Origin: Euzebya rosea
GTDB taxonomy: Bacteria; Actinomycetota; Nitriliruptoria; Euzebyales; Euzebyaceae
DNA: 64,000 bases
Reading direction: 5' to 3'
Assembly (NCBI RefSeq): GCF_003073135.1
Contig: NZ_PGDQ01000011.1
Location: 124,001-188,000, forward strand
Of the stretch, positions 1 through 64,000 are shown in pieces. The translations under genes were made by a program, and so were the position numbers. Below the pieces are notes generated by a model that saw only the letters and a program-made list of their open reading frames with translations, searched no databases and was not told where the DNA came from. Each line of letters opens with the position of its first letter. The first letter of the stretch is position 1.

Positions 1-427
1 AGACCTCGCTCGTTCGGGTGTGCAGGCTCCACTGGTGGCCGAACGGGTCCTGGACGGTCGCCGCCCGTTCGCCGTAGAACTCGTCCTTCGGCGGTCGCAG
101 CACGGTGGCTCCCGCCTCCTCGGCACGCGCAACGGCGGCATCGACGTCGGGCACGTAGCGGTGGAGGATCACCGACGTCGACCCCGTCCGGTCCGGACTG
201 CGGGTCGGGCCGTCGTCCATCTCCGGGGACATGTCGGCAAGGTAGAACGGATGGCCGTCGATGGCCATCTCGGCGTGCCCGACCCGCCCGTTCGGCATCG
301 CGAGCCGCATCCTCTCCTCCGCCCCGAACGCCGCGGTGTAGAAGTCGATCGCAGACGCAGCCCCCTCCACGATCAGGTAGGGGATGACGCCCTCGTGGCC
401 CGGTCGGTCGTAGCGGATGTCGGCCAT
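1..427 (-). CDS. VOC (glyoxalase/PhnB-like) family protein, 3' end outside window
   Basis: Reading leftward from an ATG at 427, the frame is open to the window edge (about 142 residues), so the C-terminus is missing. The start is supported by a GAGGAG ribosome site just upstream. The protein begins with a PhnB-like pattern: a short leader, 'VIPYLIVEGAASAIDFY', then 'FGAEERMR' and 'GHAEMAIDG', and later 'VQDPFGHQWSLHT', which are hallmarks of the vicinal-oxygen-chelate fold. Such proteins bind metals or small molecules; the substrate cannot be told from sequence. It is divergent from the small gene at 587. No ORF of comparable quality exists on the other strand here. Confidence 0.85.
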   Translation of the reverse strand, partial: MADIRYDRPGHEGVIPYLIVEGAASAIDFYTAAFGAEERMRLAMPNGRVGHAEMAIDGHPFYLADMSPEMDDGPTRSPDRTGSTSVILHRYVPDVDAAVARAEEAGATVLRPPKDEFYGERAATVQDPFGHQWSLHTRTSEV

Positions 428-586
428 GCGCGTCACTCCTCGTGCTGAAGGCAGTTCAGTATCTCCGTCACTGGGCATCCTCCCACCGTCGCCGTGGTCC
501 TTCCAGACCCACCGCCACGAAACTTTCGCCGCTCCGGACGGTCCAACGACCGTACGACCCACCCTCACGAACGGGAGCCACCTGCC

Positions 587-832
587 ATGCCCATGACGTC
601 CACGTCCTCGCCCGTCCGGCGCATCATCCAGACCGCCTCGCCGAACGAGACGGTCTACGGCATCGGCGACGGCTGGCGGATCTACGCCCAGACGGGTGAC
701 GGCTGGCAACCGATCGGCACGATCATGGACCCGGTCCGGATCGGGGCCCGCATGACGATCATCAGCGACCACGTCGTGAGCTTCTCCTCCGTCGTGGTCA
801 GCGACGACCCGGTCGCGAGCTCGGCCGCCTGA
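587..832 (+). CDS. 81-residue protein of unknown function, paralogue A
   Basis: Family not recognised. The ATG at 587 follows GGGAG, and the protein is 81 residues. It has no signal peptide and no convincing membrane segment. It is paralogous to the 81-residue product at 19549-19794: the two align end to end without gaps at about 29 of 81 identical positions. Shared points include TAS near residue 16, the IG near residue 26, PV at 49-50, SD at 60-61 and a VVVS run at 69-72. The alternating hydrophobic pattern suggests a small beta-rich domain. Equal length and conservation argue that both copies are real genes. A similar 16-base motif lies 51 bases before both start codons. Confidence 0.7.
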   Translation: MPMTSTSSPVRRIIQTASPNETVYGIGDGWRIYAQTGDGWQPIGTIMDPVRIGARMTIISDHVVSFSSVVVSDDPVASSAA

Positions 833-907
833 CCCGCCGCCGCGGCACGGTCGCCGGACGGTCGTTGTCGGATCTGACGACGGGGAGGGGTCACACTCCC
901 GGGCACG

Positions 908-2590
908 ATGAGCGCCGCCAAGCCCCTGTCCAACCGAGACGTCCGCCGAGCACCGCTGCTGGATGCGCGCGCCGCCACGCGCTGTCCGCTGCGCACCCAC
1001 CTGATGATCGAGCCGCCCGAGCACGTGGTGGAGCAGCCGCTGCCCGTCGACGTGCTCGTGCGCATCGAGGAGGGCCGGGCGTTCGAGGACCAGGTCATGG
1101 CCGAGGTCGCTGCGGCCGTGGGCGACCTGCCGGACCTGACGGGCGACGAGGCCGGCACCCTCGCCGCCATGGCCGAGGGCGTCCCCGTCATCGCACAGGC
1201 CGAGCTGCGTGACCACGCCGGACGCCGCACCGGCCGCCCCGACCTGCTGGTCGGGCTGCCCCACCCCACCACCGACGGGCGGACCGCCTACATGCCCGTC
1301 GAGGTGAAGGCCCACCTCGTCACCGCCGGCGGGAAGTCCGGGTCGCTCGGGCCGCTGCGGGCCTGCGCCCACACCGACGTGGCAGGTGGGATCGACCCCG
1401 CCACGGTCGCCGAGGTCGAGGGGCCGTGGACCCGGAAGCGTCCCGACGACCTGCTGCAGCTGGCCCACTACCACCGCCTGCTGGAGCACCACGGGCACGC
1501 CGGACCGGGATGGGCCGGCGTCATCGGCTCCGACCGCACCCTCGCCCTCGTCGACCTGACCGCGCCGACCTTCCAGTCATGGCGCAACGTGTCGGGTCGG
1601 TGGTCGACCCTGGAGAAGTACGACCGCGAGTTCGGGTTCCGCCTGGACGTTGCGGCGCTCGCGACCGACCGGGTGGACGGGCTGACCGACGAGGATCCGC
1701 TGGTCGTCCCGGCCCGCTCCAGCGAATGCGATCGATGCCGGTTCGAGGGTGTCTGCGCCCCGCGCATGGAGGACGCCGACGAGCTGACCCTGCTGCCGAA
1801 GGTCACTTGGGACGTGCGGCAGCGCCTCCATGCCTCGGGCCTGACGACGCGGTCGGCGCTGGCGCTCGCCGATCCGGTGACCCTGCCCACCAACGCCATC
1901 CGCGAGGCCGCCGACCATGCGCGGGTCCAGACCAGCGGGGTGTCCCTCGCCCGGGTGAGGGGTGCGGATCGGCTGTCGTTGCCCCGCGCCGACGTCGAGG
2001 TCGACGTCGACATGGAGTCGACGCCCGACGGGCGGGTCTACCTGTGGGGGTGCCTGGTCACCGACACCCTCGACGGGGCATCGTCGCGCTACGTCCCGTT
2101 CGCCGACTTCTCGGCCGATCTGGACGACTCCGCGGTGTTCGTGGAGTTCTGGGACTGGCTTCAGGGGGTCCGTTCGTCCGCCATCGACGCCGAGCGGTCC
2201 TTCGCCGCGTACTGCTGGGCCGGCGGGGGTGCCGAGGACCGCTACCTGCGGCTGTACGGGCCTCGCGTCGGCGTCGACGTCGAGGCGTTCATCGGGTCCC
2301 CCGAGTGGGTCGACCTGCACCGCGTGGCCCGGGCCCACGTCACCACCGGCGGGTCGTTGGGGCTCAAGGTCGTCGCCGAGCGGATGGGCTTCGCGTGGCG
2401 CGACGACGAACCCGGCGGCGGGCAGTCCATGGTCTGGTACGCCGACGCGGTCGCGGGCGACAACCGGCAGCGACAACGGCTGCTGGACTACAACGCCGAC
2501 GACGTGGCGGCGACCCGATGGGTTCGCGAGCACCTCGCTCGGACGTGGGAGGACCTGCCGCGGGTCGAGGACCTGACACCCAGCGCCTGA
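908..2590 (+). CDS. TM0106-family RecB-like nuclease with Fe-S cysteines and RNase H-like domain
   Basis: A 560-residue protein matching the TM0106 type of RecB-family putative nuclease. The N-terminal half is a PD-(D/E)XK nuclease: 'GRPDLLV' gives D112 and 'VEVKAHL' gives E132 and K134. Four cysteines, C26 and then C274-x2-C277-x5-C283, match the one-plus-three pattern that holds a 4Fe-4S cluster in AddB and Cas4 nucleases. The C-terminal half is RNase H-like (YprB type): an acidic DxE pair near residue 366 and a closing 'DYNADDVAATRWV' motif. It stands alone, with no helicase or Cas genes beside it, so a repair or RNA-processing role is more likely than CRISPR adaptation. All catalytic residues appear present. 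Confidence 0.88.
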   Translation: MSAAKPLSNRDVRRAPLLDARAATRCPLRTHLMIEPPEHVVEQPLPVDVLVRIEEGRAFEDQVMAEVAAAVGDLPDLTGDEAGTLAAMAEGVPVIAQAELRDHAGRRTGRPDLLVGLPHPTTDGRTAYMPVEVKAHLVTAGGKSGSLGPLRACAHTDVAGGIDPATVAEVEGPWTRKRPDDLLQLAHYHRLLEHHGHAGPGWAGVIGSDRTLALVDLTAPTFQSWRNVSGRWSTLEKYDREFGFRLDVAALATDRVDGLTDEDPLVVPARSSECDRCRFEGVCAPRMEDADELTLLPKVTWDVRQRLHASGLTTRSALALADPVTLPTNAIREAADHARVQTSGVSLARVRGADRLSLPRADVEVDVDMESTPDGRVYLWGCLVTDTLDGASSRYVPFADFSADLDDSAVFVEFWDWLQGVRSSAIDAERSFAAYCWAGGGAEDRYLRLYGPRVGVDVEAFIGSPEWVDLHRVARAHVTTGGSLGLKVVAERMGFAWRDDEPGGGQSMVWYADAVAGDNRQRQRLLDYNADDVAATRWVREHLARTWEDLPRVEDLTPSA

Positions 2591-2666
2591 TGTGTCCAGC
2601 AGGCAGCCCGACGAGGTCCCGACAACCCCCACCCCGACCGACGCCGCAGGAGTAGCATCCGCCGCG

Positions 2667-3077
2667 ATGAGCCACGCTGCGTCGCACCCGAACCTGGACG
2701 TCGTGAACCGTGTCTACGAGGCCATGGCCGCCGGAGACCGGGAGGCCCTGCACGACCTGCATCATCCCGACGTGGTGCTGCACGTGTCCGGTGACGGCCG
2801 CCATGCCGGCGACTACGTCGGACGCGACCGTGTCCTCGGGATCAGCGGGGTCGCCGACGGCGGCCCGGACACCGCCAACGACACCATCGAGGTCCACGAC
2901 ATCCTGTGGACGCCCGAGCACGTCGTGGTCCTGGTCCACGCCACCGTCGAGCGCGACGGCGAGACGCTGGTACAGAACATCGTGCAGGTCATCCACACCG
3001 ACGACACCCAGGTCACCGAGATCTGGGAGTACCTGTGGGACCAGCAGGCCGACAAGGTGTTCTGGTCCCGCCACTGA
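2667..3077 (+). CDS. SnoaL-like (NTF2-fold) protein
   Basis: 136 residues from the ATG at 2667, where homology begins ('NLDVVNRVYEAMAAGD'); the frame is open further upstream, but that stretch is low complexity. The order is typical of the SnoaL-like NTF2 fold: an N-terminal helix pair, 'HHPDVVLHVSG', 'GRDRVLG', and C-terminal strands ending near 'VTEIWEYLWDQ'. Members are small cone-shaped enzymes or binding proteins; the ligand here is unknown. A GGAG lies 13 bases upstream, slightly long spacing. The window has a separate tandem SnoaL protein at 19843-20682. Confidence 0.8.
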   Translation: MSHAASHPNLDVVNRVYEAMAAGDREALHDLHHPDVVLHVSGDGRHAGDYVGRDRVLGISGVADGGPDTANDTIEVHDILWTPEHVVVLVHATVERDGETLVQNIVQVIHTDDTQVTEIWEYLWDQQADKVFWSRH

Positions 3078-3194
3078 CCCGGTGTCCCCCCGACCGCGTG
3101 TCGGGTATCGGGCCGCCCGTCGCAGGAACCCGACACGCGTGGGATGGCGGGTCGAGGTGCCGGCCGTGGTCGGGGTGGGTATGACTGCCGCACC

Positions 3195-4496
3195 GTGCCG
3201 CCCCCTGCCCAGCCCCCGGATCGTCCGCTTCCCTCGCGCGCGGAGGTGGTGGTCGTCGGCGCCGGCCTTGCCGGGCTGGCCGCGGCGACGGCCGTCCAGC
3301 GTGCCGGCCACGACGTCGTGGTCCTGGAGGCCTCCGACGGTGTCGGCGGGCGGGTGCGCACCGACGTGGTCGACGGCTTCCGGCTCGACCGTGGCTTCCA
3401 GGTCCTCCTGACCGCCTACCCCGAGCTGCACCGACAGCTCGACGTCGACGCCCTCGACCTGCAGTCCTTCGGGCCGGGCGCCCGTGTGTGGACGGGCCGG
3501 TCCATGGCGATGGTCGGCGATCCGCTGCGCGACCCGTCCACGGCGCTGCCAACGGTCACCGCCCGGGTGGGAACGCTGGCCGACAAGCTCCGCCTGCTGC
3601 GCACCCGCCTCCGGCTGTCCCGCACCGACGCCACCGACCTGCTGCGCCAGCCCGACGGCAGCACCCTCGACGCGCTGCGCCACGACGGGTTCGGCGAGCG
3701 CATGATCACGCAGTTCTTCCGCCCGTTCGTCGGGGGCATCCAGCTGGACCCGAGCCTGTCGACGAGCCGACGGATGTTCGACGTGGTCCTCAAGTGCCTG
3801 TTCGAGGGAGAGGTGGCCGTGCCCGCCGAGGGGATGGGCGCGATCCCCGCGCAGCTGGCCGCCCGACTCCACCCGGGCACCGTCCATCTCGACCGTGCGG
3901 TCGAGGCCGTCGAACCGGGTGAGGTCACCGTCGCCGGCGGCCAGCGCGTCACCGCTGACCGGATCGTCGTGGCGACCGAGGGCCCGGCGGCATCCCGCCT
4001 GCTCGACCTTCCCGAGGTCGGGTCCAACCCGGCCGGCTGCGTGTGGTTCGCCGCGGACACCCCACCGGTCGAGGGGCGCTACCTGGTGCTCGACGGCACG
4101 GGCCGTGGCCCCGCCCTCAACGTGGTCGTGCACAGCAACGTCGCCCCCTCCTACGCGCCCCCCGGCCGTGCGCTGATCGCCGCCGCCTGCCCGGGACACG
4201 CCGAGGCCGACCTCGAGCAGCCCGTGCGGGCTCAGCTGCGGGGCATGTTCGGCGCTGCGGTCGACCGCTGGACCCACCTCCGCACCGACGTGATCCCCCA
4301 CGGCCAGCCGACCCAGCTGCCGCCGTTCGGCCCGAAGCAACCCGTGGCGCTCGGCGAGGGCCTGTTCGTCTGTGGCGACCACCGCGACACCGCCTCCATC
4401 CAGGGGGCGTTGTTCTCGGGCCGCCGCTGCGGCGAGGCCGTCGTGTCGTCCCTGACCGCCAGCCCCTCCCCCGTCAACAGGAAGCCAGCTCGATGA
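3195..4496 (+). CDS. FAD-dependent amine-oxidase/phytoene-desaturase-type oxidoreductase
   Basis: Starting at GTG 3195 gives 433 residues with the dinucleotide-binding motif 'VVVGAGLAGLAAA' about 16 residues in, the usual place. An ATG at 3144 in the same frame would add 17 arginine/glycine-rich residues and is less likely. 'LEASDGVGGRVRTD' is the second FAD contact (GGRxxT). The C-terminal 'GLFVCGDHRDTASIQGALFSGRRCGEAV' region is the final FAD contact of protoporphyrinogen-oxidase and carotenoid-desaturase relatives. The substrate cannot be assigned. The stop overlaps the start of the SDR gene by four bases (ATGA), so the two are probably co-translated and may act in one pathway. Confidence 0.85.
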   Translation: MPPPAQPPDRPLPSRAEVVVVGAGLAGLAAATAVQRAGHDVVVLEASDGVGGRVRTDVVDGFRLDRGFQVLLTAYPELHRQLDVDALDLQSFGPGARVWTGRSMAMVGDPLRDPSTALPTVTARVGTLADKLRLLRTRLRLSRTDATDLLRQPDGSTLDALRHDGFGERMITQFFRPFVGGIQLDPSLSTSRRMFDVVLKCLFEGEVAVPAEGMGAIPAQLAARLHPGTVHLDRAVEAVEPGEVTVAGGQRVTADRIVVATEGPAASRLLDLPEVGSNPAGCVWFAADTPPVEGRYLVLDGTGRGPALNVVVHSNVAPSYAPPGRALIAAACPGHAEADLEQPVRAQLRGMFGAAVDRWTHLRTDVIPHGQPTQLPPFGPKQPVALGEGLFVCGDHRDTASIQGALFSGRRCGEAVVSSLTASPSPVNRKPAR

Positions 4497-5158
4497 CCGA
4501 CCGATCCGTCCTCGTCGCGGGTGCCACCGGAGGGTTGGGCTCGGCCATCGCCGGCCTGCTCGCCGAACGCGGCGCCACCCTCACCCTCGTGTCGCGCCGG
4601 CAGGAACGCCTGGACCAGCTCGAGGTGGAGGGCCACCGTCTTGCGCTCGACCTCCGCGACCCCGCGTCGTGCCAGCGCGCAGTCGATGCCGCCGTCGCGC
4701 ATGCCGGCCGGCTGGACGTGGTCGTCAACGCCGTCGGGCTGGTCGCGTTCGGACCGGTCGCCGACCTGTCGCTGGACACGATGGAGGAGCTGTTCCTGAC
4801 CAACACGTTCCTGCCGATCATGCTCGCCCGAGCGGCGTTGCCCGTGCTGGCCGAGGGTGGGGCAATCGTCAACATCTCCGGCGTGATCGCCGAGCAGAAC
4901 CTGCCGAACATGGCCGCCTACGGGGCGTCCAAGGCCGCGGTGCGCAGCTTCGACGAGGCGTTGGCCCGGGAGGCCCGCCGGCAGAAGGTGCGGGTCATCG
5001 ACGCCCGACCACCCCACACCGAGACCGGACTGGCGACTCGCCCCATCGCCGGAGAGGCGCCCAGGATGCCCAACGGCAAGGACCCGGCCGACGTCGCCGC
5101 GACGATCGTCGACGCCATCCTGGGTGACGCCACGGACCTGCCCTCATCTGCGTTCTGA
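4493..5158 (+). CDS. Short-chain dehydrogenase/reductase (SDR)
   Basis: 221 residues in the classical SDR order: cofactor loop 'GATGGLG' at residues 10-16, 'NAVG' at 79-82, and the catalytic S129, Y143 and K147 of the YxxxK motif. 'DLRDP' near residue 53 matches the adenine-binding acidic position. R35-R36 after the second strand hint at NADPH preference (inference). The start ATG at 4493 overlaps the upstream oxidoreductase stop as ATGA, with AGGAAG upstream, indicating translational coupling. It converges with the GNAT gene ending at 5175, leaving only 16 bases and no clear terminator. Confidence 0.9.
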   Translation: MTDRSVLVAGATGGLGSAIAGLLAERGATLTLVSRRQERLDQLEVEGHRLALDLRDPASCQRAVDAAVAHAGRLDVVVNAVGLVAFGPVADLSLDTMEELFLTNTFLPIMLARAALPVLAEGGAIVNISGVIAEQNLPNMAAYGASKAAVRSFDEALAREARRQKVRVIDARPPHTETGLATRPIAGEAPRMPNGKDPADVAATIVDAILGDATDLPSSAF

Positions 5159-5174
5159 GATTCGGTCAGTGGGG

Positions 5175-6086
5175 TCATGTCAGGCTGCGGCCCCAGCGGG
5201 TGTAGGACTCCGTCACCGTCATGCCGATGTGTTCGTAGAGGGTCTTCGCCCCCGTCCGCGAGTCCGTCGACAGCCCTGCGGAGGCCATCCCGTGCTCGGC
5301 GAAGCCCCTGAACGCCGCAGCCAGCAACGCCCGACCGAGCCCCCTTCCCCGGTGCTGGCGGGCGACGGCGAGCTGCTGCACCCATCCCTCGTCGCCGTCG
5401 ACGATGCAGACCGCCGCACCGATGACCCGACCGTCCTCGACCGCGACGAGCTGGAGCTCGGGCACGACGTCGTCCCGGTCGAGCTCCTCGGCGACCCAGT
5501 CCTCGAAGTCGTGGCCGGCCCCCCGGCCGGGCCACTCGCTGAACGCCGTCTCGACGACCTCGTGGATCGCCCGGTCCTCGGCCGGTCGGCGGACCGGACG
5601 GATCGTCACCCCGTCGGGCAGCCGCAGGTCGGGAAGCGGGGACTGGAGCGGGAAGGTGAACACCCACGACTCGAACCGTGGCTCGTAGCCGTGCGCTCGC
5701 ACGACGGCCTGGGCGTCGTGTGCGGTGTCGGCGATGGTCTGTCCGATGTCGGGGCACCCCCGGCGTCGTGCGTTCGCCTCGGTCCAGCGCAGGAGCCAGG
5801 TGCCGATCCCGCGACCGTTCGCCGACGGACGGACCGCCACCCACGCCCGGCCACGGAACTGGTCGGCGTACCCGACCAGACGTTCGCCGTCGTCGATCAC
5901 GACGACGTCCTCGGACAGGTCGACCGACGGTCGCTGCCATTCCGAGGACAGATCGGCTGCCGAGGTGTGCGGCACCGCGCCGGCATGCTGCTCCTCCTCC
6001 CGGCAGACGGCGACGACCGCGTCGATGTCGTCGAGGGTGGGCGGTCGGGCGATCAGGCCGTCGGGCAGCCCGGGGACGTCGATCAT
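5175..6086 (-). CDS. Tandem-domain GNAT acetyltransferase
   Basis: 303 residues holding two GNAT domains. The first (about 1-150) has a weak acetyl-CoA loop around 'SANGRGIGTWLL'. The second (about 165-303) has the canonical 'QHRGRGLGRALL' pyrophosphate loop and the 'LYEHIGM' helix. The architecture and length resemble mycothiol synthase MshD, but the diagnostic C-terminal residues are not convincing, so MshD is not claimed. The start ATG (6086) overlaps the stop of the preceding GNAT gene by four bases, so the two acetyltransferases are coupled. Confidence 0.85.
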   Translation of the reverse strand: MIDVPGLPDGLIARPPTLDDIDAVVAVCREEEQHAGAVPHTSAADLSSEWQRPSVDLSEDVVVIDDGERLVGYADQFRGRAWVAVRPSANGRGIGTWLLRWTEANARRRGCPDIGQTIADTAHDAQAVVRAHGYEPRFESWVFTFPLQSPLPDLRLPDGVTIRPVRRPAEDRAIHEVVETAFSEWPGRGAGHDFEDWVAEELDRDDVVPELQLVAVEDGRVIGAAVCIVDGDEGWVQQLAVARQHRGRGLGRALLAAAFRGFAEHGMASAGLSTDSRTGAKTLYEHIGMTVTESYTRWGRSLT

Positions 6087-6595
6087 CGGTGGCGAACCAT
6101 CAGTCGGGCGGGGCCGTCCTCGTCGAAGAACGTCCCGCGGGTCGTGAAGCCGGCCTTCTCCAGCGCCCGCCAGGACGCAACGTTGGACGACATCGGGGAC
6201 GCACACACCTCGGTCCACTCGGGGTGCTGGCCGAAGACGATCCGTTCGACGAACGTGGCGATCATCAGCGTGCCGAGGCCCCGGTGGCGGCCGGCGGTCG
6301 GACCGACGAGGTAGTCGATGCCGGCGGCCGTGCGCCGGACCCCGAGCCGGAACCACTGGGTCGTCTCGTCCTCGTCGGCGAAGTCCGCGGCGGCGTAGGC
6401 CTGGATCCAGCCGATGTCCTCACCGTCGTGCACGGCGATCCAGTGCTCGACCGGGTCGGTGTTGGTCGAGCCGTACTCACGGACCACACCCAGCCACGAC
6501 ACATCGTCCCCCTCCCACCACCGGACGACCCCAGGTTCGTTGAGCCAGCGGTGCAGCATCGGCAGGTCGTCGTCGGTCAGGCGCCGGAACTCCAC
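6083..6595 (-). CDS. AAC(6')-like GNAT acetyltransferase
   Basis: 170 residues from a GTG at 6595. The order matches the Acetyltransf_8 / aminoglycoside 6'-N-acetyltransferase branch of GNAT: 'DLPMLHRWLNEPGVVRWW' at the N-terminus, 'YLVGP' and 'HRGLGTLMI' (acetyl-CoA loop), then 'SSNVASWRALEKAGF'. The same fold also serves siderophore and lysine acetylation, so antibiotic resistance is only one possibility. First gene of a two-gene operon with the tandem GNAT. It is divergent from the HtrA gene at 6783, leaving a 187-base shared promoter region. Confidence 0.85.
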   Translation of the reverse strand: MEFRRLTDDDLPMLHRWLNEPGVVRWWEGDDVSWLGVVREYGSTNTDPVEHWIAVHDGEDIGWIQAYAAADFADEDETTQWFRLGVRRTAAGIDYLVGPTAGRHRGLGTLMIATFVERIVFGQHPEWTEVCASPMSSNVASWRALEKAGFTTRGTFFDEDGPARLMVRHR

Positions 6596-6782
6596 GGGCG
6601 CATTGAAGCAGCAGACGCGGCCGCGAGGAACCCCATGCCGGCTTTGCGAAGCGGTGCACCGCCATTACCCAGTCTTGGGAGAGGAGGAGGCACGGGTTGA
6701 CGTCGACGTCCGCATGGTGGATGTCGTACCCGGCCGAGACCCCGACCGGCTCCACACCACCGCACCCTCGTTGGAGGCCCCC

Positions 6783-8207
6783 GTGTCCACCATTCTCGAC
6801 CCCAGCCAGCAGCCCGACCCCACCGCGCAGGGTGGCCCGACCCCGCAGAGCGGCCCGTCGCCACAGCCGGTGGCGTCGCCGACCCCGGCCGGCGCCCCCC
6901 GCGAGGCCAATGGCGGCTACGCCTTCTCGGGCCACCCGGGCGACCGGTGGGAGGCGCAGCCGGTCGAGCGCGGCGGATCGTCGTCCGTACCCGGATACGG
7001 CCCGCCCCCCGGCTACCCCGCCTCGCCGGTGTACGGCCCCGCCGCCCCACAGCCCGCTGACGGCACCCCCTCCACCGGGTACGACGCGGTGCCGCCTGTC
7101 GGCCCCTCCGGGTCGACCGCGACGGCTGCCGAGCCCAACCGCCGCCCGTGGGTGACGCCGCTGGTCTCGGCCACGCTCGCCGCGGTGGTCGCCGCCGGGG
7201 TGGCGTTCCCGATCGCCCGGTCCACCGTCGACGAGTCCGCGACCGCGGACCGGGTGCCGGCGTCGTTCATCGTCGACGGCACGGGCGCTGCCGACACCGA
7301 CGTCGCCGAGGCCATGTCGATCAGCGACGTCGCCGCGGCCGTGTCCCCCTCCGTCGGGCTGGTCAGCGTGACCACGCGGGCGGGTCAGGGTTCCGGGTCC
7401 GCGGTCGTCTACGACGCCGACGGCCTGCTGGTCACCAACAACCACGTGGTCGCCGACGCCGTGGCAGTCCAGGTGACCCTCCCGAGCGGTGAGACCCACG
7501 ACGCCCGGGTCGTCGGGACCGACCCCACCACCGACGTGGCGGTCCTGCGGATCGACGCCGTCGACCTGCCGACGATCCCGTTCGCGACGGAGGAGGCGAC
7601 CGTCGGTGAGACCACGGTGGCCATCGGCAGCCCGTTCGGCCTGGACGGCACGGTCACCACCGGCATCGTCTCGGCGACCAACCGGACCCTCGGCGGGCAG
7701 ACCGGCGTCCTGGGTGACCTGATCCAGACGGACGCGTCGATCAACCCCGGCAACTCCGGCGGCGCGCTGGTCAACGGACAGGGTGAGCTGATCGGGCTGA
7801 ACACCGCGATCCTGTCCGGCTCCGGCACCTCCTCCGGGGTCGGGTTCGCCGTGCCCGTGGCGACCGTGCAGAACGTGGCCGACCAGATCCTCGCCACCGG
7901 CAGCGCCGTGCACGCCGCGCTGGGTGTTTCCGGCCAGACCGTCGACGAGCGCACCGCGCAGCTGTACGACCTGGACGTCGAGGCCGGCGCGGTCATCGCC
8001 TCCGTCGAGTCGGGGTCGGCCGCGGCCGCCGCCGGCCTGCAGCCCGGCGACATCGTGACCGCCGTCGACGGTGACCCCGTCGACACGATCGCCGACCTCT
8101 CGGTGGCCATCCGGGCACACCAGCCCGGCGAGGTCATCCATCTCGACGTCGTCCGCGACAACGCCAGCGCCACGATCGAGGCCACCCTCGGCGAGGCGAC
8201 CAGCTGA
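6783..8207 (+). CDS. HtrA/DegP-like S1C serine protease, membrane-anchored, with PDZ domain
   Basis: 474 residues from GTG 6783 (GGAGG upstream). Residues 1-115 are a Pro/Gly/Gln-rich cytoplasmic tail, and a single membrane segment spans about 122-142. The extracytoplasmic trypsin-like domain has the triad H221 ('TNNHVV'), D251 ('TTDVAVL') and S325 ('NPGNSGGAL'). A C-terminal PDZ domain contains 'AAAGLQPGDIVTAVDG'. This is the standard layout of actinobacterial HtrA proteins that degrade or refold exported proteins under envelope stress. The last coding bases are duplicated just downstream. Confidence 0.93.
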   Translation: MSTILDPSQQPDPTAQGGPTPQSGPSPQPVASPTPAGAPREANGGYAFSGHPGDRWEAQPVERGGSSSVPGYGPPPGYPASPVYGPAAPQPADGTPSTGYDAVPPVGPSGSTATAAEPNRRPWVTPLVSATLAAVVAAGVAFPIARSTVDESATADRVPASFIVDGTGAADTDVAEAMSISDVAAAVSPSVGLVSVTTRAGQGSGSAVVYDADGLLVTNNHVVADAVAVQVTLPSGETHDARVVGTDPTTDVAVLRIDAVDLPTIPFATEEATVGETTVAIGSPFGLDGTVTTGIVSATNRTLGGQTGVLGDLIQTDASINPGNSGGALVNGQGELIGLNTAILSGSGTSSGVGFAVPVATVQNVADQILATGSAVHAALGVSGQTVDERTAQLYDLDVEAGAVIASVESGSAAAAAGLQPGDIVTAVDGDPVDTIADLSVAIRAHQPGEVIHLDVVRDNASATIEATLGEATS

Positions 8208-8263
8208 TCGGCTGACCAAGGTCGAGGCCTCCCTCGGCGAGGCCCAGCTGATCGGCTGACCAG
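8176..8263 (+). repeat. Tandem duplication of the HtrA gene 3' end
   Basis: The final bases of the HtrA gene with its stop (8176-8219) are followed immediately by a near copy (8222-8263). The copy differs by a few substitutions and a 2-base deletion, so a second TGA follows. It looks like a slippage or unequal-crossover duplication that left the protein intact. Confidence 0.8.
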
Positions 8264-8387
8264 GTCCGTTCGACCGACCCCGTCCGGGCCCCGGTCGACG
8301 CCGCCGCCACCTCGCCCCGACCCACCACCCAAGCCACACGTCCAGATCGCACACCCAGATCCGACACCCCGACCCGACGCCCCGACC

Positions 8388-8418
8388 CGACGCCCCGACC
8401 CCCACGGTCGGGGCGTCG
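8388..8418. terminator. Perfect 13-bp inverted repeat, bidirectional terminator
   Basis: CGACGCCCCGACC at 8388-8400, a five-base loop, then its exact complement at 8406-8418. It sits between the convergent HtrA and alkyltransferase-like genes. There is no T-run, as is common in high-GC genomes. The bases just before it (about 8371-8400) are short direct repeats of the left arm. Confidence 0.7.
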
Positions 8419-8424
8419 ATGTGT

Positions 8425-8763
8425 TCAGCCGATGTGGACGTGCACCGCGCCGGTCAGGTCCTCGACCAGCACGACCCCGTCGGCGCGGAGCAGGGGCGCC
8501 TGCACACGGGCATGCGTGCGGTACAGCCGGCCGCCAGCAGGCACGACCCGCCACCACGGCAGGTCCGGAACCCGGCGCAGCACGTTGGCGACGGCTTGGC
8601 CGGCTCCGGGATGGCCGGCTTCCTCGGCGACCTCGGCGTAGGTGGCGACGTCTCCGGGCTCCAGCGCGGAGACGACTGCCACGACGGCCCGCTGGAAGGG
8701 GGTCAACCGATGCCGGTCGGGATGTGGTCGGAATCCCGGTGGCGGTGGGATGACGCGGGTCAT
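8425..8763 (-). CDS. Alkyltransferase-like (ATL) DNA-repair protein, MGMT family without the acceptor cysteine
   Basis: 112 residues covering only the DNA-binding alkyltransferase domain: 'TPFQRAVVAVVSALEPGDVATYAEVA', then 'QAVANVLRRVPDLP'. The acceptor motif PCHRV of O6-alkylguanine transferases reads PWWRV here (W70 replaces Cys, W71 replaces His). Loss of Cys to Trp defines ATL proteins, which bind O6-alkylguanine lesions without repairing them and route them to nucleotide excision repair. Most characterised ATLs keep the His (PWHRV), so W71 is a further change. The start overlaps the stop of the 118-residue gene (ATGA), so it is the second gene of an operon. Confidence 0.85.
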   Translation of the reverse strand: MTRVIPPPPGFRPHPDRHRLTPFQRAVVAVVSALEPGDVATYAEVAEEAGHPGAGQAVANVLRRVPDLPWWRVVPAGGRLYRTHARVQAPLLRADGVVLVEDLTGAVHVHIG

Positions 8764-9116
8764 CCGATCCCGGCCGTACGGTCGAGGTGCTGCAGCAGGT
8801 CGTGGGCGGCCAGCTCGACGGCCTTGTGACGCCACTGGGTGGCTCGGTATCGGCAGGCCAGCAGCCCCGAACGATGGACGCGGCGGAAGTCGCCCACCAC
8901 GAAGGCGTACCGACCCTTGGTCCGGTCGCTGGCCCCCACCGTGAGTCCCAGGTGCCACGCGGCGTACGCCGGCCAGGAGTGCCGCTCGAGGTAGGCGTTC
9001 TCGGCGTCGGCGTCCGGCTGGACCCGACCCCACTCGCTGTCCAGCACGTACTGCCGGGCATCGATCATGTCGCGGACCTTCTCGACCGCATCGACGTTGA
9101 CCTCGTAGCTCGCCAT
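8760..9116 (-). CDS. Conserved 118-residue protein of unknown function
   Basis: The product starts 'MASYEVNVDAVEKVRDMIDARQ'. The rest is rich in Trp, His and Tyr ('YAAWHLGLTVGA', 'YAFVVGDFRRVHRSGL', 'QWRHKAVELAAHDLL'). It resembles short uncharacterised proteins that I associate with actinobacteria and haloarchaea, but I know no function. No signal peptide or membrane segment. It is first in the operon with the ATL protein (four-base overlap), which hints at a DNA-damage or nucleic-acid role; that is context only. Confidence 0.75.
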   Translation of the reverse strand: MASYEVNVDAVEKVRDMIDARQYVLDSEWGRVQPDADAENAYLERHSWPAYAAWHLGLTVGASDRTKGRYAFVVGDFRRVHRSGLLACRYRATQWRHKAVELAAHDLLQHLDRTAGIG

Positions 9117-9276
9117 CGCCGTCAGTCCTTCCCGCTGCGGCCCCACCCGACACCGGTGGGGCCGTCGGTCCCGACCGGGCCGGGACCCTCGACCCTCGTG
9201 CACACCGTCCAGCGGCGGCATCGTTGGGGTCAACAGCCCCTCAGGGGACCCGCCCCGAACCGAGCAGGTGATCGCC

Positions 9277-9657
9277 ATGCACGTGCAGTACTTCATGACC
9301 CCCAACCCGACGTCCGTCAACCCCGACGAAACCGTTGGCGCGGCATGGGATCGCATGAACACCCTGGAGGTCCACCACCTCCCCGTGACGTCCGACGGTC
9401 GGCTGATCGGCATCCTCAGCGATCGTGACCTGCCCGACCACGACGATGTCCTCGTCCGGGACGTCATGTCCCTGGAGCCCATCACGGTCCACCCCGACGA
9501 CGAGCTCGTCGAGGCCGGACGGACCCTCCTGTCCAACGGCATCAACGCCGTTCCGGTCGTCGACGAGGACAACGCGCTCGTCGGCATCCTCACGACCACC
9601 AACTGCCTGGTGGCCATGATCCAGCTGAACCACGAGCTGAAGTTGGCAACCAGCTGA
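9277..9657 (+). CDS. CBS-domain pair protein
   Basis: 126 residues consisting of two CBS domains and nothing else. The first is 'MTPNPTSVNPDETVGAAWD ... HHLPV ... LIGILSDRDL'; the second is 'VMSLEPITVHPDDELVEA ... NAVPVVDEDNALVGILTTTNCL'. Stand-alone CBS pairs bind adenosine nucleotides and regulate partner proteins. ATG 9277 follows AGCAGGTG at good spacing; an in-frame GTG at 9268 is possible. Divergent from the ATL operon, with about 160 bases between. Confidence 0.9.
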   Translation: MHVQYFMTPNPTSVNPDETVGAAWDRMNTLEVHHLPVTSDGRLIGILSDRDLPDHDDVLVRDVMSLEPITVHPDDELVEAGRTLLSNGINAVPVVDEDNALVGILTTTNCLVAMIQLNHELKLATS

Positions 9658-9661
9658 CGGG

Positions 9662-9692
9662 TCTGCCACCGTCCCCCGTTGTCGGTGGCAGA
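9662..9692 (+). terminator. 10-bp stem-loop after the CBS gene
   Basis: TCTGCCACCG at 9662-9671 pairs exactly with CGGTGGCAGA at 9683-9692 across an 11-base loop, four bases after the CBS-gene stop. A likely intrinsic terminator without a U-tract. Confidence 0.65.
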
Positions 9693-9719
9693 GCCGCCGT
9701 CAGCACGGCATCCCGGATC

Positions 9720-9750
9720 CGAGAGGCCTACGCGTCGCGTGGGCCTCTCG
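9720..9750. terminator. Second stem-loop, 9-bp outer stem
   Basis: CGAGAGGCC (9720-9728) pairs with GGCCTCTCG (9742-9750), and an inner CGCG/CGCG can extend the stem. It lies between the CBS gene and the convergent zinc-ribbon gene ending at 9852, so it could end transcription from either side. Confidence 0.55.
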
Positions 9751-9851
9751 CCATTTGGCCCCTGCGCGAGGGCGGAGTGTGGCAACAGGGCCGGAACCGC
9801 CACCGGCAGCGCCGCGGACAGTCCGCCGCGGGGTGCGCCCTCGACGGGTGC

Positions 9852-10064
9852 TCAGGGGCCCTGCCGACGCCGCCAGGCCTTGATGTGGCGGTACCACCCT
9901 CGGGTGGCGATCGCCCCACCAACGCCCCCGCCGGCCAGCACGCCCGCCGCGAGGCCGAGCACGTCGTCGAGACAGTCCTCGCAGGCCTCCTGCATGGCCG
10001 GTGTGCGGTGCAGCCTGTCCACCCGTCGGGTGCAGCGTGGACAGACCTTCTTGACAAGCCCCAT
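9852..10064 (-). CDS. Small zinc-ribbon plus transmembrane protein (70 residues)
   Basis: Not recognised as a named family. The N-terminus carries C8-x2-C11 and C28-x2-C31, a plausible four-cysteine zinc ribbon. It is followed by an Ala/Gly/Val-rich segment (about 35-53) that could span the membrane once, and a basic tail. GAGG lies just upstream of the ATG, closer than ideal. The cysteine spacing argues for a real gene. It lies downstream of the HNH gene on the same strand, with a stem-loop between. Confidence 0.5.
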   Translation of the reverse strand: MGLVKKVCPRCTRRVDRLHRTPAMQEACEDCLDDVLGLAAGVLAGGGVGGAIATRGWYRHIKAWRRRQGP

Positions 10065-10149
10065 GACCTCGGCTCGTAGCGGACCACCGGTCCCCCATCG
10101 GTGTACGCCTGTTCCGACCCTGCGCGGAACTGCGCGGGCAGCCCGAGGG

Positions 10150-10166
10150 CCCCGCCGGCGGCGGGG
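10150..10166 (-). terminator. Short GC-rich stem-loop after the HNH gene
   Basis: CCCCGCC (10150-10156), loop GGC, GGCGGGG (10160-10166), seven bases past the stop of the HNH gene in its direction of transcription. A likely terminator. Confidence 0.5.
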
Positions 10167-10172
10167 TGCGGG

Positions 10173-11459
10173 TCAGATCGGTAGTCGTCCGTCGCCGGGA
10201 TCGTCCCGGTCCGGGCCAGTCCGATCCGGGGAGGTCCGACCTGGTGCCGTCCGGCCCGGGGCGGTCCGGTCCGAGGACCCTGCTGTGCGGTCGGGTCCTG
10301 ACGTGGCTGTCTGGTCGGGGATGCTGGGTCTGGGGTTGTCGTCGGGGAACCTGGTTGTCCGGGTCACGGTCTCCCCGTCACGGGTGCGGGTGATGGTGAC
10401 GGTGCCGGTGGGCAGGTCGAAGTCCAGCAGCCAGCCGTCGTGGTGCACCGCGTTGTGATGATGGCGGCACAACGGCACCCCGTTGTCCTGATCGGTCGGC
10501 CCGTCGTGACGCCACCACTGGACGTGATGCAGATCAGTCCAACCGATCGGCCGACCACACGGCGTCCGATCAGCAGTCGGGAACGCACACCCTCCGAACA
10601 ACAGGTTGGCGGCGGTGTGCTGGGCTGTCGTCCACGCCCTGGTGGTCCGACCGATGTCCAACGGCATCCCCCGGGCATCGATCACCGCCCGGGTCAACCG
10701 GGCATCACACGCCAACCGCCTGGCCGTCTCCGGCGAGACCACCGTCCCGAACCCTGCCACCCCCGCCACCTCTGCCTCACCCGTCAGGGTGGCCAGCGGG
10801 ACGGTGACGGTGACGTGGGGCTTGATGCCGCGCGACGTGGGCAGCTCACCCGCCTGCAGCCCGGCGGTGATCAGGTCGAGGAACGCGTCATAGCGACGCT
10901 GCTCCGGGGTTCGTCGTTCCGCCTCGGGGGTGTCGGGCGGGTCGAACACATGGGCGGCTTCGATGCCGGCGTGGAGGAGCTCGCGGTCGGTGTCGGTCAG
11001 CATGACCCGCAGGACCGTCTGCCCGGTGATCCGGTCGGACCCGAAGGTCACCGATCGGCGGGCCCGCTGCGCCGCGGCAGCCCGTTCCAACGCCGCCACA
11101 TCGGCCGCTCGCATCGTGTTGGCCTCGGTCCGCACCCGATCCGGTGACGCCCCCGCCACCGCTGATTCCAACAACGCCTCCTGCCGGGCCTTCCGGGCCG
11201 CCTCGTCGGCGGCCGCCTGTACGGCGGCTGCTTCGGCGCGTTCGCGGGCGAGCTGTTCCTCCCGAGCAGCGGCCTCGCGGGCAAGCCGCATCCGTTCCGC
11301 CAACGTCGCGGCGTCTGCCTGTGCCCGCTCATCAGCCAGACGACGCTCCTGGCGTTCGGCGTCCTGCCGTGCGGCCTCGGCGCGGGCGGCGGCGTCCTGA
11401 TCGGCCGCCTGCTTCTCCGCCGCCGCCACCAACCCCGCCGCATGATCCCGCGAGATCAC
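10173..11459 (-). CDS. DUF222/HNH endonuclease, C-terminal fragment after a frame change
   Basis: 428 residues from a GTG at 11459. They contain the latter part of DUF222, a long Ala/Glu/Arg-rich coiled-coil insertion (about 10-110), and a complete HNH nuclease domain: 'CAFPTADRTPCGRP', 'DLHHVQWWRHDG', then 'NGVPLCRHHHNAVH'. Catalytic histidines and zinc cysteines look intact. The tail is low-complexity Asp/Arg/Thr/Pro repeats. The DUF222 start lies in the upstream gene (11456-12058): the two reading frames join seamlessly as 'LQAG|VISRDHAAG' if one G is added in the GGGG run at the junction. DUF222-HNH genes are multicopy and common in actinobacteria. Confidence 0.8.
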   Translation of the reverse strand: MISRDHAAGLVAAAEKQAADQDAAARAEAARQDAERQERRLADERAQADAATLAERMRLAREAAAREEQLARERAEAAAVQAAADEAARKARQEALLESAVAGASPDRVRTEANTMRAADVAALERAAAAQRARRSVTFGSDRITGQTVLRVMLTDTDRELLHAGIEAAHVFDPPDTPEAERRTPEQRRYDAFLDLITAGLQAGELPTSRGIKPHVTVTVPLATLTGEAEVAGVAGFGTVVSPETARRLACDARLTRAVIDARGMPLDIGRTTRAWTTAQHTAANLLFGGCAFPTADRTPCGRPIGWTDLHHVQWWRHDGPTDQDNGVPLCRHHHNAVHHDGWLLDFDLPTGTVTITRTRDGETVTRTTRFPDDNPRPSIPDQTATSGPDRTAGSSDRTAPGRTAPGRTSPDRTGPDRDDPGDGRLPI

Positions 11460-12058
11460 CCCGCCTGCAACCGGTCCAACACCTCCCCCTCGTCAGCCAG
11501 GCCGACCGCCAGACGCACCTCACGTGCCGCCGTTGCACCCGACAGGCCGAACACCCCCGCCACCCACGCCGACAACGACACCGCACCATCGCACTCAGGC
11601 AGACCAGCCACATCCGCCGCCACGATCCCCCGCAAACGCGCCGCCGACAACGCCGCATCCACCCCCGCGAGTCCCTCCATCGCACGACGGACCGACCCCG
11701 GCTCGACGATCCCCGAACCACCGTCGCCGGTCACCCCCGAGGCGGTGCCAGCAGCCATGCCCGCCAGCCAGTCGTTCAACCGGCCCAGGACCCCCAGCGC
11801 CTTACCCACCAACACCACCGGATCACCCGCCGCACCGGCACCCTCCGGACCGCCGAGCCCCCCAGCCCCGCCATCCGACGGCTCACCAACCGTGTAGTCC
11901 GCCCCGTCCTCCCCCGCCAGCCACAGCTCGGGCACCCCACCACCCGATGCCGGCACCTCCTCCGCGAGGTAGGCGACGACGTCCTCCTCCGACAACCACA
12001 CCTCCGCCAACCGGCCACCCCACCGGGTCGGCTCGACCTCCTCAACCACCGTGGTCAT
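11456..12058 (-). CDS. DUF222/HNH endonuclease, N-terminal fragment
   Basis: 200 residues from ATG 12058 (AGGAGG upstream), ending at TGA 11456. The acidic, Gly-rich N-terminus leads into a DUF222 start: 'VLGRLNDWLAGMA', 'LAGVDAALSAARLRG', 'SLSAWVAGVFGLSGATAAREVRLAVGLADEGEV'. It stops just where family members continue into the helix found at the start of the next frame. The stop overlaps the next gene's start as GTGA. Either a one-base deletion in a G run, a programmed -1 shift, or two coupled genes explains this; single-gene organisation in relatives favours a frameshift. Confidence 0.75.
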   Translation of the reverse strand: MTTVVEEVEPTRWGGRLAEVWLSEEDVVAYLAEEVPASGGGVPELWLAGEDGADYTVGEPSDGGAGGLGGPEGAGAAGDPVVLVGKALGVLGRLNDWLAGMAAGTASGVTGDGGSGIVEPGSVRRAMEGLAGVDAALSAARLRGIVAADVAGLPECDGAVSLSAWVAGVFGLSGATAAREVRLAVGLADEGEVLDRLQAG

Positions 12059-12192
12059 CGTCGCGTTCACCTCCTCCCGGAACCCAGTTCTCGATGTACC
12101 GAGCAACCTACGCGGGGGGTGTGACATCGCCCTCTCGCACCCCAACGAGCACGCTCGCCCACCACCTCGAACGGGTCTGGGATGATGGACAC

Positions 12193-13356
12193 ATGGCCGC
12201 CGAACCACCCCTGTCGACGCTGGCCGACCTGTCGTCCTACGAGGTCAGCCCGACCACCGGCTTCGTCCCCGACACCGACCCGCTGATCGACCTCCCCGAC
12301 GCCTTCGCCCCGCTGGCTGTCGTCGCCGACGACGTGCCCGGCCTGCTGCGTTGGGGCCGGGTCCGTGCCGCCATCGACGCCATGCCCGAGGTCGACGCCA
12401 CCGCCGCCACTACCCGTCACGAACAGGAACGTGCCCTCCTCGTCCTGACCACGCTCGCCAACGCTTGGGTGTGGAGCGACCCCGACGGCGACCTGCGGAT
12501 GCCGGTCCAGCTGGCGCGACCGCTGTGGCAGCTCGCCAGGGCCCTCGACCGCCAGCCGATCGTCCACCACGCCTCGATGTGCTTGTGGAACTGGCGACGC
12601 ATCGACCCCACCCAACCCGTCTCGGCCGATAACAGCGAGCTGCTGCAGACCGTCATGGGCGGCACCGACGAGACGTGGTTCTTCACCGCAACCCTCGGCG
12701 TGGAGCTGGCCGGCGCCCCGGTCCTGACTGCCCTGCACGACGCCGCGGTCGCCTCGACGCACCACGACGTCGACACGGTGGAGGCACTCATGGTCACCGT
12801 GGCCGACCTCGTGCCGTCCCTCACCACCGCCCTGGCCCGCATGCGGGAGTGGTGCGACCCGCACATCTTCTACCACCGCCTGCGGCCCTTCCTGGCGGGC
12901 TGGCCCGAGCCCGGCGTGGTCTACGAGGGCGTCTCCCCCGACCCGCTGGTCCTGGCCGGGGGCAGCGCCGGGCAGAGCTCCCTCGTCCAGGCGCTCGACG
13001 CCGCCCTCGGGGTCGACCACGACGGCAGCTCCGCCGGCCCGTTCCTGCGCCTGATGCGTGACTACATGCCCCCCGCCCACCGCCGGTACCTGGCCGACCT
13101 CGGCACGGCCTCCAGGATCCGCGAGGTCGCTGACGCGGCAGGCCCCTCCACCCTACGGGACAGCTACAACACCACGGTCGCCGAGCTGGAGATCTTCCGT
13201 CGCCGCCACATGGCCCTGGCGATGGAGTACGTCGTGGCCCCCTCCGGTGAGACGGCCGCGACGGGGACCGGCGGGACCGACTTCGCGGTGTTCCTGCGAG
13301 ACGCGCGCACCGACACGGCCGCCGGCCGACTGCCCCCACCCGGACACCGAGGCTGA
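12193..13356 (+). CDS. Indoleamine 2,3-dioxygenase family protein
   Basis: 387 residues matching the indoleamine 2,3-dioxygenase family (heme enzymes that open the indole ring of tryptophan to N-formylkynurenine). Diagnostic stretches: 'FYHRLRPFLAGWPEPGVVYEG', 'GGSAGQSSLVQALDAALGV', 'LRLMRDYMPPAHRRYL', and 'LRDSYNTTVAEL' then 'RRRHMALAMEYV', where H339 is the expected proximal heme ligand. Length is near that of animal and fungal enzymes. No kynureninase or formamidase gene is nearby, so pathway context is lacking. Divergent from the DUF222 gene. ATG 12193 starts where the frame becomes protein-like; upstream codons are proline-rich antisense. Confidence 0.88.
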   Translation: MAAEPPLSTLADLSSYEVSPTTGFVPDTDPLIDLPDAFAPLAVVADDVPGLLRWGRVRAAIDAMPEVDATAATTRHEQERALLVLTTLANAWVWSDPDGDLRMPVQLARPLWQLARALDRQPIVHHASMCLWNWRRIDPTQPVSADNSELLQTVMGGTDETWFFTATLGVELAGAPVLTALHDAAVASTHHDVDTVEALMVTVADLVPSLTTALARMREWCDPHIFYHRLRPFLAGWPEPGVVYEGVSPDPLVLAGGSAGQSSLVQALDAALGVDHDGSSAGPFLRLMRDYMPPAHRRYLADLGTASRIREVADAAGPSTLRDSYNTTVAELEIFRRRHMALAMEYVVAPSGETAATGTGGTDFAVFLRDARTDTAAGRLPPPGHRG

Positions 13357-13446
13357 CCACCGCGACCCGCCGTTGACGCAACGGGGCCCGCCGGCAGGAC
13401 CAACAGCGGTACACCTGATGGTGCACACCACCACCGAGAGGTCGCC

Positions 13447-13752
13447 ATGTCCCACGTCGTCGTCAGGTACCGACCCACCGCCGAGCAGGCCGATCACAAC
13501 GAGGCGCTCGTCCGCGACGTCTTCGCCGAGCTGGCCGACGAGCAGCCCTACGGGTTGCGCTACGCCACGTTCCGCCTCGAGGACGGCACGTTCGTCCACA
13601 TCGCCGAGATCGAGGGCGACAACCCGCTGCCCCGCAGCGCCGCCTTCGCGCGCTTCCAGGAGGGCATCGCCGACCGGTGCGAGGAAGGCCACACCCCCGA
13701 CGCCCAGTCCGCCGTGCTCGTCAGCTCCTACAAGCTGATCGCGGGCCGTTAG
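13447..13752 (+). CDS. Small protein with probable dimeric alpha/beta-barrel fold
   Basis: 101 residues. 'VVVRYRPTAEQADHNEALVRDVFAEL' then 'GLRYATFRLEDGTFVHIAEIEGDNP' follow the strand-helix-strand rhythm of antibiotic-biosynthesis-monooxygenase/DabB-like ferredoxin-fold proteins. Function unknown. It starts 90 bases after the dioxygenase stop on the same strand, with GAGAGG upstream of the ATG, so it may be co-transcribed. Confidence 0.75.
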   Translation: MSHVVVRYRPTAEQADHNEALVRDVFAELADEQPYGLRYATFRLEDGTFVHIAEIEGDNPLPRSAAFARFQEGIADRCEEGHTPDAQSAVLVSSYKLIAGR

Positions 13753-13765
13753 CGGTCAACCACCG

Positions 13766-14947
13766 TCAGCCCGCCGCGCCGGCCCGCGCGACGGCGTCGG
13801 CCAGTGTGGCCTGGCTGAGTCCCCCGACGACACGCTGGACGACCTCACCCTCGGGGTCCAGCACGACCGTGGTCGGCAGGCCGGCCATGCCCAGGGCGTC
13901 GCTCACCCCGGCGTCGACCACGGTGGGGAACCCCAATCCGTAGCGGTCGGCGAAGGCCTGCCCGTCGGCCGCGTCGTCGTCGACCAGCACGCCCAGCACC
14001 ACCGCCCGGCCATCCAGCGCACGGGCGGCCCGGGCAAGGGTGGCGGCCTCGGCATGGCACGGCGGGCACCACGACGCCCACAGGTTCACCACGACCGGCA
14101 CATCCTGCTGGCCGACGAAGGCCGCCAGCTCGGCCCCACCCCAGGCCGGCACGTCAGCAGCCGCGCCATCAGCGACGATGGCCCCGACGAGCGACGCGTC
14201 CCCTCCCCCCTCGGGCATGGCCATGTCCGACAGGGCCATGTCCGACGACGCCGGGCCCGACGGCCCAGTCAGCACCGCCGACAGCACCACGATCCCCGCC
14301 AGCACCCCGGCGGCCACGCTGCCACCCCGACGCATCCCCGCCCCGACCCGCGGGTGGGTCAGCAGGGCGGCGACGCAGACGACGAGGGTCAGGACCACGT
14401 CGATGTCGGTGTCGACCGTCGGCAGGCTCGGGGTCAACGCCGTCGACACCAGGTGGACGGTCGAGACGACGGCGAGCAGCCGCAGCCCCGGATGCCACCG
14501 GGCCGGATCGCTGCGCCACAGCCAGGCGGCCCCGGCAGCGAACGCCACCACCCCGAGGAGGTTGGCCACGAGCCCGCCGGGCAGGTGGACCGCGGCGAAC
14601 GTCCCCAGCCCGGCCGCGATGGCCACCGCCGCATCCGTCCACACCGCCACCGGCACCACGGCACGTCGCCGCCAGCCCGCCACAGACGCGCCGATCACCG
14701 CCCCCGGGACCGACAGGCCGGGACCGAGGGTCAGCAGCGCCCGAGGGTCGGGCAACGACCCCAGCAGCGCCGCGTCCAGGGCCAGCACCATCAGCCGACC
14801 GCCGACCACCGCCCCCACGACGAGGGTCAGGACGACGTCGACCGCCGCGTTGAGCCGCTGGCGACGGGCGCCCACGACGAGGAGGGCGACCACGCCCACG
14901 GCCAGCGCCGCGACGAGTCGCCCGATCAGCTGCCAGGGCACGACCAT
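13766..14947 (-). CDS. Polytopic membrane domain fused to TlpA-like thioredoxin
   Basis: About 393 residues from ATG 14947 (a GTG at 14956 is an alternative). The first ~240 residues form about seven hydrophobic segments; 'TLVVGAVVGGRLMV' and 'GLSVPGAVIGASVAGW' recall prolipoprotein diacylglyceryl transferase (Lgt), but catalytic Lgt residues are not clear. The last ~130 residues are an extracytoplasmic TlpA/ResA-type thioredoxin with 'WASWCPPCHAEA' near residue 293 and a cis-proline 'GLPTTVVLDPEG'. A membrane-anchored thiol-disulfide reductase is the likely activity, with the membrane part possibly passing electrons as CcdA/DsbD do (inference). The fusion partner is unusual. Confidence 0.8.
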   Translation of the reverse strand: MVVPWQLIGRLVAALAVGVVALLVVGARRQRLNAAVDVVLTLVVGAVVGGRLMVLALDAALLGSLPDPRALLTLGPGLSVPGAVIGASVAGWRRRAVVPVAVWTDAAVAIAAGLGTFAAVHLPGGLVANLLGVVAFAAGAAWLWRSDPARWHPGLRLLAVVSTVHLVSTALTPSLPTVDTDIDVVLTLVVCVAALLTHPRVGAGMRRGGSVAAGVLAGIVVLSAVLTGPSGPASSDMALSDMAMPEGGGDASLVGAIVADGAAADVPAWGGAELAAFVGQQDVPVVVNLWASWCPPCHAEAATLARAARALDGRAVVLGVLVDDDAADGQAFADRYGLGFPTVVDAGVSDALGMAGLPTTVVLDPEGEVVQRVVGGLSQATLADAVARAGAAG

Positions 14948-15061
14948 GCCCCCCACAACCTACGGCGAACCCAGCCCCTTCCCACTGGCCTCCCGGCGGC
15001 GACGGATGGAGCGGCCGTCCTCGCACCGGCCGGATCGCCCGACCGTGGCTCGTGGGCGGCC

Positions 15062-16369
15062 TCAGCCGGTCAGGCTGACGGGGAGGGTCTCCAGCCCGCG
15101 CAGGACCCGGGTGGTCCGGCGTCGGGCCGGGGCGGTCTGGCGCAGGTCGGGGAAGCGCGACAGCAGGTGGGCGAAGGCGGTCTGCGCCTCGAGCCGGGCG
15201 AGCGGGGCGCCGAGGCAGTGGTGGACCCCCGAGGAGAACGCCAGGTGGGCCTTGGCGTTGGGCCTCGTGACGTCGAGCACATTCGGACGCTCGAACACGT
15301 CGGGGTCGCGGTTGGCTGCCCCGAGCAGGACCATCACCGAGGTGCCGCCGGCGATCGTCGAGCCGGCCAGGTCGGTGTCTGCCCATGCCAGGCGGCCGGT
15401 CATCTGCACCGGGCTGTCGTAGCGCAGCAGCTCCTCCACGGCGTTGCCGACCGTGTTGGCAGGATCCTCGGCGACGATCCGCAGCTGGTCGGGGTTGCGC
15501 AGCAGGGCGAGGGTGCCCGACCCGATCAGGTTGACGGTGGTCTCGAACCCCGCACCGAGGAGGAGGATCGTGGTGGCAACCAGCTCCTCGTCGGTCAGCC
15601 GGTCCTCGCCGTCGCGTGCCGCGAGCAGCCGACCGAGGACGTCCTCGCCGGGGTCGCCGGCCCGACGTCGTTCCTCGAACAGTCCGGTGATGAAGGTGCG
15701 CACCTCGGCGCCGGCGGCCTGGATGCGCCGCTGCATCTCGGGCGGTCGCACGGGCTCCAGCGACAGGGCCAGCGCGCTGCCCCACTCGGTGAAGCGGTCG
15801 GTCCGGTCCTCGGGGATGCCGAGCATCGAGCAGATCATGCGGATGGGCAGCGGGGCGGCCAGGTCGGCGATCAGGTCGACCTGCCCGCCGGCGTGCGCCT
15901 TCGCCTCGGCGGCATCCAGCAGCTCGGCGGTGATGGCCTGCGCCTGCTCCTCCATGCGCATGGTCGCGCGAGGGGTGAAGGCCTGTGCGACGAGGCGGCG
16001 GATGCGGGTGTGGCCCGGCGGGTCGGTATCGAGCAACGACGGGGAGAGGGGGCTGTCCCAGCGCAGGTGCGGCGGCAGCTCGGTGCCCGGCGGCGGGCCG
16101 ACGTGCAGGTCGTGCAGGGCCGCGTCGGCGACCGCGTGCGTCGTGGAGACGGCCAGGCCCGGGAACCGGCTGGTCAGCAGCGGCCCGCGCGCCCGGAGGT
16201 CGTCGTACACGGCGTAGGGGTCGCGGAGCAGGTCCTGCCCCTCCAGCAACCTCGACGTGGGGTCGCCGGTGACGCGCATGGCGGTGCGGGCGGCCGTGTA
16301 GGCCAGGTGCATCCCCTGCTGGCGCATGCGGTCGGCGAGGGACGGACGAGAAGTGGAGTTGCTCTTCAC
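15062..16369 (-). CDS. Cytochrome P450
   Basis: 435 residues from GTG 16369. The bacterial class I P450 order is clear: I-helix 'LLLGAGFETT', K-helix 'EELLR', and heme loop 'FSSGVHHCLGAPLARLEA' with C385 as the iron ligand. The meander/ERR arginine lies in 'NRDPDVFERP'. No ferredoxin gene is adjacent. The start overlaps the stop of the upstream patatin gene (GTGA), so it is third in a tightly coupled operon with an N-acyl-transferase-like protein and a lipase, suggesting that a fatty-acyl product is hydroxylated (inference). Confidence 0.92.
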   Translation of the reverse strand: MKSNSTSRPSLADRMRQQGMHLAYTAARTAMRVTGDPTSRLLEGQDLLRDPYAVYDDLRARGPLLTSRFPGLAVSTTHAVADAALHDLHVGPPPGTELPPHLRWDSPLSPSLLDTDPPGHTRIRRLVAQAFTPRATMRMEEQAQAITAELLDAAEAKAHAGGQVDLIADLAAPLPIRMICSMLGIPEDRTDRFTEWGSALALSLEPVRPPEMQRRIQAAGAEVRTFITGLFEERRRAGDPGEDVLGRLLAARDGEDRLTDEELVATTILLLGAGFETTVNLIGSGTLALLRNPDQLRIVAEDPANTVGNAVEELLRYDSPVQMTGRLAWADTDLAGSTIAGGTSVMVLLGAANRDPDVFERPNVLDVTRPNAKAHLAFSSGVHHCLGAPLARLEAQTAFAHLLSRFPDLRQTAPARRRTTRVLRGLETLPVSLTG

Positions 16370-18198
16370 AACGACGACCCTAGTCCGTGGGCGGCCAGGA
16401 AGGGCGGTGGATCGTCGACGAGCTGGTCCCTGGTGCTGGCGTGCCCGACGGCCGCCAGCTCGCCGATGGCGGCGAAGTCGAGCAGTCCGAACCCCTCCAC
16501 GGGCGGCCGCAGGTACCAGTCGAACCGGCCTGCCGCGTCCTTCGTCGTCGCGGTGTTGGTGATCGATATCGATCGCAGCAACGTCTCGGCCAGCCGCGGG
16601 GCCGACACGCCCTGGGACCGGGGCGAGACCCGTTGCCACAGCGACCCCCATCCGGACAGGCTGTAGTCGAACGGCGGCACGACCCAGTCGGGGTCCGCGC
16701 TGCCCACGTCGACGGCGATGACCCGTTCGATCCCGGGCATGGCGCGCATCCGTGCCGTGGGGAGGTTGTCGATGAGCCCGCCGTCGACGAGCACGTCGCC
16801 GTCGTGGAAGACCGGGGGCAGGAGCCCGGGGATGGCGGTGCTGGCGCGCACGGCGTGCATCAGCGACCCGGACGCGTGGACCTCCGCCCGGCCCTCCGAC
16901 AGGTTGGCCGAATGGCACGTGAAGGGGATCCACAGGTCCTCGATGGCGGTGCGGCCGAAGAGCGTGCGCATGGAGTTGGTCCAGTTGCGCCCGCTGGTCA
17001 GGGCGTGGACGGGCAACGTGTAGTCGATGCGGTCGATCGCGGCCCGTGCCCGTTCGGTGATCGCATCGGCGTCGTGGCCCATCGCCAGCAGGCCGGCCAC
17101 GATCGCCCCGCCGCTGACCGCGGTCACGGCATCGATGGGAACCCGGGCCTCCGCCAGCGCCCGGATGACCCCGATGTGGGCCAGGGCACGGGCACCCCCG
17201 CCGCTGAGCACCAGCCCGACGCCGTGCCCGGTGAGCAGCCGCGCGACCCGCAGGTAGTCCTCCTCCGACCCGCGCCTGGCGTGATAGCAGGCGCGCAGGT
17301 CCCGCGAGGTCGTCCACCGCGACGTCAGTCGTGGCCGAGACGCCCCGGCCGGGTGGATCAGCAGGACGGCTCGTTGGGAGTGTCGGCTGCCCGGGTCCTC
17401 GGCCAACCACCGCTCGATCGGCCCGGGTTCGGGCGGGGACTCGGCGGCACCGAGGACCAGGACCAGGTCGGCCTGCCGAAGGCAGCGCTTCGTCCAGGGC
17501 GTCAGCTGCGGGTCGGCCTCGTAGCAGACGGTCGCCTCGGTGGCCTCCTGCTCGTTGAGCCACAGGACCAGGTCGTCGTTGCGAGGGTCCTGGCGGGTGA
17601 TCGAGGCGATCCCGGTCGACCCGAGCTGTGCGTCGACCCGTTCCCGGTCGAGGTGGGCGGTGGGACCCAACGTGGACAGGGCGCGGACGAGGGCCTCGCC
17701 GACGTCGCGCTGCGGCACGGTTGCCTCGGCCGGGACGAGGGCCACCACCAACCCCGCGGGCCGATCGGCGTCGTCGGACCCGGTGCGCAGCCTCGTGATG
17801 ATCGGCGCCGCGAAGTGCTGGACCATCGCCTCGGGGTGACGCCGGAGCAGCGCGCCGAAGGCCTCCCTGGACAGTCGCGCGACCAGCGTGTCGCGCAGCG
17901 CCTGCACCGTTGCGGTCCTGGGCTCGCCCGTCAGCAGCCCGAGCTCGCCCACCGTCTGGCCGCGTCCCGAGGAGATGCGGTTGGGAGTGTCGTCCCCTGC
18001 TGGGCTGATCCCCAGCCGACCGCTGACGATCACGTACAGCGCGTCGGGTTCCTCGCCGGCCGCCATCACGATGTCCCCGCTGGCAAGCGGCACGAGCTCG
18101 AGCTCGGTGACCACCTCGTCGAGGACCCCGGGGGCGAGCCCGCCGAAGACCCCGGTCCTGCGCAGGAGTTCGTGCAGGCGGCCCGTCGGCTCGGTCAT
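16366..18198 (-). CDS. cNMP-binding patatin-like phospholipase (NTE family)
   Basis: 610 residues. The N-terminal cyclic-nucleotide-binding domain (about 10-130) has an intact phosphate-binding cassette 'GELGLLTGEPRTATV' with R95. A middle region (150-320) resembles the linker in neuropathy-target-esterase-like proteins. The C-terminal patatin domain has the oxyanion loop 'SGGGARALAHIG' (332-343), nucleophile S362 ('AVSGGA', Ala for the first Gly of GxSxG) and D472 of the catalytic dyad ('DGGLIDNLP'). Such enzymes hydrolyse lysophospholipids at membranes and may be switched by cAMP or cGMP. ATGA overlap with the upstream gene and GTGA with the P450 mark translational coupling. Confidence 0.92.
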   Translation of the reverse strand: MTEPTGRLHELLRRTGVFGGLAPGVLDEVVTELELVPLASGDIVMAAGEEPDALYVIVSGRLGISPAGDDTPNRISSGRGQTVGELGLLTGEPRTATVQALRDTLVARLSREAFGALLRRHPEAMVQHFAAPIITRLRTGSDDADRPAGLVVALVPAEATVPQRDVGEALVRALSTLGPTAHLDRERVDAQLGSTGIASITRQDPRNDDLVLWLNEQEATEATVCYEADPQLTPWTKRCLRQADLVLVLGAAESPPEPGPIERWLAEDPGSRHSQRAVLLIHPAGASRPRLTSRWTTSRDLRACYHARRGSEEDYLRVARLLTGHGVGLVLSGGGARALAHIGVIRALAEARVPIDAVTAVSGGAIVAGLLAMGHDADAITERARAAIDRIDYTLPVHALTSGRNWTNSMRTLFGRTAIEDLWIPFTCHSANLSEGRAEVHASGSLMHAVRASTAIPGLLPPVFHDGDVLVDGGLIDNLPTARMRAMPGIERVIAVDVGSADPDWVVPPFDYSLSGWGSLWQRVSPRSQGVSAPRLAETLLRSISITNTATTKDAAGRFDWYLRPPVEGFGLLDFAAIGELAAVGHASTRDQLVDDPPPFLAAHGLGSSL

Positions 18199-19316
18199 GC
18201 CGAGGAGGTGGCCTGGTGGTAGAGCGAGGTCACCTTGGCGGCCACGACACGGGAGAGGTTGAGGAACAGCCGTGCGGCGATCGCCGGCTGCTCCTCCATC
18301 AGCGACATGACGGCCTTCTCGTTGAGGCTGAGCACCTTGGCGTCATCGGACGCGGCGTACACGTCCGACAGCCGCTCACCGTGCAGCAGGAACGCCAGCT
18401 CCCCCAGCACGTCACCCCTGGAGGCCACCGCCACGACGCGGTCGCCCTCCCGCACCTCCAGCAGGCCCGCCAGCACGATGAACATGGTGCGATCCACCGC
18501 GCGTTTCTGGATCACCAGGTCGTCCTTCTCGCAGGTGATCACGAAGCTGCGTTGCATGATCTGGTTGACCGCGTCGTCGGAGAGCCCCTCGAAGATGGTC
18601 GTGGTCTCCTCGTGGCTCTCCGCCAGCAGGCCGAAGGTCCGGGCCCAGTCCGCGGCGGCGTCCCCGGGGACGGGCTGGACCGTGGGTGCGGCGGGGAGCA
18701 GGGCCAGGATGTCCGTCGGTGGGTCGGGCCGGAAGTCCTCGCCCGAGAACTGCAGGAGGGGTGAGCCGATGGCGCGGAAGTGCGCCAGGTCCTCCACGAC
18801 GACGACGAGCGGGACCAGCAGGCCCATCATGATGTCGTTGTACGTCGTGGCGTAGGTGCGGTAGCCGATCATCGTGTAGAGGTTCAGCAGATGCGGCTGG
18901 CAGTCACAGAAGGTCAGCCGAGCCCCCTGCTCGATGGAGAACCGGGCGATGTGGGCGAAGAACTCGACGGGGACCATCGACCCCCGGTACTCCTTGCGCA
19001 CCATCAGCCGGGAGAAGACCACCATCTCCTCGTCGGCCACCACCGGGCGGAAGTGGTCGAACTGGTAGGTCTCCTCGAACTCGTCGGGGAACGGGGCATC
19101 CCCACCCCAGTGGATCCGCAGGGTGCCGGCGAGCTCGCCGTCGACGGTCGCGTAGAGGATCCGTGCGGTGTCGTCGTTGGCGTCGGTGAGCACCCGCCGG
19201 TCGTGGTCGACGGCCGGGCTCTCGAGGTTCATCTCGCGGTTGTAGATGTCGTACCGCAGCCGGTACACCGCCTCGCGCTCGGACTCGGTCTCGGCATACC
19301 TGACCTGGATGTCCAC
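18195..19316 (-). CDS. N-acyl-amino-acid-synthase-like GNAT (FeeM type) fused to cNMP-binding domain
   Basis: 373 residues from GTG 19316, with GGGAGG five bases away. Residues 5-175 fit the autoinducer-synthase/FeeM branch of GNAT folds: 'VYRLRYDIYNREMN', 'ELAGTLRI', 'VVFSRLMVRKEYRG' and 'YTMIGYRTY'. Relatives join a fatty acyl-ACP to an amino acid or homoserine lactone. Residues 240-360 are a cyclic-nucleotide-binding domain with 'GELAFLLHGERLSDVYA' (R315 as the phosphate-binding arginine). First gene of the operon. A perfect 12-bp palindrome lies 20 bases upstream. The acyl-transfer reaction is inferred from the fold. Confidence 0.82.
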   Translation of the reverse strand: MDIQVRYAETESEREAVYRLRYDIYNREMNLESPAVDHDRRVLTDANDDTARILYATVDGELAGTLRIHWGGDAPFPDEFEETYQFDHFRPVVADEEMVVFSRLMVRKEYRGSMVPVEFFAHIARFSIEQGARLTFCDCQPHLLNLYTMIGYRTYATTYNDIMMGLLVPLVVVVEDLAHFRAIGSPLLQFSGEDFRPDPPTDILALLPAAPTVQPVPGDAAADWARTFGLLAESHEETTTIFEGLSDDAVNQIMQRSFVITCEKDDLVIQKRAVDRTMFIVLAGLLEVREGDRVVAVASRGDVLGELAFLLHGERLSDVYAASDDAKVLSLNEKAVMSLMEEQPAIAARLFLNLSRVVAAKVTSLYHQATSSA

Positions 19317-19335
19317 AGCGGCCTCCCTCGTTCGG

Positions 19336-19347
19336 CCGTTCGAACGG
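19336..19347. promoter_or_regulatory. Perfect 12-bp palindrome before the acyltransferase operon
   Basis: CCGTTCGAACGG reads identically on both strands and ends 20 bases before the GTG start of the cNMP-acyltransferase gene, in the 232-base divergent region shared with the small unknown gene at 19549. Its position fits an operator overlapping the promoter or leader. No regulator is identified. Confidence 0.4.
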
Positions 19348-19548
19348 TAACCCTCCGGTCCTCGGCCGTGCCGGCGGAACGGAGAAGTGGCCGACCGCCA
19401 ATCGAAGTGAAGCTGAGAAGTCAGATCGTCCCCCTGCGCGAACAACTGCATGCCTCGTGTCGGTCGATGCCGATTTCGGCGGACACTTCGCAACTCCGCG
19501 AGGGGCGGCGGGTCGTAGCGACGTTCACCCAACGCGACAGGAGACGAC

Positions 19549-19794
19549 ATGACCGCCACGACGACGATGCACGGGATCACCCGGGTCCTCCGGACCGCCT
19601 CGGTCCGCGACCCCCTCCACGCCATCGGCGGTGGCGGACGGGTCTTCGTGCAGGTCGGCCACGCCTGGTGGTTCGCCGGGTTCCTCATCGCCCCCGTCGA
19701 GCTGGGCGAACGCCTGCGGTACGTCTCCGACGACATGGTGACGGTCAGCGCGGTCGTGGTGTCGATCGAGGAGTGGGACACCACGGCCGCCTGA
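19549..19794 (+). CDS. 81-residue protein of unknown function, paralogue B
   Basis: The same length as the product at 587-832 and alignable to it without gaps (about 29 of 81 identical). AGGAGA precedes the ATG by six bases. Trp and Gly are frequent in the middle ('GGGGRVFVQVGHAWWFAGF'), and the protein ends in a VSAVVVS strand and an acidic tail. No membrane segment or signal peptide. Divergent from the acyltransferase-lipase-P450 operon. A motif similar to one in the other copy lies exactly 51 bases before the ATG. Confidence 0.75.
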   Translation: MTATTTMHGITRVLRTASVRDPLHAIGGGGRVFVQVGHAWWFAGFLIAPVELGERLRYVSDDMVTVSAVVVSIEEWDTTAA

Positions 19795-19842
19795 CCGGCC
19801 CCGACACGGGGCCGGTCATGCCCGTGGGCACTGACTCCGCGG

Positions 19843-20682
19843 TCAGCGCGACGCGAGGACGTGCCGGTGGGTGTCGACGTGGTGGCGGAAGGCCGTCACC
19901 TTCCCGTCCTCCACCGTCCACAGGTGCACCTCGCACGGGTCGCTCAGGTCCTGGCCCGAGACGCGGTCGGTGGCCTCGACGTCGATGACGGCAGCCACCT
20001 GGTCGCCGGATGCCAGCATCGTGCGGACCTCGAACCGGGTGATGTCCAGCCGTTCGGCGACGACGCCGAAGAACGCGGCGACGACGTCACGTCCCGTGCC
20101 CGGACGCAACCACGGGACACCGAAGTCCAGCAGCCCCTCCTCCCAGACGACATCGGGGGCCATCAGGTCGAGGATCGCCGGGACGTCCTGTGCGCCGAAC
20201 GCCTCGTAGATGGCCTGGACGGTCTCCAGCACTCCCTCGGCGGGTGCAAGGCCGATCTGGGACATCAACGTGCTGGTGTCGGTCACCCCCCAGTGCTCGA
20301 CGGCGAGGCCGTCCTCCATCCGGACGATGTCGAGGGCGTCGAAGTGGACCTTCCGACCGGTCGGCGGGATGCCCCACAGCGGTTCGGTGTGGGTGCCGGT
20401 GACGGTGATCCGACCGGCGACACGGTCGCCGTCGGACAGGACGTCGTGCACGTGGAAGGCCACGTCGGGCATGCCCGCCCACATCGTCTCCGCCCAGTCG
20501 ATGACGCCCTGCCGTCCGGTCGTGGAGATGCCAGGCGGCCCCTGCTCGTGTTCGACGTAGTCGGGTGCGACGATCTCGCGCATCGCGCCGGTGTCGTGAC
20601 GGTTGAAGGCGTCGTAGAAGGCGAGGAAGGCCTTGCGGTTCTCCTCCGCCCTGTGCTCCGCCGAGTGTGCTGTCGGGGTCAT
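19843..20682 (-). CDS. Two-domain SnoaL-like (NTF2-fold) protein
   Basis: 279 residues made of two SnoaL-like domains. The first (about 8-145) contains 'FYDAFNRHDTGAMREIVAPDYVEHE' and 'VTGTHTEPLWGIPPTGRKVHF', as in polyketide-cyclase-like ester cyclases. The second (about 150-279) contains 'IYEAFGAQDVPAILDLMAPDVVWEE' and 'VHLWTVEDGKVTAFRHHVDT'. ATG 20682 has GGGAG seven bases upstream; upstream in-frame codons are not protein-like. The ligand is unknown. Divergent from the LuxR regulator. Confidence 0.88.
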   Translation of the reverse strand: MTPTAHSAEHRAEENRKAFLAFYDAFNRHDTGAMREIVAPDYVEHEQGPPGISTTGRQGVIDWAETMWAGMPDVAFHVHDVLSDGDRVAGRITVTGTHTEPLWGIPPTGRKVHFDALDIVRMEDGLAVEHWGVTDTSTLMSQIGLAPAEGVLETVQAIYEAFGAQDVPAILDLMAPDVVWEEGLLDFGVPWLRPGTGRDVVAAFFGVVAERLDITRFEVRTMLASGDQVAAVIDVEATDRVSGQDLSDPCEVHLWTVEDGKVTAFRHHVDTHRHVLASR

Positions 20683-20812
20683 GGCGGATCTCCCATCCGA
20701 AGGCCAGCTGGGTTGCTGACCCATCCATGCTGCGCCCGCACCGCGGGGGGATCAAGCAGAACGTGTCGGGTTCCGTTGACCGCCCCGAGGAGCCGGGCGC
20801 ATCCTCGCTACG

Positions 20813-22540
20813 GTGCCTCCGATCACGGGCGACGGGCTGGCCCCGACCGGTTCGCCGGGCGGGCCGGATCAGCTCGCGCCCAGCTGGTCATCGGTCGTCG
20901 ACACCCTGGCGCCGGCCGCCGAGGCGGGGACGCTGTCGGGCGTCGAGCTGGACGACCTCGCCGACGCCGCCCACCTCGTCGGACGCAACGACCTCCACCA
21001 CCGAGCACGCGAGCGGGCCATCGACACCCACCTCGAGGAGGGCGATCCCCGCCGGGCGGCAAGGTCGGCGTTCTGGCTCGGGACGGTGCTGGCACAGGGG
21101 GGCGAGCCGGCACGCGCGAACGGCTGGCTGTCCCGGGCTGCACGGTTGCTCGCGGACCAGCCGGAGGCCGTCGAGCACGGGTACCTGCTGCTGCCGCGGG
21201 GCCTGATGGCCCTCGGCAGCCGCGACGCCGACACGGCGATGGAGTGCTTCGGCCGCGCCGTCGCGCTGGCCGACAACCGCGCCCACGACCGCGCCCACAA
21301 CCGCGCCGACGACCGCGCCGACGATCCCGCTGGCGACAGGACGACCCTCGACCGGGCGATCGTCGACCTGGCGACCCTCGGCAGGCTGGGCCTCGGACAG
21401 GCATGGCTGCTGCGGGGCGAGGTCGACGACGGCGTGGCGCTGCTGGACGAGGCCATGCTCGCGGTGACCGCCGGCGAGGTCGGCCCGCTCGTCACCGGCA
21501 TCGTGTACTGCGCCACCATTGCCTGCTGCCGGGACATCGCCGATGTGGCCCGGGCCCGCGAGTGGACGGCGGCCCTGGCCTCGTGGTGCGCCGACCACCC
21601 AGACATGGTCCCCTTCCGTGGACAGTGCCTCGTCCACCGGTCGGAGATCCTCCAGCACCAGGGCGACTGGCCGGCCGCCGTGTCGGCGGCACACGAGGCC
21701 TGCGTCCACCTGGCCGGGCCACCACCCCAGCCGGCCGTTGGTGACGCCCACCACCAGCAGGCCGAGCTCGACCTACTCCGCGGACGCGACGACGAGGCGG
21801 AGGAGGGCTACCAGCGCGCCAGCCAGCACGGGCGGGCCGTCCAGCCCGGCCTCGCGCTGCTGCGCCTTGCACAGGGTCAACCGGAGGCGGCGGCGGGGTC
21901 GCTGCGCCGGTCGCTGGAGGAGGTCGACGGGCCGGTCCTGCGTGTCCCGCTGCTGGCTGCCAGCGCGGAGGTGGCGCTCGCCCGCGATCGCGTGGCGGAG
22001 GCGCGAGCGTTCGCCGACGAGCTGGACGCCACCGCCGGCCGCGTCGGCACGCCGGTGGCGTCCGCGGTGGCCGCCGGGGTCCGGGGGGTCGTGCTGCTGG
22101 CCGATGACGATGCCGCGTCCGCCCTCGGCTGGCTGCGCCGGGCGTGGGCGTACTGGCACGAGGTGGACGATCCGTTCGAGGAGGCCCGCGTCCGGGTCGG
22201 CATCGGACAGGCCTGCCGGGCCCTGGGCGACGAGGACGGCTGCCGGCTGGAGCTCGACGCGGCACGGCAGGTGATGGAGGCGCTGGGCGCGACGACCGAG
22301 TTGGCGCGGATCGAGCGGCTGGCGACGACCAGCGCTGCGGAGCATCCGGGTGGCCTGTCGGACCGCGAGGTCGAGGTGCTGCAGCTCGTGGCGGGCGGGG
22401 CGAGCAACAAGGCCATCGCCGCCGAGCTGGTCATCAGCGAGCACACCGTCGCCCGCCACCTCCAGAACATCTACACCAAGCTCGGGGTCGACTCACGGAC
22501 CGCTGCAGCCGCGTTCGGGTACCAGCACGGGCTGGTCTGA
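20813..22540 (+). CDS. LuxR-family transcriptional regulator with TPR-like N-terminal region
   Basis: 575 residues. Residues 30-500 are Ala/Leu-rich helical pairs typical of TPR-like arrays; no ATP-binding loop of the LAL/MalT type is seen. The last 62 residues are a LuxR DNA-binding domain: 'LSDREVEVLQLVAGGASNKAIA', then 'SEHTVARHLQNIYTKLGV'. The GTG start at 20813 has GAGGAG 20 bases upstream, rather far, so the start is uncertain. It could control the downstream monooxygenase (146-base gap) or the divergent SnoaL gene; that is context only. Confidence 0.85.
   Translation: MPPITGDGLAPTGSPGGPDQLAPSWSSVVDTLAPAAEAGTLSGVELDDLADAAHLVGRNDLHHRARERAIDTHLEEGDPRRAARSAFWLGTVLAQGGEPARANGWLSRAARLLADQPEAVEHGYLLLPRGLMALGSRDADTAMECFGRAVALADNRAHDRAHNRADDRADDPAGDRTTLDRAIVDLATLGRLGLGQAWLLRGEVDDGVALLDEAMLAVTAGEVGPLVTGIVYCATIACCRDIADVARAREWTAALASWCADHPDMVPFRGQCLVHRSEILQHQGDWPAAVSAAHEACVHLAGPPPQPAVGDAHHQQAELDLLRGRDDEAEEGYQRASQHGRAVQPGLALLRLAQGQPEAAAGSLRRSLEEVDGPVLRVPLLAASAEVALARDRVAEARAFADELDATAGRVGTPVASAVAAGVRGVVLLADDDAASALGWLRRAWAYWHEVDDPFEEARVRVGIGQACRALGDEDGCRLELDAARQVMEALGATTELARIERLATTSAAEHPGGLSDREVEVLQLVAGGASNKAIAAELVISEHTVARHLQNIYTKLGVDSRTAAAAFGYQHGLV
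21273..21332 (+). repeat. Five 12-bp tandem repeats inside the LuxR gene
   Basis: Near-identical 12-base units of the form ACRACCGCGCCN encode tetrapeptides such as HDRA, HNRA and DDRA. The unit is a multiple of three, so copy number can change without breaking the frame. It lies in a loop between TPR-like helices. Confidence 0.75.
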
Positions 22541-22560
22541 CCCGACGCCCTCCAACTTCC

Positions 22561-22582
22561 CGATGGTCAGGATCAACCATCG
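22561..22582. promoter_or_regulatory. Inverted repeat downstream of the LuxR gene
   Basis: CGATGGT (22561-22567) and ACCATCG (22576-22582) are exact complements around eight bases. It lies 20 bases after the LuxR stop and 104 bases before the monooxygenase start, so it may be a weak terminator or an operator for the downstream gene. Confidence 0.35.
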
Positions 22583-22685
22583 GTGCATGGTGCCTGGTTG
22601 GCTGATTCCGGCGACGCCGGGCACGCCGGCGATCCGTAGCGTCACGTCCATCAGCAGTCGGGACACATCGGATGGAGGGACCGTC

Positions 22686-23855
22686 ATGGACACCACGCAC
22701 GACGACACGACACGCATCGAGGACGGGCACGTCGAGGAGGGGCACGTCGAGACGATCGTCATCGGCGCCGGGCAGGCCGGCCTGTCGATGGGGTACCACC
22801 TGCAGCAGCTCGGCCGAACGTTCCTGATCCTCGATGCCCACCAGCGGGTCGGCGAGGCCTGGCGGCGGCGATGGGACTCGTTGCGGCTGTTCACCCCCGC
22901 CCGGTACGACGGGCTGGACGGCATGCCGTTCCCCGCCCCGCCCACGACGTTCCCGACCAAGGACGAGATGGCCGACTACCTGGAGGCCTACGCCGAACGG
23001 TTCGCCCTGCCGATCCACCTCGGCACGGTGGTCGACCACGTCGGACACATCGACGGCCGGTACGTCGTCCGCGCCGGCCGCCACCGGTGGACCGCCGACA
23101 ACGTGGTCGTGGCGATGTCGGGCTTCCAGCGTCCGCACGTCCCCGCGTTCGCCGAGCAGCTGGACGAACGGATCGTCCAGGTCCACTCCGCGTCCTACCG
23201 CGCACCCGACCAGGTCGGCACGGGGACGGTGCTCGTCGTCGGGGCCGGCAACTCCGGGTCGGAGGTCTGCATGGACCTGGCCCGCGCCGCCGACGGTCCG
23301 CGACGGATCGTCCTGGCCGGTCGTGACACCGGCCACATCCCCTTCCGCATCGAGAGCCCCTTCGGGCGAACCGTCGGCGTCAGGTTCGTGCTGCGCTTCG
23401 TCTTCCGGCGGATCCTGTCGGTGAACAGCCCGGTGGGTCGCCGCAAGCGGCCGGAGATCCTGTCGTCGGGCGGACCGCTGATCCGGGTCCGCAACCACGA
23501 GCTGGCTGCCGCAGGGGTGGAACGGGCTCCGCGGGTCGACGGGGTCGTCGACGGCCGCCCGCGGCTGGCCGACGGACGCATGCTCGACGTCGACGCCATC
23601 GTCTGGTGCACGGGCTTCGATCCGGTGTTCCCGTGGGTCGACCTTCCCGTCCACGGCGACCGTGAGCCGCGGCACACCAGCGGCGTGGCCGATGACCAGC
23701 CGGGCCTGTACTTCCTCGGCCTGCTGTTCCTCCACACGATGGCGTCGGAGATGATCCACGGCGTCGGCGCCGACGCCGCCCGGCTGGCCCGTCACCTGGA
23801 TCAGCGCATGCGGTCGCTGGCCGTCGACGACCGGCGAGTCGCGGCGACGGCCTGA
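22686..23855 (+). CDS. Flavin-containing monooxygenase (CzcO/YUC-like)
   Basis: 389 residues. Two Rossmann motifs, 'VIGAGQAGLSMG' (residues 25-36, FAD) and 'VVGAGNSGSEV' (184-194, NADPH), frame the protein. 'QRVGEAWRRRWDSLRLFTP' and 'MSGFQRPHVPAF' are typical of the CzcO/flavin monooxygenase branch, which oxygenates N or S atoms or ketones. The substrate is unknown. GGAGGG precedes the ATG. A short in-frame repeat gives 'GHVEEGHVE' near the N-terminus, probably tolerated slippage. Confidence 0.88.
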   Translation: MDTTHDDTTRIEDGHVEEGHVETIVIGAGQAGLSMGYHLQQLGRTFLILDAHQRVGEAWRRRWDSLRLFTPARYDGLDGMPFPAPPTTFPTKDEMADYLEAYAERFALPIHLGTVVDHVGHIDGRYVVRAGRHRWTADNVVVAMSGFQRPHVPAFAEQLDERIVQVHSASYRAPDQVGTGTVLVVGAGNSGSEVCMDLARAADGPRRIVLAGRDTGHIPFRIESPFGRTVGVRFVLRFVFRRILSVNSPVGRRKRPEILSSGGPLIRVRNHELAAAGVERAPRVDGVVDGRPRLADGRMLDVDAIVWCTGFDPVFPWVDLPVHGDREPRHTSGVADDQPGLYFLGLLFLHTMASEMIHGVGADAARLARHLDQRMRSLAVDDRRVAATA

Positions 23856-23969
23856 CGCGCAGCCGGCTGGTCGAGGCAAACCTTCGCCGGGTGTCGAATC
23901 CGTCGGCTGGTGTTCGTCGTTGGTGGTGACGGCGCAGATGTCGTCACCACCGAACCAAGGGAGCACGCC

Positions 23970-24302
23970 ATGCCGAACTACCTGCTGACCTACAAGGGCG
24001 AGTCCACCGACACCGCCGACATGACCCCCGAGCAGCACGAGGCCGTGATGGCCGCGTGGGGCGAGTGGATCGGGCGAACCGGCGAAGCGCTGGTGGACGT
24101 CGGGTCACCGCTGGCGCAGTCCACGTCCGTTGTCGACGACGGCACCGACGGCACGGCCACGCCGCTGTCGGGCTACTCCATCATCAAGGCCGACGACATC
24201 GACGGCGCCAGGGCCCACGTGAAGGGGCACCCCTTCCTCAGCGAGGGCAGCGGCAACTTCGCCGTCGACATCTTCGAGATCGCGCCGATGCCGGAGATGT
24301 AG
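23970..24302 (+). CDS. YCII-related family protein
   Basis: 110 residues starting 'MPNYLLTYKGE', with 'GEWIGRTGEALVDVGSPLAQSTSV' and 'GYSIIKADDIDGARAHVKGHPFL', the usual pattern of YCII/DGPF proteins (ferredoxin-like fold). These often sit near ECF sigma factors in actinobacteria; none is seen here. AAGGGAG lies seven bases before the ATG. Confidence 0.88.
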   Translation: MPNYLLTYKGESTDTADMTPEQHEAVMAAWGEWIGRTGEALVDVGSPLAQSTSVVDDGTDGTATPLSGYSIIKADDIDGARAHVKGHPFLSEGSGNFAVDIFEIAPMPEM

Positions 24303-24410
24303 TCCCATCTCCTCGGTGGCGGCCGCTCGGACCCGGCGGGGGTCCGGGCGGTGTCGTCCGCTTGCGAAGTCGCGGTTGACCCGGCCGACGAACAGGAGGA
24401 CCGTGGCGAC

Positions 24411-25085
24411 GTGGACCCACGCGACCTCGCGGTGCGCAACGCCACCTACGCGGTGTTCGTCGAGCGCGGGTCAGCACCCACACCGGCTGACGTGGCCGAG
24501 GCCGTGGCCGGCCACTCCGTTGAGGAGGTCGAGGACGCCTGGCGCCGACTCCACGACGCCCACGCGCTGGTGCTGGTCGATCGGGACGGCCCGGCCGAGC
24601 TGCTGATGGCCAACCCGTTCGCGGCCCAGCCGACGAACTTCCGGGTGCGAGCCGACGACCGCTGGTGGGACGCCAACTGTGCGTGGGATGCCTTCGGGGT
24701 GTGCGCCGCGCTCGGGGTCGACGGCCGGATCGAGACGAGCTGCCCCGACTGCGGCGACGACCTGATCGTGGAGGTCCGCGACCAGCGCCCGGTCGACGAC
24801 GACATGCTGTTCCACTGCCTCGTGCCGGCCAGCCGGTGGTGGGACGACATCGCGTTCACCTGACTGACGATGGCCCTCTTCCGGTCGGAGGAGCACGTCA
24901 CCCGGTGGCTCGACGGTCGCCCGCGGGGCGCCACGACCAGCCTGTCGACCCTGTCGGCCCTGGCCCATGCGTGGTGGGGCAACCGGCTGTCGCCGGACTG
25001 GACCCCGCGCAGCCGTGACGAGGGCCAGGCGATCCTCGACCGCCTCGGCCTGACCGGCCCCCACTGGACGCTGCCGGGTGGCTGA
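24411..25085 (+). CDS. MerB-like (alkylmercury lyase family) protein with in-frame TGA at the catalytic cysteine; candidate selenoprotein
   Basis: GTG 24411 (AGGAGG 11 bases upstream) begins a 150-codon frame that stops at TGA 24861-24863 and then continues in the same frame for 73 sense codons to 25085. The total is 224 residues if TGA is decoded. The N-terminal helical part and 'MANPFAAQPTNFRV' fit the MerB family. 'NCAWDAFG' supplies C90 and D93, equivalent to Cys96 and Asp99 of characterised MerB. The TGA is codon 151, 61 residues on; MerB has its second catalytic Cys159 63 residues after Cys96. 'LFRSEEHV' follows, as expected after that cysteine. C111/C114 are also conserved-looking. Alternatives: a nonsense mutation, or reinitiation at ATG 24870. 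Confidence 0.75.
24876..24893 (+). promoter_or_regulatory. Candidate bacterial SECIS stem-loop
   Basis: CTCTTCC (24876-24882) pairs with GGAGGAG (24887-24893), seven pairs including one T-G wobble, around the four-base loop GGTC. Nineteen bases separate the TGA from the loop. The E. coli fdhF SECIS also presents GGUC in its apical loop at nearly this distance from its UGA. The element lies within coding sequence, as bacterial SECIS elements do. Not tested; a GC-rich gene will form some hairpins by chance. Confidence 0.5.
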
Positions 25086-25119
25086 CGCCGCCGCCCCGAA
25101 CGGCCTCGGGACGGCGGCG
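25086..25119. terminator. Two-part stem-loop terminator
   Basis: CGCCGCC (25086-25092) pairs with GGCGGCG (25113-25119), and inside it CCCGA (25095-25099) pairs with TCGGG (25106-25110). It begins right after the MerB-like gene and lies between it and the convergent secreted-protein gene. Its place here suggests that transcription of the MerB-like gene runs through the TGA to this point. Confidence 0.65.
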
Positions 25120-25127
25120 CCTCCCCC

Positions 25128-25655
25128 TCATCCGGTCCGGCAGGTCCCCCGGTAGCTGAAGGTGCTGTCGCCCTCGGGGGTCCGGCCAATGCCGGCGACG
25201 ATCAGGTCGCACCACACCCGGGGTTCGTGGCGGGCATCGGCGCTGGGCTCGAAGTGCACCTCGCCGTGGGTCGCGCCGGTCGCGAGGTCGATGTCGAACC
25301 GGAAGCGGTCGTCGAACATCACCGTGGGTGAACCGCCCAGGACGGTGCCGGAGAACAGCTGCGCACCCGTCACGACGACGGTGCCGGCCCCCTCGTCGAT
25401 GCGGGCGGTGGAGTGGTACAGCACCGTGCCGAAGAGGTCACCGTCGAGGCTGACCGTGTCGGTGCTGCGCTGCACGACGACCCCGTCCTCGTCCTGCGTC
25501 GTGGAGTGGGTTCGTGCGGTGCTGAAGTGGTGGACGCCCGTGCCCTCGACCTCCACCGGATGGCGATCGGGACGTGGACCTCGGGACTGGACGGGGTGCA
25601 CCGACGCGGCCAGGGCGGTGGCGACCAGGAACACGGTTGACAGGACGAACGACAT
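25128..25655 (-). CDS. Secreted protein of unknown function, beta-strand rich
   Basis: 175 residues from ATG 25655. Residues 1-20 ('MSFVLSTVFLVATALAAS') are a signal peptide without a lipobox. The mature part is a run of short strands with many Thr, Val and Gly residues, such as 'VVVQRSTDTVSLDGDLFGTVLYHST' and 'GAGTVVVTGAQLFSGTV', and two cysteines near the C-terminus. It recalls small beta-barrel proteins, but I do not recognise the family. Its start abuts a LuxR gene remnant on the opposite strand. Confidence 0.7.
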   Translation of the reverse strand: MSFVLSTVFLVATALAASVHPVQSRGPRPDRHPVEVEGTGVHHFSTARTHSTTQDEDGVVVQRSTDTVSLDGDLFGTVLYHSTARIDEGAGTVVVTGAQLFSGTVLGGSPTVMFDDRFRFDIDLATGATHGEVHFEPSADARHEPRVWCDLIVAGIGRTPEGDSTFSYRGTCRTG

Positions 25656-25660
25656 GCTCG

Positions 25661-25750
25661 GACCCGCACCTGGCCAGCACCTTCCGCAAGCTCGGCATCC
25701 GCTCCCGCGTGCAGCTCGCGGCGCTGATGTCGGCGGAGCCACCCGGCTGA
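25661..25750 (+). pseudogene. Remnant of a LuxR-family regulator (C-terminal helix only)
   Basis: An open stretch ending at TGA 25748-25750 reads 'PHLASTFRKLGIRSRVQLA' and then a short tail. This matches the last half of a LuxR helix-turn-helix, as in 'THLASIFRKLGVRSRVQLA'. Similarity stops abruptly at about 25661, where the divergent secreted-protein gene begins, so the rest of the regulator was lost or replaced. It is not derived from the LuxR gene at 20813, whose end differs. Confidence 0.7.
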
Positions 25751-25787
25751 CCGTCCCCTCGGGACCGGCGCGACCGGCAGGCCGTGG

Positions 25788-27095
25788 TCAGGTCGTGGCG
25801 CCGGTGAGCCCGAGGGCGTCCCCGTGCTCGACCAGGAGCGCCTCGAGCTCCGGCTCCGGCTGCACCGGCGGGACGCTGGCGGTGTAGCGGTGCATCGCGG
25901 TCAGCACGGCGGCGAGGGTGACCAGCTCGACGAGGCCCGCCGCGCTGCCGTGGACCAGCAGCGCATCGACGAGGTCGTCGTCGAGCGTGGTTGCCCCACC
26001 AGAGGTGGCCCGGGCGAACGCAATGACCGCACCGGCCGGGTCGTCGATGTCGTGGTCGCCGTCGCGTGCGGCCAGCAGGTCCTCCACGGACACCCCGGCC
26101 CGGAGGGCGAGGAAGGCCATGTGACCGGCCAGGGCCGTGTTGCCCACCGTGCTCGCCTGGACGAACCCGAAGGTGGCCTTGCACGCGGCGTCGACGGCGT
26201 CGTCGACCCCGTCGGCGAGCAGCCGCTCGACCGTCCAGTGCACGAACAGCCGGCGCGCCTTCCGGCGACGGATCGTGTCCATCCAGTAGGGCACGAACCC
26301 GGCAGCCTCCCGCAGGAGGCGTCGTTGGGGACCTCCGCGTGAGGGGACGTCCTCCAGCAGTCGCCTGGCGTGGGCCTCGGCAGCCGGGACCTCCCTGAGC
26401 ATCAGCACGCGGGACGCGATGGCCAGCCGTTCGCCGTCGTCGGACCGTGGTCCCTCCTGCTCGTGCTTGCCGGCGGTCCAGCCGGTCTGCTCGGCCAGCG
26501 TGTCACCGGCGGCATGCTGCACCGCGGTCTCCAGCGGGACGCCCAGCGTGTCGAACAGCCGGTTGAGCAGCCCCATGCAGGCGGCGGTGAGGACGATCGC
26601 CTCGACGGCGTCGGCGTCGTGGTGGATGGCCAGGTCGTCGGTGGCGACGGACAGGTCGACGGGCGGCATCGAGCCAACGGCAGTGCCGTACTCCACGGCT
26701 GCACGGGCTGGCGGGTCGAGCTGCTGCGGGGTGGTGACCGCCCGCACCCGGTCGTCGATGGACGGGGCTTCGGCGGGCCCGCGGACGACGCTGCCCATGA
26801 TGGCGGTGTGGGCGGTGCAGTAGCTGCACCCGAACGCCCGGCTGGAGGCGTGGGCCACCATCGCCCGCAGGTCGGGGTCGATGGACCGGCCCAGGTCGAC
26901 CGCAGGCACGTCGAACAGGGTGGGGACCGACAGGGTCGTGGTGTGCAGTGCCGGCGGCCAGATGACCAGCAGGCCGAAGGAGTGCGGGATCACCCCGAGG
27001 ATCCGCGAGACGAGGCCGGTCGGGCCGGGGTAGCGGTAGGCGACCTCCGCACGCGTCGCCGAGAACGGCTCGAGCGCCTCTGCCAACGTCCCCAT
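25788..27095 (-). CDS. Tandem AhpD-like / carboxymuconolactone-decarboxylase-fold protein
   Basis: 435 residues with two AhpD-like halves. The first carries the active motif 'SSRAFGCSYCTAHTA': C90, C93 and H96 match the CxxCxxH of AhpD alkylhydroperoxidases, which reduce peroxides with thiol chemistry. The second half (about 250-400) keeps the helical pattern ('VGNTALAGHMAFLALRAGVSVEDL') but has no CxxC. 'AAVEYGTAV' and 'VEAIVLTAACMGLLNRL' are typical of CMD-fold proteins. Divergent from the PhoX-like gene, with only 70 bases between. Confidence 0.82.
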   Translation of the reverse strand: MGTLAEALEPFSATRAEVAYRYPGPTGLVSRILGVIPHSFGLLVIWPPALHTTTLSVPTLFDVPAVDLGRSIDPDLRAMVAHASSRAFGCSYCTAHTAIMGSVVRGPAEAPSIDDRVRAVTTPQQLDPPARAAVEYGTAVGSMPPVDLSVATDDLAIHHDADAVEAIVLTAACMGLLNRLFDTLGVPLETAVQHAAGDTLAEQTGWTAGKHEQEGPRSDDGERLAIASRVLMLREVPAAEAHARRLLEDVPSRGGPQRRLLREAAGFVPYWMDTIRRRKARRLFVHWTVERLLADGVDDAVDAACKATFGFVQASTVGNTALAGHMAFLALRAGVSVEDLLAARDGDHDIDDPAGAVIAFARATSGGATTLDDDLVDALLVHGSAAGLVELVTLAAVLTAMHRYTASVPPVQPEPELEALLVEHGDALGLTGATT

Positions 27096-27165
27096 CCGGG
27101 TGCCTCCTCGTCTCGGAGGCTACCCCACCCGCGCATGTCGGGGGTGGGCATCTAGCATCGCGGCG

Positions 27166-28425
27166 ATGCACATCGGCCAGACCGCCCTGCGACGGCGAAC
27201 CCTGCTGAAGGCGACCGTCCTGGGGGCGGTGCTGGCCTGCTCGCCGGCGCAGTACCGGACGTTGCTGGCCGGCCCGGTCGTGCGGGGCGAGGGACCCTAC
27301 GGCGCGCTGCTCGGACCGGACGCCAACGGGCTGATGCTGCCGAAGGGCTTCCGGTCGCGGATCATCGCCGCGTCCGGGCTGCGGGTGGGGCTGGCCGACG
27401 GGGCGTCGTCGTACGTGTGGCACCCCGCACCGGACGGGGCGGCCTGCTTCCCCGAGGACGACGGCGGTTGGCGCTACGTCAACAACTCCGAGGTCGGCGA
27501 GGGTGCGGGTGGCGTCGGCGGCATCCGCTTCGCCGCCGACGGGTCGACGATCGATGCCTACCCGGTGCTGCAGGGGACCTCGCGCAACTGTGCCGGCGGG
27601 ATCACCCCGTGGGGGACATGGCTGTCGTGTGAGGAGGCCGGTGACAGCGGACAGGTGTGGGAGTGCCCGCCCGACGGGTCGTGGGCGGGCGAACCCCATC
27701 CCATGCTCGGCCGGTTCAACCACGAGGCGGTGGCGGTCGACCCGGTCAACCAGCACCTCTTCCTGACCGAGGACGACCCCGCCGGGCTGTTCTACCGGTG
27801 GGTGATGGCCGAGGGACGGTTCGACGAGGCGATGGCCGAGGGCCGGATGCGAGCCCGGGACGAGGGCGACGGCGTCCTGCAGGCGGCCGTGCTGGCCGAC
27901 GACGGCAGCGTGGAGTGGGTCGACGTGGACGACCCGACGGCCACGCCCCTGCGCGAACGGACGGCGGGGACGGCGTTCAACGGCGGTGAGGGCATCTGGT
28001 ACGACTCGGGGTTCGTCTACTTCACCACCAAGGGCGACAACCGGGTGTGGGTCCACGACGTCGAGGCCCAGACGATCACCACGCTGTACCACGCCGAGAC
28101 CGATCCCGACGGTGGCCTCACGGGGGTCGACAACGTGACCGTCGCCCCGTCGGGTGATGTGCTGGTCGCCGAGGACGGTGGCGACATGGAGATCCGCCTG
28201 ATCACCGCCGACACCCGTGAGGTCGTGCCGCTGGTCCGCATGCCCGGGCCCGAGCACGAGGGGTCGGAGGTGACCGGTCCCTGCTTCTCGCCCGACGGCA
28301 GCCGGCTGTACTTCTCCTCCCAGCGGGCCGGCCTCGATGGGCCCGGCGACGGCCTGACCTACGAGGTCACCGGACCGTTCCGCACCCAGCGGGTCGGCAT
28401 CGCCGCGACGACGACACACATCTGA
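27166..28425 (+). CDS. PhoX-like (DUF839) phosphatase, Tat-exported
   Basis: 419 residues from ATG 27166. The N-terminus 'RRRTLLKATVLGAVLAC' is a twin-arginine signal. The mature region matches DUF839/PhoX proteins: 'SYVWHPAPDGAACF', 'WRYVNNSEVGEGAGGVGGIRF', 'GGITPWGTWLSCEEAGD', 'FNHEAVAVDP' and 'TAFNGGEGIWYDSGFVYFTTKGDNRVWV'. PhoX enzymes are calcium/iron alkaline phosphatases with a beta-propeller that scavenge phosphate from esters outside the cell. The upstream region holds no recognisable Pho box, but this was judged by eye. Confidence 0.88.
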   Translation: MHIGQTALRRRTLLKATVLGAVLACSPAQYRTLLAGPVVRGEGPYGALLGPDANGLMLPKGFRSRIIAASGLRVGLADGASSYVWHPAPDGAACFPEDDGGWRYVNNSEVGEGAGGVGGIRFAADGSTIDAYPVLQGTSRNCAGGITPWGTWLSCEEAGDSGQVWECPPDGSWAGEPHPMLGRFNHEAVAVDPVNQHLFLTEDDPAGLFYRWVMAEGRFDEAMAEGRMRARDEGDGVLQAAVLADDGSVEWVDVDDPTATPLRERTAGTAFNGGEGIWYDSGFVYFTTKGDNRVWVHDVEAQTITTLYHAETDPDGGLTGVDNVTVAPSGDVLVAEDGGDMEIRLITADTREVVPLVRMPGPEHEGSEVTGPCFSPDGSRLYFSSQRAGLDGPGDGLTYEVTGPFRTQRVGIAATTTHI

Positions 28426-28612
28426 GTCGAAGTCCTCAGGACCGTCCGGCATCGGCCGATACAGGCAGTGACACCGTGCAACCGGTGCGACAGGAGCGGG
28501 CGTTCCTGGTCACGACTGACTACGTACGCTGCGTCGAAACGCGCCTGATTCGGTTGGAATCTCAACCCCTCGGCGGATAGTCGCCGGCCGTTCCCGCCCA
28601 CACGGTAGGGGC

Positions 28613-29452
28613 ATGCAGACGACGCGCCCCGCCGCCACCGCCCACCTCGACGAGATGATCCGCACGAACATGCCCCTCGTCGGGTACGAGGTGAGCAGCA
28701 TGGCGTCGCGCATCCCCCGGCACGTGCCCCGCGAGGACCTGATGTCGGCCGGCCTGCTCGGGCTGACCCAGGCCGCGCAGGCCTACGACGCCTCCACCGG
28801 GGTGCCCTTCGACCGGTTCGCCCGACGGCGGATCAAGGGTGCGCTGCTGGACGAGCTGCGGTCCCGCGACTGGGCGTCCCGCTCGGTGCGACGAGGTGCC
28901 CGTCGGATGCAGGCCGCGCAGGCCGCCTTCGTGGCCCGCGAGGGACGCACCGCCACCCTGGAGGAGACCGCGCAGGAGATGGGGGTCGGTGCCGAGGAGG
29001 CCCAGCGCCTGGTCGACGACGTGCACCGCGGGACCGTCCTCAACTACGAGTCGCTGACCGAGGACGGCATCGACGACATCCTGCCGTCCCACGAGATCAC
29101 CCCCGAGGCCGACATCCTCGGCCGCGAGCGCCAGGCGATCCTCCTGGACGCCATCGCCGCGCTGCCCGAGCGGCAGCAGGAGGTCATCACCGCCTACTTC
29201 TTCGAGGAGCGGTCCATGGCCGACATCGCCGCGGAGATGGGCGTCACCGAGTCCCGGATCAGCCAGATCCGTGCGGAGGCCTTCGAGCTGATCCGTGCCG
29301 CCATGACCATCACCCTGGACGACACCCCCGCGCCGGCCGAGCACTACCCCAACGGCCGCGCCGCCCGCCGTCGCGCCGACTACTACGACGCCGTCGCCAC
29401 CGCCTCCACGATCACCATGCGCCTGGACCGCGTGCCGGCCATGGCCGCCTGA
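28613..29452 (+). CDS. RNA polymerase sigma factor, FliA/WhiG (sigma-28) family
   Basis: 279 residues. Region 2 is clear ('DLMSAGLLGLTQAAQAYDASTGVPFDRFARRRIKGALLDELR'; the 'RRRIKGALLDELR' part is the region 2.4 signature of FliA/WhiG types). Region 3 is 'TLEETAQEMGVGAEEAQRL'. Region 4 is 'LPERQQEVITAYFFEE' then 'MADIAAEMGVTESRISQIRAEA'. An extra 30-residue Arg/Tyr/Thr-rich tail follows region 4. FliA controls flagellar and WhiG sporulation genes; no such genes are nearby. About 190 bases upstream are free for its promoter. Confidence 0.92.
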   Translation: MQTTRPAATAHLDEMIRTNMPLVGYEVSSMASRIPRHVPREDLMSAGLLGLTQAAQAYDASTGVPFDRFARRRIKGALLDELRSRDWASRSVRRGARRMQAAQAAFVAREGRTATLEETAQEMGVGAEEAQRLVDDVHRGTVLNYESLTEDGIDDILPSHEITPEADILGRERQAILLDAIAALPERQQEVITAYFFEERSMADIAAEMGVTESRISQIRAEAFELIRAAMTITLDDTPAPAEHYPNGRAARRRADYYDAVATASTITMRLDRVPAMAA

Positions 29453-29470
29453 TCCCTCGTCACGACCCCA

Positions 29471-29503
29471 CGACGCCGCCCCCTCTCGCAGGGGGCGGCG
29501 TCG
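29471..29503. terminator. 14-bp perfect stem-loop
   Basis: CGACGCCGCCCCCT (29471-29484) and its exact complement (29490-29503) flank a five-base loop. It lies between the convergent sigma-factor and DUF6351 genes and is followed by GTTCGTT. A strong bidirectional intrinsic terminator. Confidence 0.8.
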
Positions 29504-29522
29504 GTTCGTTCCGGGGCGTGGC

Positions 29523-31631
29523 CTAGAAGGCCGTGGACGTCGGCGGTGGCCCCAGCGGACGACCGCCCGGGCCGTCGTTGTAGGTCAGCCACTGCACCGA
29601 CGGCACTTGGCCGACGCCGGGGACGGAGTAGTCGCAGACACCGTCGGGGAACACCTGCTCGAGGACCAGCAGGTCAGCCGGGGTGACCGGCGGCACGGCA
29701 CCGGCATAGTCGGCCGGGTCGATCGGCTTGAGCGTGCACTTCAGCACGTCGTGCGACAGCGGCATGCCCGCCTGGATGCGGGAGTCCGCGAACACCTCCG
29801 GGGCGCAGGCCGACAGGTCCTCCTGCGATCCGGAGCTCCAGCAGGAGTCCTCGGCGATCGTGGGTCGGGTGTCCTTGACCACGTCGGGGTCCAGGCCGGT
29901 GAGCGGGTCGATGCCGCCATCTGCCTCGACCGACGCCAGCCAGTCGTCCATCGTGTCCCAGGCCGTGCCCGACGGACCGTTGTGCCAGATCACGTGGTTG
30001 TCCTCGTGTCCGATCCGCGCCATGCGCTCCTCGATGGCGTAGGCGTGGTACGGGGTGTGGATCTCCACGTTGAGGGACGCGGCGAAGTCGATGATGGCGG
30101 TGCGGGCCAGGCCGCGGCCGTCGTTGAGCATGCTCGAGCGGTAGGCGATCTCGGCCGTGGCCGGGTCCATCGCGGTGCGCGCCACCTGGCGGACCCCGTC
30201 GATGTCGACGCCGCCGACGCGGGTGTTGAGGTCCAGGAACTGCTGCATCGTGATCTTGCCGGGGTCGGTGGCCGGCAGGTTCAGGGCGACGAGACCGTAC
30301 TGGACGCCGACGTTGTCCAGGGCCCGGTGAGCGAAGCCGTTGGCGTCGCGGCCCCAGACGTTGGCCTGGATGTCCTGGATGGTGGCCCGGCAGCCGTCGG
30401 ACTGGACGACGGGGATGTAGTCACGGGTCGGGTCGGGCGTGTTGGTCGTCGGGACGCCGGAGTCGGAGAAGCAGCCGTTGAAGGGGATGGAGCCGGGGGC
30501 GAACGTGCCGACCCACGCGCCGCAGGTGGACTGGGGCGGACCGTGCCCGTCGACGGCGGCCTTCTGCAGCGGCGTCATCGGGCTGGCGGTTGCCTCGAGG
30601 ACCACGCAGTCGTGGACCTCCATCGCGGTGGACCAGACGTCGGGGAACGTCGAGCCGGGCATGAGGCCGTTGGTGATGCCGGGGTAGGCGTTGGAGACCT
30701 GCAGCTGGCCGATGGCGCCGCCGGAGCCGCCGGTGCTCATCGTGTAGCGGATCGGGCCGGCCGTCTCGACGACCCGCTCCTTGAGCATCAGCGCGGTCTC
30801 GGCGGACAGCACCGGGTTGCAGTGGTGACCCAGGACGTTGAGGGAGGAGGTGGCGATCGCGAAGCCCTCCGCGAGGCGGGTGGCGTTGAGCACGCTGGGC
30901 ATCGACCCCTGCGTCTGGTTGGTGTTGCAGCTGGCGCCGAAGGGGTAGTAGAGCTTGCGGTTCCAGCCGTCCTGCGGATTGCGCGGGTCGGGCTCGCCGG
31001 TGGCCGGGTCGTGGAGGAACGCGAAGGCGTAGAGGCCGCGGTTCAGGCTGCCCCGTTCACGGCGGACGATGTGGCGGACGGTGTCACCGCGGTCGTTGGT
31101 GACGGTCGCGACGTTGGTCGGCGGGTTGCTGAGGTCGTAGGCCTGGTAGCTGGTGCCGCCGGTGGGGACGTAGTGGTAGTCGACGATGCTGGGGGCGTTG
31201 CAGTGCCCGTCAGTCGGCTCACCGAGGCCGTTCTCGGCGGTGCGGCAGTCCCACGGTTGCAGGTGCGGGCCGGAGAAGACCGGGCCCTCGATGGGGTGGT
31301 TGGTGAGGGTCAGCGTGGCGCCGGATCCGTCCGGCTGGGTTGCGGTGAGGGTGTTGTCGCCGACGGCGAGGCCGGTGACCAGGCCGAGATAGCGGCCGTC
31401 GAGTCCGGTGGCGAACGCGTCGGTGACGTCGGTGCCGTCGAGGTCGATGACGGTGCCGGCGGGCGGGGTCGGGCTGATCTCGACGAGGACGTCGCCGCCG
31501 GAGACCAGGTCGGCGCGGGTGGAGAGCGTCGAGATGGTGAGCTCGGGCCCTGAGGCCCTGACCGGGACGGTGAGGAGAAGCGTGGACAGCAAGGCGAGGA
31601 CCGCGAAGATCCTCGGAACGATCGTGCGCAT
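29523..31631 (-). CDS. Secreted DUF6351-family protein
   Basis: 702 residues. Residues 1-26 are a signal peptide ending 'VPVRASG'. A short beta domain follows ('LTISTLSTRADLVSGGDVLVEI'), then a long region typical of DUF6351 proteins: 'HLQPWDCRTAENGLG', 'RKLYYPFGASCNTNQTQG' and 'MSTGGSGGAIGQLQVSNAYPG'. The latter GGSGG resembles the nucleophile elbow of alpha/beta-hydrolases. Cysteines are numerous, as expected of an exported, disulfide-bonded protein. The function is unproven; an esterase-like role is inference. ATG 31631 fits the signal peptide. Confidence 0.8.
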   Translation of the reverse strand: MRTIVPRIFAVLALLSTLLLTVPVRASGPELTISTLSTRADLVSGGDVLVEISPTPPAGTVIDLDGTDVTDAFATGLDGRYLGLVTGLAVGDNTLTATQPDGSGATLTLTNHPIEGPVFSGPHLQPWDCRTAENGLGEPTDGHCNAPSIVDYHYVPTGGTSYQAYDLSNPPTNVATVTNDRGDTVRHIVRRERGSLNRGLYAFAFLHDPATGEPDPRNPQDGWNRKLYYPFGASCNTNQTQGSMPSVLNATRLAEGFAIATSSLNVLGHHCNPVLSAETALMLKERVVETAGPIRYTMSTGGSGGAIGQLQVSNAYPGITNGLMPGSTFPDVWSTAMEVHDCVVLEATASPMTPLQKAAVDGHGPPQSTCGAWVGTFAPGSIPFNGCFSDSGVPTTNTPDPTRDYIPVVQSDGCRATIQDIQANVWGRDANGFAHRALDNVGVQYGLVALNLPATDPGKITMQQFLDLNTRVGGVDIDGVRQVARTAMDPATAEIAYRSSMLNDGRGLARTAIIDFAASLNVEIHTPYHAYAIEERMARIGHEDNHVIWHNGPSGTAWDTMDDWLASVEADGGIDPLTGLDPDVVKDTRPTIAEDSCWSSGSQEDLSACAPEVFADSRIQAGMPLSHDVLKCTLKPIDPADYAGAVPPVTPADLLVLEQVFPDGVCDYSVPGVGQVPSVQWLTYNDGPGGRPLGPPPTSTAF

Positions 31632-31968
31632 GTGTGCCCCTGTTCGGTTCGGCCGCCCCATCGGCTCGTGCGGGACGACTCGACCGGCCCCTTCGTCGTG
31701 GGACCGGCGTTCTCCTGCCGGCCCGGCCGGTGGGGCGGAGGTGGAGACGCGGTCTCTGTTGCACGAACGGAGTCGAGGCATGGACCTGACAGTGGTAGGG
31801 CGCCGGACCGTTCAGCGCGGTGGTGATCGCGGGCCCGTGAGGACCCTCCGTCCGGGGTAGGGTCCCGGACGTGAACACGCGCATCAAATGACCCGGCCCG
31901 ACCGCGTCGTGCGGTCGTGCCCACCGATGGTCATCCCCGATGACAAGCGACCCTCGAAGGAGCCGCGC
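31632..31968. other. Divergent intergenic region, about 340 bases
   Basis: Between the DUF6351 gene (minus) and the hypothetical gene at 31969 (plus). It holds an inverted repeat, GGACCCT (31841-31847) and AGGGTCC (31859-31865), which could be a terminator or operator. A frame running in from 31888 to the downstream gene is open but lacks a ribosome site and coding character. No RNA gene was recognised. Confidence 0.5.
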
Positions 31969-32409
31969 GTGTTCTCCGTGCTGAAGCACCTGTCCGTCCG
32001 CATGCCCGATGACCGCCGTCCCGGCCGCCTGCCGCGCGTCTGGCGCAACGCCGATGATCAGTGGAACTCTTGGTTCTGCCTGGAGGTACCCGGCCTGATC
32101 AGCCTCGCTGTCTGCCCCGGCGAGGTGCGGGACGACCGCTGGTTCACCCTCGGGCAGTCCGACCGGACCCACCTCTGGTTCACCTCACCGGACTACGCCT
32201 TCAACGCCGGGGTGCCGTTCACGGCGTTGCACCTGGACCCCGACCAGTGCCTGTACACCCAGCTCGATCAGCACGACCTCGGGGTTCTGCGTCCCGACCG
32301 CCTGCTGCAGCTGGCCGACTGGATCCAGCCGAACATTCTCGACGAGCACCACCCCGACTACCTGAACCACGAGCGGTTGCGCCGTCCGCTCGGGACGGTC
32401 CACAGCTGA
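31969..32409 (+). CDS. Hypothetical protein, 146 residues
   Basis: Family not recognised. GTG 31969 has AAGGAG six bases upstream. The sequence has many Trp, Asp and His residues ('DDQWNSWFCLEVPGLISLAVCPGEVRDD', 'HLWFTSPDYAF', 'LADWIQPNILDEHHPDY'), with no signal peptide or membrane segment. It begins a stretch of less G/C-biased codon use that continues through the NERD and helicase genes, so it may have arrived with them. A short stem-loop follows its stop. Confidence 0.6.
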   Translation: MFSVLKHLSVRMPDDRRPGRLPRVWRNADDQWNSWFCLEVPGLISLAVCPGEVRDDRWFTLGQSDRTHLWFTSPDYAFNAGVPFTALHLDPDQCLYTQLDQHDLGVLRPDRLLQLADWIQPNILDEHHPDYLNHERLRRPLGTVHS

Positions 32410-32417
32410 CCAACTGA

Positions 32418-32432
32418 CCTTCCCAAGGAAGG
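32418..32432 (+). terminator. 6-bp stem-loop between the hypothetical and NERD genes
   Basis: CCTTCC (32418-32423), loop CAA, GGAAGG (32427-32432), nine bases after the stop of the preceding gene. A weak terminator at best. Its right arm runs into the ATTCAAGACT block that is shared with the region upstream of the second NERD gene. Confidence 0.4.
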
Positions 32433-32469
32433 ATTCAAGACTCGCCGTTTCTCAGCCGTTGCTGTCTGC

Positions 32470-33114
32470 ATGACGTGGACTACCGAACCCTCCTGGCTCG
32501 ACCGTCGGCCGGGTCAGGGGGCTCGCGAGATGCAGGCCGACGCAGCAGCAGCCACACCTGGGTGGCTACGGGTCGCCCGCTTACTTCTTCGTGTGCACGA
32601 TGACGAGCGGGCGTGGCGTCGAGGTGCCGAGGACGAGGAGGCCGTTGGACGGAAGCTGGCGAAGCTGGACGATCGATGGACCGTCCTTCACGACCTGCCA
32701 CTCAACGAGAAGGGCTCGAACCTGGATCACCTGGCGATCGGGCCCGGAGGAGTCTTCGCCCTCAACACCAAGAAGGTGCGCGGCAAGATCTGGGTTGGCG
32801 AACGGGTGGTCATGGTCAACGGCCAACGCACCCCATATCTCCGAACCGCCAGGTGGGAAGCCAAGACCGTTGCGAGCCTGCTGTCGGCCGCCGTGGGCCA
32901 GACGGTCGACGTCCGGCCGGCGCTGGTCTTCGTGGGTGGCGAGCTCGTGATCAAGCAACGCCCATCCGACGTAGGCATCACCACGAACTGGACCATCAAC
33001 CGATGGCTGAAGTCACAGCGGAACGTTCTTGACCCGAACCCACTGGCGGCAGTCCAGCGCAGCGCGCGACTGGCGCGGACATGGCCCGTGCCGTCGTTGC
33101 CGCAGGACTGGTGA
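32470..33114 (+). CDS. NERD-domain (nuclease-related) protein, copy 1
   Basis: 214 residues. The NERD domain occupies about 45-185: 'AWRRGAEDEEAVGRKLAKLDDRWTVLHDLPLNE', 'SNLDHLAIGPGGVFALNTKKVRGKIWV' and a later 'PALVFVGGEL'. The D in 'NLDHL' and the 'NTKK' lysines match the PD-(D/E)xK-like core, though activity of NERD proteins is unproven. It is strongly similar along its length to the protein at 41009-41665, and even the upstream ATTCAAGACT block (32433-32442) is shared. It lies 83 bases ahead of the large helicase gene on the same strand and may belong to its system. Confidence 0.85.
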   Translation: MTWTTEPSWLDRRPGQGAREMQADAAAATPGWLRVARLLLRVHDDERAWRRGAEDEEAVGRKLAKLDDRWTVLHDLPLNEKGSNLDHLAIGPGGVFALNTKKVRGKIWVGERVVMVNGQRTPYLRTARWEAKTVASLLSAAVGQTVDVRPALVFVGGELVIKQRPSDVGITTNWTINRWLKSQRNVLDPNPLAAVQRSARLARTWPVPSLPQDW

Positions 33115-33197
33115 GAAGAGCTCCTCACACGCGCCGTCATCCCTGACGAACACCGCTTGGCATACTGCCCCGGCAGTTCTCGATCGCCGACCGAAGT

Positions 33198-36100
33198 GTG
33201 GCCGTGTCAGACCTCTCTCCGTTCTTTGCCATCCCGCCCAGCGAACACCTCGCCGGCAACGCATCTGCGTTCGCGATCGCGGCGCCTGATTCGCCAGTCG
33301 CCGGGCATTCCCTGCTGGTGTCTCGCCGGCTGATCGAAACGTGGTGGCAAGCGACGCCACAGGAGCAGGCCGACCTGCTCTCGCTCGTGGGCGACGTCAA
33401 GCGCCTGCTCGACGATCAGCACGGCCCCACCGGCTACACGGTCGGGTTCGACTCGGGTCACTCCGCCGGCCAGCAGATCCCTCACCTCCACCTTCACGTG
33501 ATCCCACGCTTCGGCACCTCGGCGTCCCGTGGCGTTGGGTCACTGACGTCTTCCGAGAGCCTTGACAGTGGGGTGGTTCGTCTGGCCGACGGCACGTCCG
33601 CACCCCTCGGTCCGGCACTGCTCAGCCTGCTCGAAACCAGCACGTACGACAGGGTCGATCTCGTCGTCAGCTTCGTGATGGAGTCCGGCCTCAAGGTGAT
33701 CGCCGACCCCCTCGCCGACGCCGTCGAACGAGGATCGCAGCTACGCGTCCTCACCACCGACTACCTGTACCGGACCGAGCCCCGAGCGTTGCGCCTCCTG
33801 CACGACCTGGGGACCGAGTATCCCGGCAGGGTCCAGCTCCGCGTGTTCGAGAGCCGCGGTGTCCGCAGCTTCCACCCGAAGGGCTACTTGTTCCACTCCT
33901 CCACCGACGACCAGGCCGCTGCCTGGGTCGGATCCTCCAACCTGAGCGCGTCAGGGCTCGAAGGAGGCATCGAGTGGAACGTGGGCCTGGACACCGTGCG
34001 TCCCATGCTGGAGACCTTCGAGGAACTCTGGACGCATGCCTGGACGGTGCCGCTCACCGAACGGTGGATCCAGGAGTACCAACGTCACCGTCCCTTCTCC
34101 CGGACCGCGCCACCCCCTCCGGGTTTGCTCGATCCGTCGACTGACGTCGATCTCGCAGCCGAGACGACCACCCCAACCGACGACTCCGGGATCCAGGAGC
34201 TCGTCCCTGCCGGTGTGGACCCCGCCGACGTGACCGTGGAGGTCGCTCAGCCCTACACACCGCGCGAGCTCCAGGCCGAAGCGCTCGCGGCGCTGGAGGC
34301 CACCAGAGCCGACGGGCACCGGGCCGGCCTCGTGGTGATGGCCACCGGTCTCGGCAAGACCTGGCTCGCCGCGTTCGACACCGCCCGCCCGCAGTTCGGC
34401 CGGGTGCTGTTCCTTGCCCACCGGGAGGAGATCCTCCGCCAGAGCCTCGACGTGTTCCGCAAGGTCCAGCCCGATCGGTCGCTCGGGATGTTCATGGCAC
34501 AGGAACGCGAGGAGGACTCCGATGTCGTGTTCGCCAGCGTGCAGACCCTCCATCGCCACCTCGATGAGTTCGAGGCGTCTGACTTCGACTACGTCGTTGT
34601 CGACGAGTTCCACCACGCGGCGGCCTCGTCGTACCGAAAGGTGATCGACCACTTCGACCCGGCGTTCCTGCTGGGTCTCACCGCAACCCCGGAACGCATG
34701 GACGGTGCGGACCTCCTCGGCCTGTGCGGGGACAACCTCGTCTACGAGGCCAATCTCGTCGAGGGCATCAACCGCAACGAGCTGGTGCCCTTCGAGTACC
34801 ACGGCATCAAGGACATCGTGGACTTCGTGCCGATCCCCTGGCGCAACGGCAAGTTCGACCCGGCGATGTTGTCGGCCGCCATCGAGACCCACGATCGGGC
34901 CGCCCACGCCCACCGGGAATGGGCCAGCCGGGCTGGGAAGCGAACGCTCGCGTTCTGCCAGACCACCGCACACGCCGACTTCATGGCTGAGTGGTTCCGC
35001 CAGCAGGGCCTTCGGACTGCATCGGTGCACTCCAAGCCGTCCTCCGACCCGCGCCGTGGGTCCGTCAGGAAGCTGGAGAACGGCGAGCTGGACGTGCTGT
35101 TCGCCGTGGACGTCTTCAACGAGGGCTTCGACCTGCCGGCGATCGACACGGTCCTGATGCTCCGCCCAACCGATTCACCGGTGATCTTCCTCCAGCAGCT
35201 CGGCCGCGGCCTCCGGCTTGGTGACAACAAGGAGAAGCTGGTCGTCGTCGACTTCCTCGGCAACCACCGGTCCTTTCTCGCAAAGCCACGGGCGCTGCTG
35301 GGACTCGGCATGGCGGAGACGCCCAGCGCCGCGAACATCCTGGCCGCGCTGGAAGACGGGGATTGGCAATTGCCAGCGGGGTGCTCGGTCACCTGGGAGC
35401 TGGGGGCGGTCGACCTGCTGCGCGAGCTGGCCACCAGCCGGCAGCGCTACGAGCCCGGCTCGACCTTGGTCGCCTACGTCCAGGACCACGCCGAGGAGTT
35501 CGGTGAACGTCCGACAGCGATGCAAGCCCTCCGCTCGGGATACAACCCCGCCAGCGCCAAGCGGTCCCACGGGGGCTGGTTCGGCCTGCTGCGGAACGAG
35601 TCGCTTCTCACAGAGCAGGAGACCGAGGCGTGGGACCGGTTCCGTTCACTCGTCGCCGAGGTCGAGGCCACCTCGATGACGAAGTCCTACAAGATGGTGC
35701 TGCTCAAGGCCTTGTTGCACGAAGGGGCCCTGCACGACGGGATGGACTCGCACGAACTCGCCGCGGCGTCCCGCCGAATCGTTGAGGCCGACCCCAGGCT
35801 GGTCAGCGACGTCCAATCGTCCTCCCTCCCAGACGTGTCGGCCCTGACCGATGAGCAGTGGGCCGTCTTCTGGCGCAAGAACCCCATGGCGGCGTGGACC
35901 GGGGAGTTCGGGAAGGGTCAGCCCGCATTCCGGTTGGAGGATGACCGGTTCCTTCCGAACTTCAGCGTTCCGGAGGACCTGCGGGACGCGGTCGAGGCCA
36001 TGCTCGCCGAGCTGATCGAGTGGCGCCTCGGCGACTACCTGCTCCGCCGCACTCCGAGTCGAGGGCATGACATCGAGCTGACGGTCTCCCACAGCAGCGG

Positions 36101-37238
36101 GAAGCCCATCCTGCGGTTCGACCGCACCCGGAACCCCGAGGTGCCCGAGGGGCCGACGCCGTTCCTCGCCGATGGCGAGCGGTACGTCGGGAACTTCGTG
36201 AAGATTGCGCTGAACACGGCCGAGGTGCTGGGCCAACAGGGGAACGCGCTCTGGCCACTCCTGCGTGGTTGGTTCGGCCCGAACGCCGGGCGACCGGGGA
36301 CGTTGCACCGAGTCCGTCTCTCCCAGATCGACGGTGAATGGGTGATGCGTCCGATTGGGGCGGTCGCCGCCGGCGGCGGGACCGCCCTGCCGTTCTTCCC
36401 GACCTATCAGGTGGCGTGCGGCGCGTTCGGTCAACCGACGGATCTGCTGGTCGCAGGTCAGGCAATCGAAATCGCCGACACCCGCGGTGAGGACCGGTCG
36501 CCAAGCGAAGAGTTCGTGGTGACGGCACACGGCGACTCGATGGCTGGTGGACCCGACCCTGTGAAGTCAGGGGACCGGCTGTTGATGCGTTGGATCAGCG
36601 GGCAGGATCGCGCCGCGCTGGTGGGGCGGCGCGTTCTGGTGGAGTACGACGCCGGCGAAGGGCCGAGCGCGGTACTCAAGACGCTCGACCGGACAAAGGA
36701 CGGATTCGTGCTGCGATCCGACAACCCCTCCGCACCACCCATCTCGGCCGCCAGCTGGATGACCCTTGTCGCCGAGTACCTACGAACCCTCGACCAGAGG
36801 GAGTACAACCCGCTGGCCCGTCACCTGGGCGAGGCGTTCAAGCGACAGGACATCCCGCCGTTGTATGGCGAGGAGTTCAATCCCGGCAACTGGAACACCG
36901 GCCATGTCTCGCTGGACCAGGACGTCCTGCTCTTCGTCACGCTGCACAAGGGCAACATGCAGGAAGGAGGGGACTACGAGGACCACCTCGAGGGCGGCGA
37001 CATCCTCGTGTGGTCGTCGCAGTCGAGCGTCGGACCCGACAACAAGAAGGGCCGAGAGATCCTGAACGCGCCGAGCGACGGCACCCGCATTCACGCGTGG
37101 CTCCGCCGCCGCAAGTCCGACGTCGCCTTCGAGTACTGCGGCCTGGTGACCCCACTGGACCACAGGGGCGCCAAGCCGATGTCCGTCCGCTTCCGACTGA
37201 GCACGCCAATCCAAGCAACCTCTGCCCTGCTGGCGTAG
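33198..37238 (+). CDS. HIT-PLD-SF2 helicase-S24 peptidase-DUF3427 multidomain protein, probable defence protein
   Basis: 1346 residues from GTG 33198 (GTG 33204 also possible; no clear ribosome site). Domains: HIT (about 1-105; H96-x-H98-x-H100); phospholipase-D-like nuclease (130-290; H226-P-K228 and 'GSSNLS' at 245-250, the usual later Asp replaced); SF2 helicase (365-720; Walker A K387, DEFH at 469-472, 'TATPER' near 495, 'QQLGRGLR' near 666); a middle region (740-1050); S24/LexA-like peptidase (1100-1185; S1114 in 'HGDSM', K1161); DUF3427 C-terminus (about 1200-1340). PLD-helicase-DUF3427 proteins are linked to phage defence; HIT and S24 in the same chain are unusual. Codon use is less G/C-biased than neighbours. 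Confidence 0.88.
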   Translation: MAVSDLSPFFAIPPSEHLAGNASAFAIAAPDSPVAGHSLLVSRRLIETWWQATPQEQADLLSLVGDVKRLLDDQHGPTGYTVGFDSGHSAGQQIPHLHLHVIPRFGTSASRGVGSLTSSESLDSGVVRLADGTSAPLGPALLSLLETSTYDRVDLVVSFVMESGLKVIADPLADAVERGSQLRVLTTDYLYRTEPRALRLLHDLGTEYPGRVQLRVFESRGVRSFHPKGYLFHSSTDDQAAAWVGSSNLSASGLEGGIEWNVGLDTVRPMLETFEELWTHAWTVPLTERWIQEYQRHRPFSRTAPPPPGLLDPSTDVDLAAETTTPTDDSGIQELVPAGVDPADVTVEVAQPYTPRELQAEALAALEATRADGHRAGLVVMATGLGKTWLAAFDTARPQFGRVLFLAHREEILRQSLDVFRKVQPDRSLGMFMAQEREEDSDVVFASVQTLHRHLDEFEASDFDYVVVDEFHHAAASSYRKVIDHFDPAFLLGLTATPERMDGADLLGLCGDNLVYEANLVEGINRNELVPFEYHGIKDIVDFVPIPWRNGKFDPAMLSAAIETHDRAAHAHREWASRAGKRTLAFCQTTAHADFMAEWFRQQGLRTASVHSKPSSDPRRGSVRKLENGELDVLFAVDVFNEGFDLPAIDTVLMLRPTDSPVIFLQQLGRGLRLGDNKEKLVVVDFLGNHRSFLAKPRALLGLGMAETPSAANILAALEDGDWQLPAGCSVTWELGAVDLLRELATSRQRYEPGSTLVAYVQDHAEEFGERPTAMQALRSGYNPASAKRSHGGWFGLLRNESLLTEQETEAWDRFRSLVAEVEATSMTKSYKMVLLKALLHEGALHDGMDSHELAAASRRIVEADPRLVSDVQSSSLPDVSALTDEQWAVFWRKNPMAAWTGEFGKGQPAFRLEDDRFLPNFSVPEDLRDAVEAMLAELIEWRLGDYLLRRTPSRGHDIELTVSHSSGKPILRFDRTRNPEVPEGPTPFLADGERYVGNFVKIALNTAEVLGQQGNALWPLLRGWFGPNAGRPGTLHRVRLSQIDGEWVMRPIGAVAAGGGTALPFFPTYQVACGAFGQPTDLLVAGQAIEIADTRGEDRSPSEEFVVTAHGDSMAGGPDPVKSGDRLLMRWISGQDRAALVGRRVLVEYDAGEGPSAVLKTLDRTKDGFVLRSDNPSAPPISAASWMTLVAEYLRTLDQREYNPLARHLGEAFKRQDIPPLYGEEFNPGNWNTGHVSLDQDVLLFVTLHKGNMQEGGDYEDHLEGGDILVWSSQSSVGPDNKKGREILNAPSDGTRIHAWLRRRKSDVAFEYCGLVTPLDHRGAKPMSVRFRLSTPIQATSALLA

Positions 37239-37269
37239 CAGGGGGTTGCGGCCGGCGCGGCTGGTGGCG

Positions 37270-37929
37270 CTACCCCTCCAGCGCCTCCAGCCACTCGGTC
37301 CAGAAGTCCTGCCAGGCGGGGACGACCGTGTGGTCGGGCAGACGGGTGTGGGCGACGTTGACGGCGGTGCGGCCGTCGGGCTTGGGGGTCAGCGTGAACT
37401 CCACGCTCCCCTCCTCCATCGCGATGCGCACGTTCTTGGACGTGGGGCGGGAACGCAGCTCGGTGGGCATGCCGCCGAACAGGTGGTCGCGGCCATCCGC
37501 GTCCAGCAACAGCTCGCGCAGCTCATCGGCGTCCACCGCCACCGTCCTGGTCCGTGACGAGGCGAACAGCCCATCGGACTGCTGGAACGGCAGCCGCTGA
37601 CCGGTGATGCGCTCCCAGCTGACCGTCACGCCCTGTGCCCACCAGCCGGTCAGGCCGTGGACCTCCATCAGGTGCTCGACGACCGCCGAGTGCCCGTCGG
37701 TGTGCCCGTCGAAGGCCTCGATCAGGTCGCACCACTCGTCCCACCCTCGCCCGGTGTTGGACCGGATGGCTTCGTCCGACATCTCCGGCTGGGACACCCA
37801 GGCCCGGCCATCAACCCGCGGCGCCGCGGCCTGCTGCTCGAGCAGCACCCGCCTCGCCTGGGCGTATCGTTCGCCGGTCCTCGCCATCCGCTCGCGGACA
37901 CGGCGCTTGAAGGTCTGCTGTGTGGTCAT
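37270..37929 (-). CDS. DUF4287 plus SRPBCC-like protein
   Basis: 219 residues from ATG 37929. After a basic N-terminus comes a DUF4287-type segment: 'GRGWDEWCDLIEAFDGHTDGHSAVVEHLM' then 'LTGWWAQGVTVSWERITGQR'. The C-terminal half ('TRTVAVDADELRELLLDADGR' through 'AVNVAHTRLPD' and 'WQDFWTEWLEALEG') is an AHSA1/SRPBCC-like ligand-binding fold. Function unknown. It converges with the helicase gene, 31 bases apart. Confidence 0.8.
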   Translation of the reverse strand: MTTQQTFKRRVRERMARTGERYAQARRVLLEQQAAAPRVDGRAWVSQPEMSDEAIRSNTGRGWDEWCDLIEAFDGHTDGHSAVVEHLMEVHGLTGWWAQGVTVSWERITGQRLPFQQSDGLFASSRTRTVAVDADELRELLLDADGRDHLFGGMPTELRSRPTSKNVRIAMEEGSVEFTLTPKPDGRTAVNVAHTRLPDHTVVPAWQDFWTEWLEALEG

Positions 37930-38109
37930 GACGTCCTCGTCCCTGGCCCGACCAACACCGGTTCGCCACGCCCCACCGATGCGTCGAGCACACGACGGAA
38001 GTCCATCAACCACTCCTGTCGACCACTCGGTGACCTTGCCTCCCCGGGACCGGGCCGCGTGGAGGCCCGATGTGGAGGTCCGGCGTGACAGGACGCCGTG
38101 TACGAAACG

Positions 38110-38592
38110 CTACGCCGACCCCCGCCGACCGTCAACGGCACCAGGGGAACCCGGCTCGTACCGCTGGCACAGCAGCATCTCCCCCGTCTCCTCGTGTCGG
38201 CACTCCTCCTCTCCCACGAACCCGTAGGCGGCGTAGAAGCGCCGGCCGATCGTGTTGGCGGTGAACACCTCCACCCGCACCGCCCCGCGCAGCTCGACCG
38301 CCTTGTCGACCAGCGCCCGGCCCAGCCCCTGCCCGTGGAACGCCGGGTCGACGAACAAGCCGCCGATCTCGTCCCCGACCAGCGCGACGAACCCGACGGG
38401 CCGACCCTGGACCTCAGCCACCCACGTCTCGGCCCGTGGCAGGTAGACCTCGCGGGTGCGCCGCTCCTCCTCCACCACGAACTCGTCGCTGAGGAACGGG
38501 TGGGCCAGCGCGCTTGCCCGACGCCACGCGTCGACGACGGCGTCGGTGTCCTCGGGCTGGAACCGCCTGATCACGACACCAGCATGACCCAT
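38110..38592 (-). CDS. GNAT acetyltransferase (YjaB-like)
   Basis: 160 residues: 'VIRRFQPEDTDAVVDAWRRAS', 'GRPVGFVALVGDEIGGLFVDPAFHGQGLGRALV' (acetyl-CoA loop) and 'RRFYAAYGFVGEEECRHEETGE', which closely follow the YjaB/PhnO group. Substrate unknown. The first residues are uncertain; a GTG at 38574 would start directly at the conserved region. The 180 bases between it and the DUF4287 gene hold nothing recognisable. Confidence 0.85.
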   Translation of the reverse strand: MGHAGVVIRRFQPEDTDAVVDAWRRASALAHPFLSDEFVVEEERRTREVYLPRAETWVAEVQGRPVGFVALVGDEIGGLFVDPAFHGQGLGRALVDKAVELRGAVRVEVFTANTIGRRFYAAYGFVGEEECRHEETGEMLLCQRYEPGSPGAVDGRRGSA

Positions 38593-38663
38593 TCCTTGAC
38601 ACTCCCGTCGCTGCTCGGGACGCTGCGTTCGGTCGGGCCATCACCACCCGGAAGGTCGAAGCC

Positions 38664-40913
38664 GTGCGTCCGTCATCCGTCGTCCTCGCCTTGACTGCCC
38701 TGCTCGCAGCACTCCTCCCCACCCCCGCACCCGCCGCCGGCGAGCCGAGCCCGGACGACCCGTCCTCGAACCTGCAGGACCGTTGGATCGTGACCTCCGA
38801 CCACTACCCCGTCGACGGCGACGGCCATCCGCGGGCCGCGGTCGAGCACCGGGTCGAGGGAGTCGTCGTCGAGTGGGTCGAGATCAGGCCCGCCGTGTTC
38901 GAGGCCACCGTCGTCGACGGCGGGTACGAGCCCTGCATGGCCCCCGGCACCGTCCTCGTCACCGAGATGGTCCCGCGGTCGGACCGGGCCACTACGTTCG
39001 ACGGTCTCGCCCTCGACGCCGACTGCACCCAGCACCACGTCGAGCTGGAGATGTCCGATCCCTCCACCGATCCGTTCCTGACCTGGGACACCCCCACCGG
39101 CCGGATGCGCCTGGACCACGGCAACAACGACTGGGTGGAGGTGGAGCACCGCGTCGTCGGCGACTGGCTGCTCCACGACACCGACGCCCCCGACAGCCCG
39201 CCCGGGCGCACCGTCCTGCGCATCACGGGCACCTCCCCCACCTTCACGGCGACGATCGTCGAGGCGGAGGAGGGGTCGTGCTTCGTCCCGGGTGAGGTCT
39301 GGTGGGACGGGCTCGTGTGGGGCCACGGGCTGATCCCCGGCGGCGCCGGCCAGAACCGGGCCTGGGGCATGGTCGACGGGTTCCGCCTCGGCGCCCACGA
39401 GGACTGCAGCCAGCATGCCGGCGGCGGCAGCGTCGGCTTCTTCACCTTCGGTGGCCAGCTCACCATGGCCGCCTTCCCCGACCCCGGCGGGACCGGGTAC
39501 ATGGGGTTCAGTCGCCTCGCCGGAGGGTCGCCGGTCGACCCTCCCCCACCCGGGGACCACACCGCCGACCCCGCCGACCACCCTGACCTGGCCGGCGACT
39601 GGCGCACGACCACCGGTGAGATCCGCGAGGTGTCCATCCGCTGGACCGGTGACCCGGCAGAGCCGTTCCTCGGCCGCCTCACCACGCAGGGCGACCCGAC
39701 CTGCCCGCCGGCCCACACCGACATCTGGAGGGTCACCGAGGCCGTCGACGACGCCGTCGCCCGCGGGCAGGTCACCCTCCACCGGCGCACCGCGACGGGG
39801 TGCGAGCTGCGCGGGACCGTCCCCGCGGAGATCACCCTTCTCGACGACCCCGCCGACCGCGAGCTCTACATCGCCTACGAGGATCCCGACGGCATCAGCC
39901 ACCTCCTGCGGTACGTCAGCGACCGCCGTACCACCTTGCGTGGCGGCCGGGACGAGCAGGCCCTCGCCATCGGCTTCCTGTCCGCGACCCTGAGCCACCT
40001 CGGGTTCGGGGGGCTCGACCCGACACCGCCGCCCGGACAGCGTGGCGCGGCATCCAGCGACCTCACCCTCTACGTCGCCACCGACGCCAACTTCCCTGAC
40101 GGGCTGGCCGTCGCCGGGCTCGCCGGACGCACCCGCGGCCTGACGGTGCTGGTGGACCCCGACGACCCGGACGGCAACGCCCGGCTGCTGGAGCTGCTGG
40201 CCCCGTCCTTCGCCGAGGTCGTCGTGGTCGGTGGCGAGGCCGTCGTCCCCTCCTCCAGCCTCCCCTCCACCGGGGAACGCGGCGCGCCAACGGGTCGGAT
40301 CGCCGGGACCAACCGGTTCCACACCGCACAGGTCCTGACCGAGGCCGGCTGGCTGGAGGGTGCCGGCACGGTGTTCGTCGCCACCGGCGTCAACTACCCC
40401 GACGCCCTGTCGGGTGGTGCAGCCGCCGCCGTCGAGGGCGCGCCCGTCCTGCTGGTCGACGGTGGACGGATGCCACCCGAAACCGACGCGGCCCTCCGCA
40501 GCCTCGAGCCGGACGAGATCGTCGTCCTCGGCGGCAAGTCAGTCATCCCCGACTCGATGCTGGCCGCGCTGACCGACTACGCCCCGAACGTCATCCGTCT
40601 GGCCGGCCCCGCCCGTCAGCAGACCTCGGTGGCCGTCTCGACCAACCGGTTCCACCGCGGGGCCGACGCGGTGCTGATGGCTTCCGGCGACCGGTTCGGC
40701 GAGGCGCTGATCGCGGCGTCAGCGGCATGGGCCCACGCCGCGCCGCTGCTGCTGGTCGGCGACGACGTCATCGCGCCGTCGGTGCTGACCGAGCTCGACC
40801 GGCTGGGCGGGACCCGCCTGCAGCTGCTCGCGGTCGAGGACACCGTCGACCCTGCCGTCTACCAGGAGGTCGCCGCACGGTTCAGGGGCGGGCCGGCGCG
40901 GACAACCCGCTGA
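38664..40913 (+). CDS. Secreted protein with C-terminal cell-wall-binding repeats (CWB2)
   Basis: 749 residues from GTG 38664 (GGAAGG upstream). Signal peptide at 1-25. Residues 30-455 form an extracellular region with repeated 'VEHRV' / 'FEATVVDG' / 'CxxGT' units (three related segments), function unknown. Residues 465-740 are CWB2 repeats: 'LYVATDANFPDGLAVAGLAG', 'VVVVGGEAVVPSSSLP', 'RIAGTNRFHTAQVL', 'YPDALSGGAAA' and 'EIVVLGGKSVIPDSML'. CWB2 modules hold proteins on anionic wall polymers in Clostridia; in Nitriliruptoria-like actinobacteria they are common. A stem-loop follows the stop. Confidence 0.88.
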   Translation: MRPSSVVLALTALLAALLPTPAPAAGEPSPDDPSSNLQDRWIVTSDHYPVDGDGHPRAAVEHRVEGVVVEWVEIRPAVFEATVVDGGYEPCMAPGTVLVTEMVPRSDRATTFDGLALDADCTQHHVELEMSDPSTDPFLTWDTPTGRMRLDHGNNDWVEVEHRVVGDWLLHDTDAPDSPPGRTVLRITGTSPTFTATIVEAEEGSCFVPGEVWWDGLVWGHGLIPGGAGQNRAWGMVDGFRLGAHEDCSQHAGGGSVGFFTFGGQLTMAAFPDPGGTGYMGFSRLAGGSPVDPPPPGDHTADPADHPDLAGDWRTTTGEIREVSIRWTGDPAEPFLGRLTTQGDPTCPPAHTDIWRVTEAVDDAVARGQVTLHRRTATGCELRGTVPAEITLLDDPADRELYIAYEDPDGISHLLRYVSDRRTTLRGGRDEQALAIGFLSATLSHLGFGGLDPTPPPGQRGAASSDLTLYVATDANFPDGLAVAGLAGRTRGLTVLVDPDDPDGNARLLELLAPSFAEVVVVGGEAVVPSSSLPSTGERGAPTGRIAGTNRFHTAQVLTEAGWLEGAGTVFVATGVNYPDALSGGAAAAVEGAPVLLVDGGRMPPETDAALRSLEPDEIVVLGGKSVIPDSMLAALTDYAPNVIRLAGPARQQTSVAVSTNRFHRGADAVLMASGDRFGEALIAASAAWAHAAPLLLVGDDVIAPSVLTELDRLGGTRLQLLAVEDTVDPAVYQEVAARFRGGPARTTR

Positions 40914-40926
40914 TCAGCTGCGCACA

Positions 40927-40939
40927 GGGGGCGTCCCCC
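40927..40939 (+). terminator. Short GC stem-loop after the CWB2 gene
   Basis: GGGGG (40927-40931), loop CGT, CCCCC (40935-40939), then GTTTCG. It lies 13 bases after the stop and is a plausible terminator. Confidence 0.45.
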
Positions 40940-41008
40940 GTTTCGCGGCTGAAGAACGAACCACCCATTCATTCAAGACTTTTCGTTCGGAAGCCGATGC
41001 AGCGGTCC

Positions 41009-41665
41009 ATGGAATGGACGACCGGTCCCGTGCCTCCTCGCCAGCCCCGGGCGGGACAGGGCGCGCGCGCCATGCAGGCCCATGCCGCGAGCGCAACGTC
41101 TGGCTGGCTCAGGCTGGCTCGACGACTGCTCGGTGCGCACGATGCCGAACGTGCGTGGCGCGTGGGGGCCGAGGGGGAAGAGCAGGTCGGTCACTCGCTC
41201 GCCACGCTGGACGACCGGTGGACGGTGGTCCACGACCTCCCGCTGAACGAGAGGGGTTCGAACCTGGACCACCTGGTCATCGGCCCGACCGGTGCGTACG
41301 CGCTCAACACCAAGAACTTGCGTGGACGCGTCTGGGTGGGGGAACGGACGGTCATGGTCAGCGGTCAGAAGACGTCCTACCTCCGAACGGCACGCTGGGA
41401 GGCGGCGACGACCGCACGGCTCCTGTCGGCGGCGACTGGCCGCAGGGTCTTCGTGTTCCCCGTCCTCGTCTTCATCGCCCGACGGGGACGGATCACGATC
41501 GAACAGCTACCGCGAGACGTCGGCATCACCACTGACCAGGTGATCTGCCGATGGCTGAACAGACGTCCTGTGACGATGGACCCCCACCACGCAGCGGTCC
41601 TGCGTGCAGCTGCACTGCGGCCGAGCACCTGGCCCGTTCCGAAGCGGCCGCCCACTCGTTCCTGA
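41009..41665 (+). CDS. NERD-domain protein, copy 2
   Basis: 218 residues. ATG 41009 is chosen because 'MEWTTGP' aligns with 'MTWTTEP' at the start of copy 1 (32470). The NERD core is nearly the same: 'AWRVGAEGEEQVGHSLATLDDRWTVVHDLPLNERGSNLDHL' region, 'YALNTKNLRGRVWVGERTVMV', and 'YLRTARWEA'. The ten bases ATTCAAGACT occur 28 bases upstream, as in copy 1 (27 bases). Its codon use is more G/C-rich than copy 1. It stands alone between a CWB2 gene and an MFS gene. Duplication of gene plus leader is the simplest explanation. Confidence 0.85.
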   Translation: MEWTTGPVPPRQPRAGQGARAMQAHAASATSGWLRLARRLLGAHDAERAWRVGAEGEEQVGHSLATLDDRWTVVHDLPLNERGSNLDHLVIGPTGAYALNTKNLRGRVWVGERTVMVSGQKTSYLRTARWEAATTARLLSAATGRRVFVFPVLVFIARRGRITIEQLPRDVGITTDQVICRWLNRRPVTMDPHHAAVLRAAALRPSTWPVPKRPPTRS

Positions 41666-41707
41666 CAGCCTGTTGCCCCCACGTCGGTCGGGCATGCTCG
41701 GGTCCCG

Positions 41708-42943
41708 ATGACCGAACACGACGACGCGCCGACCGACAGCCGACCCGGCCTCGCCGACCTGCGCGCGGTCCCGGGGTTCACCGCGGCGCTGGCCATCGGG
41801 GTGGTGGTGGGGCTGGGGTTCGGGCTGGTCATCCCGATCATCCCGGCGTTCGCCCGGTCCTTCGGGGTGGGGGTGTTCGCGGCCACGGCGATCGTCAGCG
41901 TGTTCGCCGGTGTGCGGCTGGTGTCAAACCTGGCCGTGGGGCCGCTGATCGACACCATCGGCATGCGGCGGGCAGTCGGCTGGGGGGCGCTGATCGTGGG
42001 GGCGTCCTCGCTGGCCAGCGCCGCTGCCCCGACCTACTGGTGGTTCCTGTTCGCCCGCGGCATCGGCGGGTTCGGCAGCGCCCTGTTCCTCGGCGCGCTG
42101 GTCACCCTCACCCTCGTCACCGCCCCGGCCAGCCTCCGCGGTCGCGCCGTGGGCACCATCCAGTCCTCCTTCCTCATCGGGTCCTCCTTCGGCCCGACCG
42201 TCGGCGGCGCGCTGGCCGAACCCCTCGGCCTGCGCTGGCCGTTCGTCATCTACGCCGCCGCCTGCGGCATCGCCGGGCTGGTCGCCTTCAGTCGGCTGCC
42301 CGGCCCCGAGGCACCGACCGACGACGACGCACTGCCCGACCGCTCGAGGAACCCGTTCGCCGGCTTCGGCCAGCTGCTGCGCACCCGCGAGCTGATCGCC
42401 GCCCTCGTCATGATGGCCGCCGTCCGCTGGACCCTCTCGGGCCTGCGGTTCTCCGTCGTGCCGCTGTTCGCCGAGGACGTGCTGTCCCTGGGCCCGGCGC
42501 TGCTCGGGATCGGCCTGACGGTCGCCTCGGTCGGCCAGCTGCTGCTGGTCGTCCCCGCCGGCCGCCTGATCGACATCCGCGGTCGACGCCCCGTGGGGAT
42601 CATCGGCTTCACGACCTTCGCGATCGTCTCGCTCGGCTTCGTCGTCCTCGACGGCACCTGGCCGTTCCTCGTCGCGATGGCCGCCTTCGGGCTGGTGACC
42701 GGCGCCACGAACCCCCTGCCCGCGGCCATCGTCGGTGACGTGGTCCGCAGGGACCGGGCCGGCAGGGCGGTCGGTGTGCTCAACACGGCCGGAGACCTCG
42801 GTTCCGTCGGCGGGCCGCTCGTCCTCGGCGCCCTCGTGGAGGGGTTCGGCTTCACCAGCGCCTTCGTCACCACCGCCGCCCTGCTGCTGGGCGCCGCGGC
42901 CCTCGCGGTGAGGATGCGCGAGACGATGCCCGCGACCGCGTAG
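41708..42943 (+). CDS. MFS transporter
   Basis: 411 residues with twelve hydrophobic segments in two six-helix halves and a polar central loop near residue 200 ('PGPEAPTDDDALPDRSR'). The A-loop signature appears as 'GPLIDTIGMRRAVGWG' after helix 2, with a matching 'AGRLIDIRGRRPVG' in the second half. It resembles drug or metabolite exporters of the DHA type; the substrate is unknown. It starts 42 bases after the NERD copy 2 stop. Confidence 0.9.
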   Translation: MTEHDDAPTDSRPGLADLRAVPGFTAALAIGVVVGLGFGLVIPIIPAFARSFGVGVFAATAIVSVFAGVRLVSNLAVGPLIDTIGMRRAVGWGALIVGASSLASAAAPTYWWFLFARGIGGFGSALFLGALVTLTLVTAPASLRGRAVGTIQSSFLIGSSFGPTVGGALAEPLGLRWPFVIYAAACGIAGLVAFSRLPGPEAPTDDDALPDRSRNPFAGFGQLLRTRELIAALVMMAAVRWTLSGLRFSVVPLFAEDVLSLGPALLGIGLTVASVGQLLLVVPAGRLIDIRGRRPVGIIGFTTFAIVSLGFVVLDGTWPFLVAMAAFGLVTGATNPLPAAIVGDVVRRDRAGRAVGVLNTAGDLGSVGGPLVLGALVEGFGFTSAFVTTAALLLGAAALAVRMRETMPATA

Positions 42944-43141
42944 ACCCCCGGCCAGCCGAATCGCGGAGGCGCTGGGAACCCTCCCGAGGGGTTGCGCGTC
43001 TCAAGTGCTGACACCCCCGAGCAACGTGGTCCACCCCGGACACGTCGTGCGGATGTCGACCCGACCACGGACCCAATCCCGCCGGGCCGCCAGGTTCCAC
43101 ACCCCCGTGACGCCGCGTCGTCACCACCACTTGGAGAGGCC

Positions 43142-43687
43142 ATGCAGACCGCCAAGCTCCCCGCCGCGCCACGCCCGACCATCATCGTCCTCGACGAGCC
43201 CCCGCCCATCCACGGCCTCGGCCCGGGTGGCCGGTCGACCGCCGCGATCGCCCTCGCCGTGGCCATCGCCGCGCTGACGACGGCCGTCTACCTCTACGTC
43301 GGCGACACCGACGCCGACGCCGACCCCACGACCGGTCCGCAGGACACCCTCGAGCTGTCCCTCGGCCAGGCCGACGCCCTCGCCAGCTGCCTGCCGTTCG
43401 AGCTCGCCATCCTCGCCGACATGTCCCCCGCCTTCGCGGCCACCGCCACGAGCGTGGAGGAGGGGACGGTCACCCTGTCGGTCGACCGCTGGTTCGCCGG
43501 TGGCGAGGCCGAGACGGTCATGCTGCATGCCCCCGCCGGCATGGACGGCCTGATCGCCGGGTTCGACCTGCGGGTCGGCCAGCGGTACCTGCTGACCGCC
43601 TCCAACGACACCGTCAACTACTGCGGCTACAGCGGTCCGGCGACCCCGGCGTTCGAGGCCGCGTTCGAGCAGGCCTTCGCCACCTGA
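43142..43687 (+). CDS. Single-pass membrane protein with NTR/OB-like extracellular domain
   Basis: 181 residues; GGAGAGG precedes ATG 43142. About 35 cytoplasmic residues lead to one membrane segment ('STAAIALAVAIAALTTAVYLYV', about 40-61), an Asp-rich spacer, and an extracellular part. The latter's pattern, 'CLPFELAILADMSPAFAATATSVEEGTVTLSVDRWFAGG' and then 'LRVGQRYLLTAS', resembles NTR/TIMP-like OB folds, with cysteines near each end. Function unknown. The 198 bases upstream of it carry no clear element. Confidence 0.65.
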   Translation: MQTAKLPAAPRPTIIVLDEPPPIHGLGPGGRSTAAIALAVAIAALTTAVYLYVGDTDADADPTTGPQDTLELSLGQADALASCLPFELAILADMSPAFAATATSVEEGTVTLSVDRWFAGGEAETVMLHAPAGMDGLIAGFDLRVGQRYLLTASNDTVNYCGYSGPATPAFEAAFEQAFAT

Positions 43688-43756
43688 CCTGCCGCGCCGC
43701 GAGGTTCGGGGTACCCCCCTGATGCCGCCGATGCGGCCCCGGTGTGGAGTGCGGGC

Positions 43757-44428
43757 ATGCGAAACGCCTCCACCTCCGTGCTTGCCCTGTTGCTGCTGCT
43801 GACCTGCCTGGCATGCGGCGACGACTCCGCCGGGGCGGACGCCGCCGGCGAGGCGACCGCCACCGTGGAGTCCGAGGACACACGGGCAACCCCCACCGCC
43901 GACACCCCGGCGACCGACACCGCCACGACCGAGCCAGCCACGACCGAGCCGGCCACGACCAAGCCAGCCACGACCGACGACAGCAGCGCACCGGCCGTCG
44001 CTGCCGAGCCGCTGGGTCCAATCGAGCTGGAGCCGACCGGCGAGGCCATCTGCGGGGTCGTGGCCGACCTCGACTTCAGCGCCGTCAACGACGCCACGGA
44101 CGTGCCGTTGCAGCCCGGGGACGACCGCTGCCTGTGGCTGCCGTCGGACGGCCGGACGATCGACTTCGGCACGTGGGTCGCTGACGACCCCGACGACGCC
44201 ACCGGCGAGACCCTGCTCGCCCAGTCCACTCCCGGCAACCCCAACACCGAGGTCGCCCCGTTGACCAGCCTCGGTCGCCCGGCCCTGACGGCCTCGACCG
44301 AGGCGACCAACGGGGTCCACGTCCTGCTGAACGACAGGTTCGTCCTGATCGTCAAGACCTTCGAGGGCTACACGCTGGACGAGCTGACGGACCTGGCCAG
44401 CCAGTTCTTGGCGGCGGCCGCCGGTTGA
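43757..44428 (+). CDS. Putative lipoprotein
   Basis: 223 residues. 'MRNASTSVLALLLLLTCLACGDD' is a lipoprotein-type signal with the acceptor Cys at residue 20, although its lipobox (CLAC) lacks the usual Leu three residues before. A Thr/Ala/Pro/Glu linker with repeats follows (about 30-80), then a domain of about 140 residues with paired cysteines ('EAICGVVADLDF' and 'DDRCLWLPSDG'). This resembles DUF3558-like actinobacterial lipoproteins, but I cannot be sure. Confidence 0.7.
   Translation: MRNASTSVLALLLLLTCLACGDDSAGADAAGEATATVESEDTRATPTADTPATDTATTEPATTEPATTKPATTDDSSAPAVAAEPLGPIELEPTGEAICGVVADLDFSAVNDATDVPLQPGDDRCLWLPSDGRTIDFGTWVADDPDDATGETLLAQSTPGNPNTEVAPLTSLGRPALTASTEATNGVHVLLNDRFVLIVKTFEGYTLDELTDLASQFLAAAAG
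43922..43978 (+). repeat. 15-bp tandem repeat in the lipoprotein linker
   Basis: About 3.8 units of a 15-base repeat beginning GCCACGACCGAGCCA encode (A-T-T-E/K-P) units. Being in frame, changes in copy number only alter linker length. Confidence 0.7.
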
Positions 44429-44435
44429 CGTGCGA

Positions 44436-45485
44436 TCAGCTGGCGGAGACCTCCTCCGCCAGCGCCGCGTGGACGCGGGGGGCGACCTCGCGGCCGTACA
44501 GCTCGATGGATCGCATCATCGCCTCGTGGGGCAGCGTGCCGGCGGACAGCTTCAGGTCGATGCGGTCCAGTGACAGGTCCTTCGCCGCCTCGACCAGCTT
44601 GGCGGCGACGGTCTCGGGCGAGCCCACCATCAGCGCCCCCTCGGGCCCGGCGGCGGCCTCGTACTGCTCGCGGGTCATGGGCGGCCAGCCCCGCTCGGCG
44701 CCAATGCGGGCATGCAGGGCGCGGTGGTGGGGCCACAGCTCGTCCAGCGCCTGACGGTCGGTCTCGGCGATGTGGCCGGGCAGGTGCGCCCCGACGGGCT
44801 GGCGGTCCTTCCCCAGCTGGTCCAGGGCTCGGTGGTAGAGGTCGACCAGCGGGGTGAAGCGGACGGGTGAGCCGCCGATGATGGCCAGCATCAGCGGCAG
44901 GCCGTAGCGGGCGGCCCGGACGACGGACTCGGGGCTGCCGCCGACGCCGACCCATGCCTTCAGCCCACCCTCGGTGGGCGGCCACACGACCTGCTCGTCG
45001 AGGCCCGCGCGGACGGTGCCCTGCCAGGTGACCGGGCCCTCCTCCAGCAGCCGGGCGAACAGGTCCAGCTTCTCCTCGAACAGCCGCTCGTAGTCGTGCA
45101 GGTCCAGCCCGAACAGCGGGAAGGACTCGGTGAAGGACCCCCGGCCGAGGATGACTTCCGCCCGCCCGTTGGAGACTGCGTCGAGGGTGGAGAACCGCTG
45201 GAACACCCGAACGGGATCGTCCGAGCTGAGCACCGTCACGGCCGACCCCAGCTTGATCCGCGAGGTCCGGCCCGCGATGGCCGCGAGGACCACCTCCGGC
45301 GAGGACACGGCGAAGTCGTCGCGGTGGTGCTCGCCGATGCCGATGAAGTCCAGGCCGACCTGCTCGGCAAGCACGGCCTCCTCCACGACGTTGCGGATGA
45401 CCTCCGCCGGGTGCAGCCGGTTCCCCGACGCGTCGACGGTGACGTCGCCGAAGGTGTCGACACCCAGCTCGATGCGGGACTCCAT
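44436..45485 (-). CDS. LLM-class flavin-dependent oxidoreductase (luciferase-like)
   Basis: 349 residues from ATG 45485 (GGAGGAGAGG upstream). It has the bacterial luciferase-like TIM barrel: 'GLDFIGIGEHHRDDF', 'RIKLGSAVTVLSSDDPVRVFQRFSTLDAVSNGRAEVILGRGSF', 'WVGVGGSPESVVRAARYGLPLML' and 'VGSPETVAAKL'. Such enzymes oxidise substrates with reduced FMN or F420; 'EHHRDDF' and 'GRGSFTES' resemble the FMN-using group. An A/T-rich palindrome 26 bases upstream of the start is a likely operator. Confidence 0.9.
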   Translation of the reverse strand: MESRIELGVDTFGDVTVDASGNRLHPAEVIRNVVEEAVLAEQVGLDFIGIGEHHRDDFAVSSPEVVLAAIAGRTSRIKLGSAVTVLSSDDPVRVFQRFSTLDAVSNGRAEVILGRGSFTESFPLFGLDLHDYERLFEEKLDLFARLLEEGPVTWQGTVRAGLDEQVVWPPTEGGLKAWVGVGGSPESVVRAARYGLPLMLAIIGGSPVRFTPLVDLYHRALDQLGKDRQPVGAHLPGHIAETDRQALDELWPHHRALHARIGAERGWPPMTREQYEAAAGPEGALMVGSPETVAAKLVEAAKDLSLDRIDLKLSAGTLPHEAMMRSIELYGREVAPRVHAALAEEVSAS

Positions 45486-45510
45486 GACCTCTCCTCCACT
45501 CGCAGCAGCA

Positions 45511-45524
45511 ATAGTTAGAACTAT
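45511..45524 (-). promoter_or_regulatory. A/T-rich palindromic operator before the LLM gene
   Basis: ATAGTT-AG-AACTAT is a perfect inverted repeat in an otherwise G/C-rich stretch, centred about 32 bases upstream of the LLM oxidoreductase start. Its size and composition fit a MarR/HxlR-type repressor site overlapping the promoter. The regulator gene is not in the window. Confidence 0.55.
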
Positions 45525-45614
45525 AACGATATGGGTGGATGCCGCATTCCCGTCCCCATTGTCCACAGCCGAAGCGACCTTGACGGACGTTCCCGGACGT
45601 GTCCCACTACCGTC

Positions 45615-46202
45615 ATGGCCATGACCGAGGTGCTCGCCGAGCTGTCAGACACCATCCGCCCGATCTCCCGTCGGGAGTTCAACGCCTGGGGTGCCGACGG
45701 CTGGTTCGACGACGAGCGGGTCGAGCTGATCGACGGGGTGATCGTGGCCATGGCAGCCGAGGGTGGACCGCACCTGAAGGTGGTGATGTGGCTGACCAAC
45801 CACGTCGCCCGTCACCTCGACCCCGACCGGATGGTGGGCGTCTCCCACCCGTACGCCGTCAGCGAGTTCAGCCAGCCGGTACCGGACCTCGCGATCGTCA
45901 GGACCGCTGACTTCCACGCCATCACCGACGCCGTCACCGCTGCCGAGCTGGTCGTCGAGGTCGCCCACTCCAGCCGCCGGCGCGACCTGGTCGTGAAGGC
46001 CCGCCTGTACGCCGAGGCGGCCGTGCCGGAGTACTGGGTCCTGGACCTGGTCCAGCGTCGTCTGGTCGTCCACACCGACCCCGTCGACGGGGCCTACCGG
46101 ACCGTCGAGGCCAGGGACGTGGACGCCATGCCGGGCAACGCCGAGGTCGAGGTGCTCGGGGTCACGGTCCCGCTCGCCACGGTGTTCTCGCTGACCGCCT
46201 GA
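45615..46202 (+). CDS. Uma2-family (DUF820) putative restriction-endonuclease-fold protein
   Basis: 195 residues. The PD-(D/E)xK-like Uma2 order is clear: 'RVELIDGVIVAMAAEGGPH', 'PVPDLAIV' (Asp), 'AELVVEVAHSSRRRDLVVKARLYAEAAVPEYWVLDL' with the E and K positions present. Function in cells is unknown. Translation may start at ATG 45615 or 45621. Followed by a short hairpin repeat and convergent with the ACP-FAAL-PlsC gene. Confidence 0.85.
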   Translation: MAMTEVLAELSDTIRPISRREFNAWGADGWFDDERVELIDGVIVAMAAEGGPHLKVVMWLTNHVARHLDPDRMVGVSHPYAVSEFSQPVPDLAIVRTADFHAITDAVTAAELVVEVAHSSRRRDLVVKARLYAEAAVPEYWVLDLVQRRLVVHTDPVDGAYRTVEARDVDAMPGNAEVEVLGVTVPLATVFSLTA

Positions 46203-46220
46203 GGCACGCCGCTTGGCCTG

Positions 46221-46243
46221 TTGTCGCTGCAAGGTGCGACCGA
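46221..46243. repeat. Intergenic hairpin repeat, copy 1
   Basis: TTGTCGCTGCAAGGTGCGAC plus three bases; GTCGC and GCGAC form a five-base stem. It matches 55979-56001 at 20 of 23 positions. Both copies sit between convergent genes, suggesting a shared terminator-like or repeat element. Confidence 0.55.
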
Positions 46244-46271
46244 ACACCCCTGGCCGGACGCGACCGGCCGC

Positions 46272-49058
46272 TCAGCCCAGGTCGGTCTCGCCGCAGTGCA
46301 GGCCGATGTGGGCGCGGGCGGCATCGCGGAGCTGCAGCGTTGCGGCCCAGCCCGACCCCGAGGGGAGGATCGGGTCGCCGACGACGAGGTCGATGGTGCC
46401 GCGACGCAGATGGGTGGAGGGAGGGGCCAGCACCCGGCGGCTGCCCCGGATCGCGACGGGGACCACGGGCACACCGGCCGTCGCCGCGACGTCGAAGGCA
46501 CCCAGACGGAACGGGCGCAGCCCGCGAACGCGGTCCAGGCCGCCCTCGGGGAAGACCACCAGGTAGCTGCGGCTGTCCAGCGTCGCCGACAGCGCAGCCA
46601 CGTCGGCGACCCCCTGCGTGCGGTCGTGGCGTTCGACGAACACCGCACCCAGCCGTCGCAGGACGAACCCCTCGATCGGCTTGTCGGCCAGCGCCTCCCC
46701 GACGACGAACCGGACGGCACCGGGCACGTGGGCCGACAGGGCCAGCCCGTCGATCCAGCTGGCGTGGTTGGCGACCACCACCGCTGGCGGGGGCGGCCAA
46801 TCCCCCCTCACCACCGCAGGCGTGCGCGTCAGCCGCATGACCCCACGAAGGACCCGGCGAACCAGCGCCCACCGCAGCGCCCGGCCAGGCACCAGCGCCA
46901 CGAGCAGGGCGAGGGGCACGACGACGGTGACCGCGAGCAGCCTCGCCCATGCCGCATGGCCGGCCTCCACGACCCGACCACGCACCCCGCGGAGGCTGCT
47001 GGGGATCCCGAGCCAGCCGAAGCGGGCCAGCTGCATCCACGCCGCACGGACCGGCCGCTCCAGCTGCCCGTCGGCGTGGCGTGCCGCCGTCTCGGCCCGG
47101 CGCAGCTTGCCGCTGGACGTCTTGGGCACGGCCCCCGGGCCGACCAGCACGATCTCGTCGGGCGGGGTCTCGACCACCGCGACGGCCGCGTCGAGGATCC
47201 GGCCGCGGATGGCCTCCCGTGCCGCCGGGTCGGTCTCGCGGGTCTCCGCCACCACGACCAGCCGTTCGGTGCCCCGCTCGGCGTCGCCCACCCCGAACGC
47301 GGCGACGCAGCCGGCCCGGACGCCGTCGACGGTGCCGATGACCTGCTCGAGCTCCTGGGGGTGCAGGTTGCGGCCGGCGCGGATGATCAGGTCCTTGACG
47401 CGGCCGGTGATGACGATGTCGCCGTCGGCCAGGTAGCCGAGGTCGCCGGTGTCCAGCCAGTCACCGTCACGCAGGGCCCGGGTGGCCTCGTCGTTGCGGA
47501 GGTACCCGCGGGTCGCCGACGGCCCGGTGAACTGGATGCGGCCCTGCGTCCGGTCGGACACGGCACGGCCGGTCCGGTCGACCACGCGGATGGCGTAGCC
47601 GGGCAGCGGTTGTCCGCAGGCGGCCAGCTCGAGCACGTCCGACCCCGCGGCGTCTGGGAGGACCGGCTCGGCCACCCCACCACGCGGCAGCCGGTCCCGG
47701 CTGATCCGGTCGATGATCGGCGGGCGGCCGACGGGCGGGAAGGCCAGCCCGACGGCGGCCTCGGCCAGTCCGTAGACGGGCGCGAGCGCCTGGGGGCGCA
47801 GGCCGACCGGGCCGAACCGCTCGGCGAACCGTCGGAGGGTGTCGGGACCGACCGCTTCGGCCCCGTTGAACGCCAGCCGCCACGTGGACAGGTCGAGGGT
47901 GGCCAGCTGCTCGTCGGTGACGCGGCGCAGGCACAGCTCGTAGCCGAAGTTGGGTGATGCGGCGAGGGTGCCACCGTGGTCGGTGATGGCCTGCAGCCAC
48001 GACGCCGGGCGGACGAGGAAGTCCTGCGGTGGCATCGAGATCAGCCGCATGCCGACGTGGAGGCTCCCGAGCCACGCGCCGATCAGGCCCATGTCGTGGT
48101 ACAGCGGCAGCCAGCTGACGAACACGTCGTCGGGGGCGGCTTGGATGACCTGCGCCATCGCGTCGATGTTGACGACGAGGTCGCGGTGGCTGAGCACGAC
48201 GCCCTTCGGGGCCCCGGTGCTGCCGGAGGTGTACTGCACCAGGGCGACATCGTCGGGGCCGGCCCGGGGCAGGGGGTCGGTGCCGTCGACCTCGGCCAGC
48301 TCGTCGGCGGTGCAGACGTGGCGGAGCGTCGTGACGTGGGCGCGCATGAGCGTGGCGAGCGATCGGCCCTCGGGGACGGTGATCAGGATGCTGGCGTGGG
48401 CGTTGTCGAGGATGTGGCGTTGCCGCTGCAGGTGCTCGCCGATGCGTGAGGGGCGGTCCGGCGGGTAGATCGGCACGGCGGTGCAGCCGGCCAGGAGGAC
48501 GCCGAGGAAGGACACGAAGTAGTCGCGGCCGGTCGGCAGCATCAGTGCGATGGCGTCCCCGGGTTGAGCACCACGTCCGTGCAGCCCGTGGGCGACGGCC
48601 AGCGCCTGGTCGTGCAGCTCGGCGTAGGTCAGCTCGACGGGACGGGCGTCGTCGAGCAGGCGCAGGTGCGGCCGGTCGGGATGGGTCGCCAGGTGCCAGT
48701 CGAGGCTGTCGAGGAGGGTCGGCAGGTCGGTCGGCCGGGGGCCGTCGGCGGCCGTGGGGACGACCGGCGCAGGAGCGGACGTGGACGCGGTGGCCGTGTT
48801 CGGGGCTTCGCCGTCCACCAGCAGGTCCCGCAGGGTGGTGGCGGTGCCGAGCAGCTCGGCCGGCATCCTCGTGCCCCGCGCGTCCTCGAGCCTGGACAGC
48901 AGCTCGGCCAGCGCGAGGCTGTCCAGCGCCAGGTCGCGCTCGAGGTCGCTGTCCAGCGTCACGGTCGGGTGGCCGCGCGGCCGCAGCTCGTCCAGCAACG
49001 CGGCGGTCACCGACACGACCAGACCGGCATCATCGCCGGATGACCGAATCGCCGTCAC
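46272..49058 (-). CDS. Trifunctional ACP - fatty-acyl-AMP ligase - PlsC acyltransferase
   Basis: 928 residues from GTG 49058. Residues 10-85 are an acyl-carrier domain with S47 ('ALDSLALAE') for phosphopantetheine. Residues 115-680 are an adenylating enzyme of the FAAL type, with P-loop 'YTSGSTGAPKGVV' (276-288), 'WLPLYHDMGL' and 'GDLGYLADGDIVITGR'. A hydrophobic span at about 700-722 leads to a PlsC lysophosphatidate-acyltransferase domain with 'NHASWID' (N764-H765...D770) and 'FPEGG' (836-840). One chain could activate a fatty acid, hold it as thioester and transfer it to a lipid acceptor at the membrane. Confidence 0.92.
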   Translation of the reverse strand: MTAIRSSGDDAGLVVSVTAALLDELRPRGHPTVTLDSDLERDLALDSLALAELLSRLEDARGTRMPAELLGTATTLRDLLVDGEAPNTATASTSAPAPVVPTAADGPRPTDLPTLLDSLDWHLATHPDRPHLRLLDDARPVELTYAELHDQALAVAHGLHGRGAQPGDAIALMLPTGRDYFVSFLGVLLAGCTAVPIYPPDRPSRIGEHLQRQRHILDNAHASILITVPEGRSLATLMRAHVTTLRHVCTADELAEVDGTDPLPRAGPDDVALVQYTSGSTGAPKGVVLSHRDLVVNIDAMAQVIQAAPDDVFVSWLPLYHDMGLIGAWLGSLHVGMRLISMPPQDFLVRPASWLQAITDHGGTLAASPNFGYELCLRRVTDEQLATLDLSTWRLAFNGAEAVGPDTLRRFAERFGPVGLRPQALAPVYGLAEAAVGLAFPPVGRPPIIDRISRDRLPRGGVAEPVLPDAAGSDVLELAACGQPLPGYAIRVVDRTGRAVSDRTQGRIQFTGPSATRGYLRNDEATRALRDGDWLDTGDLGYLADGDIVITGRVKDLIIRAGRNLHPQELEQVIGTVDGVRAGCVAAFGVGDAERGTERLVVVAETRETDPAAREAIRGRILDAAVAVVETPPDEIVLVGPGAVPKTSSGKLRRAETAARHADGQLERPVRAAWMQLARFGWLGIPSSLRGVRGRVVEAGHAAWARLLAVTVVVPLALLVALVPGRALRWALVRRVLRGVMRLTRTPAVVRGDWPPPPAVVVANHASWIDGLALSAHVPGAVRFVVGEALADKPIEGFVLRRLGAVFVERHDRTQGVADVAALSATLDSRSYLVVFPEGGLDRVRGLRPFRLGAFDVAATAGVPVVPVAIRGSRRVLAPPSTHLRRGTIDLVVGDPILPSGSGWAATLQLRDAARAHIGLHCGETDLG

Positions 49059-49189
49059 CCCGCCAGTGTCGCCGATCGGCGTGCCCTTGGGGAGGGGGGT
49101 GGTGTCGGCAGGCCGGGGGGACTAGGGTCAGATCTCGTCAGAGTCGGGACGTGGGCACCTCGACATTCTTGCCATTCAGGAGGATGTTG

Positions 49190-50797
49190 ATGAACCGCCA
49201 TGCCCATCTCGGCGCGCTCCTCGCGCTGCTGCTCGCCGTCAGCCTGCTGCCGACCGTCGCCGGTGCCGCACCGTCCGGCAACGCCTGTCTCACCCGCAAC
49301 CTGAACCAGACCAACAAGCTGCTCGCCTGTGTCAATGCCGACGACGTCCTCGTCCACATGGAGGCGTGGCAGGCGATCGCCGACGCCAACGGCGGGACGC
49401 GCGCATCCGGTACCCCCGGCTACGACGCCTCCGCGGACTACGTCGCCGACCTGCTCGAGGCGGCCGGCTACACCGTCGAGCGCCAGGTCTTCGACTTCAG
49501 CCTGTTCACGGAGAACTCCAGCTCCCTCGTGGCGGACGGCACACCCATCGAGACCCAGGCCTTCGCCTTCTCGGGCAGCGGCACCGTCCTCGGCGGCAAC
49601 GTCATCCCGGTCGACCTCGACCTCGGGCTGGGCAACGCATCCACGTCGGGCTGCGAACCCGCCGACTTCGTCGGACTCGACTGGTCCGGGCCCGATGACA
49701 TCGCGTTGATCCAGCGCGGGGCCTGCTTCTTCAGCGACAAGGCCCTGAACGCCCAGGCCGCCGGGGCGGAGGCCGTCATCATCTTCAACCAGGGCAACAC
49801 GGCCGACCCGGGCCGTCAGGACATCATCGGGGGCACGCTCGGCGAGGGTGTCGTGGGCGTCCTGACCATCCCGGTCCTGGACACCTCCTACTCCGACGGC
49901 CTGGTGGTGCTCGGGGCGACGACAGTCGACCTGTCCGCCGACACCACCATCGTCACCAGCACCACCGAGAACGTCATCGGCGACCTGCCGGGCGTGAACC
50001 CCGACAACGTCGTCATGGCCGGTGCGCACCTGGACTCGGTGGCTGCGGGTCCGGGCATCAACGACAACGGGAGCGGCTCGGGTGCGCTGCTGGCCATCGC
50101 GCTGGCGCTCGGCAACAACACGAAGTACACGCCGCAGAACACCCTGCGGTTCGCGTGGTGGGGTGCGGAGGAATCCGGCCTCATCGGGTCCGAGCAGTAC
50201 GTGTTCAACCCGGACTTCGGCCTGACGCAGGAGGAGTACGACGCGCTCGCGCTGTACCTCAACTTCGACATGGTCGGCTCGCCGAACTTCATCTACGGCG
50301 TCTACGACGCCGACGAGTCCACGTTCCCCGCACCCGTCTTCATCCCGCCGGGGTCGGCGGAGCTCGAGGACCTGTTCGAGGCCTTCTACTCGGCCAACAA
50401 CATCCCCTACGAGGACTCCGAGTTCTCCGGGCGGTCGGACTACCAGGCGTTCATCGACGTCGGCATCCCCGCCAGCGGGCTGTTCACGGGGGCCGAGGGC
50501 GTCAAGACCGAGGAGCAGCAAGCCATCTGGGGCGGCACCGCCGGTGACCAGTACGACCCCTGCTACCACCTGGCCTGCGACACGATCGACAACCCCAGCA
50601 CCGAAGCGCTGGACGTCAACGTCGACGCGATCGCCTACGCCATCTTCAACCTGGCGGCCTCCACCGAGGCCATCAACGGCGTGCCGGGCACCAGCCTGCC
50701 GGGCCGTGGCCCCGACGACGTCGTCCTCGACGGGCCGCAAGGCACGTTCCTCAGCGGTGGTGGTTCGCACATCGACCACGGGCAGGCGTCGGAGTAG
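49190..50797 (+). CDS. Secreted M28-family metallopeptidase with PA domain
   Basis: 535 residues from ATG 49190 (AGGAGG six bases upstream). Signal peptide at 1-27. A PA domain (about 150-260, 'LIQRGACFFSDKALNAQAAGAEAVIIFNQG') is inserted before the M28 zinc-peptidase core: 'MAGAHLDSVAAGPGINDNGSG' (His and Asp), 'WWGAEESGLIGSEQYV' (Glu), 'NFDMVGSPN' (Asp) and 'YHLACDTIDN' (His). This matches aminopeptidase S/Y-like enzymes that release N-terminal residues outside the cell. All metal ligands seem present. A strong terminator follows. Confidence 0.92.
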   Translation: MNRHAHLGALLALLLAVSLLPTVAGAAPSGNACLTRNLNQTNKLLACVNADDVLVHMEAWQAIADANGGTRASGTPGYDASADYVADLLEAAGYTVERQVFDFSLFTENSSSLVADGTPIETQAFAFSGSGTVLGGNVIPVDLDLGLGNASTSGCEPADFVGLDWSGPDDIALIQRGACFFSDKALNAQAAGAEAVIIFNQGNTADPGRQDIIGGTLGEGVVGVLTIPVLDTSYSDGLVVLGATTVDLSADTTIVTSTTENVIGDLPGVNPDNVVMAGAHLDSVAAGPGINDNGSGSGALLAIALALGNNTKYTPQNTLRFAWWGAEESGLIGSEQYVFNPDFGLTQEEYDALALYLNFDMVGSPNFIYGVYDADESTFPAPVFIPPGSAELEDLFEAFYSANNIPYEDSEFSGRSDYQAFIDVGIPASGLFTGAEGVKTEEQQAIWGGTAGDQYDPCYHLACDTIDNPSTEALDVNVDAIAYAIFNLAASTEAINGVPGTSLPGRGPDDVVLDGPQGTFLSGGGSHIDHGQASE

Positions 50798-50820
50798 CCC
50801 GACCCCGCCATCGGTACGAC

Positions 50821-50847
50821 GAGGGGCACCCCACCGGGGTGCCCCTC
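50821..50847. terminator. 12-bp perfect stem-loop
   Basis: GAGGGGCACCCC (50821-50832), loop ACC, GGGGTGCCCCTC (50836-50847), between the convergent M28 and PHP-hydrolase genes. A strong bidirectional terminator. Confidence 0.8.
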
Positions 50848-50885
50848 CGGTTGACTGGCCGCCAGCGAGCGACCGGGGCCGGGCT

Positions 50886-53285
50886 TCAGCCCAGCGGGGC
50901 GGTCACCACGCCGACGCCGCTGGGCAGCTCCGCGGTCCAGGCCATCATCCCGTCGGTCAGCGCCGGCCAGCCGTGGTAGCGGCCCTCGCCGGTCAGCGGC
51001 CGGGCCGGCCCGAACGTCAGGCCCCCGTCGGTCGAGACGGCCGTCCGCAGCGACCACGTCGGATCCGTCGCCTGCTGCCAGACGACCCGGAGCCCGTCGG
51101 GTTCGACCTGCAGCTGTGGCTGGTAGGACCACTCGCTGGGCCCGTCGACCCGGCCGGACGTCGACCAGGTCGCACCGGCGTCGTCGGACCGCTGGACCCA
51201 GACGTCGGTGAACGCCGAGTCGACGGTGCTGGTGTGGGCCAGGACGATCCCACCGTCGGGGGTGATCGCCAGCGACGGCGACAGGGCGGGGTTGCCCTCG
51301 ACCCCCTCGGCGGTGGGTTCGTCGCGACGCAGGATCCGGTCGGTCCAGCGGCGGTCGGTGGAGAACGTGATGCCACCGTCGGTCGACACGGCACCGAAGA
51401 TGCCGACGTCGTCGGGGTTGCCGCTGCGACCCGGCGTCGGGTCCTCGCGGTTGTCCTCCCACGCGACGGCCACGGTGTCGCCGTGCACGGCGATGGTGGG
51501 CTCGACCGATGCCGGGATGTGCAGGAGCTCACGGGGCGGGACGGCGTACTGCGTCATGCCACCGCTCCACGACTGTGCGAACGACAGCCGGGTCGCGGTC
51601 GACACCCCGTCCAGCCGCTGGTGGTGGATCGCCCACGTCCCGTCGTCGACCTGCGCCTGCCAGACCAGGTGGTCCACGCCGTCCCCGGTGGCCAGCACCG
51701 GACGGGCGGCGTTGCCCTCGGCGACCACCTCGGCCGGGCCGAAGGACGCCCCACCGTCCGTCGAGCGTCGCACGACGACGTCACCGCCGAACCGTCGCGG
51801 GTCGTGGACCTCGTAGGCGACCGTGACCGTGTCGTCGCGGACCACGATCGAGGGCGACCGTCCCTCCCCCAGCGCCACCGCCACCGACCACGTCAGCCCG
51901 CCGTCCAGCGAGCGCTGGTGGGTGACGACCCTGGCCTGGCCACCGGTCCGCTGCTGCTGGACCAGGTGCACGACGTCGCCGTCGCGGGCGAGGTCGGCGA
52001 AGCCACCCCAGTCGGCGTCGGTCAGCGACACGAGCGGGGTGCCGTCGGCGAGGGATGGCGTCCGTGCCGCCGAGGTGGGCGCGGACAACCACACCGGCGT
52101 GGAGTTCATGACGAACGTGTCGACGTAGTCCAGCGGGTCGGGCAGGCCGACGCGGCTGGCACCGACGGTCATGGCGGTGACCCGGTAGAAGGCCGACGAC
52201 GACGGCAGCTCGAAGGCAACGGTGTCCGCGATCCCGTCGGGCACGACCTCGGCGACGACCGCACCGGTGTCGTCGACGACCCGTATGGTGTGGCCGGCGC
52301 CGTTCTCGATGGCGAGGGCCAGGGTGACCGTGTCGCCGGACGGGTCGGCCCAGCCACCGGTGATCGCCTCGAACCCGTCGACCCCGTCGGCGTCCAGCAG
52401 GGTGGCGATGCGGATGCCGGCGATGCCCTGTCCGGCGAGCGTGCGGCCGGCGCGGATGCCCTCGACCAGCGCTTCCTCCGTCACCCCGGTGGTCAGCACG
52501 TACGCCGCGCTGCCGCCGGGACCGGAGGGACCGGCCCACACCTGCTTGAAGTGGTTGTCGGATCCGTTGACCGCGGCGACCCGCCCACCGGCCTCGGCCA
52601 GCGCCTGGTAGTACGCCTCGTTGGAGCCGTTGCCGCCGCCGGGGAAGCCGGCGTCCTGCAGGGCGCTGTCGCCACCGCGAAGCGCTTCGATGTGGGAGAG
52701 GGGGAAGTCGACCAGCTCGGCCATGCAGTCGTCGGCGCCGCCGTCCTTGGGGTGGGCCATGCCGAGCAGCCCGTCCTGGGCGGCGACCTCCAGCGTCATC
52801 TCGGCCATGCCGCAGCCGACCCGGTCGGTGGAGCCGTGGTCGATGCGGGTCTGGATGGCGAACGCCGTGCCGTGCCGGCCACCGCCCCACTCCTCACCGG
52901 TCAGCAGCACCCGGTCGCCCATCGCGAACGGTGACCGGTCGAGGTCGAAGTCGGGGTCGTAGTGCTGGGCGAAGTTGCGGTGGTCGGTGAACGCCACCGC
53001 CGCCATGCCGGCCCGCAGCGCCTGGTCGCGCTGTTCGTCGAGGAACGTGTCGTGGCTCTCGGGGGTGTCGAACTCCTGGTGGAACACCCCACCGTCGGAG
53101 GAGTGGTCGGTGTGCAGGTGCATGTCGAACGGCACCCATGCCAACCCGTCGAGCTCGGCCTCGACGGCGGCGGTCAGCGCGGCGCTACGGATCGGCTGGG
53201 CGAGCCCGTCGGCCCGGACGGTCGGCGCGGCGACACCCACGGCGACCAGGACCAGCAGCAGCGGGACGGCAAGGAATCGGCTCAT
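50886..53285 (-). CDS. Secreted PHP-domain metallohydrolase (CehA/McbA-like) with sialidase-like propeller
   Basis: 799 residues from ATG 53285. Signal peptide at 1-25. The PHP domain (about 45-300) has 'FDMHLHTDHSSDG' (HxH), 'AVAFTDHRNFAQH', 'LLTGEEWGG', 'MAHPKDGGADD' and 'AVNGSDNHFKQVW', giving the expected His/Asp/Glu metal ligands. CehA/McbA-like proteins hydrolyse esters or phosphoesters. The C-terminal half (about 420-799) has BNR/sialidase-type repeats ('STDGGASFGPAEVV', 'SDDAGATWSTSG', 'STDGGLTFGPARPL'), forming a propeller that may bind sugars. The combination on one secreted chain is uncommon. Confidence 0.85.
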   Translation of the reverse strand: MSRFLAVPLLLVLVAVGVAAPTVRADGLAQPIRSAALTAAVEAELDGLAWVPFDMHLHTDHSSDGGVFHQEFDTPESHDTFLDEQRDQALRAGMAAVAFTDHRNFAQHYDPDFDLDRSPFAMGDRVLLTGEEWGGGRHGTAFAIQTRIDHGSTDRVGCGMAEMTLEVAAQDGLLGMAHPKDGGADDCMAELVDFPLSHIEALRGGDSALQDAGFPGGGNGSNEAYYQALAEAGGRVAAVNGSDNHFKQVWAGPSGPGGSAAYVLTTGVTEEALVEGIRAGRTLAGQGIAGIRIATLLDADGVDGFEAITGGWADPSGDTVTLALAIENGAGHTIRVVDDTGAVVAEVVPDGIADTVAFELPSSSAFYRVTAMTVGASRVGLPDPLDYVDTFVMNSTPVWLSAPTSAARTPSLADGTPLVSLTDADWGGFADLARDGDVVHLVQQQRTGGQARVVTHQRSLDGGLTWSVAVALGEGRSPSIVVRDDTVTVAYEVHDPRRFGGDVVVRRSTDGGASFGPAEVVAEGNAARPVLATGDGVDHLVWQAQVDDGTWAIHHQRLDGVSTATRLSFAQSWSGGMTQYAVPPRELLHIPASVEPTIAVHGDTVAVAWEDNREDPTPGRSGNPDDVGIFGAVSTDGGITFSTDRRWTDRILRRDEPTAEGVEGNPALSPSLAITPDGGIVLAHTSTVDSAFTDVWVQRSDDAGATWSTSGRVDGPSEWSYQPQLQVEPDGLRVVWQQATDPTWSLRTAVSTDGGLTFGPARPLTGEGRYHGWPALTDGMMAWTAELPSGVGVVTAPLG

Positions 53286-53384
53286 GGGGACCACGTTCGC
53301 CACGACCACCCCCCGGTCCTGCCCGCCTATCCCACCCGCCGGACGAAATCGCCAACGCCGGTGAGGGGTTGCTACAACACCGGG

Positions 53385-55964
53385 ATGTCCCTGAAGCTGT
53401 CCACGATCCTCCTCTGCCTGCTCGTCGGGCTCGCCCCGACGGCCGCGTCGGCTGCCGAGGGAAGCCAGTTCTCCCCGCCCGTCCGAGGGCACGGCGGGGT
53501 CGTGTCGACCGAGTCGTTCGCGGCCGGGCAGGTCGGCCGTGACGTGCTGGATGCCGGCGGCACGGCGGTCGACGCCGCGATCGCGGCGGTGTTCGCGCTG
53601 AACGTCGCCCGCCCCCAGTCGTGCGGGATCGGTGGTGGCGGCTTCGCCGTGGTCCACCAGGTCGACGGCGAGGTCGCGGCGCTGGACTTCCGCGAGACCG
53701 CCCCCGCGGCGATCACACCGGACACGTTCGGCGGGGTCGGGCTGTACCAAGCGTTCACCGGCCACACCACTGTCGGCGTGCCCGGCACGGTCGCGGGGCT
53801 GTGGGCGCTGCACCAACGGTTCGGCACGACGGACTGGGCCGACCTGGTCGCGCCGGCCGAGGCGCTGGCCCGCGATGGGGTCGAGGTGCCCGAGTCGTTG
53901 TCGTCGGCCATGGCGGCCGCGGCCCCGCGGCTGCGCCTGTTCCCCGCCGCCGCCGAGCAGTTCCTCGTCGGAGGCGTGGCGCCGTACCCGCCCGGGTCGA
54001 CGCTGGTGCAGCCCGACCTGGCCGACACCCTCGCCCTCATCGCCGCCGACGGCCCCCCTGCGTTCTACACCGGGCCGATCGCCGAGATGATCGTGGCCGA
54101 CATGGTCGACAACGCCGGGGGCTACCCCGGCGACGACGGGCTGATGACCGCCGAGGACCTGGCCAGCTACGAGGCGAGGTTCCGGACGCCGCTGACGGCG
54201 GACTACCGCGGCCACGAGGTCATCGCCATGCCGCCGCCGACGTCGGGCGGGATCGCCGTGATCGAGATGCTCAACATCCTGGAGAACTTCGACCTGACCG
54301 CGGCGGGGCAGTCCAGCGCCGACCACCTGCACCTTGTCGCGGAGGCCCAGAAGATCGCCTGGGCCGACCGTGGTGCCTACGTGGCCGACAGCGACTTCGT
54401 GGACGTGCCGGTCGACCTGCTGACCAGCCAGGCCTACGCCGACCAGCGTGCCGCCGAGATCGACCTGGCATCGGCCGGCAGCTACGAACCCGCCGACCTC
54501 GGCGAGCCCGCCCCCGACGACGGTGCGGACAACAACCCGCGGGGCAACACCACCCACCTGTCGGTCATCGACGCCACCGGCAACGTGATCGCGCTGACCT
54601 GCACGATCGAGCAGGCGTTCGGCTCGGCCATCGTCGCACCCGGCACGGGCTTCCTGCTGAACAACGAGCTGACGGACTTCTCCGCCGCGGGCACCGCCAA
54701 CGAGCCCGAGCCCGGCAAGCGGCCGCGGTCATCGATCTCCCCGACCATCGTGCTGCGCGACGGCCGGCCAGTGATCGCCGTCGGTGGGGCCGGCGGTGCG
54801 ACGATCGTCATGGGATCTCATCAGGCCATCGTCGGGCTGGTCGACTTCGGGCTGGACGTCGCCCAGGCCGTCGACGCCGAACGGCTGGACGCCGGCACGA
54901 TCGACCTGCAGCTGGAGAACGTCCGGGTGTCCCCCGCGGTGCAGGCCGACCTGATGGAACGTGGCCACCAGGTCGTGCCCAACGGGGAGTACGGCGCGTT
55001 GCCGCGGGTCCAGGCCGTCGGTGTCGACCCGGCGACGCGCGAGCACGTCGGGACCAGCGACTCGCGGACCGACCAGGCGACCTATGCGCAGGACACCGTC
55101 GTGCTCCGTGCGGCGGGTGCGGATCGGGTGGGTACGTCGGTGGCGATCAGCCAGCAGGCGTTCGGCCGTGCGGACACCGTCGTCGTCGCAGCCGGGCTGA
55201 TCGATGCGCTGGCCGGCGGTCCGTTGGCCTTCGCCGAGGACGCTCCCTTGCTGCTGACCGGCCCTGACGCGCTGGACGACCGGGTCCTGGCCGAGGTCGG
55301 CCGCCTCCGTGCCGGACGGGCCATCGTGCTGGGTGGCCCCGCGGCGGTGTCGGAGTCCGTCACCGACGCCCTGGTCGCGGCGGGCCTGGCCGTGGAGCGG
55401 ATCGCCGGCGTTGACCGGTTCGCGACCGCCGGGGCCATCGCCGAGCGGTTCGACGGGGACGCAGCGGTGGTCGTCAACGGTCGGGCCCCGGCCGATGCGC
55501 TGTCGGTCGGTCCGCTCGCGGCGGTAACCGGTCATCCGATCCTGCTGGTCGAGCGGTCGTCGGTCCCGTCGGCGACGGCGGCTGCCCTGGACGGGATCAC
55601 CCGGACGACCGTCGTCGGTGGGACCGCCGTCGTGGACGAGGCCGTCACGGCGGCCCTGCCCGAGGCGACCCGACTGGCCGGCGCCGACCGGTTCGCCACC
55701 AACGACGCGGTGCTGGAGGCAGGGGCCGCCGAGGGCCTCCGTCCGGTCCGACGGTGGATCGCCGCAGGTGACGGCATCGCCGATGCGCTGGCGGCCGGTC
55801 CCTCGGTTGCGGCCGACGGCGGCTCGTTGCTGCTGCTCGACCCGTCGAACCCGCTACGTGGCCTCGAGTCGACCCAGCGGGTGACCCTCCTCGGCGGCAC
55901 GGCGGTGCTGTCGGCCCCGGTGGAGGAGGCGATCCGCGCGGCCCTGCGGAGCGAGATGGGCTGA
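53385..55964 (+). CDS. Secreted gamma-glutamyltransferase with CWB2 cell-wall anchor
   Basis: 859 residues from ATG 53385. Signal peptide at 1-25. The gamma-glutamyltransferase domain (about 35-560) has 'CGIGGGGFAVVH', 'RETAPAA', 'PGTVAGLWALHQRFG', 'PPPTSGGIAVIEMLN' and the autocleavage site 'GNTTHLSV' with T389 as catalytic nucleophile. The C-terminal 280 residues are three CWB2 repeats ('GPAAVSESVTDALV', 'RIAGVDRFATAGAIAERF', 'LGGTAVLSAPVEEA'). GGTs are usually free periplasmic or membrane-tethered proteins, so wall anchoring is notable. It would cleave glutathione or other gamma-glutamyl compounds at the cell surface. Confidence 0.92.
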   Translation: MSLKLSTILLCLLVGLAPTAASAAEGSQFSPPVRGHGGVVSTESFAAGQVGRDVLDAGGTAVDAAIAAVFALNVARPQSCGIGGGGFAVVHQVDGEVAALDFRETAPAAITPDTFGGVGLYQAFTGHTTVGVPGTVAGLWALHQRFGTTDWADLVAPAEALARDGVEVPESLSSAMAAAAPRLRLFPAAAEQFLVGGVAPYPPGSTLVQPDLADTLALIAADGPPAFYTGPIAEMIVADMVDNAGGYPGDDGLMTAEDLASYEARFRTPLTADYRGHEVIAMPPPTSGGIAVIEMLNILENFDLTAAGQSSADHLHLVAEAQKIAWADRGAYVADSDFVDVPVDLLTSQAYADQRAAEIDLASAGSYEPADLGEPAPDDGADNNPRGNTTHLSVIDATGNVIALTCTIEQAFGSAIVAPGTGFLLNNELTDFSAAGTANEPEPGKRPRSSISPTIVLRDGRPVIAVGGAGGATIVMGSHQAIVGLVDFGLDVAQAVDAERLDAGTIDLQLENVRVSPAVQADLMERGHQVVPNGEYGALPRVQAVGVDPATREHVGTSDSRTDQATYAQDTVVLRAAGADRVGTSVAISQQAFGRADTVVVAAGLIDALAGGPLAFAEDAPLLLTGPDALDDRVLAEVGRLRAGRAIVLGGPAAVSESVTDALVAAGLAVERIAGVDRFATAGAIAERFDGDAAVVVNGRAPADALSVGPLAAVTGHPILLVERSSVPSATAAALDGITRTTVVGGTAVVDEAVTAALPEATRLAGADRFATNDAVLEAGAAEGLRPVRRWIAAGDGIADALAAGPSVAADGGSLLLLDPSNPLRGLESTQRVTLLGGTAVLSAPVEEAIRAALRSEMG

Positions 55965-55978
55965 CACCCACCACCCCG

Positions 55979-56001
55979 TTGTCGCTACGAGGTGCGACCA
56001 A
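55979..56001. repeat. Intergenic hairpin repeat, copy 2
   Basis: TTGTCGCTACGAGGTGCGAC plus three bases; a GTCGC/GCGAC stem. It matches copy 1 at 46221-46243 in 20 of 23 positions, and it lies between the convergent GGT-CWB2 and acetate-kinase genes. Confidence 0.55.
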
Positions 56002-56039
56002 GGGCACCATGTCGGGGCCCGCGCCCCGCAGGCAGGTGG

Positions 56040-56186
56040 TCAGGCGAGCTGGCGGACGAGCAGGAAGCGGGCCCACGCGAACAACAGGTAGCGGATGACG
56101 TTGCCGTCACCGCCGTTGCGAAGCCCGGACACCGCGGCGGCGAACGTCGTCTCGGCGCGGTCGGTGCGGCCGGCCCGGTGGGGCCG
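56040..56186 (-). other. Coding-like in-frame continuation past the acetate kinase stop
   Basis: Directly after the ackA TGA the same frame stays open for 48 codons to TGA 56040, almost all ending in G or C. The conceptual peptide ends 'NVIRYLLFAWARFLLVRQLA', a possible membrane helix. The only internal start is a GTG giving about 30 residues. It could be a decayed gene fragment, a tiny membrane peptide, or a readthrough tail. No homologue is recognised. Confidence 0.35.
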
Positions 56187-57313
<1,127 letters not shown>

Positions 57314-57314
<1 letters not shown>

Positions 57315-59446
57315 CAGGCGCCCGCCCCCTGCTCCTGCTGCATCCGTGCGGCCTCGGCGATCTCCTGCTGCGCCTGGATGGCGGTGATGGCGACCGTGTT
57401 GACGATGTCGGGGATGGTGCAGCCGCGTGACAGGTCGTTGACGGGTTTGTTGAGGCCCTGCAGGACCGGCCCGACGGCGACCGCACCGGCGGAGCGCTGC
57501 ACCGCCTTGTAGGTGTTGTTGCCGGTGTTGAGGTCGGGGAACACGAACACGGTGGCGTTGCCGGCGACCGTGCTGTCGGGCAGCTTCTTGCCGGCCACAC
57601 CCGCATCGACGGCCGCGTCGTACTGCATGGGCCCCTCGACCTGCAGGTCGGGGCGCCGCTCGCGCACCAGCTCGGTGGCCTCGCGGACGGCCTCGACGTC
57701 GGTGCCCGACCCGGACGCGCCGGTGGAGTACGACAGCATGGCGATGCGCGGCTCGACCCCGAACGCGGCGGCGGTGTCGGCGGAGCTGATGGCGATGTCG
57801 GCCAGCTGCGAGGCGTTGGGGTTGGGGTTGATGGCGCAGTCGCCGTAGACCAGCACCCGGTCGGGCAGCAGCATGAAGAACACCGAGCTGACGATGGCGA
57901 CGCCGGGCTTGGTGCGCACGACCTCCAGGGAGGGTCGGACGGTGTGCTGGGTGGTGTGGGCGGCGCCGGAGACCATGCCGTCGGCGTGGCCCATCAGGAC
58001 CATCATCGTGCCGAAGTAGCTGACGTCGAGCAGCAGCTCGTACGCCAGGTCGGGGGTGGCCCCCTTGTGGGCCCGCAGCTCGGCGTAGCGGTCGGCGAAG
58101 ACCTTCCGCAGCGGCGAGGTGACGGGGTCGATGACCTCGATGCCGCTGAGGTCGACGCCGAGCCCTGCCGCGCGGGCCTCGACGGCCTGGGGTGATCCGA
58201 GCAGCGTCAGCCTGGCCACGCCACGACGGTTGAGGATCTCCGCGGCACGCAGGATCCGGTCGTCGGTGGACTCGGGCAGGACGATGTGCCGGCGGTCCTG
58301 TCGGGCCCGCTCGATGATGTCGAACTCGAACATCAGCGGGGTGACGACCGTCGACCGGGTGACCTCGATCCGCTGGGCGAGCGCCTCGACGTCGACGTGT
58401 TCGTCGAAGGTGTCCAGCGCGGTGGCCAGCTTGCGGGTCTGGGATGCACGCAGGACCGCCGGGACCGCGTCGGCACGGGTGGCGGTGGTGAACGTGTCGT
58501 CGTCGACGGACAGGATCGGGCAGGGCAGGGTGGCGAACCCGTCGAGCAGCCGGACCATCGACGCCTCGGGGCGGTAGCCGCCGGTCAGGACCACCGCGGC
58601 GACGTTGGGGAAGGTGGTCGCCATGCGCGAGCCGATGACGCCGAGGACGACGTCGGCCCGGTCCCCGGGAGTCAGGACGATCGCGCCCTCCACCAGCCGC
58701 TCGAGGACGTGCGGGAGGGTCATCGCGCCGATCGTGATCTTCGACGCGACACGGTCCATGGCGGCCTCGGTGTCGCCGAGCAGTACGCGGGCGTTGATGC
58801 CGGTGGCGACCTCGCGGACGGTCGGCATGGACAGGGTGGGGACCTCGGGCACGACCCAGACGGGGTCGTCGTGGGGCACGGCCGCGGTGGCCTCGCGGAT
58901 GGCGTCGAGGTCGGTGGGGTCGACCCGGTTGACGACGGTGGCCAGCAGCGTGCAGCCCTCGGAGGTGAGGGACTCGCGGGCGACGTGGGTGGCCTCGACG
59001 ACGTCGTGGGCGGTCCGGCCGCGCCCGTTGACGATGGCCAGGACGGGGGCGCCGAGGTGGTTGGCAAGCTTGGCGTTGAAGTCGAACTCCAGCGCCGTGG
59101 ACACGCCGGTGTAGTCGGTGCCGTCGCACAACACGAACGGGGCCTTGTCGGCCAGCGCCCGGTAGGCCTCGAGCACGCCCTTGAACAGCTCGTCGGTGCG
59201 TCCCTGCGCCAGCAGCGCCTCGACCTGGTCGACGGTGAAGGCGTACCGCTCCTCGGGTTCACCGGCCAGCTCGTAGCGGCCGTCCATCAGCGCCAGCCGG
59301 CTGTCGATCGGGTCGGTCGTGGCCACGACGGGCCGGAAGTAGCCGACCCGGTCCAGCCGGCGGGACAGCAGCTCCATCACACCGAGGGCGATGACGGACT
59401 TGCCGGACGCCGGTTCGAGCGAGGCGATGTAGAGGTTGTTGGCCAC
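57314..59446 (-). CDS. pta: Phosphate acetyltransferase (long form)
   Basis: 710 residues from GTG 59446. The long form has an N-terminal P-loop/DRTGG regulatory part ('SLEPASGKSVIALGVMELL', then 'ALMDGRYEL') and a C-terminal PTA catalytic domain ('RRHIVLPESTDDRILRAAEIL', 'GMVSGAAHTTQHTVRP', 'YGDCAINPNPNASQLADIA'). It exchanges acetyl-CoA and phosphate to acetyl phosphate. With ackA it makes the reversible acetate pathway for overflow metabolism or acetate uptake. GGGAG lies ten bases upstream of the start. Confidence 0.95.
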
Positions 59447-59508
59447 GGGCTGGGGCTCCCTGGGGGGCGGATCGAGGACGCCCCCATCCTTGCAGGATGT
59501 CCCGCGCC

Positions 59509-59826
59509 TCAACCCAGTCCGAGGACGAGGGACAGGGCCAGGTCGACGCCCCACAGCTCCTGGGGCGTCAGGTGTCCAACGAGGTTCCCGAGACGAGAGG
59601 CGTCCACGACCGAGGTCTGCTCGGCCAGGACGCGGGTCCGCCGACCGTCCACCTCGATCTCCGGTCTGAACGTGGCAGGCCTCGCCGACCGGGAGGTGGG
59701 GGCGACGAGGACGGTCGACAGTCGGTGGAGCGCATCGGACTGCACCACGACGCCGAATCGACGGCCGTCCTGCTCGTGTCCGGTTCGACCCCGGAGCCGG
59801 AGCTCGAACACGTCACCACGGGTCAC
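59509..59826 (-). CDS. MazF/PemK-type endoribonuclease toxin
   Basis: 105 residues from GTG 59826 (GGAGG just upstream). 'VTRGDVFELRL' and 'GRRFGVVVQSDALHRLSTVLVAPTSRSARPATFRPEIEV' form the MazF SH3-like barrel, with the conserved 'GDV' start and a Thr/Ser active-site stretch. MazF toxins cut mRNA at short sequence motifs and are held by an antitoxin. Its start lies 14 bases inside the antitoxin gene, typical of type II modules. It follows the antitoxin and precedes pta. Confidence 0.88.
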   Translation of the reverse strand: MTRGDVFELRLRGRTGHEQDGRRFGVVVQSDALHRLSTVLVAPTSRSARPATFRPEIEVDGRRTRVLAEQTSVVDASRLGNLVGHLTPQELWGVDLALSLVLGLG

Positions 59827-60064
59827 GGAGGTCCTCCATCATCGCCGCAACCCTGCGAGCCTCGGCAACGTCCTCCTCGTCCGCCGCCAGCGCGGCAACC
59901 TCCACCTCGAGGCGAGCGCGGTCCCGCAGCTGCCGCGCAGCGGTCAGCAACCCCAGCCGCACGGCCTCGGTACGGCTGAGCCCGGTCGCCTCGAGCTCGG
60001 CAAGGGCACGTTGCGCGTCCTCGTCGAGACGGGCCGAGATGGGTCTGGACTCCACGTCCCCCAT
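59813..60064 (-). CDS. Antitoxin partner of MazF (ribbon-helix-helix type)
   Basis: 83 residues from ATG 60064 (an ATG at 60082 would add six). 'RPISARLDEDAQRALAELEATGLSRTEAVRLGLL' is the ribbon-helix-helix DNA-binding pattern. The rest is an acidic, Ala/Glu-rich tail likely to wrap the toxin. It probably represses its own promoter: two small palindromes overlap the region just before the start. The overlap with the toxin gene couples their translation. Confidence 0.82.
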   Translation of the reverse strand: MGDVESRPISARLDEDAQRALAELEATGLSRTEAVRLGLLTAARQLRDRARLEVEVAALAADEEDVAEARRVAAMMEDLRDPW

Positions 60065-60079
60065 CGTACTACGAAACGT
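60065..60079 (-). promoter_or_regulatory. Candidate operator of the toxin-antitoxin module
   Basis: CGTACTACG (60065-60073) and ACGAAACGT (60071-60079) are two overlapping short palindromes just before the antitoxin start. Ribbon-helix-helix antitoxins often bind such paired sites. The A/T content is higher than in the surroundings. Confidence 0.4.
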
Positions 60080-60135
60080 CATACAGGGACGGTAGTGGGG
60101 TCCGCCGATGACGAGCAACCCCAGTTGTCCACACG

Positions 60136-60169
60136 CCACGGCCCCGAGCGTGGTGCCCAGGGGCCGTGG
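60136..60169. terminator. 10-bp stem-loop
   Basis: CCACGGCCCC (60136-60145) pairs with GGGGCCGTGG (60160-60169) across 14 bases. It lies downstream of the CWB2/Calx-beta gene (minus strand) and before the antitoxin gene, so it should end the long transcript. Confidence 0.65.
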
Positions 60170-60182
60170 GTGTGGGTTGCGG

Positions 60183-63100
60183 CTACGAGGCCTCGGTGAC
60201 CTCCACGTCGGCCACGGCCAGCTGCTCGCTGCCGTTGGGGTAGACCAGCTTGACCTTCACGAGGCAGGTACCGGTCGGGTGGTCCCCGGGCACGTCGACG
60301 CTGATCGTCGTCGACCCCGACACCGCGCCGCCGTCCGTCACGAGCGCCTGCTGGCCGTCACAGTCCAGCAGCGTCTCGTACCCGGTGGCGCTGTAGGTGC
60401 CGGACAGCTCGAACGGGATGGTCCCGCCCTGCGGGTAGCTGCCGTCGGGCTCGACCACGTCGGCCAGGTCGGGCAGGCCCAGCAGCGACCGGCTCTCGGT
60501 GCACCGCTCCGGCGCGATGCCGCAGACCAGCACGTACCCGTCGACCATGTCCTCGTCGACGGCGAACGACGTCGGCGGGTCCAGGAACGCCTGGGTCTGC
60601 GGGACCAGCTGATCCTCGACCCCAAGCACCACGGGTGCCCCGTGGATGGCGGAGTGGCCGGCACCGGCGAACCCGGCTGCCCATGCGTTCGGGGCGGTGC
60701 CGTCGAGCACCATCACCCGTTCGGCGTCGCGCTCGTCGACGTAGCCACGCTGCTCGGCGATCTCCAGGGCCGTGTCGAACCGGCTGCCACCCGCGACGCG
60801 GATGACCTCGATGCCCAGCGCACGGACGGCGTCCAGCACCGTCTCGTTGATGGCGGCCTCACCACCGACGACGTAGAGGGTCTCGATCGTCGACTGCTGC
60901 ATGTAGGTCATGGTCGAGGTGGACAGCACCTCGGTCTGGGTGAACAGCAGCGGCCAGCCCTCGTCGGCTGCCCATGCGCCGGCGGCGAGGGAGTCGGCGA
61001 AGGCCTGGGTGTCGTCGCCGCCCGCGGCCGGGAAGGCACGGGCCAGGATGCCGGTGGTCGCCGAGGGGTACTCCAGCCGGGCGGCCTCGATGGCGGTCTC
61101 CAGCCGGGACGGACCCGCGTAGCGGACGACCGTGTAGCCGGCCGCGGTCAGGGCGTCCTCGACGGACTGGTCGATCGCGGCGGTGCCGCCGAGGATGCCG
61201 ACCTCGGTCACGCCCAGCCGCTGGAGCTCGGCCAGCACCGACGGGTACAGCTCGTCGGTCGCGGTCAGCAGCAGCGGGCGGCCGTCTGCGACGGTGTTGC
61301 CCTGCAGCGCACCGGAGGCCAGCGCGTCGGCGAACCCGGCGTCGGTGGCCAGCAGCGCACGCCGTCCGCCGTCCTGGGCGAAGGTCGACGGTGGCGCGTC
61401 GGGGAAGGTGGCCTGGCTGAACCGCAGGGCCACGTCGGCGTTGGCGTTGTTGGACGGGCCGCCCTCGACGACCACGCGCAGGGTGTCGTTGACGCCGTCG
61501 CGCAGATCGGCGATGTCGATGGGTTCGCCGTCGTCGTCGAGGATCGTGCCGATGGCAGTGTCACCGTCGACCGCGATGGTCGCGCCCATGGGGTTGGAGA
61601 GGGTGAGGGCGAACGTCTCGTCGGGTTCGACGATCGTGTCGCCGTGGACGGTGACCTCGACGGTCGTGGTCGTCGTGCCGGCCATGACGGTCGCCGTGCC
61701 GGATGCGGTCAGGTAGTCCACGCCCTCCAGCGGCTGGCCGCCACCGGTGGCGTGCCCCTCACCCGTGTCGGTGTCGGCGGTCGCCCAGTCGACGGTGACG
61801 TCGCTGGGGACCATGACGTCCTGGGTGATGGTGAACGTGAACGTGGTCGCGCCCTCGTTCCCCTCCGCCATCTCGACGTCGTCGATGGTCAGCTCGGGCA
61901 CGATGGCCTGGACCTCGGGGACGATGGCGACGATGTCGCTCTCGCCGTTGGTGTCGGCGGTCACGGTGCCGTTGGTGGCGTCGGTGGTCCACACGGCCCA
62001 GTCGCCGCCGGAGGCGATGACCGGCTGGCGCGAGGTGTCGTTGGCGGGAGTGACCCCGCCGGCGACGGTGGACAGGAGCGTCACGTCGGTGCCGTCGAAG
62101 GCCCAGATGTGCTGCTCGGGGGCGATGGCCGGGTCGACCAGGTCGGTTGCCTCGGAGCTGTAGATGACGTCACCGTTGGAGGCGATGCCGAGCCCGACGG
62201 CCAGGCCGGGTGCGCCGGAGTCCTCGTTGCCGCCGTCGGTGCCGGCGGCGTTGGGAGATCCCAGGACGATGTCGCCGGTGTCGACGGCGTATCGGACGAC
62301 GTCCCAGCTGGTACCGGTGGCCTTGGTCGGCCCGGTGGTGACGAGGTCGGTGGCGAGGGTCAGGAACGCCACGTAGTCGCCGGAGCCGGCGACGACGGCC
62401 TTGAAGGACTGCCCGTTGCCGGCGTTGCCGCCGGCGTTGGAGGAGATGCGCGTCCAGGTGGGCACCTGGCCGGGGGGCGCCTCGACGAGGATGACGTCCA
62501 GCCCGCCGTTGCCGTCGGTGCCGCCACCGATGTCGGTGGCCTCGGTCTCGAAGGAGATCCAGCGACCGTCGTCGGAGATCGTCGCGCGGGACGAGAAGCC
62601 GTTGCCGGTGCCGGTCAGCGCGTTGTTGAGCGACAGGTAGGTGGACAGGGACGGCAGGTTGCCGCCGTTGACGGCGTTGATCCGGTAGTAGCCGATGTCG
62701 GAGGCGTTGTTGGTGTCGCCCCCGGCGCCGATGTTGGTGGCCGACGTGGTGTAGACGACGAACTGGCCGTCACCCGAGAGGTCGGCGTTCTGCGAGTTGC
62801 CGTTGCCGGGCTCGACGTCGTTGGGGTTGATGGCGTTGGGACGCGAGACCAGCTCGTGGGTGTCGGCCATGCGGTCGTACCGGAAGACCTGGGAGTTCGC
62901 CGAGGCCTGCATGTTGGGGATCAGGTCGTCGCAGGCCGACTGGTAGGCCAGGGCGCTGCCGTCGCCCGCGAGGTCGACGCCCAGGGACAGGCCCTCGTCG
63001 CACGTCTGGCTCGGGTCGTCGTGGGCGTGGGAGACCAACGTCGTGGTGCCGTCGGCGATCGAGTACAGGTAGACGTCGCGTTCGTTGTTGGTGTCGGTGA

Positions 63101-63551
63101 CGCCGGCGACCAGGTTGGTGGCGAAGGTCGTGAAGGCCACGTAGCTCCCGTCGGCGGAGACGACCGGGGTACCCGAGGAGCCACCGCTCGCCGAGGTCAG
63201 CGGCGACCCGGCGGCGTGGCTGACCAGCGTGGTGGTGCCCATGACGGTGTCGCGCAGGTAGACGTCGCCGAGGTTGGCGCCGTTGCCGTCGACGAACCCG
63301 TCGACCAGGTCGGTGGCGCGGGAGGTGAAGGCGACCCAGCGGCCGCTGTCGGAGATCGATGCGGGACCGGTGGAGTCGTCGTCACCGGCGTCGTCACCGT
63401 CGGCGTTGACGCTGATGAGCTGGGTGGGGCCGGTCGGCACGGCGGCGGCGGGACCGGCTGCGGCGAGCAACGACGCGACGAGCGCCAGCAGGGCCAGCAC
63501 CACCGGGCCGGCGCCGAGTCGCGAGAGGCGGACAGGACTGAACAGGGGCAT
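60183..63551 (-). CDS. Large secreted protein: TolB/WD40-like propeller, Calx-beta and CWB2 repeats
   Basis: 1122 residues from ATG 63551 (AAGGAG six bases upstream). Signal peptide at 1-38. Residues 45-515 are repeats such as 'SISDSGRWVAFTSRATDLV', 'VSADGSYVAFTTFATNLV' and 'LSGDGQFVVYTTSATNI', a PD40/TolB-like beta-propeller. Residues 520-645 form a Calx-beta domain ('AEGNEGATTFTFTITQD', 'DETFALTLSNP', 'GTILDDD'). Residues 660-960 are CWB2 repeats ('VGILGGTAAIDQSVEDAL', 'YAGPSRLETAIEAARLEYP', 'YVVGGEAAINETVLDAV'), and a C-terminal beta region has four cysteines. A wall-bound surface protein, probably adhesive or structural. Confidence 0.9.
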   Translation of the reverse strand: MPLFSPVRLSRLGAGPVVLALLALVASLLAAAGPAAAVPTGPTQLISVNADGDDAGDDDSTGPASISDSGRWVAFTSRATDLVDGFVDGNGANLGDVYLRDTVMGTTTLVSHAAGSPLTSASGGSSGTPVVSADGSYVAFTTFATNLVAGVTDTNNERDVYLYSIADGTTTLVSHAHDDPSQTCDEGLSLGVDLAGDGSALAYQSACDDLIPNMQASANSQVFRYDRMADTHELVSRPNAINPNDVEPGNGNSQNADLSGDGQFVVYTTSATNIGAGGDTNNASDIGYYRINAVNGGNLPSLSTYLSLNNALTGTGNGFSSRATISDDGRWISFETEATDIGGGTDGNGGLDVILVEAPPGQVPTWTRISSNAGGNAGNGQSFKAVVAGSGDYVAFLTLATDLVTTGPTKATGTSWDVVRYAVDTGDIVLGSPNAAGTDGGNEDSGAPGLAVGLGIASNGDVIYSSEATDLVDPAIAPEQHIWAFDGTDVTLLSTVAGGVTPANDTSRQPVIASGGDWAVWTTDATNGTVTADTNGESDIVAIVPEVQAIVPELTIDDVEMAEGNEGATTFTFTITQDVMVPSDVTVDWATADTDTGEGHATGGGQPLEGVDYLTASGTATVMAGTTTTTVEVTVHGDTIVEPDETFALTLSNPMGATIAVDGDTAIGTILDDDGEPIDIADLRDGVNDTLRVVVEGGPSNNANADVALRFSQATFPDAPPSTFAQDGGRRALLATDAGFADALASGALQGNTVADGRPLLLTATDELYPSVLAELQRLGVTEVGILGGTAAIDQSVEDALTAAGYTVVRYAGPSRLETAIEAARLEYPSATTGILARAFPAAGGDDTQAFADSLAAGAWAADEGWPLLFTQTEVLSTSTMTYMQQSTIETLYVVGGEAAINETVLDAVRALGIEVIRVAGGSRFDTALEIAEQRGYVDERDAERVMVLDGTAPNAWAAGFAGAGHSAIHGAPVVLGVEDQLVPQTQAFLDPPTSFAVDEDMVDGYVLVCGIAPERCTESRSLLGLPDLADVVEPDGSYPQGGTIPFELSGTYSATGYETLLDCDGQQALVTDGGAVSGSTTISVDVPGDHPTGTCLVKVKLVYPNGSEQLAVADVEVTEAS

Positions 63552-63690
63552 GTCAACTCCTTGCCAGGGCGCGATCCCCTCATAGGCTCGCGCGGTACGG
63601 ACGGGCCTGAACCGGTCCGGACCGAGGAGTGTTTCATGGCTTGCGGTGACCCCGCGAGCCGTAATGGGTTCGTACGGGTGCGAAGGGGGC

Positions 63691-64000
63691 TCAACCGCTC
63701 GCGGTGGCTGGTGGGTCCCCTGGTTCCTCGTACTTGCCGATCAGGTAGTTGGCGATCCCGATGCCGATGTTCCACAGCAACAACACGGTGTTCCGTGCGA
63801 TGTTGACGCCGGCTGCCAGGGTCGAGACGAGGGCCTCCTCGGCAGCCACGCGGGGGCTGGTCCCCTGGATGACCAGCACCAGCATGTTCACGGCGAAGAT
63901 CACGATGACCAGGACGAGGGCCACCACGAGGGCGATGCCGGCCGTGATCGCCGTGACATCAGCAAGGATGCCGACCAGGGCCCCGCCCAGGATGCCCGCG
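63691..64000 (-). CDS. Membrane protein, 5' end outside window
   Basis: The frame is open from the window edge to the stop at 63691, about 102 residues. Three hydrophobic segments are visible: 'ILGGALVGILADVTAITAGIA', 'VVALVLVIVIFAVNMLVLVI' and 'NTVLLLWNIGIGIANYLIG'. A polar tail follows. The family is not recognised. An internal GTG could mimic a start, but the coding pattern continues to the edge. Confidence 0.65.
   Translation of the reverse strand, partial: AGILGGALVGILADVTAITAGIALVVALVLVIVIFAVNMLVLVIQGTSPRVAAEEALVSTLAAGVNIARNTVLLLWNIGIGIANYLIGKYEEPGDPPATASG

Follow-up and report, generated by a model that had tools for sequence, protein, structure and literature searches.

The selenoprotein SaoL, a member of the MerB superfamily, was reportedly defined by Haft and Gwadz in 2023. 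It is a MerB-like organometallic lyase (NF040728) and a component of the SAO operon (PMC13188914). Among the 119 prokaryotic selenoprotein families in the catalogue of May 2026, SaoL, with the motif CU, is the sole family with a MerB domain; proteins that have the same domain and different selenocysteine (Sec) motifs are placed in separate subfamilies (PMC13188914). Canonical MerB has been surveyed by means of the signature Cys96/Asp99/Cys117/Cys159, and its occurrence without MerA is common, with 895 such genomes (PMC8261052). MerB2, which has Ser99, indicates that the fold is able to shift its metal preference (PMC8261052). In computed pathways for MerB, Cys159 and Cys96 are displaced by thiols or thiolates, which thereby take Hg(II) away (PMC4525700).

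Here, we analysed a window of 64,000 nt from Euzebya rosea, in which a MerB-like gene is interrupted by a single in-frame TGA. By the standards of comparative analysis, it is close to certain that this TGA is decoded as Sec. The gene very probably encodes a 224-residue lyase of the MerB superfamily, in which UGA 151 would be read as Sec by means of SelB, tRNA-Sec and a downstream hairpin. Rather than standing alone, it belongs to a widespread Sec branch of the MerB superfamily that lies apart from canonical MerB and SaoL by the curated cut-offs.

Gene structure

The features of the gene are listed below.

24394..24399, plus strand: AGGAGG, resembling a ribosome-binding site and located before the GTG start; seen in the sequence itself
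24411..25085, plus strand: MerB-like gene for a predicted 224 residues including Sec151, running from the GTG start to the terminal TGA
24678..24680, plus strand: codon of C90 (= MerB Cys96, the first catalytic cysteine); the alignment column is Cys or Sec throughout
24687..24689, plus strand: codon of D93 (= MerB Asp99), in the motif NCAWD
24741..24752, plus strand: codons of C111-x-x-C114, invariant in a six-row alignment
24861..24863, plus strand: in-frame TGA, putative Sec codon 151 (= MerB Cys159); TGA in near homologues, Cys in distant homologues and MerB2
24876..24893, plus strand: SECIS-like mRNA hairpin CUCUUCC-GGUC-GGAGGAG; spacing and loop fixed in 27 genes, with paired changes and frozen codons

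The GTG start aligned with the starts of homologues. An earlier note, made from the window alone, had described a frame with C90, a lone TGA at codon 151 and 73 sense codons after it. This description was borne out when the frame was read again, and D93 was seen together with C90.

Family membership and active site

The gene is a member of the MerB superfamily with a MerB fold. The read-through protein matched PF03243 with 81.3 bits (E 7.7e-23; gathering cut-off, 27 bits) over residues 70-189, a match that spans the TGA. The part before the TGA scored 50.5 bits alone and the part after it 14.7 bits (E 0.03). The AlphaFold model was of middling confidence (pLDDT 66.9, pTM 0.64). Its Foldseek matches at E <= 0.001 were exclusively crystal structures of MerB and MerB2, which also made up the top 11 fold matches in the PDB.

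Spacing and alignment identified C90, D93 and C111 as the equivalents of Cys96, Asp99 and Cys117; C111 lies 21 residues past C90, matching the position of Cys117 past Cys96 in MerB. The Cys96 column contained Cys in every aligned row, or Sec in a branch with two TGAs that is described below. In a profile alignment, Sec151 stood opposite the second catalytic Cys of MerB2 (5c17). Ungapped matching around the site paired it with the leading Cys of a CC pair in a canonical MerB (L004) from the same taxonomic order. One row of the catalytic-column alignment (L047) was incomplete, and the subsequent alignment was made without L047 and L068. The distance from C90 to the TGA is 61 residues, compared with 63 in MerB, as the earlier note had stated, and the TGA does align with Cys159. 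The alignments showed a predicted active site of Cys90, Asp93 and Sec151, replacing Cys96, Asp99 and Cys159 of MerB.

Conservation of the TGA

Euzebya pacifica (G003) has a gene of 92% identity with TGA at the identical codon; this genome was named through its plasmid, which matched the 571,580-bp plasmid NZ_CP031166.1 at 100% over 6 kb. When 84,980 species genomes were scanned, five loci in MAGs (L030-L034) were obtained, each with TGA at the equivalent codon. Four of them were 59-63% identical (three of Actinomycetota, the other with the label Chloroflexi) and one was 31% identical. Among 396 sampled Actinomycetota genomes, 25, including the source genome, had relatives at E <= 1e-15, and about 20 of these had TGA at the Sec site. 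The site was Cys or missing in six of the matches (L048, L049, L059, L060, L061 and L067). In total, TGA was found in 27 of the 27 genes aligned at the Sec site, and TAA or TAG in none. Cys was found there in L048, L049, L035, L038, L037, L060, L061, MerB2 and canonical MerB (L004). The expectation that homologues would have Cys at this codon was therefore correct for the distant ones, whereas nearly all of the near ones carry TGA.

Relatives without TGA have Cys codons (TGC or TGT), which are only one base different. This might indicate that a TGC or TGG was misread as TGA in sequencing, or that the TGA is decoded as an ordinary amino acid, through reassignment or near-cognate decoding as Trp. 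However, independent assemblies keep the TGA. Because it is shared by an independent genome at 92% identity and by more than 20 other assemblies, a sequencing error was effectively excluded. The gene's own stop is also TGA, as are those of its relatives, and termination there is normal, which argues against reading as an ordinary residue. Such a reading would also leave the hairpin and the tRNA-Sec described below unexplained. We consider an error or an ordinary residue extremely improbable.

In a maximum-likelihood tree, several forks of which were weakly supported, the Cys rows L048/L049 and L035/L038 were nested among Sec rows, and the labels cost 4 changes. This suggests that Sec and Cys might have been exchanged repeatedly in the MerB-like branch. 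L048 (G072) and L049 (G086) have Cys in place of Sec and are without the FRSEEH/hairpin sequence, and their genomes retained selB; they provide a natural Sec/Cys comparison.

Coding constraint after the TGA

TGA is by default a stop codon, and standard annotation would end the protein there. As the MerB profile still recognises the N-terminal part by itself, the gene might encode a truncated MerB-like protein of 150 residues, or be a decaying pseudogene, with the downstream sequence untranslated. However, the constraint was alike on both sides of the TGA: dN/dS between the window gene and G003 was 0.10 before it and 0.15 after it (in the latter part, 15 changes were synonymous and 7 nonsynonymous), while over the 200 nt that follow the final stop similarity was much lower, with 131 of 225 alignment columns identical. 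Third-position GC was 0.93 before the TGA and 0.95 after it, and the first 12 codons past it had no synonymous changes. Judging from these substitutions, purifying selection acts equally on the sequences after and before the TGA. A true stop would also have to recur as TGA, never as TAA or TAG, in every one of the compared genes, and it would deprive every member of its second catalytic residue and of its C-terminal MerB region. A true stop thus seems highly improbable. Pseudogene, recoded TGA and sequencing error were all rejected by the conservation of the TGA and by dN/dS.

SECIS-like hairpin

The stem with a GGTC loop that the earlier note placed 19 bases past the TGA was found, with a stem of 7 bp, a GGUC loop, a spacing of 19 nt and a folding energy of -8.8 kcal/mol. 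Bacterial SECIS elements have been described as having a loop of 3-9 nt with G in the first two positions, a spacing of 16-37 nt, a stem of 4-16 bp and an MFE <= -7.5 (PMC13188914). The hairpin agrees with this description in loop, spacing, stem and energy. A generic bacterial SECIS model is unspecific here, as it fits 22% of all TGAs in the GC-rich window. A GGTC loop on a stem of at least 6 bp at +16..+31 was found at 4 of the 1138 TGAs of the window, the MerB-like TGA among them. The folding energy was not better than that of shuffled sequences (z = 0.37), and none of the Rfam SECIS families matched the hairpin. Because neither gave support, the SECIS claim rests on conservation and covariation.

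In 23 aligned sequences, the hairpin was paired in 93.8% of cells, compared with 44-63% when it was slid, and four of its seven pairs had compensatory changes on both sides. The loop codons were frozen: Arg158 was CGG and Ser159 was TCG in 27 of 27 genes. Comparatively, nearby arginines used CGG in 4 of 17 cases at Arg165 and 3 of 17 at Arg170. As the FRSEEH protein sequence is itself conserved, the covariation counts are to be taken jointly with the codon result. The spacing was fixed in nearly all relatives; the hairpin was absent from L056, which is a partial and disrupted sequence. Taken alone, the hairpin is weak evidence, but the conservation of both TGA and hairpin in relatives puts it far above chance.

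Selenocysteine machinery

The earlier note had proposed a search of the genome for selA, selB, selC (tRNA-Sec) and selD, and all four were present. selA scored 449 bits, selD 382 bits and selB, on the same contig as selA, 285-286 bits (cut-off 242). The tRNA-Sec scored 65 bits in Infernal and was called by ARAGORN as tRNA-SeC with the anticodon tca. Of the 29 genomes that carry relatives, 26 yielded selB and 25 tRNA-Sec; of the genomes where selB was missed, two were 68% and 73% complete and one was of unstated completeness. We had considered selB presence as proof of Sec decoding. This was downgraded, as 151 of 246 sampled Actinomycetota (61%) carry selB; because the gene is so common in the phylum, its presence is supportive rather than decisive. 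With the TGA and the hairpin conserved and the sel genes present, the selenoprotein candidate of the earlier note is supported.

In two MAGs that carry the MerB-like gene, the selD frames (L077 in G422 and L083 in G418) each have one internal TGA, which is consistent with a Sec-containing SelD.

Candidate double-Sec sister branch

In three genomes (G262, G361 and G253), a MerB domain carries one TGA at the position of Cys96 and another at that of Cys159, and is fused to a C-terminal AAA ATPase (PF00004). Their loci, each with two in-frame TGAs, are as follows.

L062:1501-3018: double-TGA MerB-ATPase
L063:1501-3006: double-TGA MerB-ATPase
L068 (G253:C75:932-1594): double-TGA MerB-ATPase

None of the curated families matched them at cut-off. 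A GGUC-loop hairpin of the same kind lies past the second TGA. At the first TGA, GGU lies near the hairpin apex in two of the three genes, and the fold is less clear in the third. In their sister L034, which is unfused, the first catalytic position is Cys and the second Sec. The double-TGA genes are candidate double selenoproteins.

G361, a single-contig genome, has a MerA gene about 3.3 kb from its double-Sec MerB-ATPase.

G361:C1:1403446-1404828: MerA gene, on the strand opposite to the MerB-ATPase
G361:C1:1408076-1408738: double-Sec MerB-ATPase, on the strand opposite to MerA

In G102, a frame for a MerA-like reductase (G102:C16:200235-201584; 375 bits) with one internal TGA directly follows a MerA gene over the cut-off (198818-200197). 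It possibly represents another Sec protein.

Neighbourhood and possible mechanism

By Pfam, the genes flanking the MerB-like gene encode a LuxR-type regulator, an FAD-dependent oxidoreductase, YCII, PhoX and a sigma factor, or are unmatched. None of the mer genes lies beside it in the window. No operon common to the neighbourhoods of homologues was evident, as judged from ORFs only outside the window. The source genome had no MerA over the cut-off (best score 364 bits, cut-off 454), and MerA over the cut-off was found in 4 of the 26 genomes searched. Because mer genes are not among the flanking genes, the natural substrate may be other than methylmercury.

By analogy with MerB, we infer that the Sec enzyme would cleave organomercurials. 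The cell's own SelB and tRNA-Sec would decode UGA 151 as Sec, directed by the hairpin 12-30 nt downstream of the UGA. The substrate would be an organometal, most likely an organomercurial. The chalcogen pair Cys90/Sec151 might hold its metal, and Asp93 might donate a proton, freeing the alkyl or aryl group as in MerB. Mercury binds selenolates more tightly than thiolates. The selenolate, being more acidic and of higher mercury affinity, would remain deprotonated and capture the substrate more quickly. With Sec at 151, the metal should be bound more quickly and may be let go more slowly. As no curated MerA was found in the genome, we propose that the product metal would pass to low-molecular-weight thiols or another acceptor.

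It is also possible that the protein, with its Sec and MerB fold, acts on another organometal or a metalloid, or serves in metal or redox sensing or binding, rather than as an organomercurial lyase. The low score against the curated MerB model (25.3 bits, cut-off 193), the missing mer neighbours and the scarcity of MerA, absent in canonical form from the source genome, are in line with such a role, as are the shiftable metal preference of MerB2 (Ser99) (PMC8261052) and the AAA ATPase fusion of the double-Sec relatives, which is not a mer feature. However, the protein retains the equivalents of Cys96, Asp99 and Cys117, and in place of Cys159 it would have the residue chemically closest to cysteine, which points to MerB-type chemistry, and MerB is itself common without MerA (PMC8261052). 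A role outside organomercurial cleavage thus seems rather unlikely, although it deserves consideration.

Considering the Sec branch as a whole, we put forward a broader reading tentatively, at somewhat less than even chances. In Actinomycetota and certain other bacteria, the genes might encode a large, as yet unlisted group of organometal lyases that depend on selenium, with Sec mostly at the second catalytic position and at both positions in the sub-branch fused to AAA ATPase. Such enzymes might be more reactive than MerB and act without MerA. Selenium-dependent breakdown of organomercury or other organometals might then have been missed by annotation, with the genes cut at the UGA.

As mercury prefers selenolates over thiolates, Sec in a mercury-binding pair offers a natural test of the effect of selenium: it could speed the cleavage of organomercury, or its cost could be slow release of the product. 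The branch also provides a clear Sec/Cys comparison within one fold. For the double-Sec ATPase fusions, it may be asked whether the enzyme is remodelled or unloaded at the expense of ATP. Mercury-resistance gene surveys that require Cys159, together with annotation that stops at TGA, would miss such genes or call them truncated.

Comparison with known systems

The MerB-like protein resembles SaoL in being a MerB-superfamily selenoprotein, and SaoL (NF040728) is its best NCBIfam match, with 41.7 bits (E 1.1e-10). As the cut-off is 140 bits and the CU motif is missing, identity with SaoL was rejected. Five relatives scored 26-55 bits against the same cut-off, and none of the other curated models was reached at cut-off by these or by the window protein. 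The residue preceding Sec in the 27 genes is T, N, S or L and never Cys. The SaoL profile matches stop at 104-142 of 159, short of Sec. The flanking genes showed no sign of a SAO operon. The MerB-like Sec family is absent from the selenoprotein lists compared, which include the 119-family catalogue. The subfamily rule of that catalogue (PMC13188914) would apply to the MerB-like Sec branch.

With the fdhF-type SECIS of Escherichia coli, the gene shares a UGA followed by a GGUC-capped stem. Counting from the U of UGA, the loop opens here at base 23, and in fdhF presumably one base off. The E. coli formate dehydrogenase belongs to another protein family, and the sequence of its hairpin stem is unlike that of the MerB-like gene.

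As the MerB census uses a signature that contains Cys159 (PMC8261052), Sec genes such as this one were probably left uncounted; the window protein has C90, D93 and C111 of the signature and Sec for Cys159. It scored 25.3 and 24.9 bits against NF009710 and NF033555, below the cut-offs of 193 and 200. The gene also differs from canonical MerB in being without adjoining mer genes, in a genome without MerA above the cut-off. With canonical MerB (PF03243; NF009710/NF033555; PDB 3F0O, 3F2F) and MerB2 (5C17) the protein has its fold in common, and the equivalents of Cys96, Asp99 and Cys117 are kept. Its catalytic pair is 61 rather than 63 residues apart, and it would have Sec in place of Cys159, together with an additional cysteine, C114.
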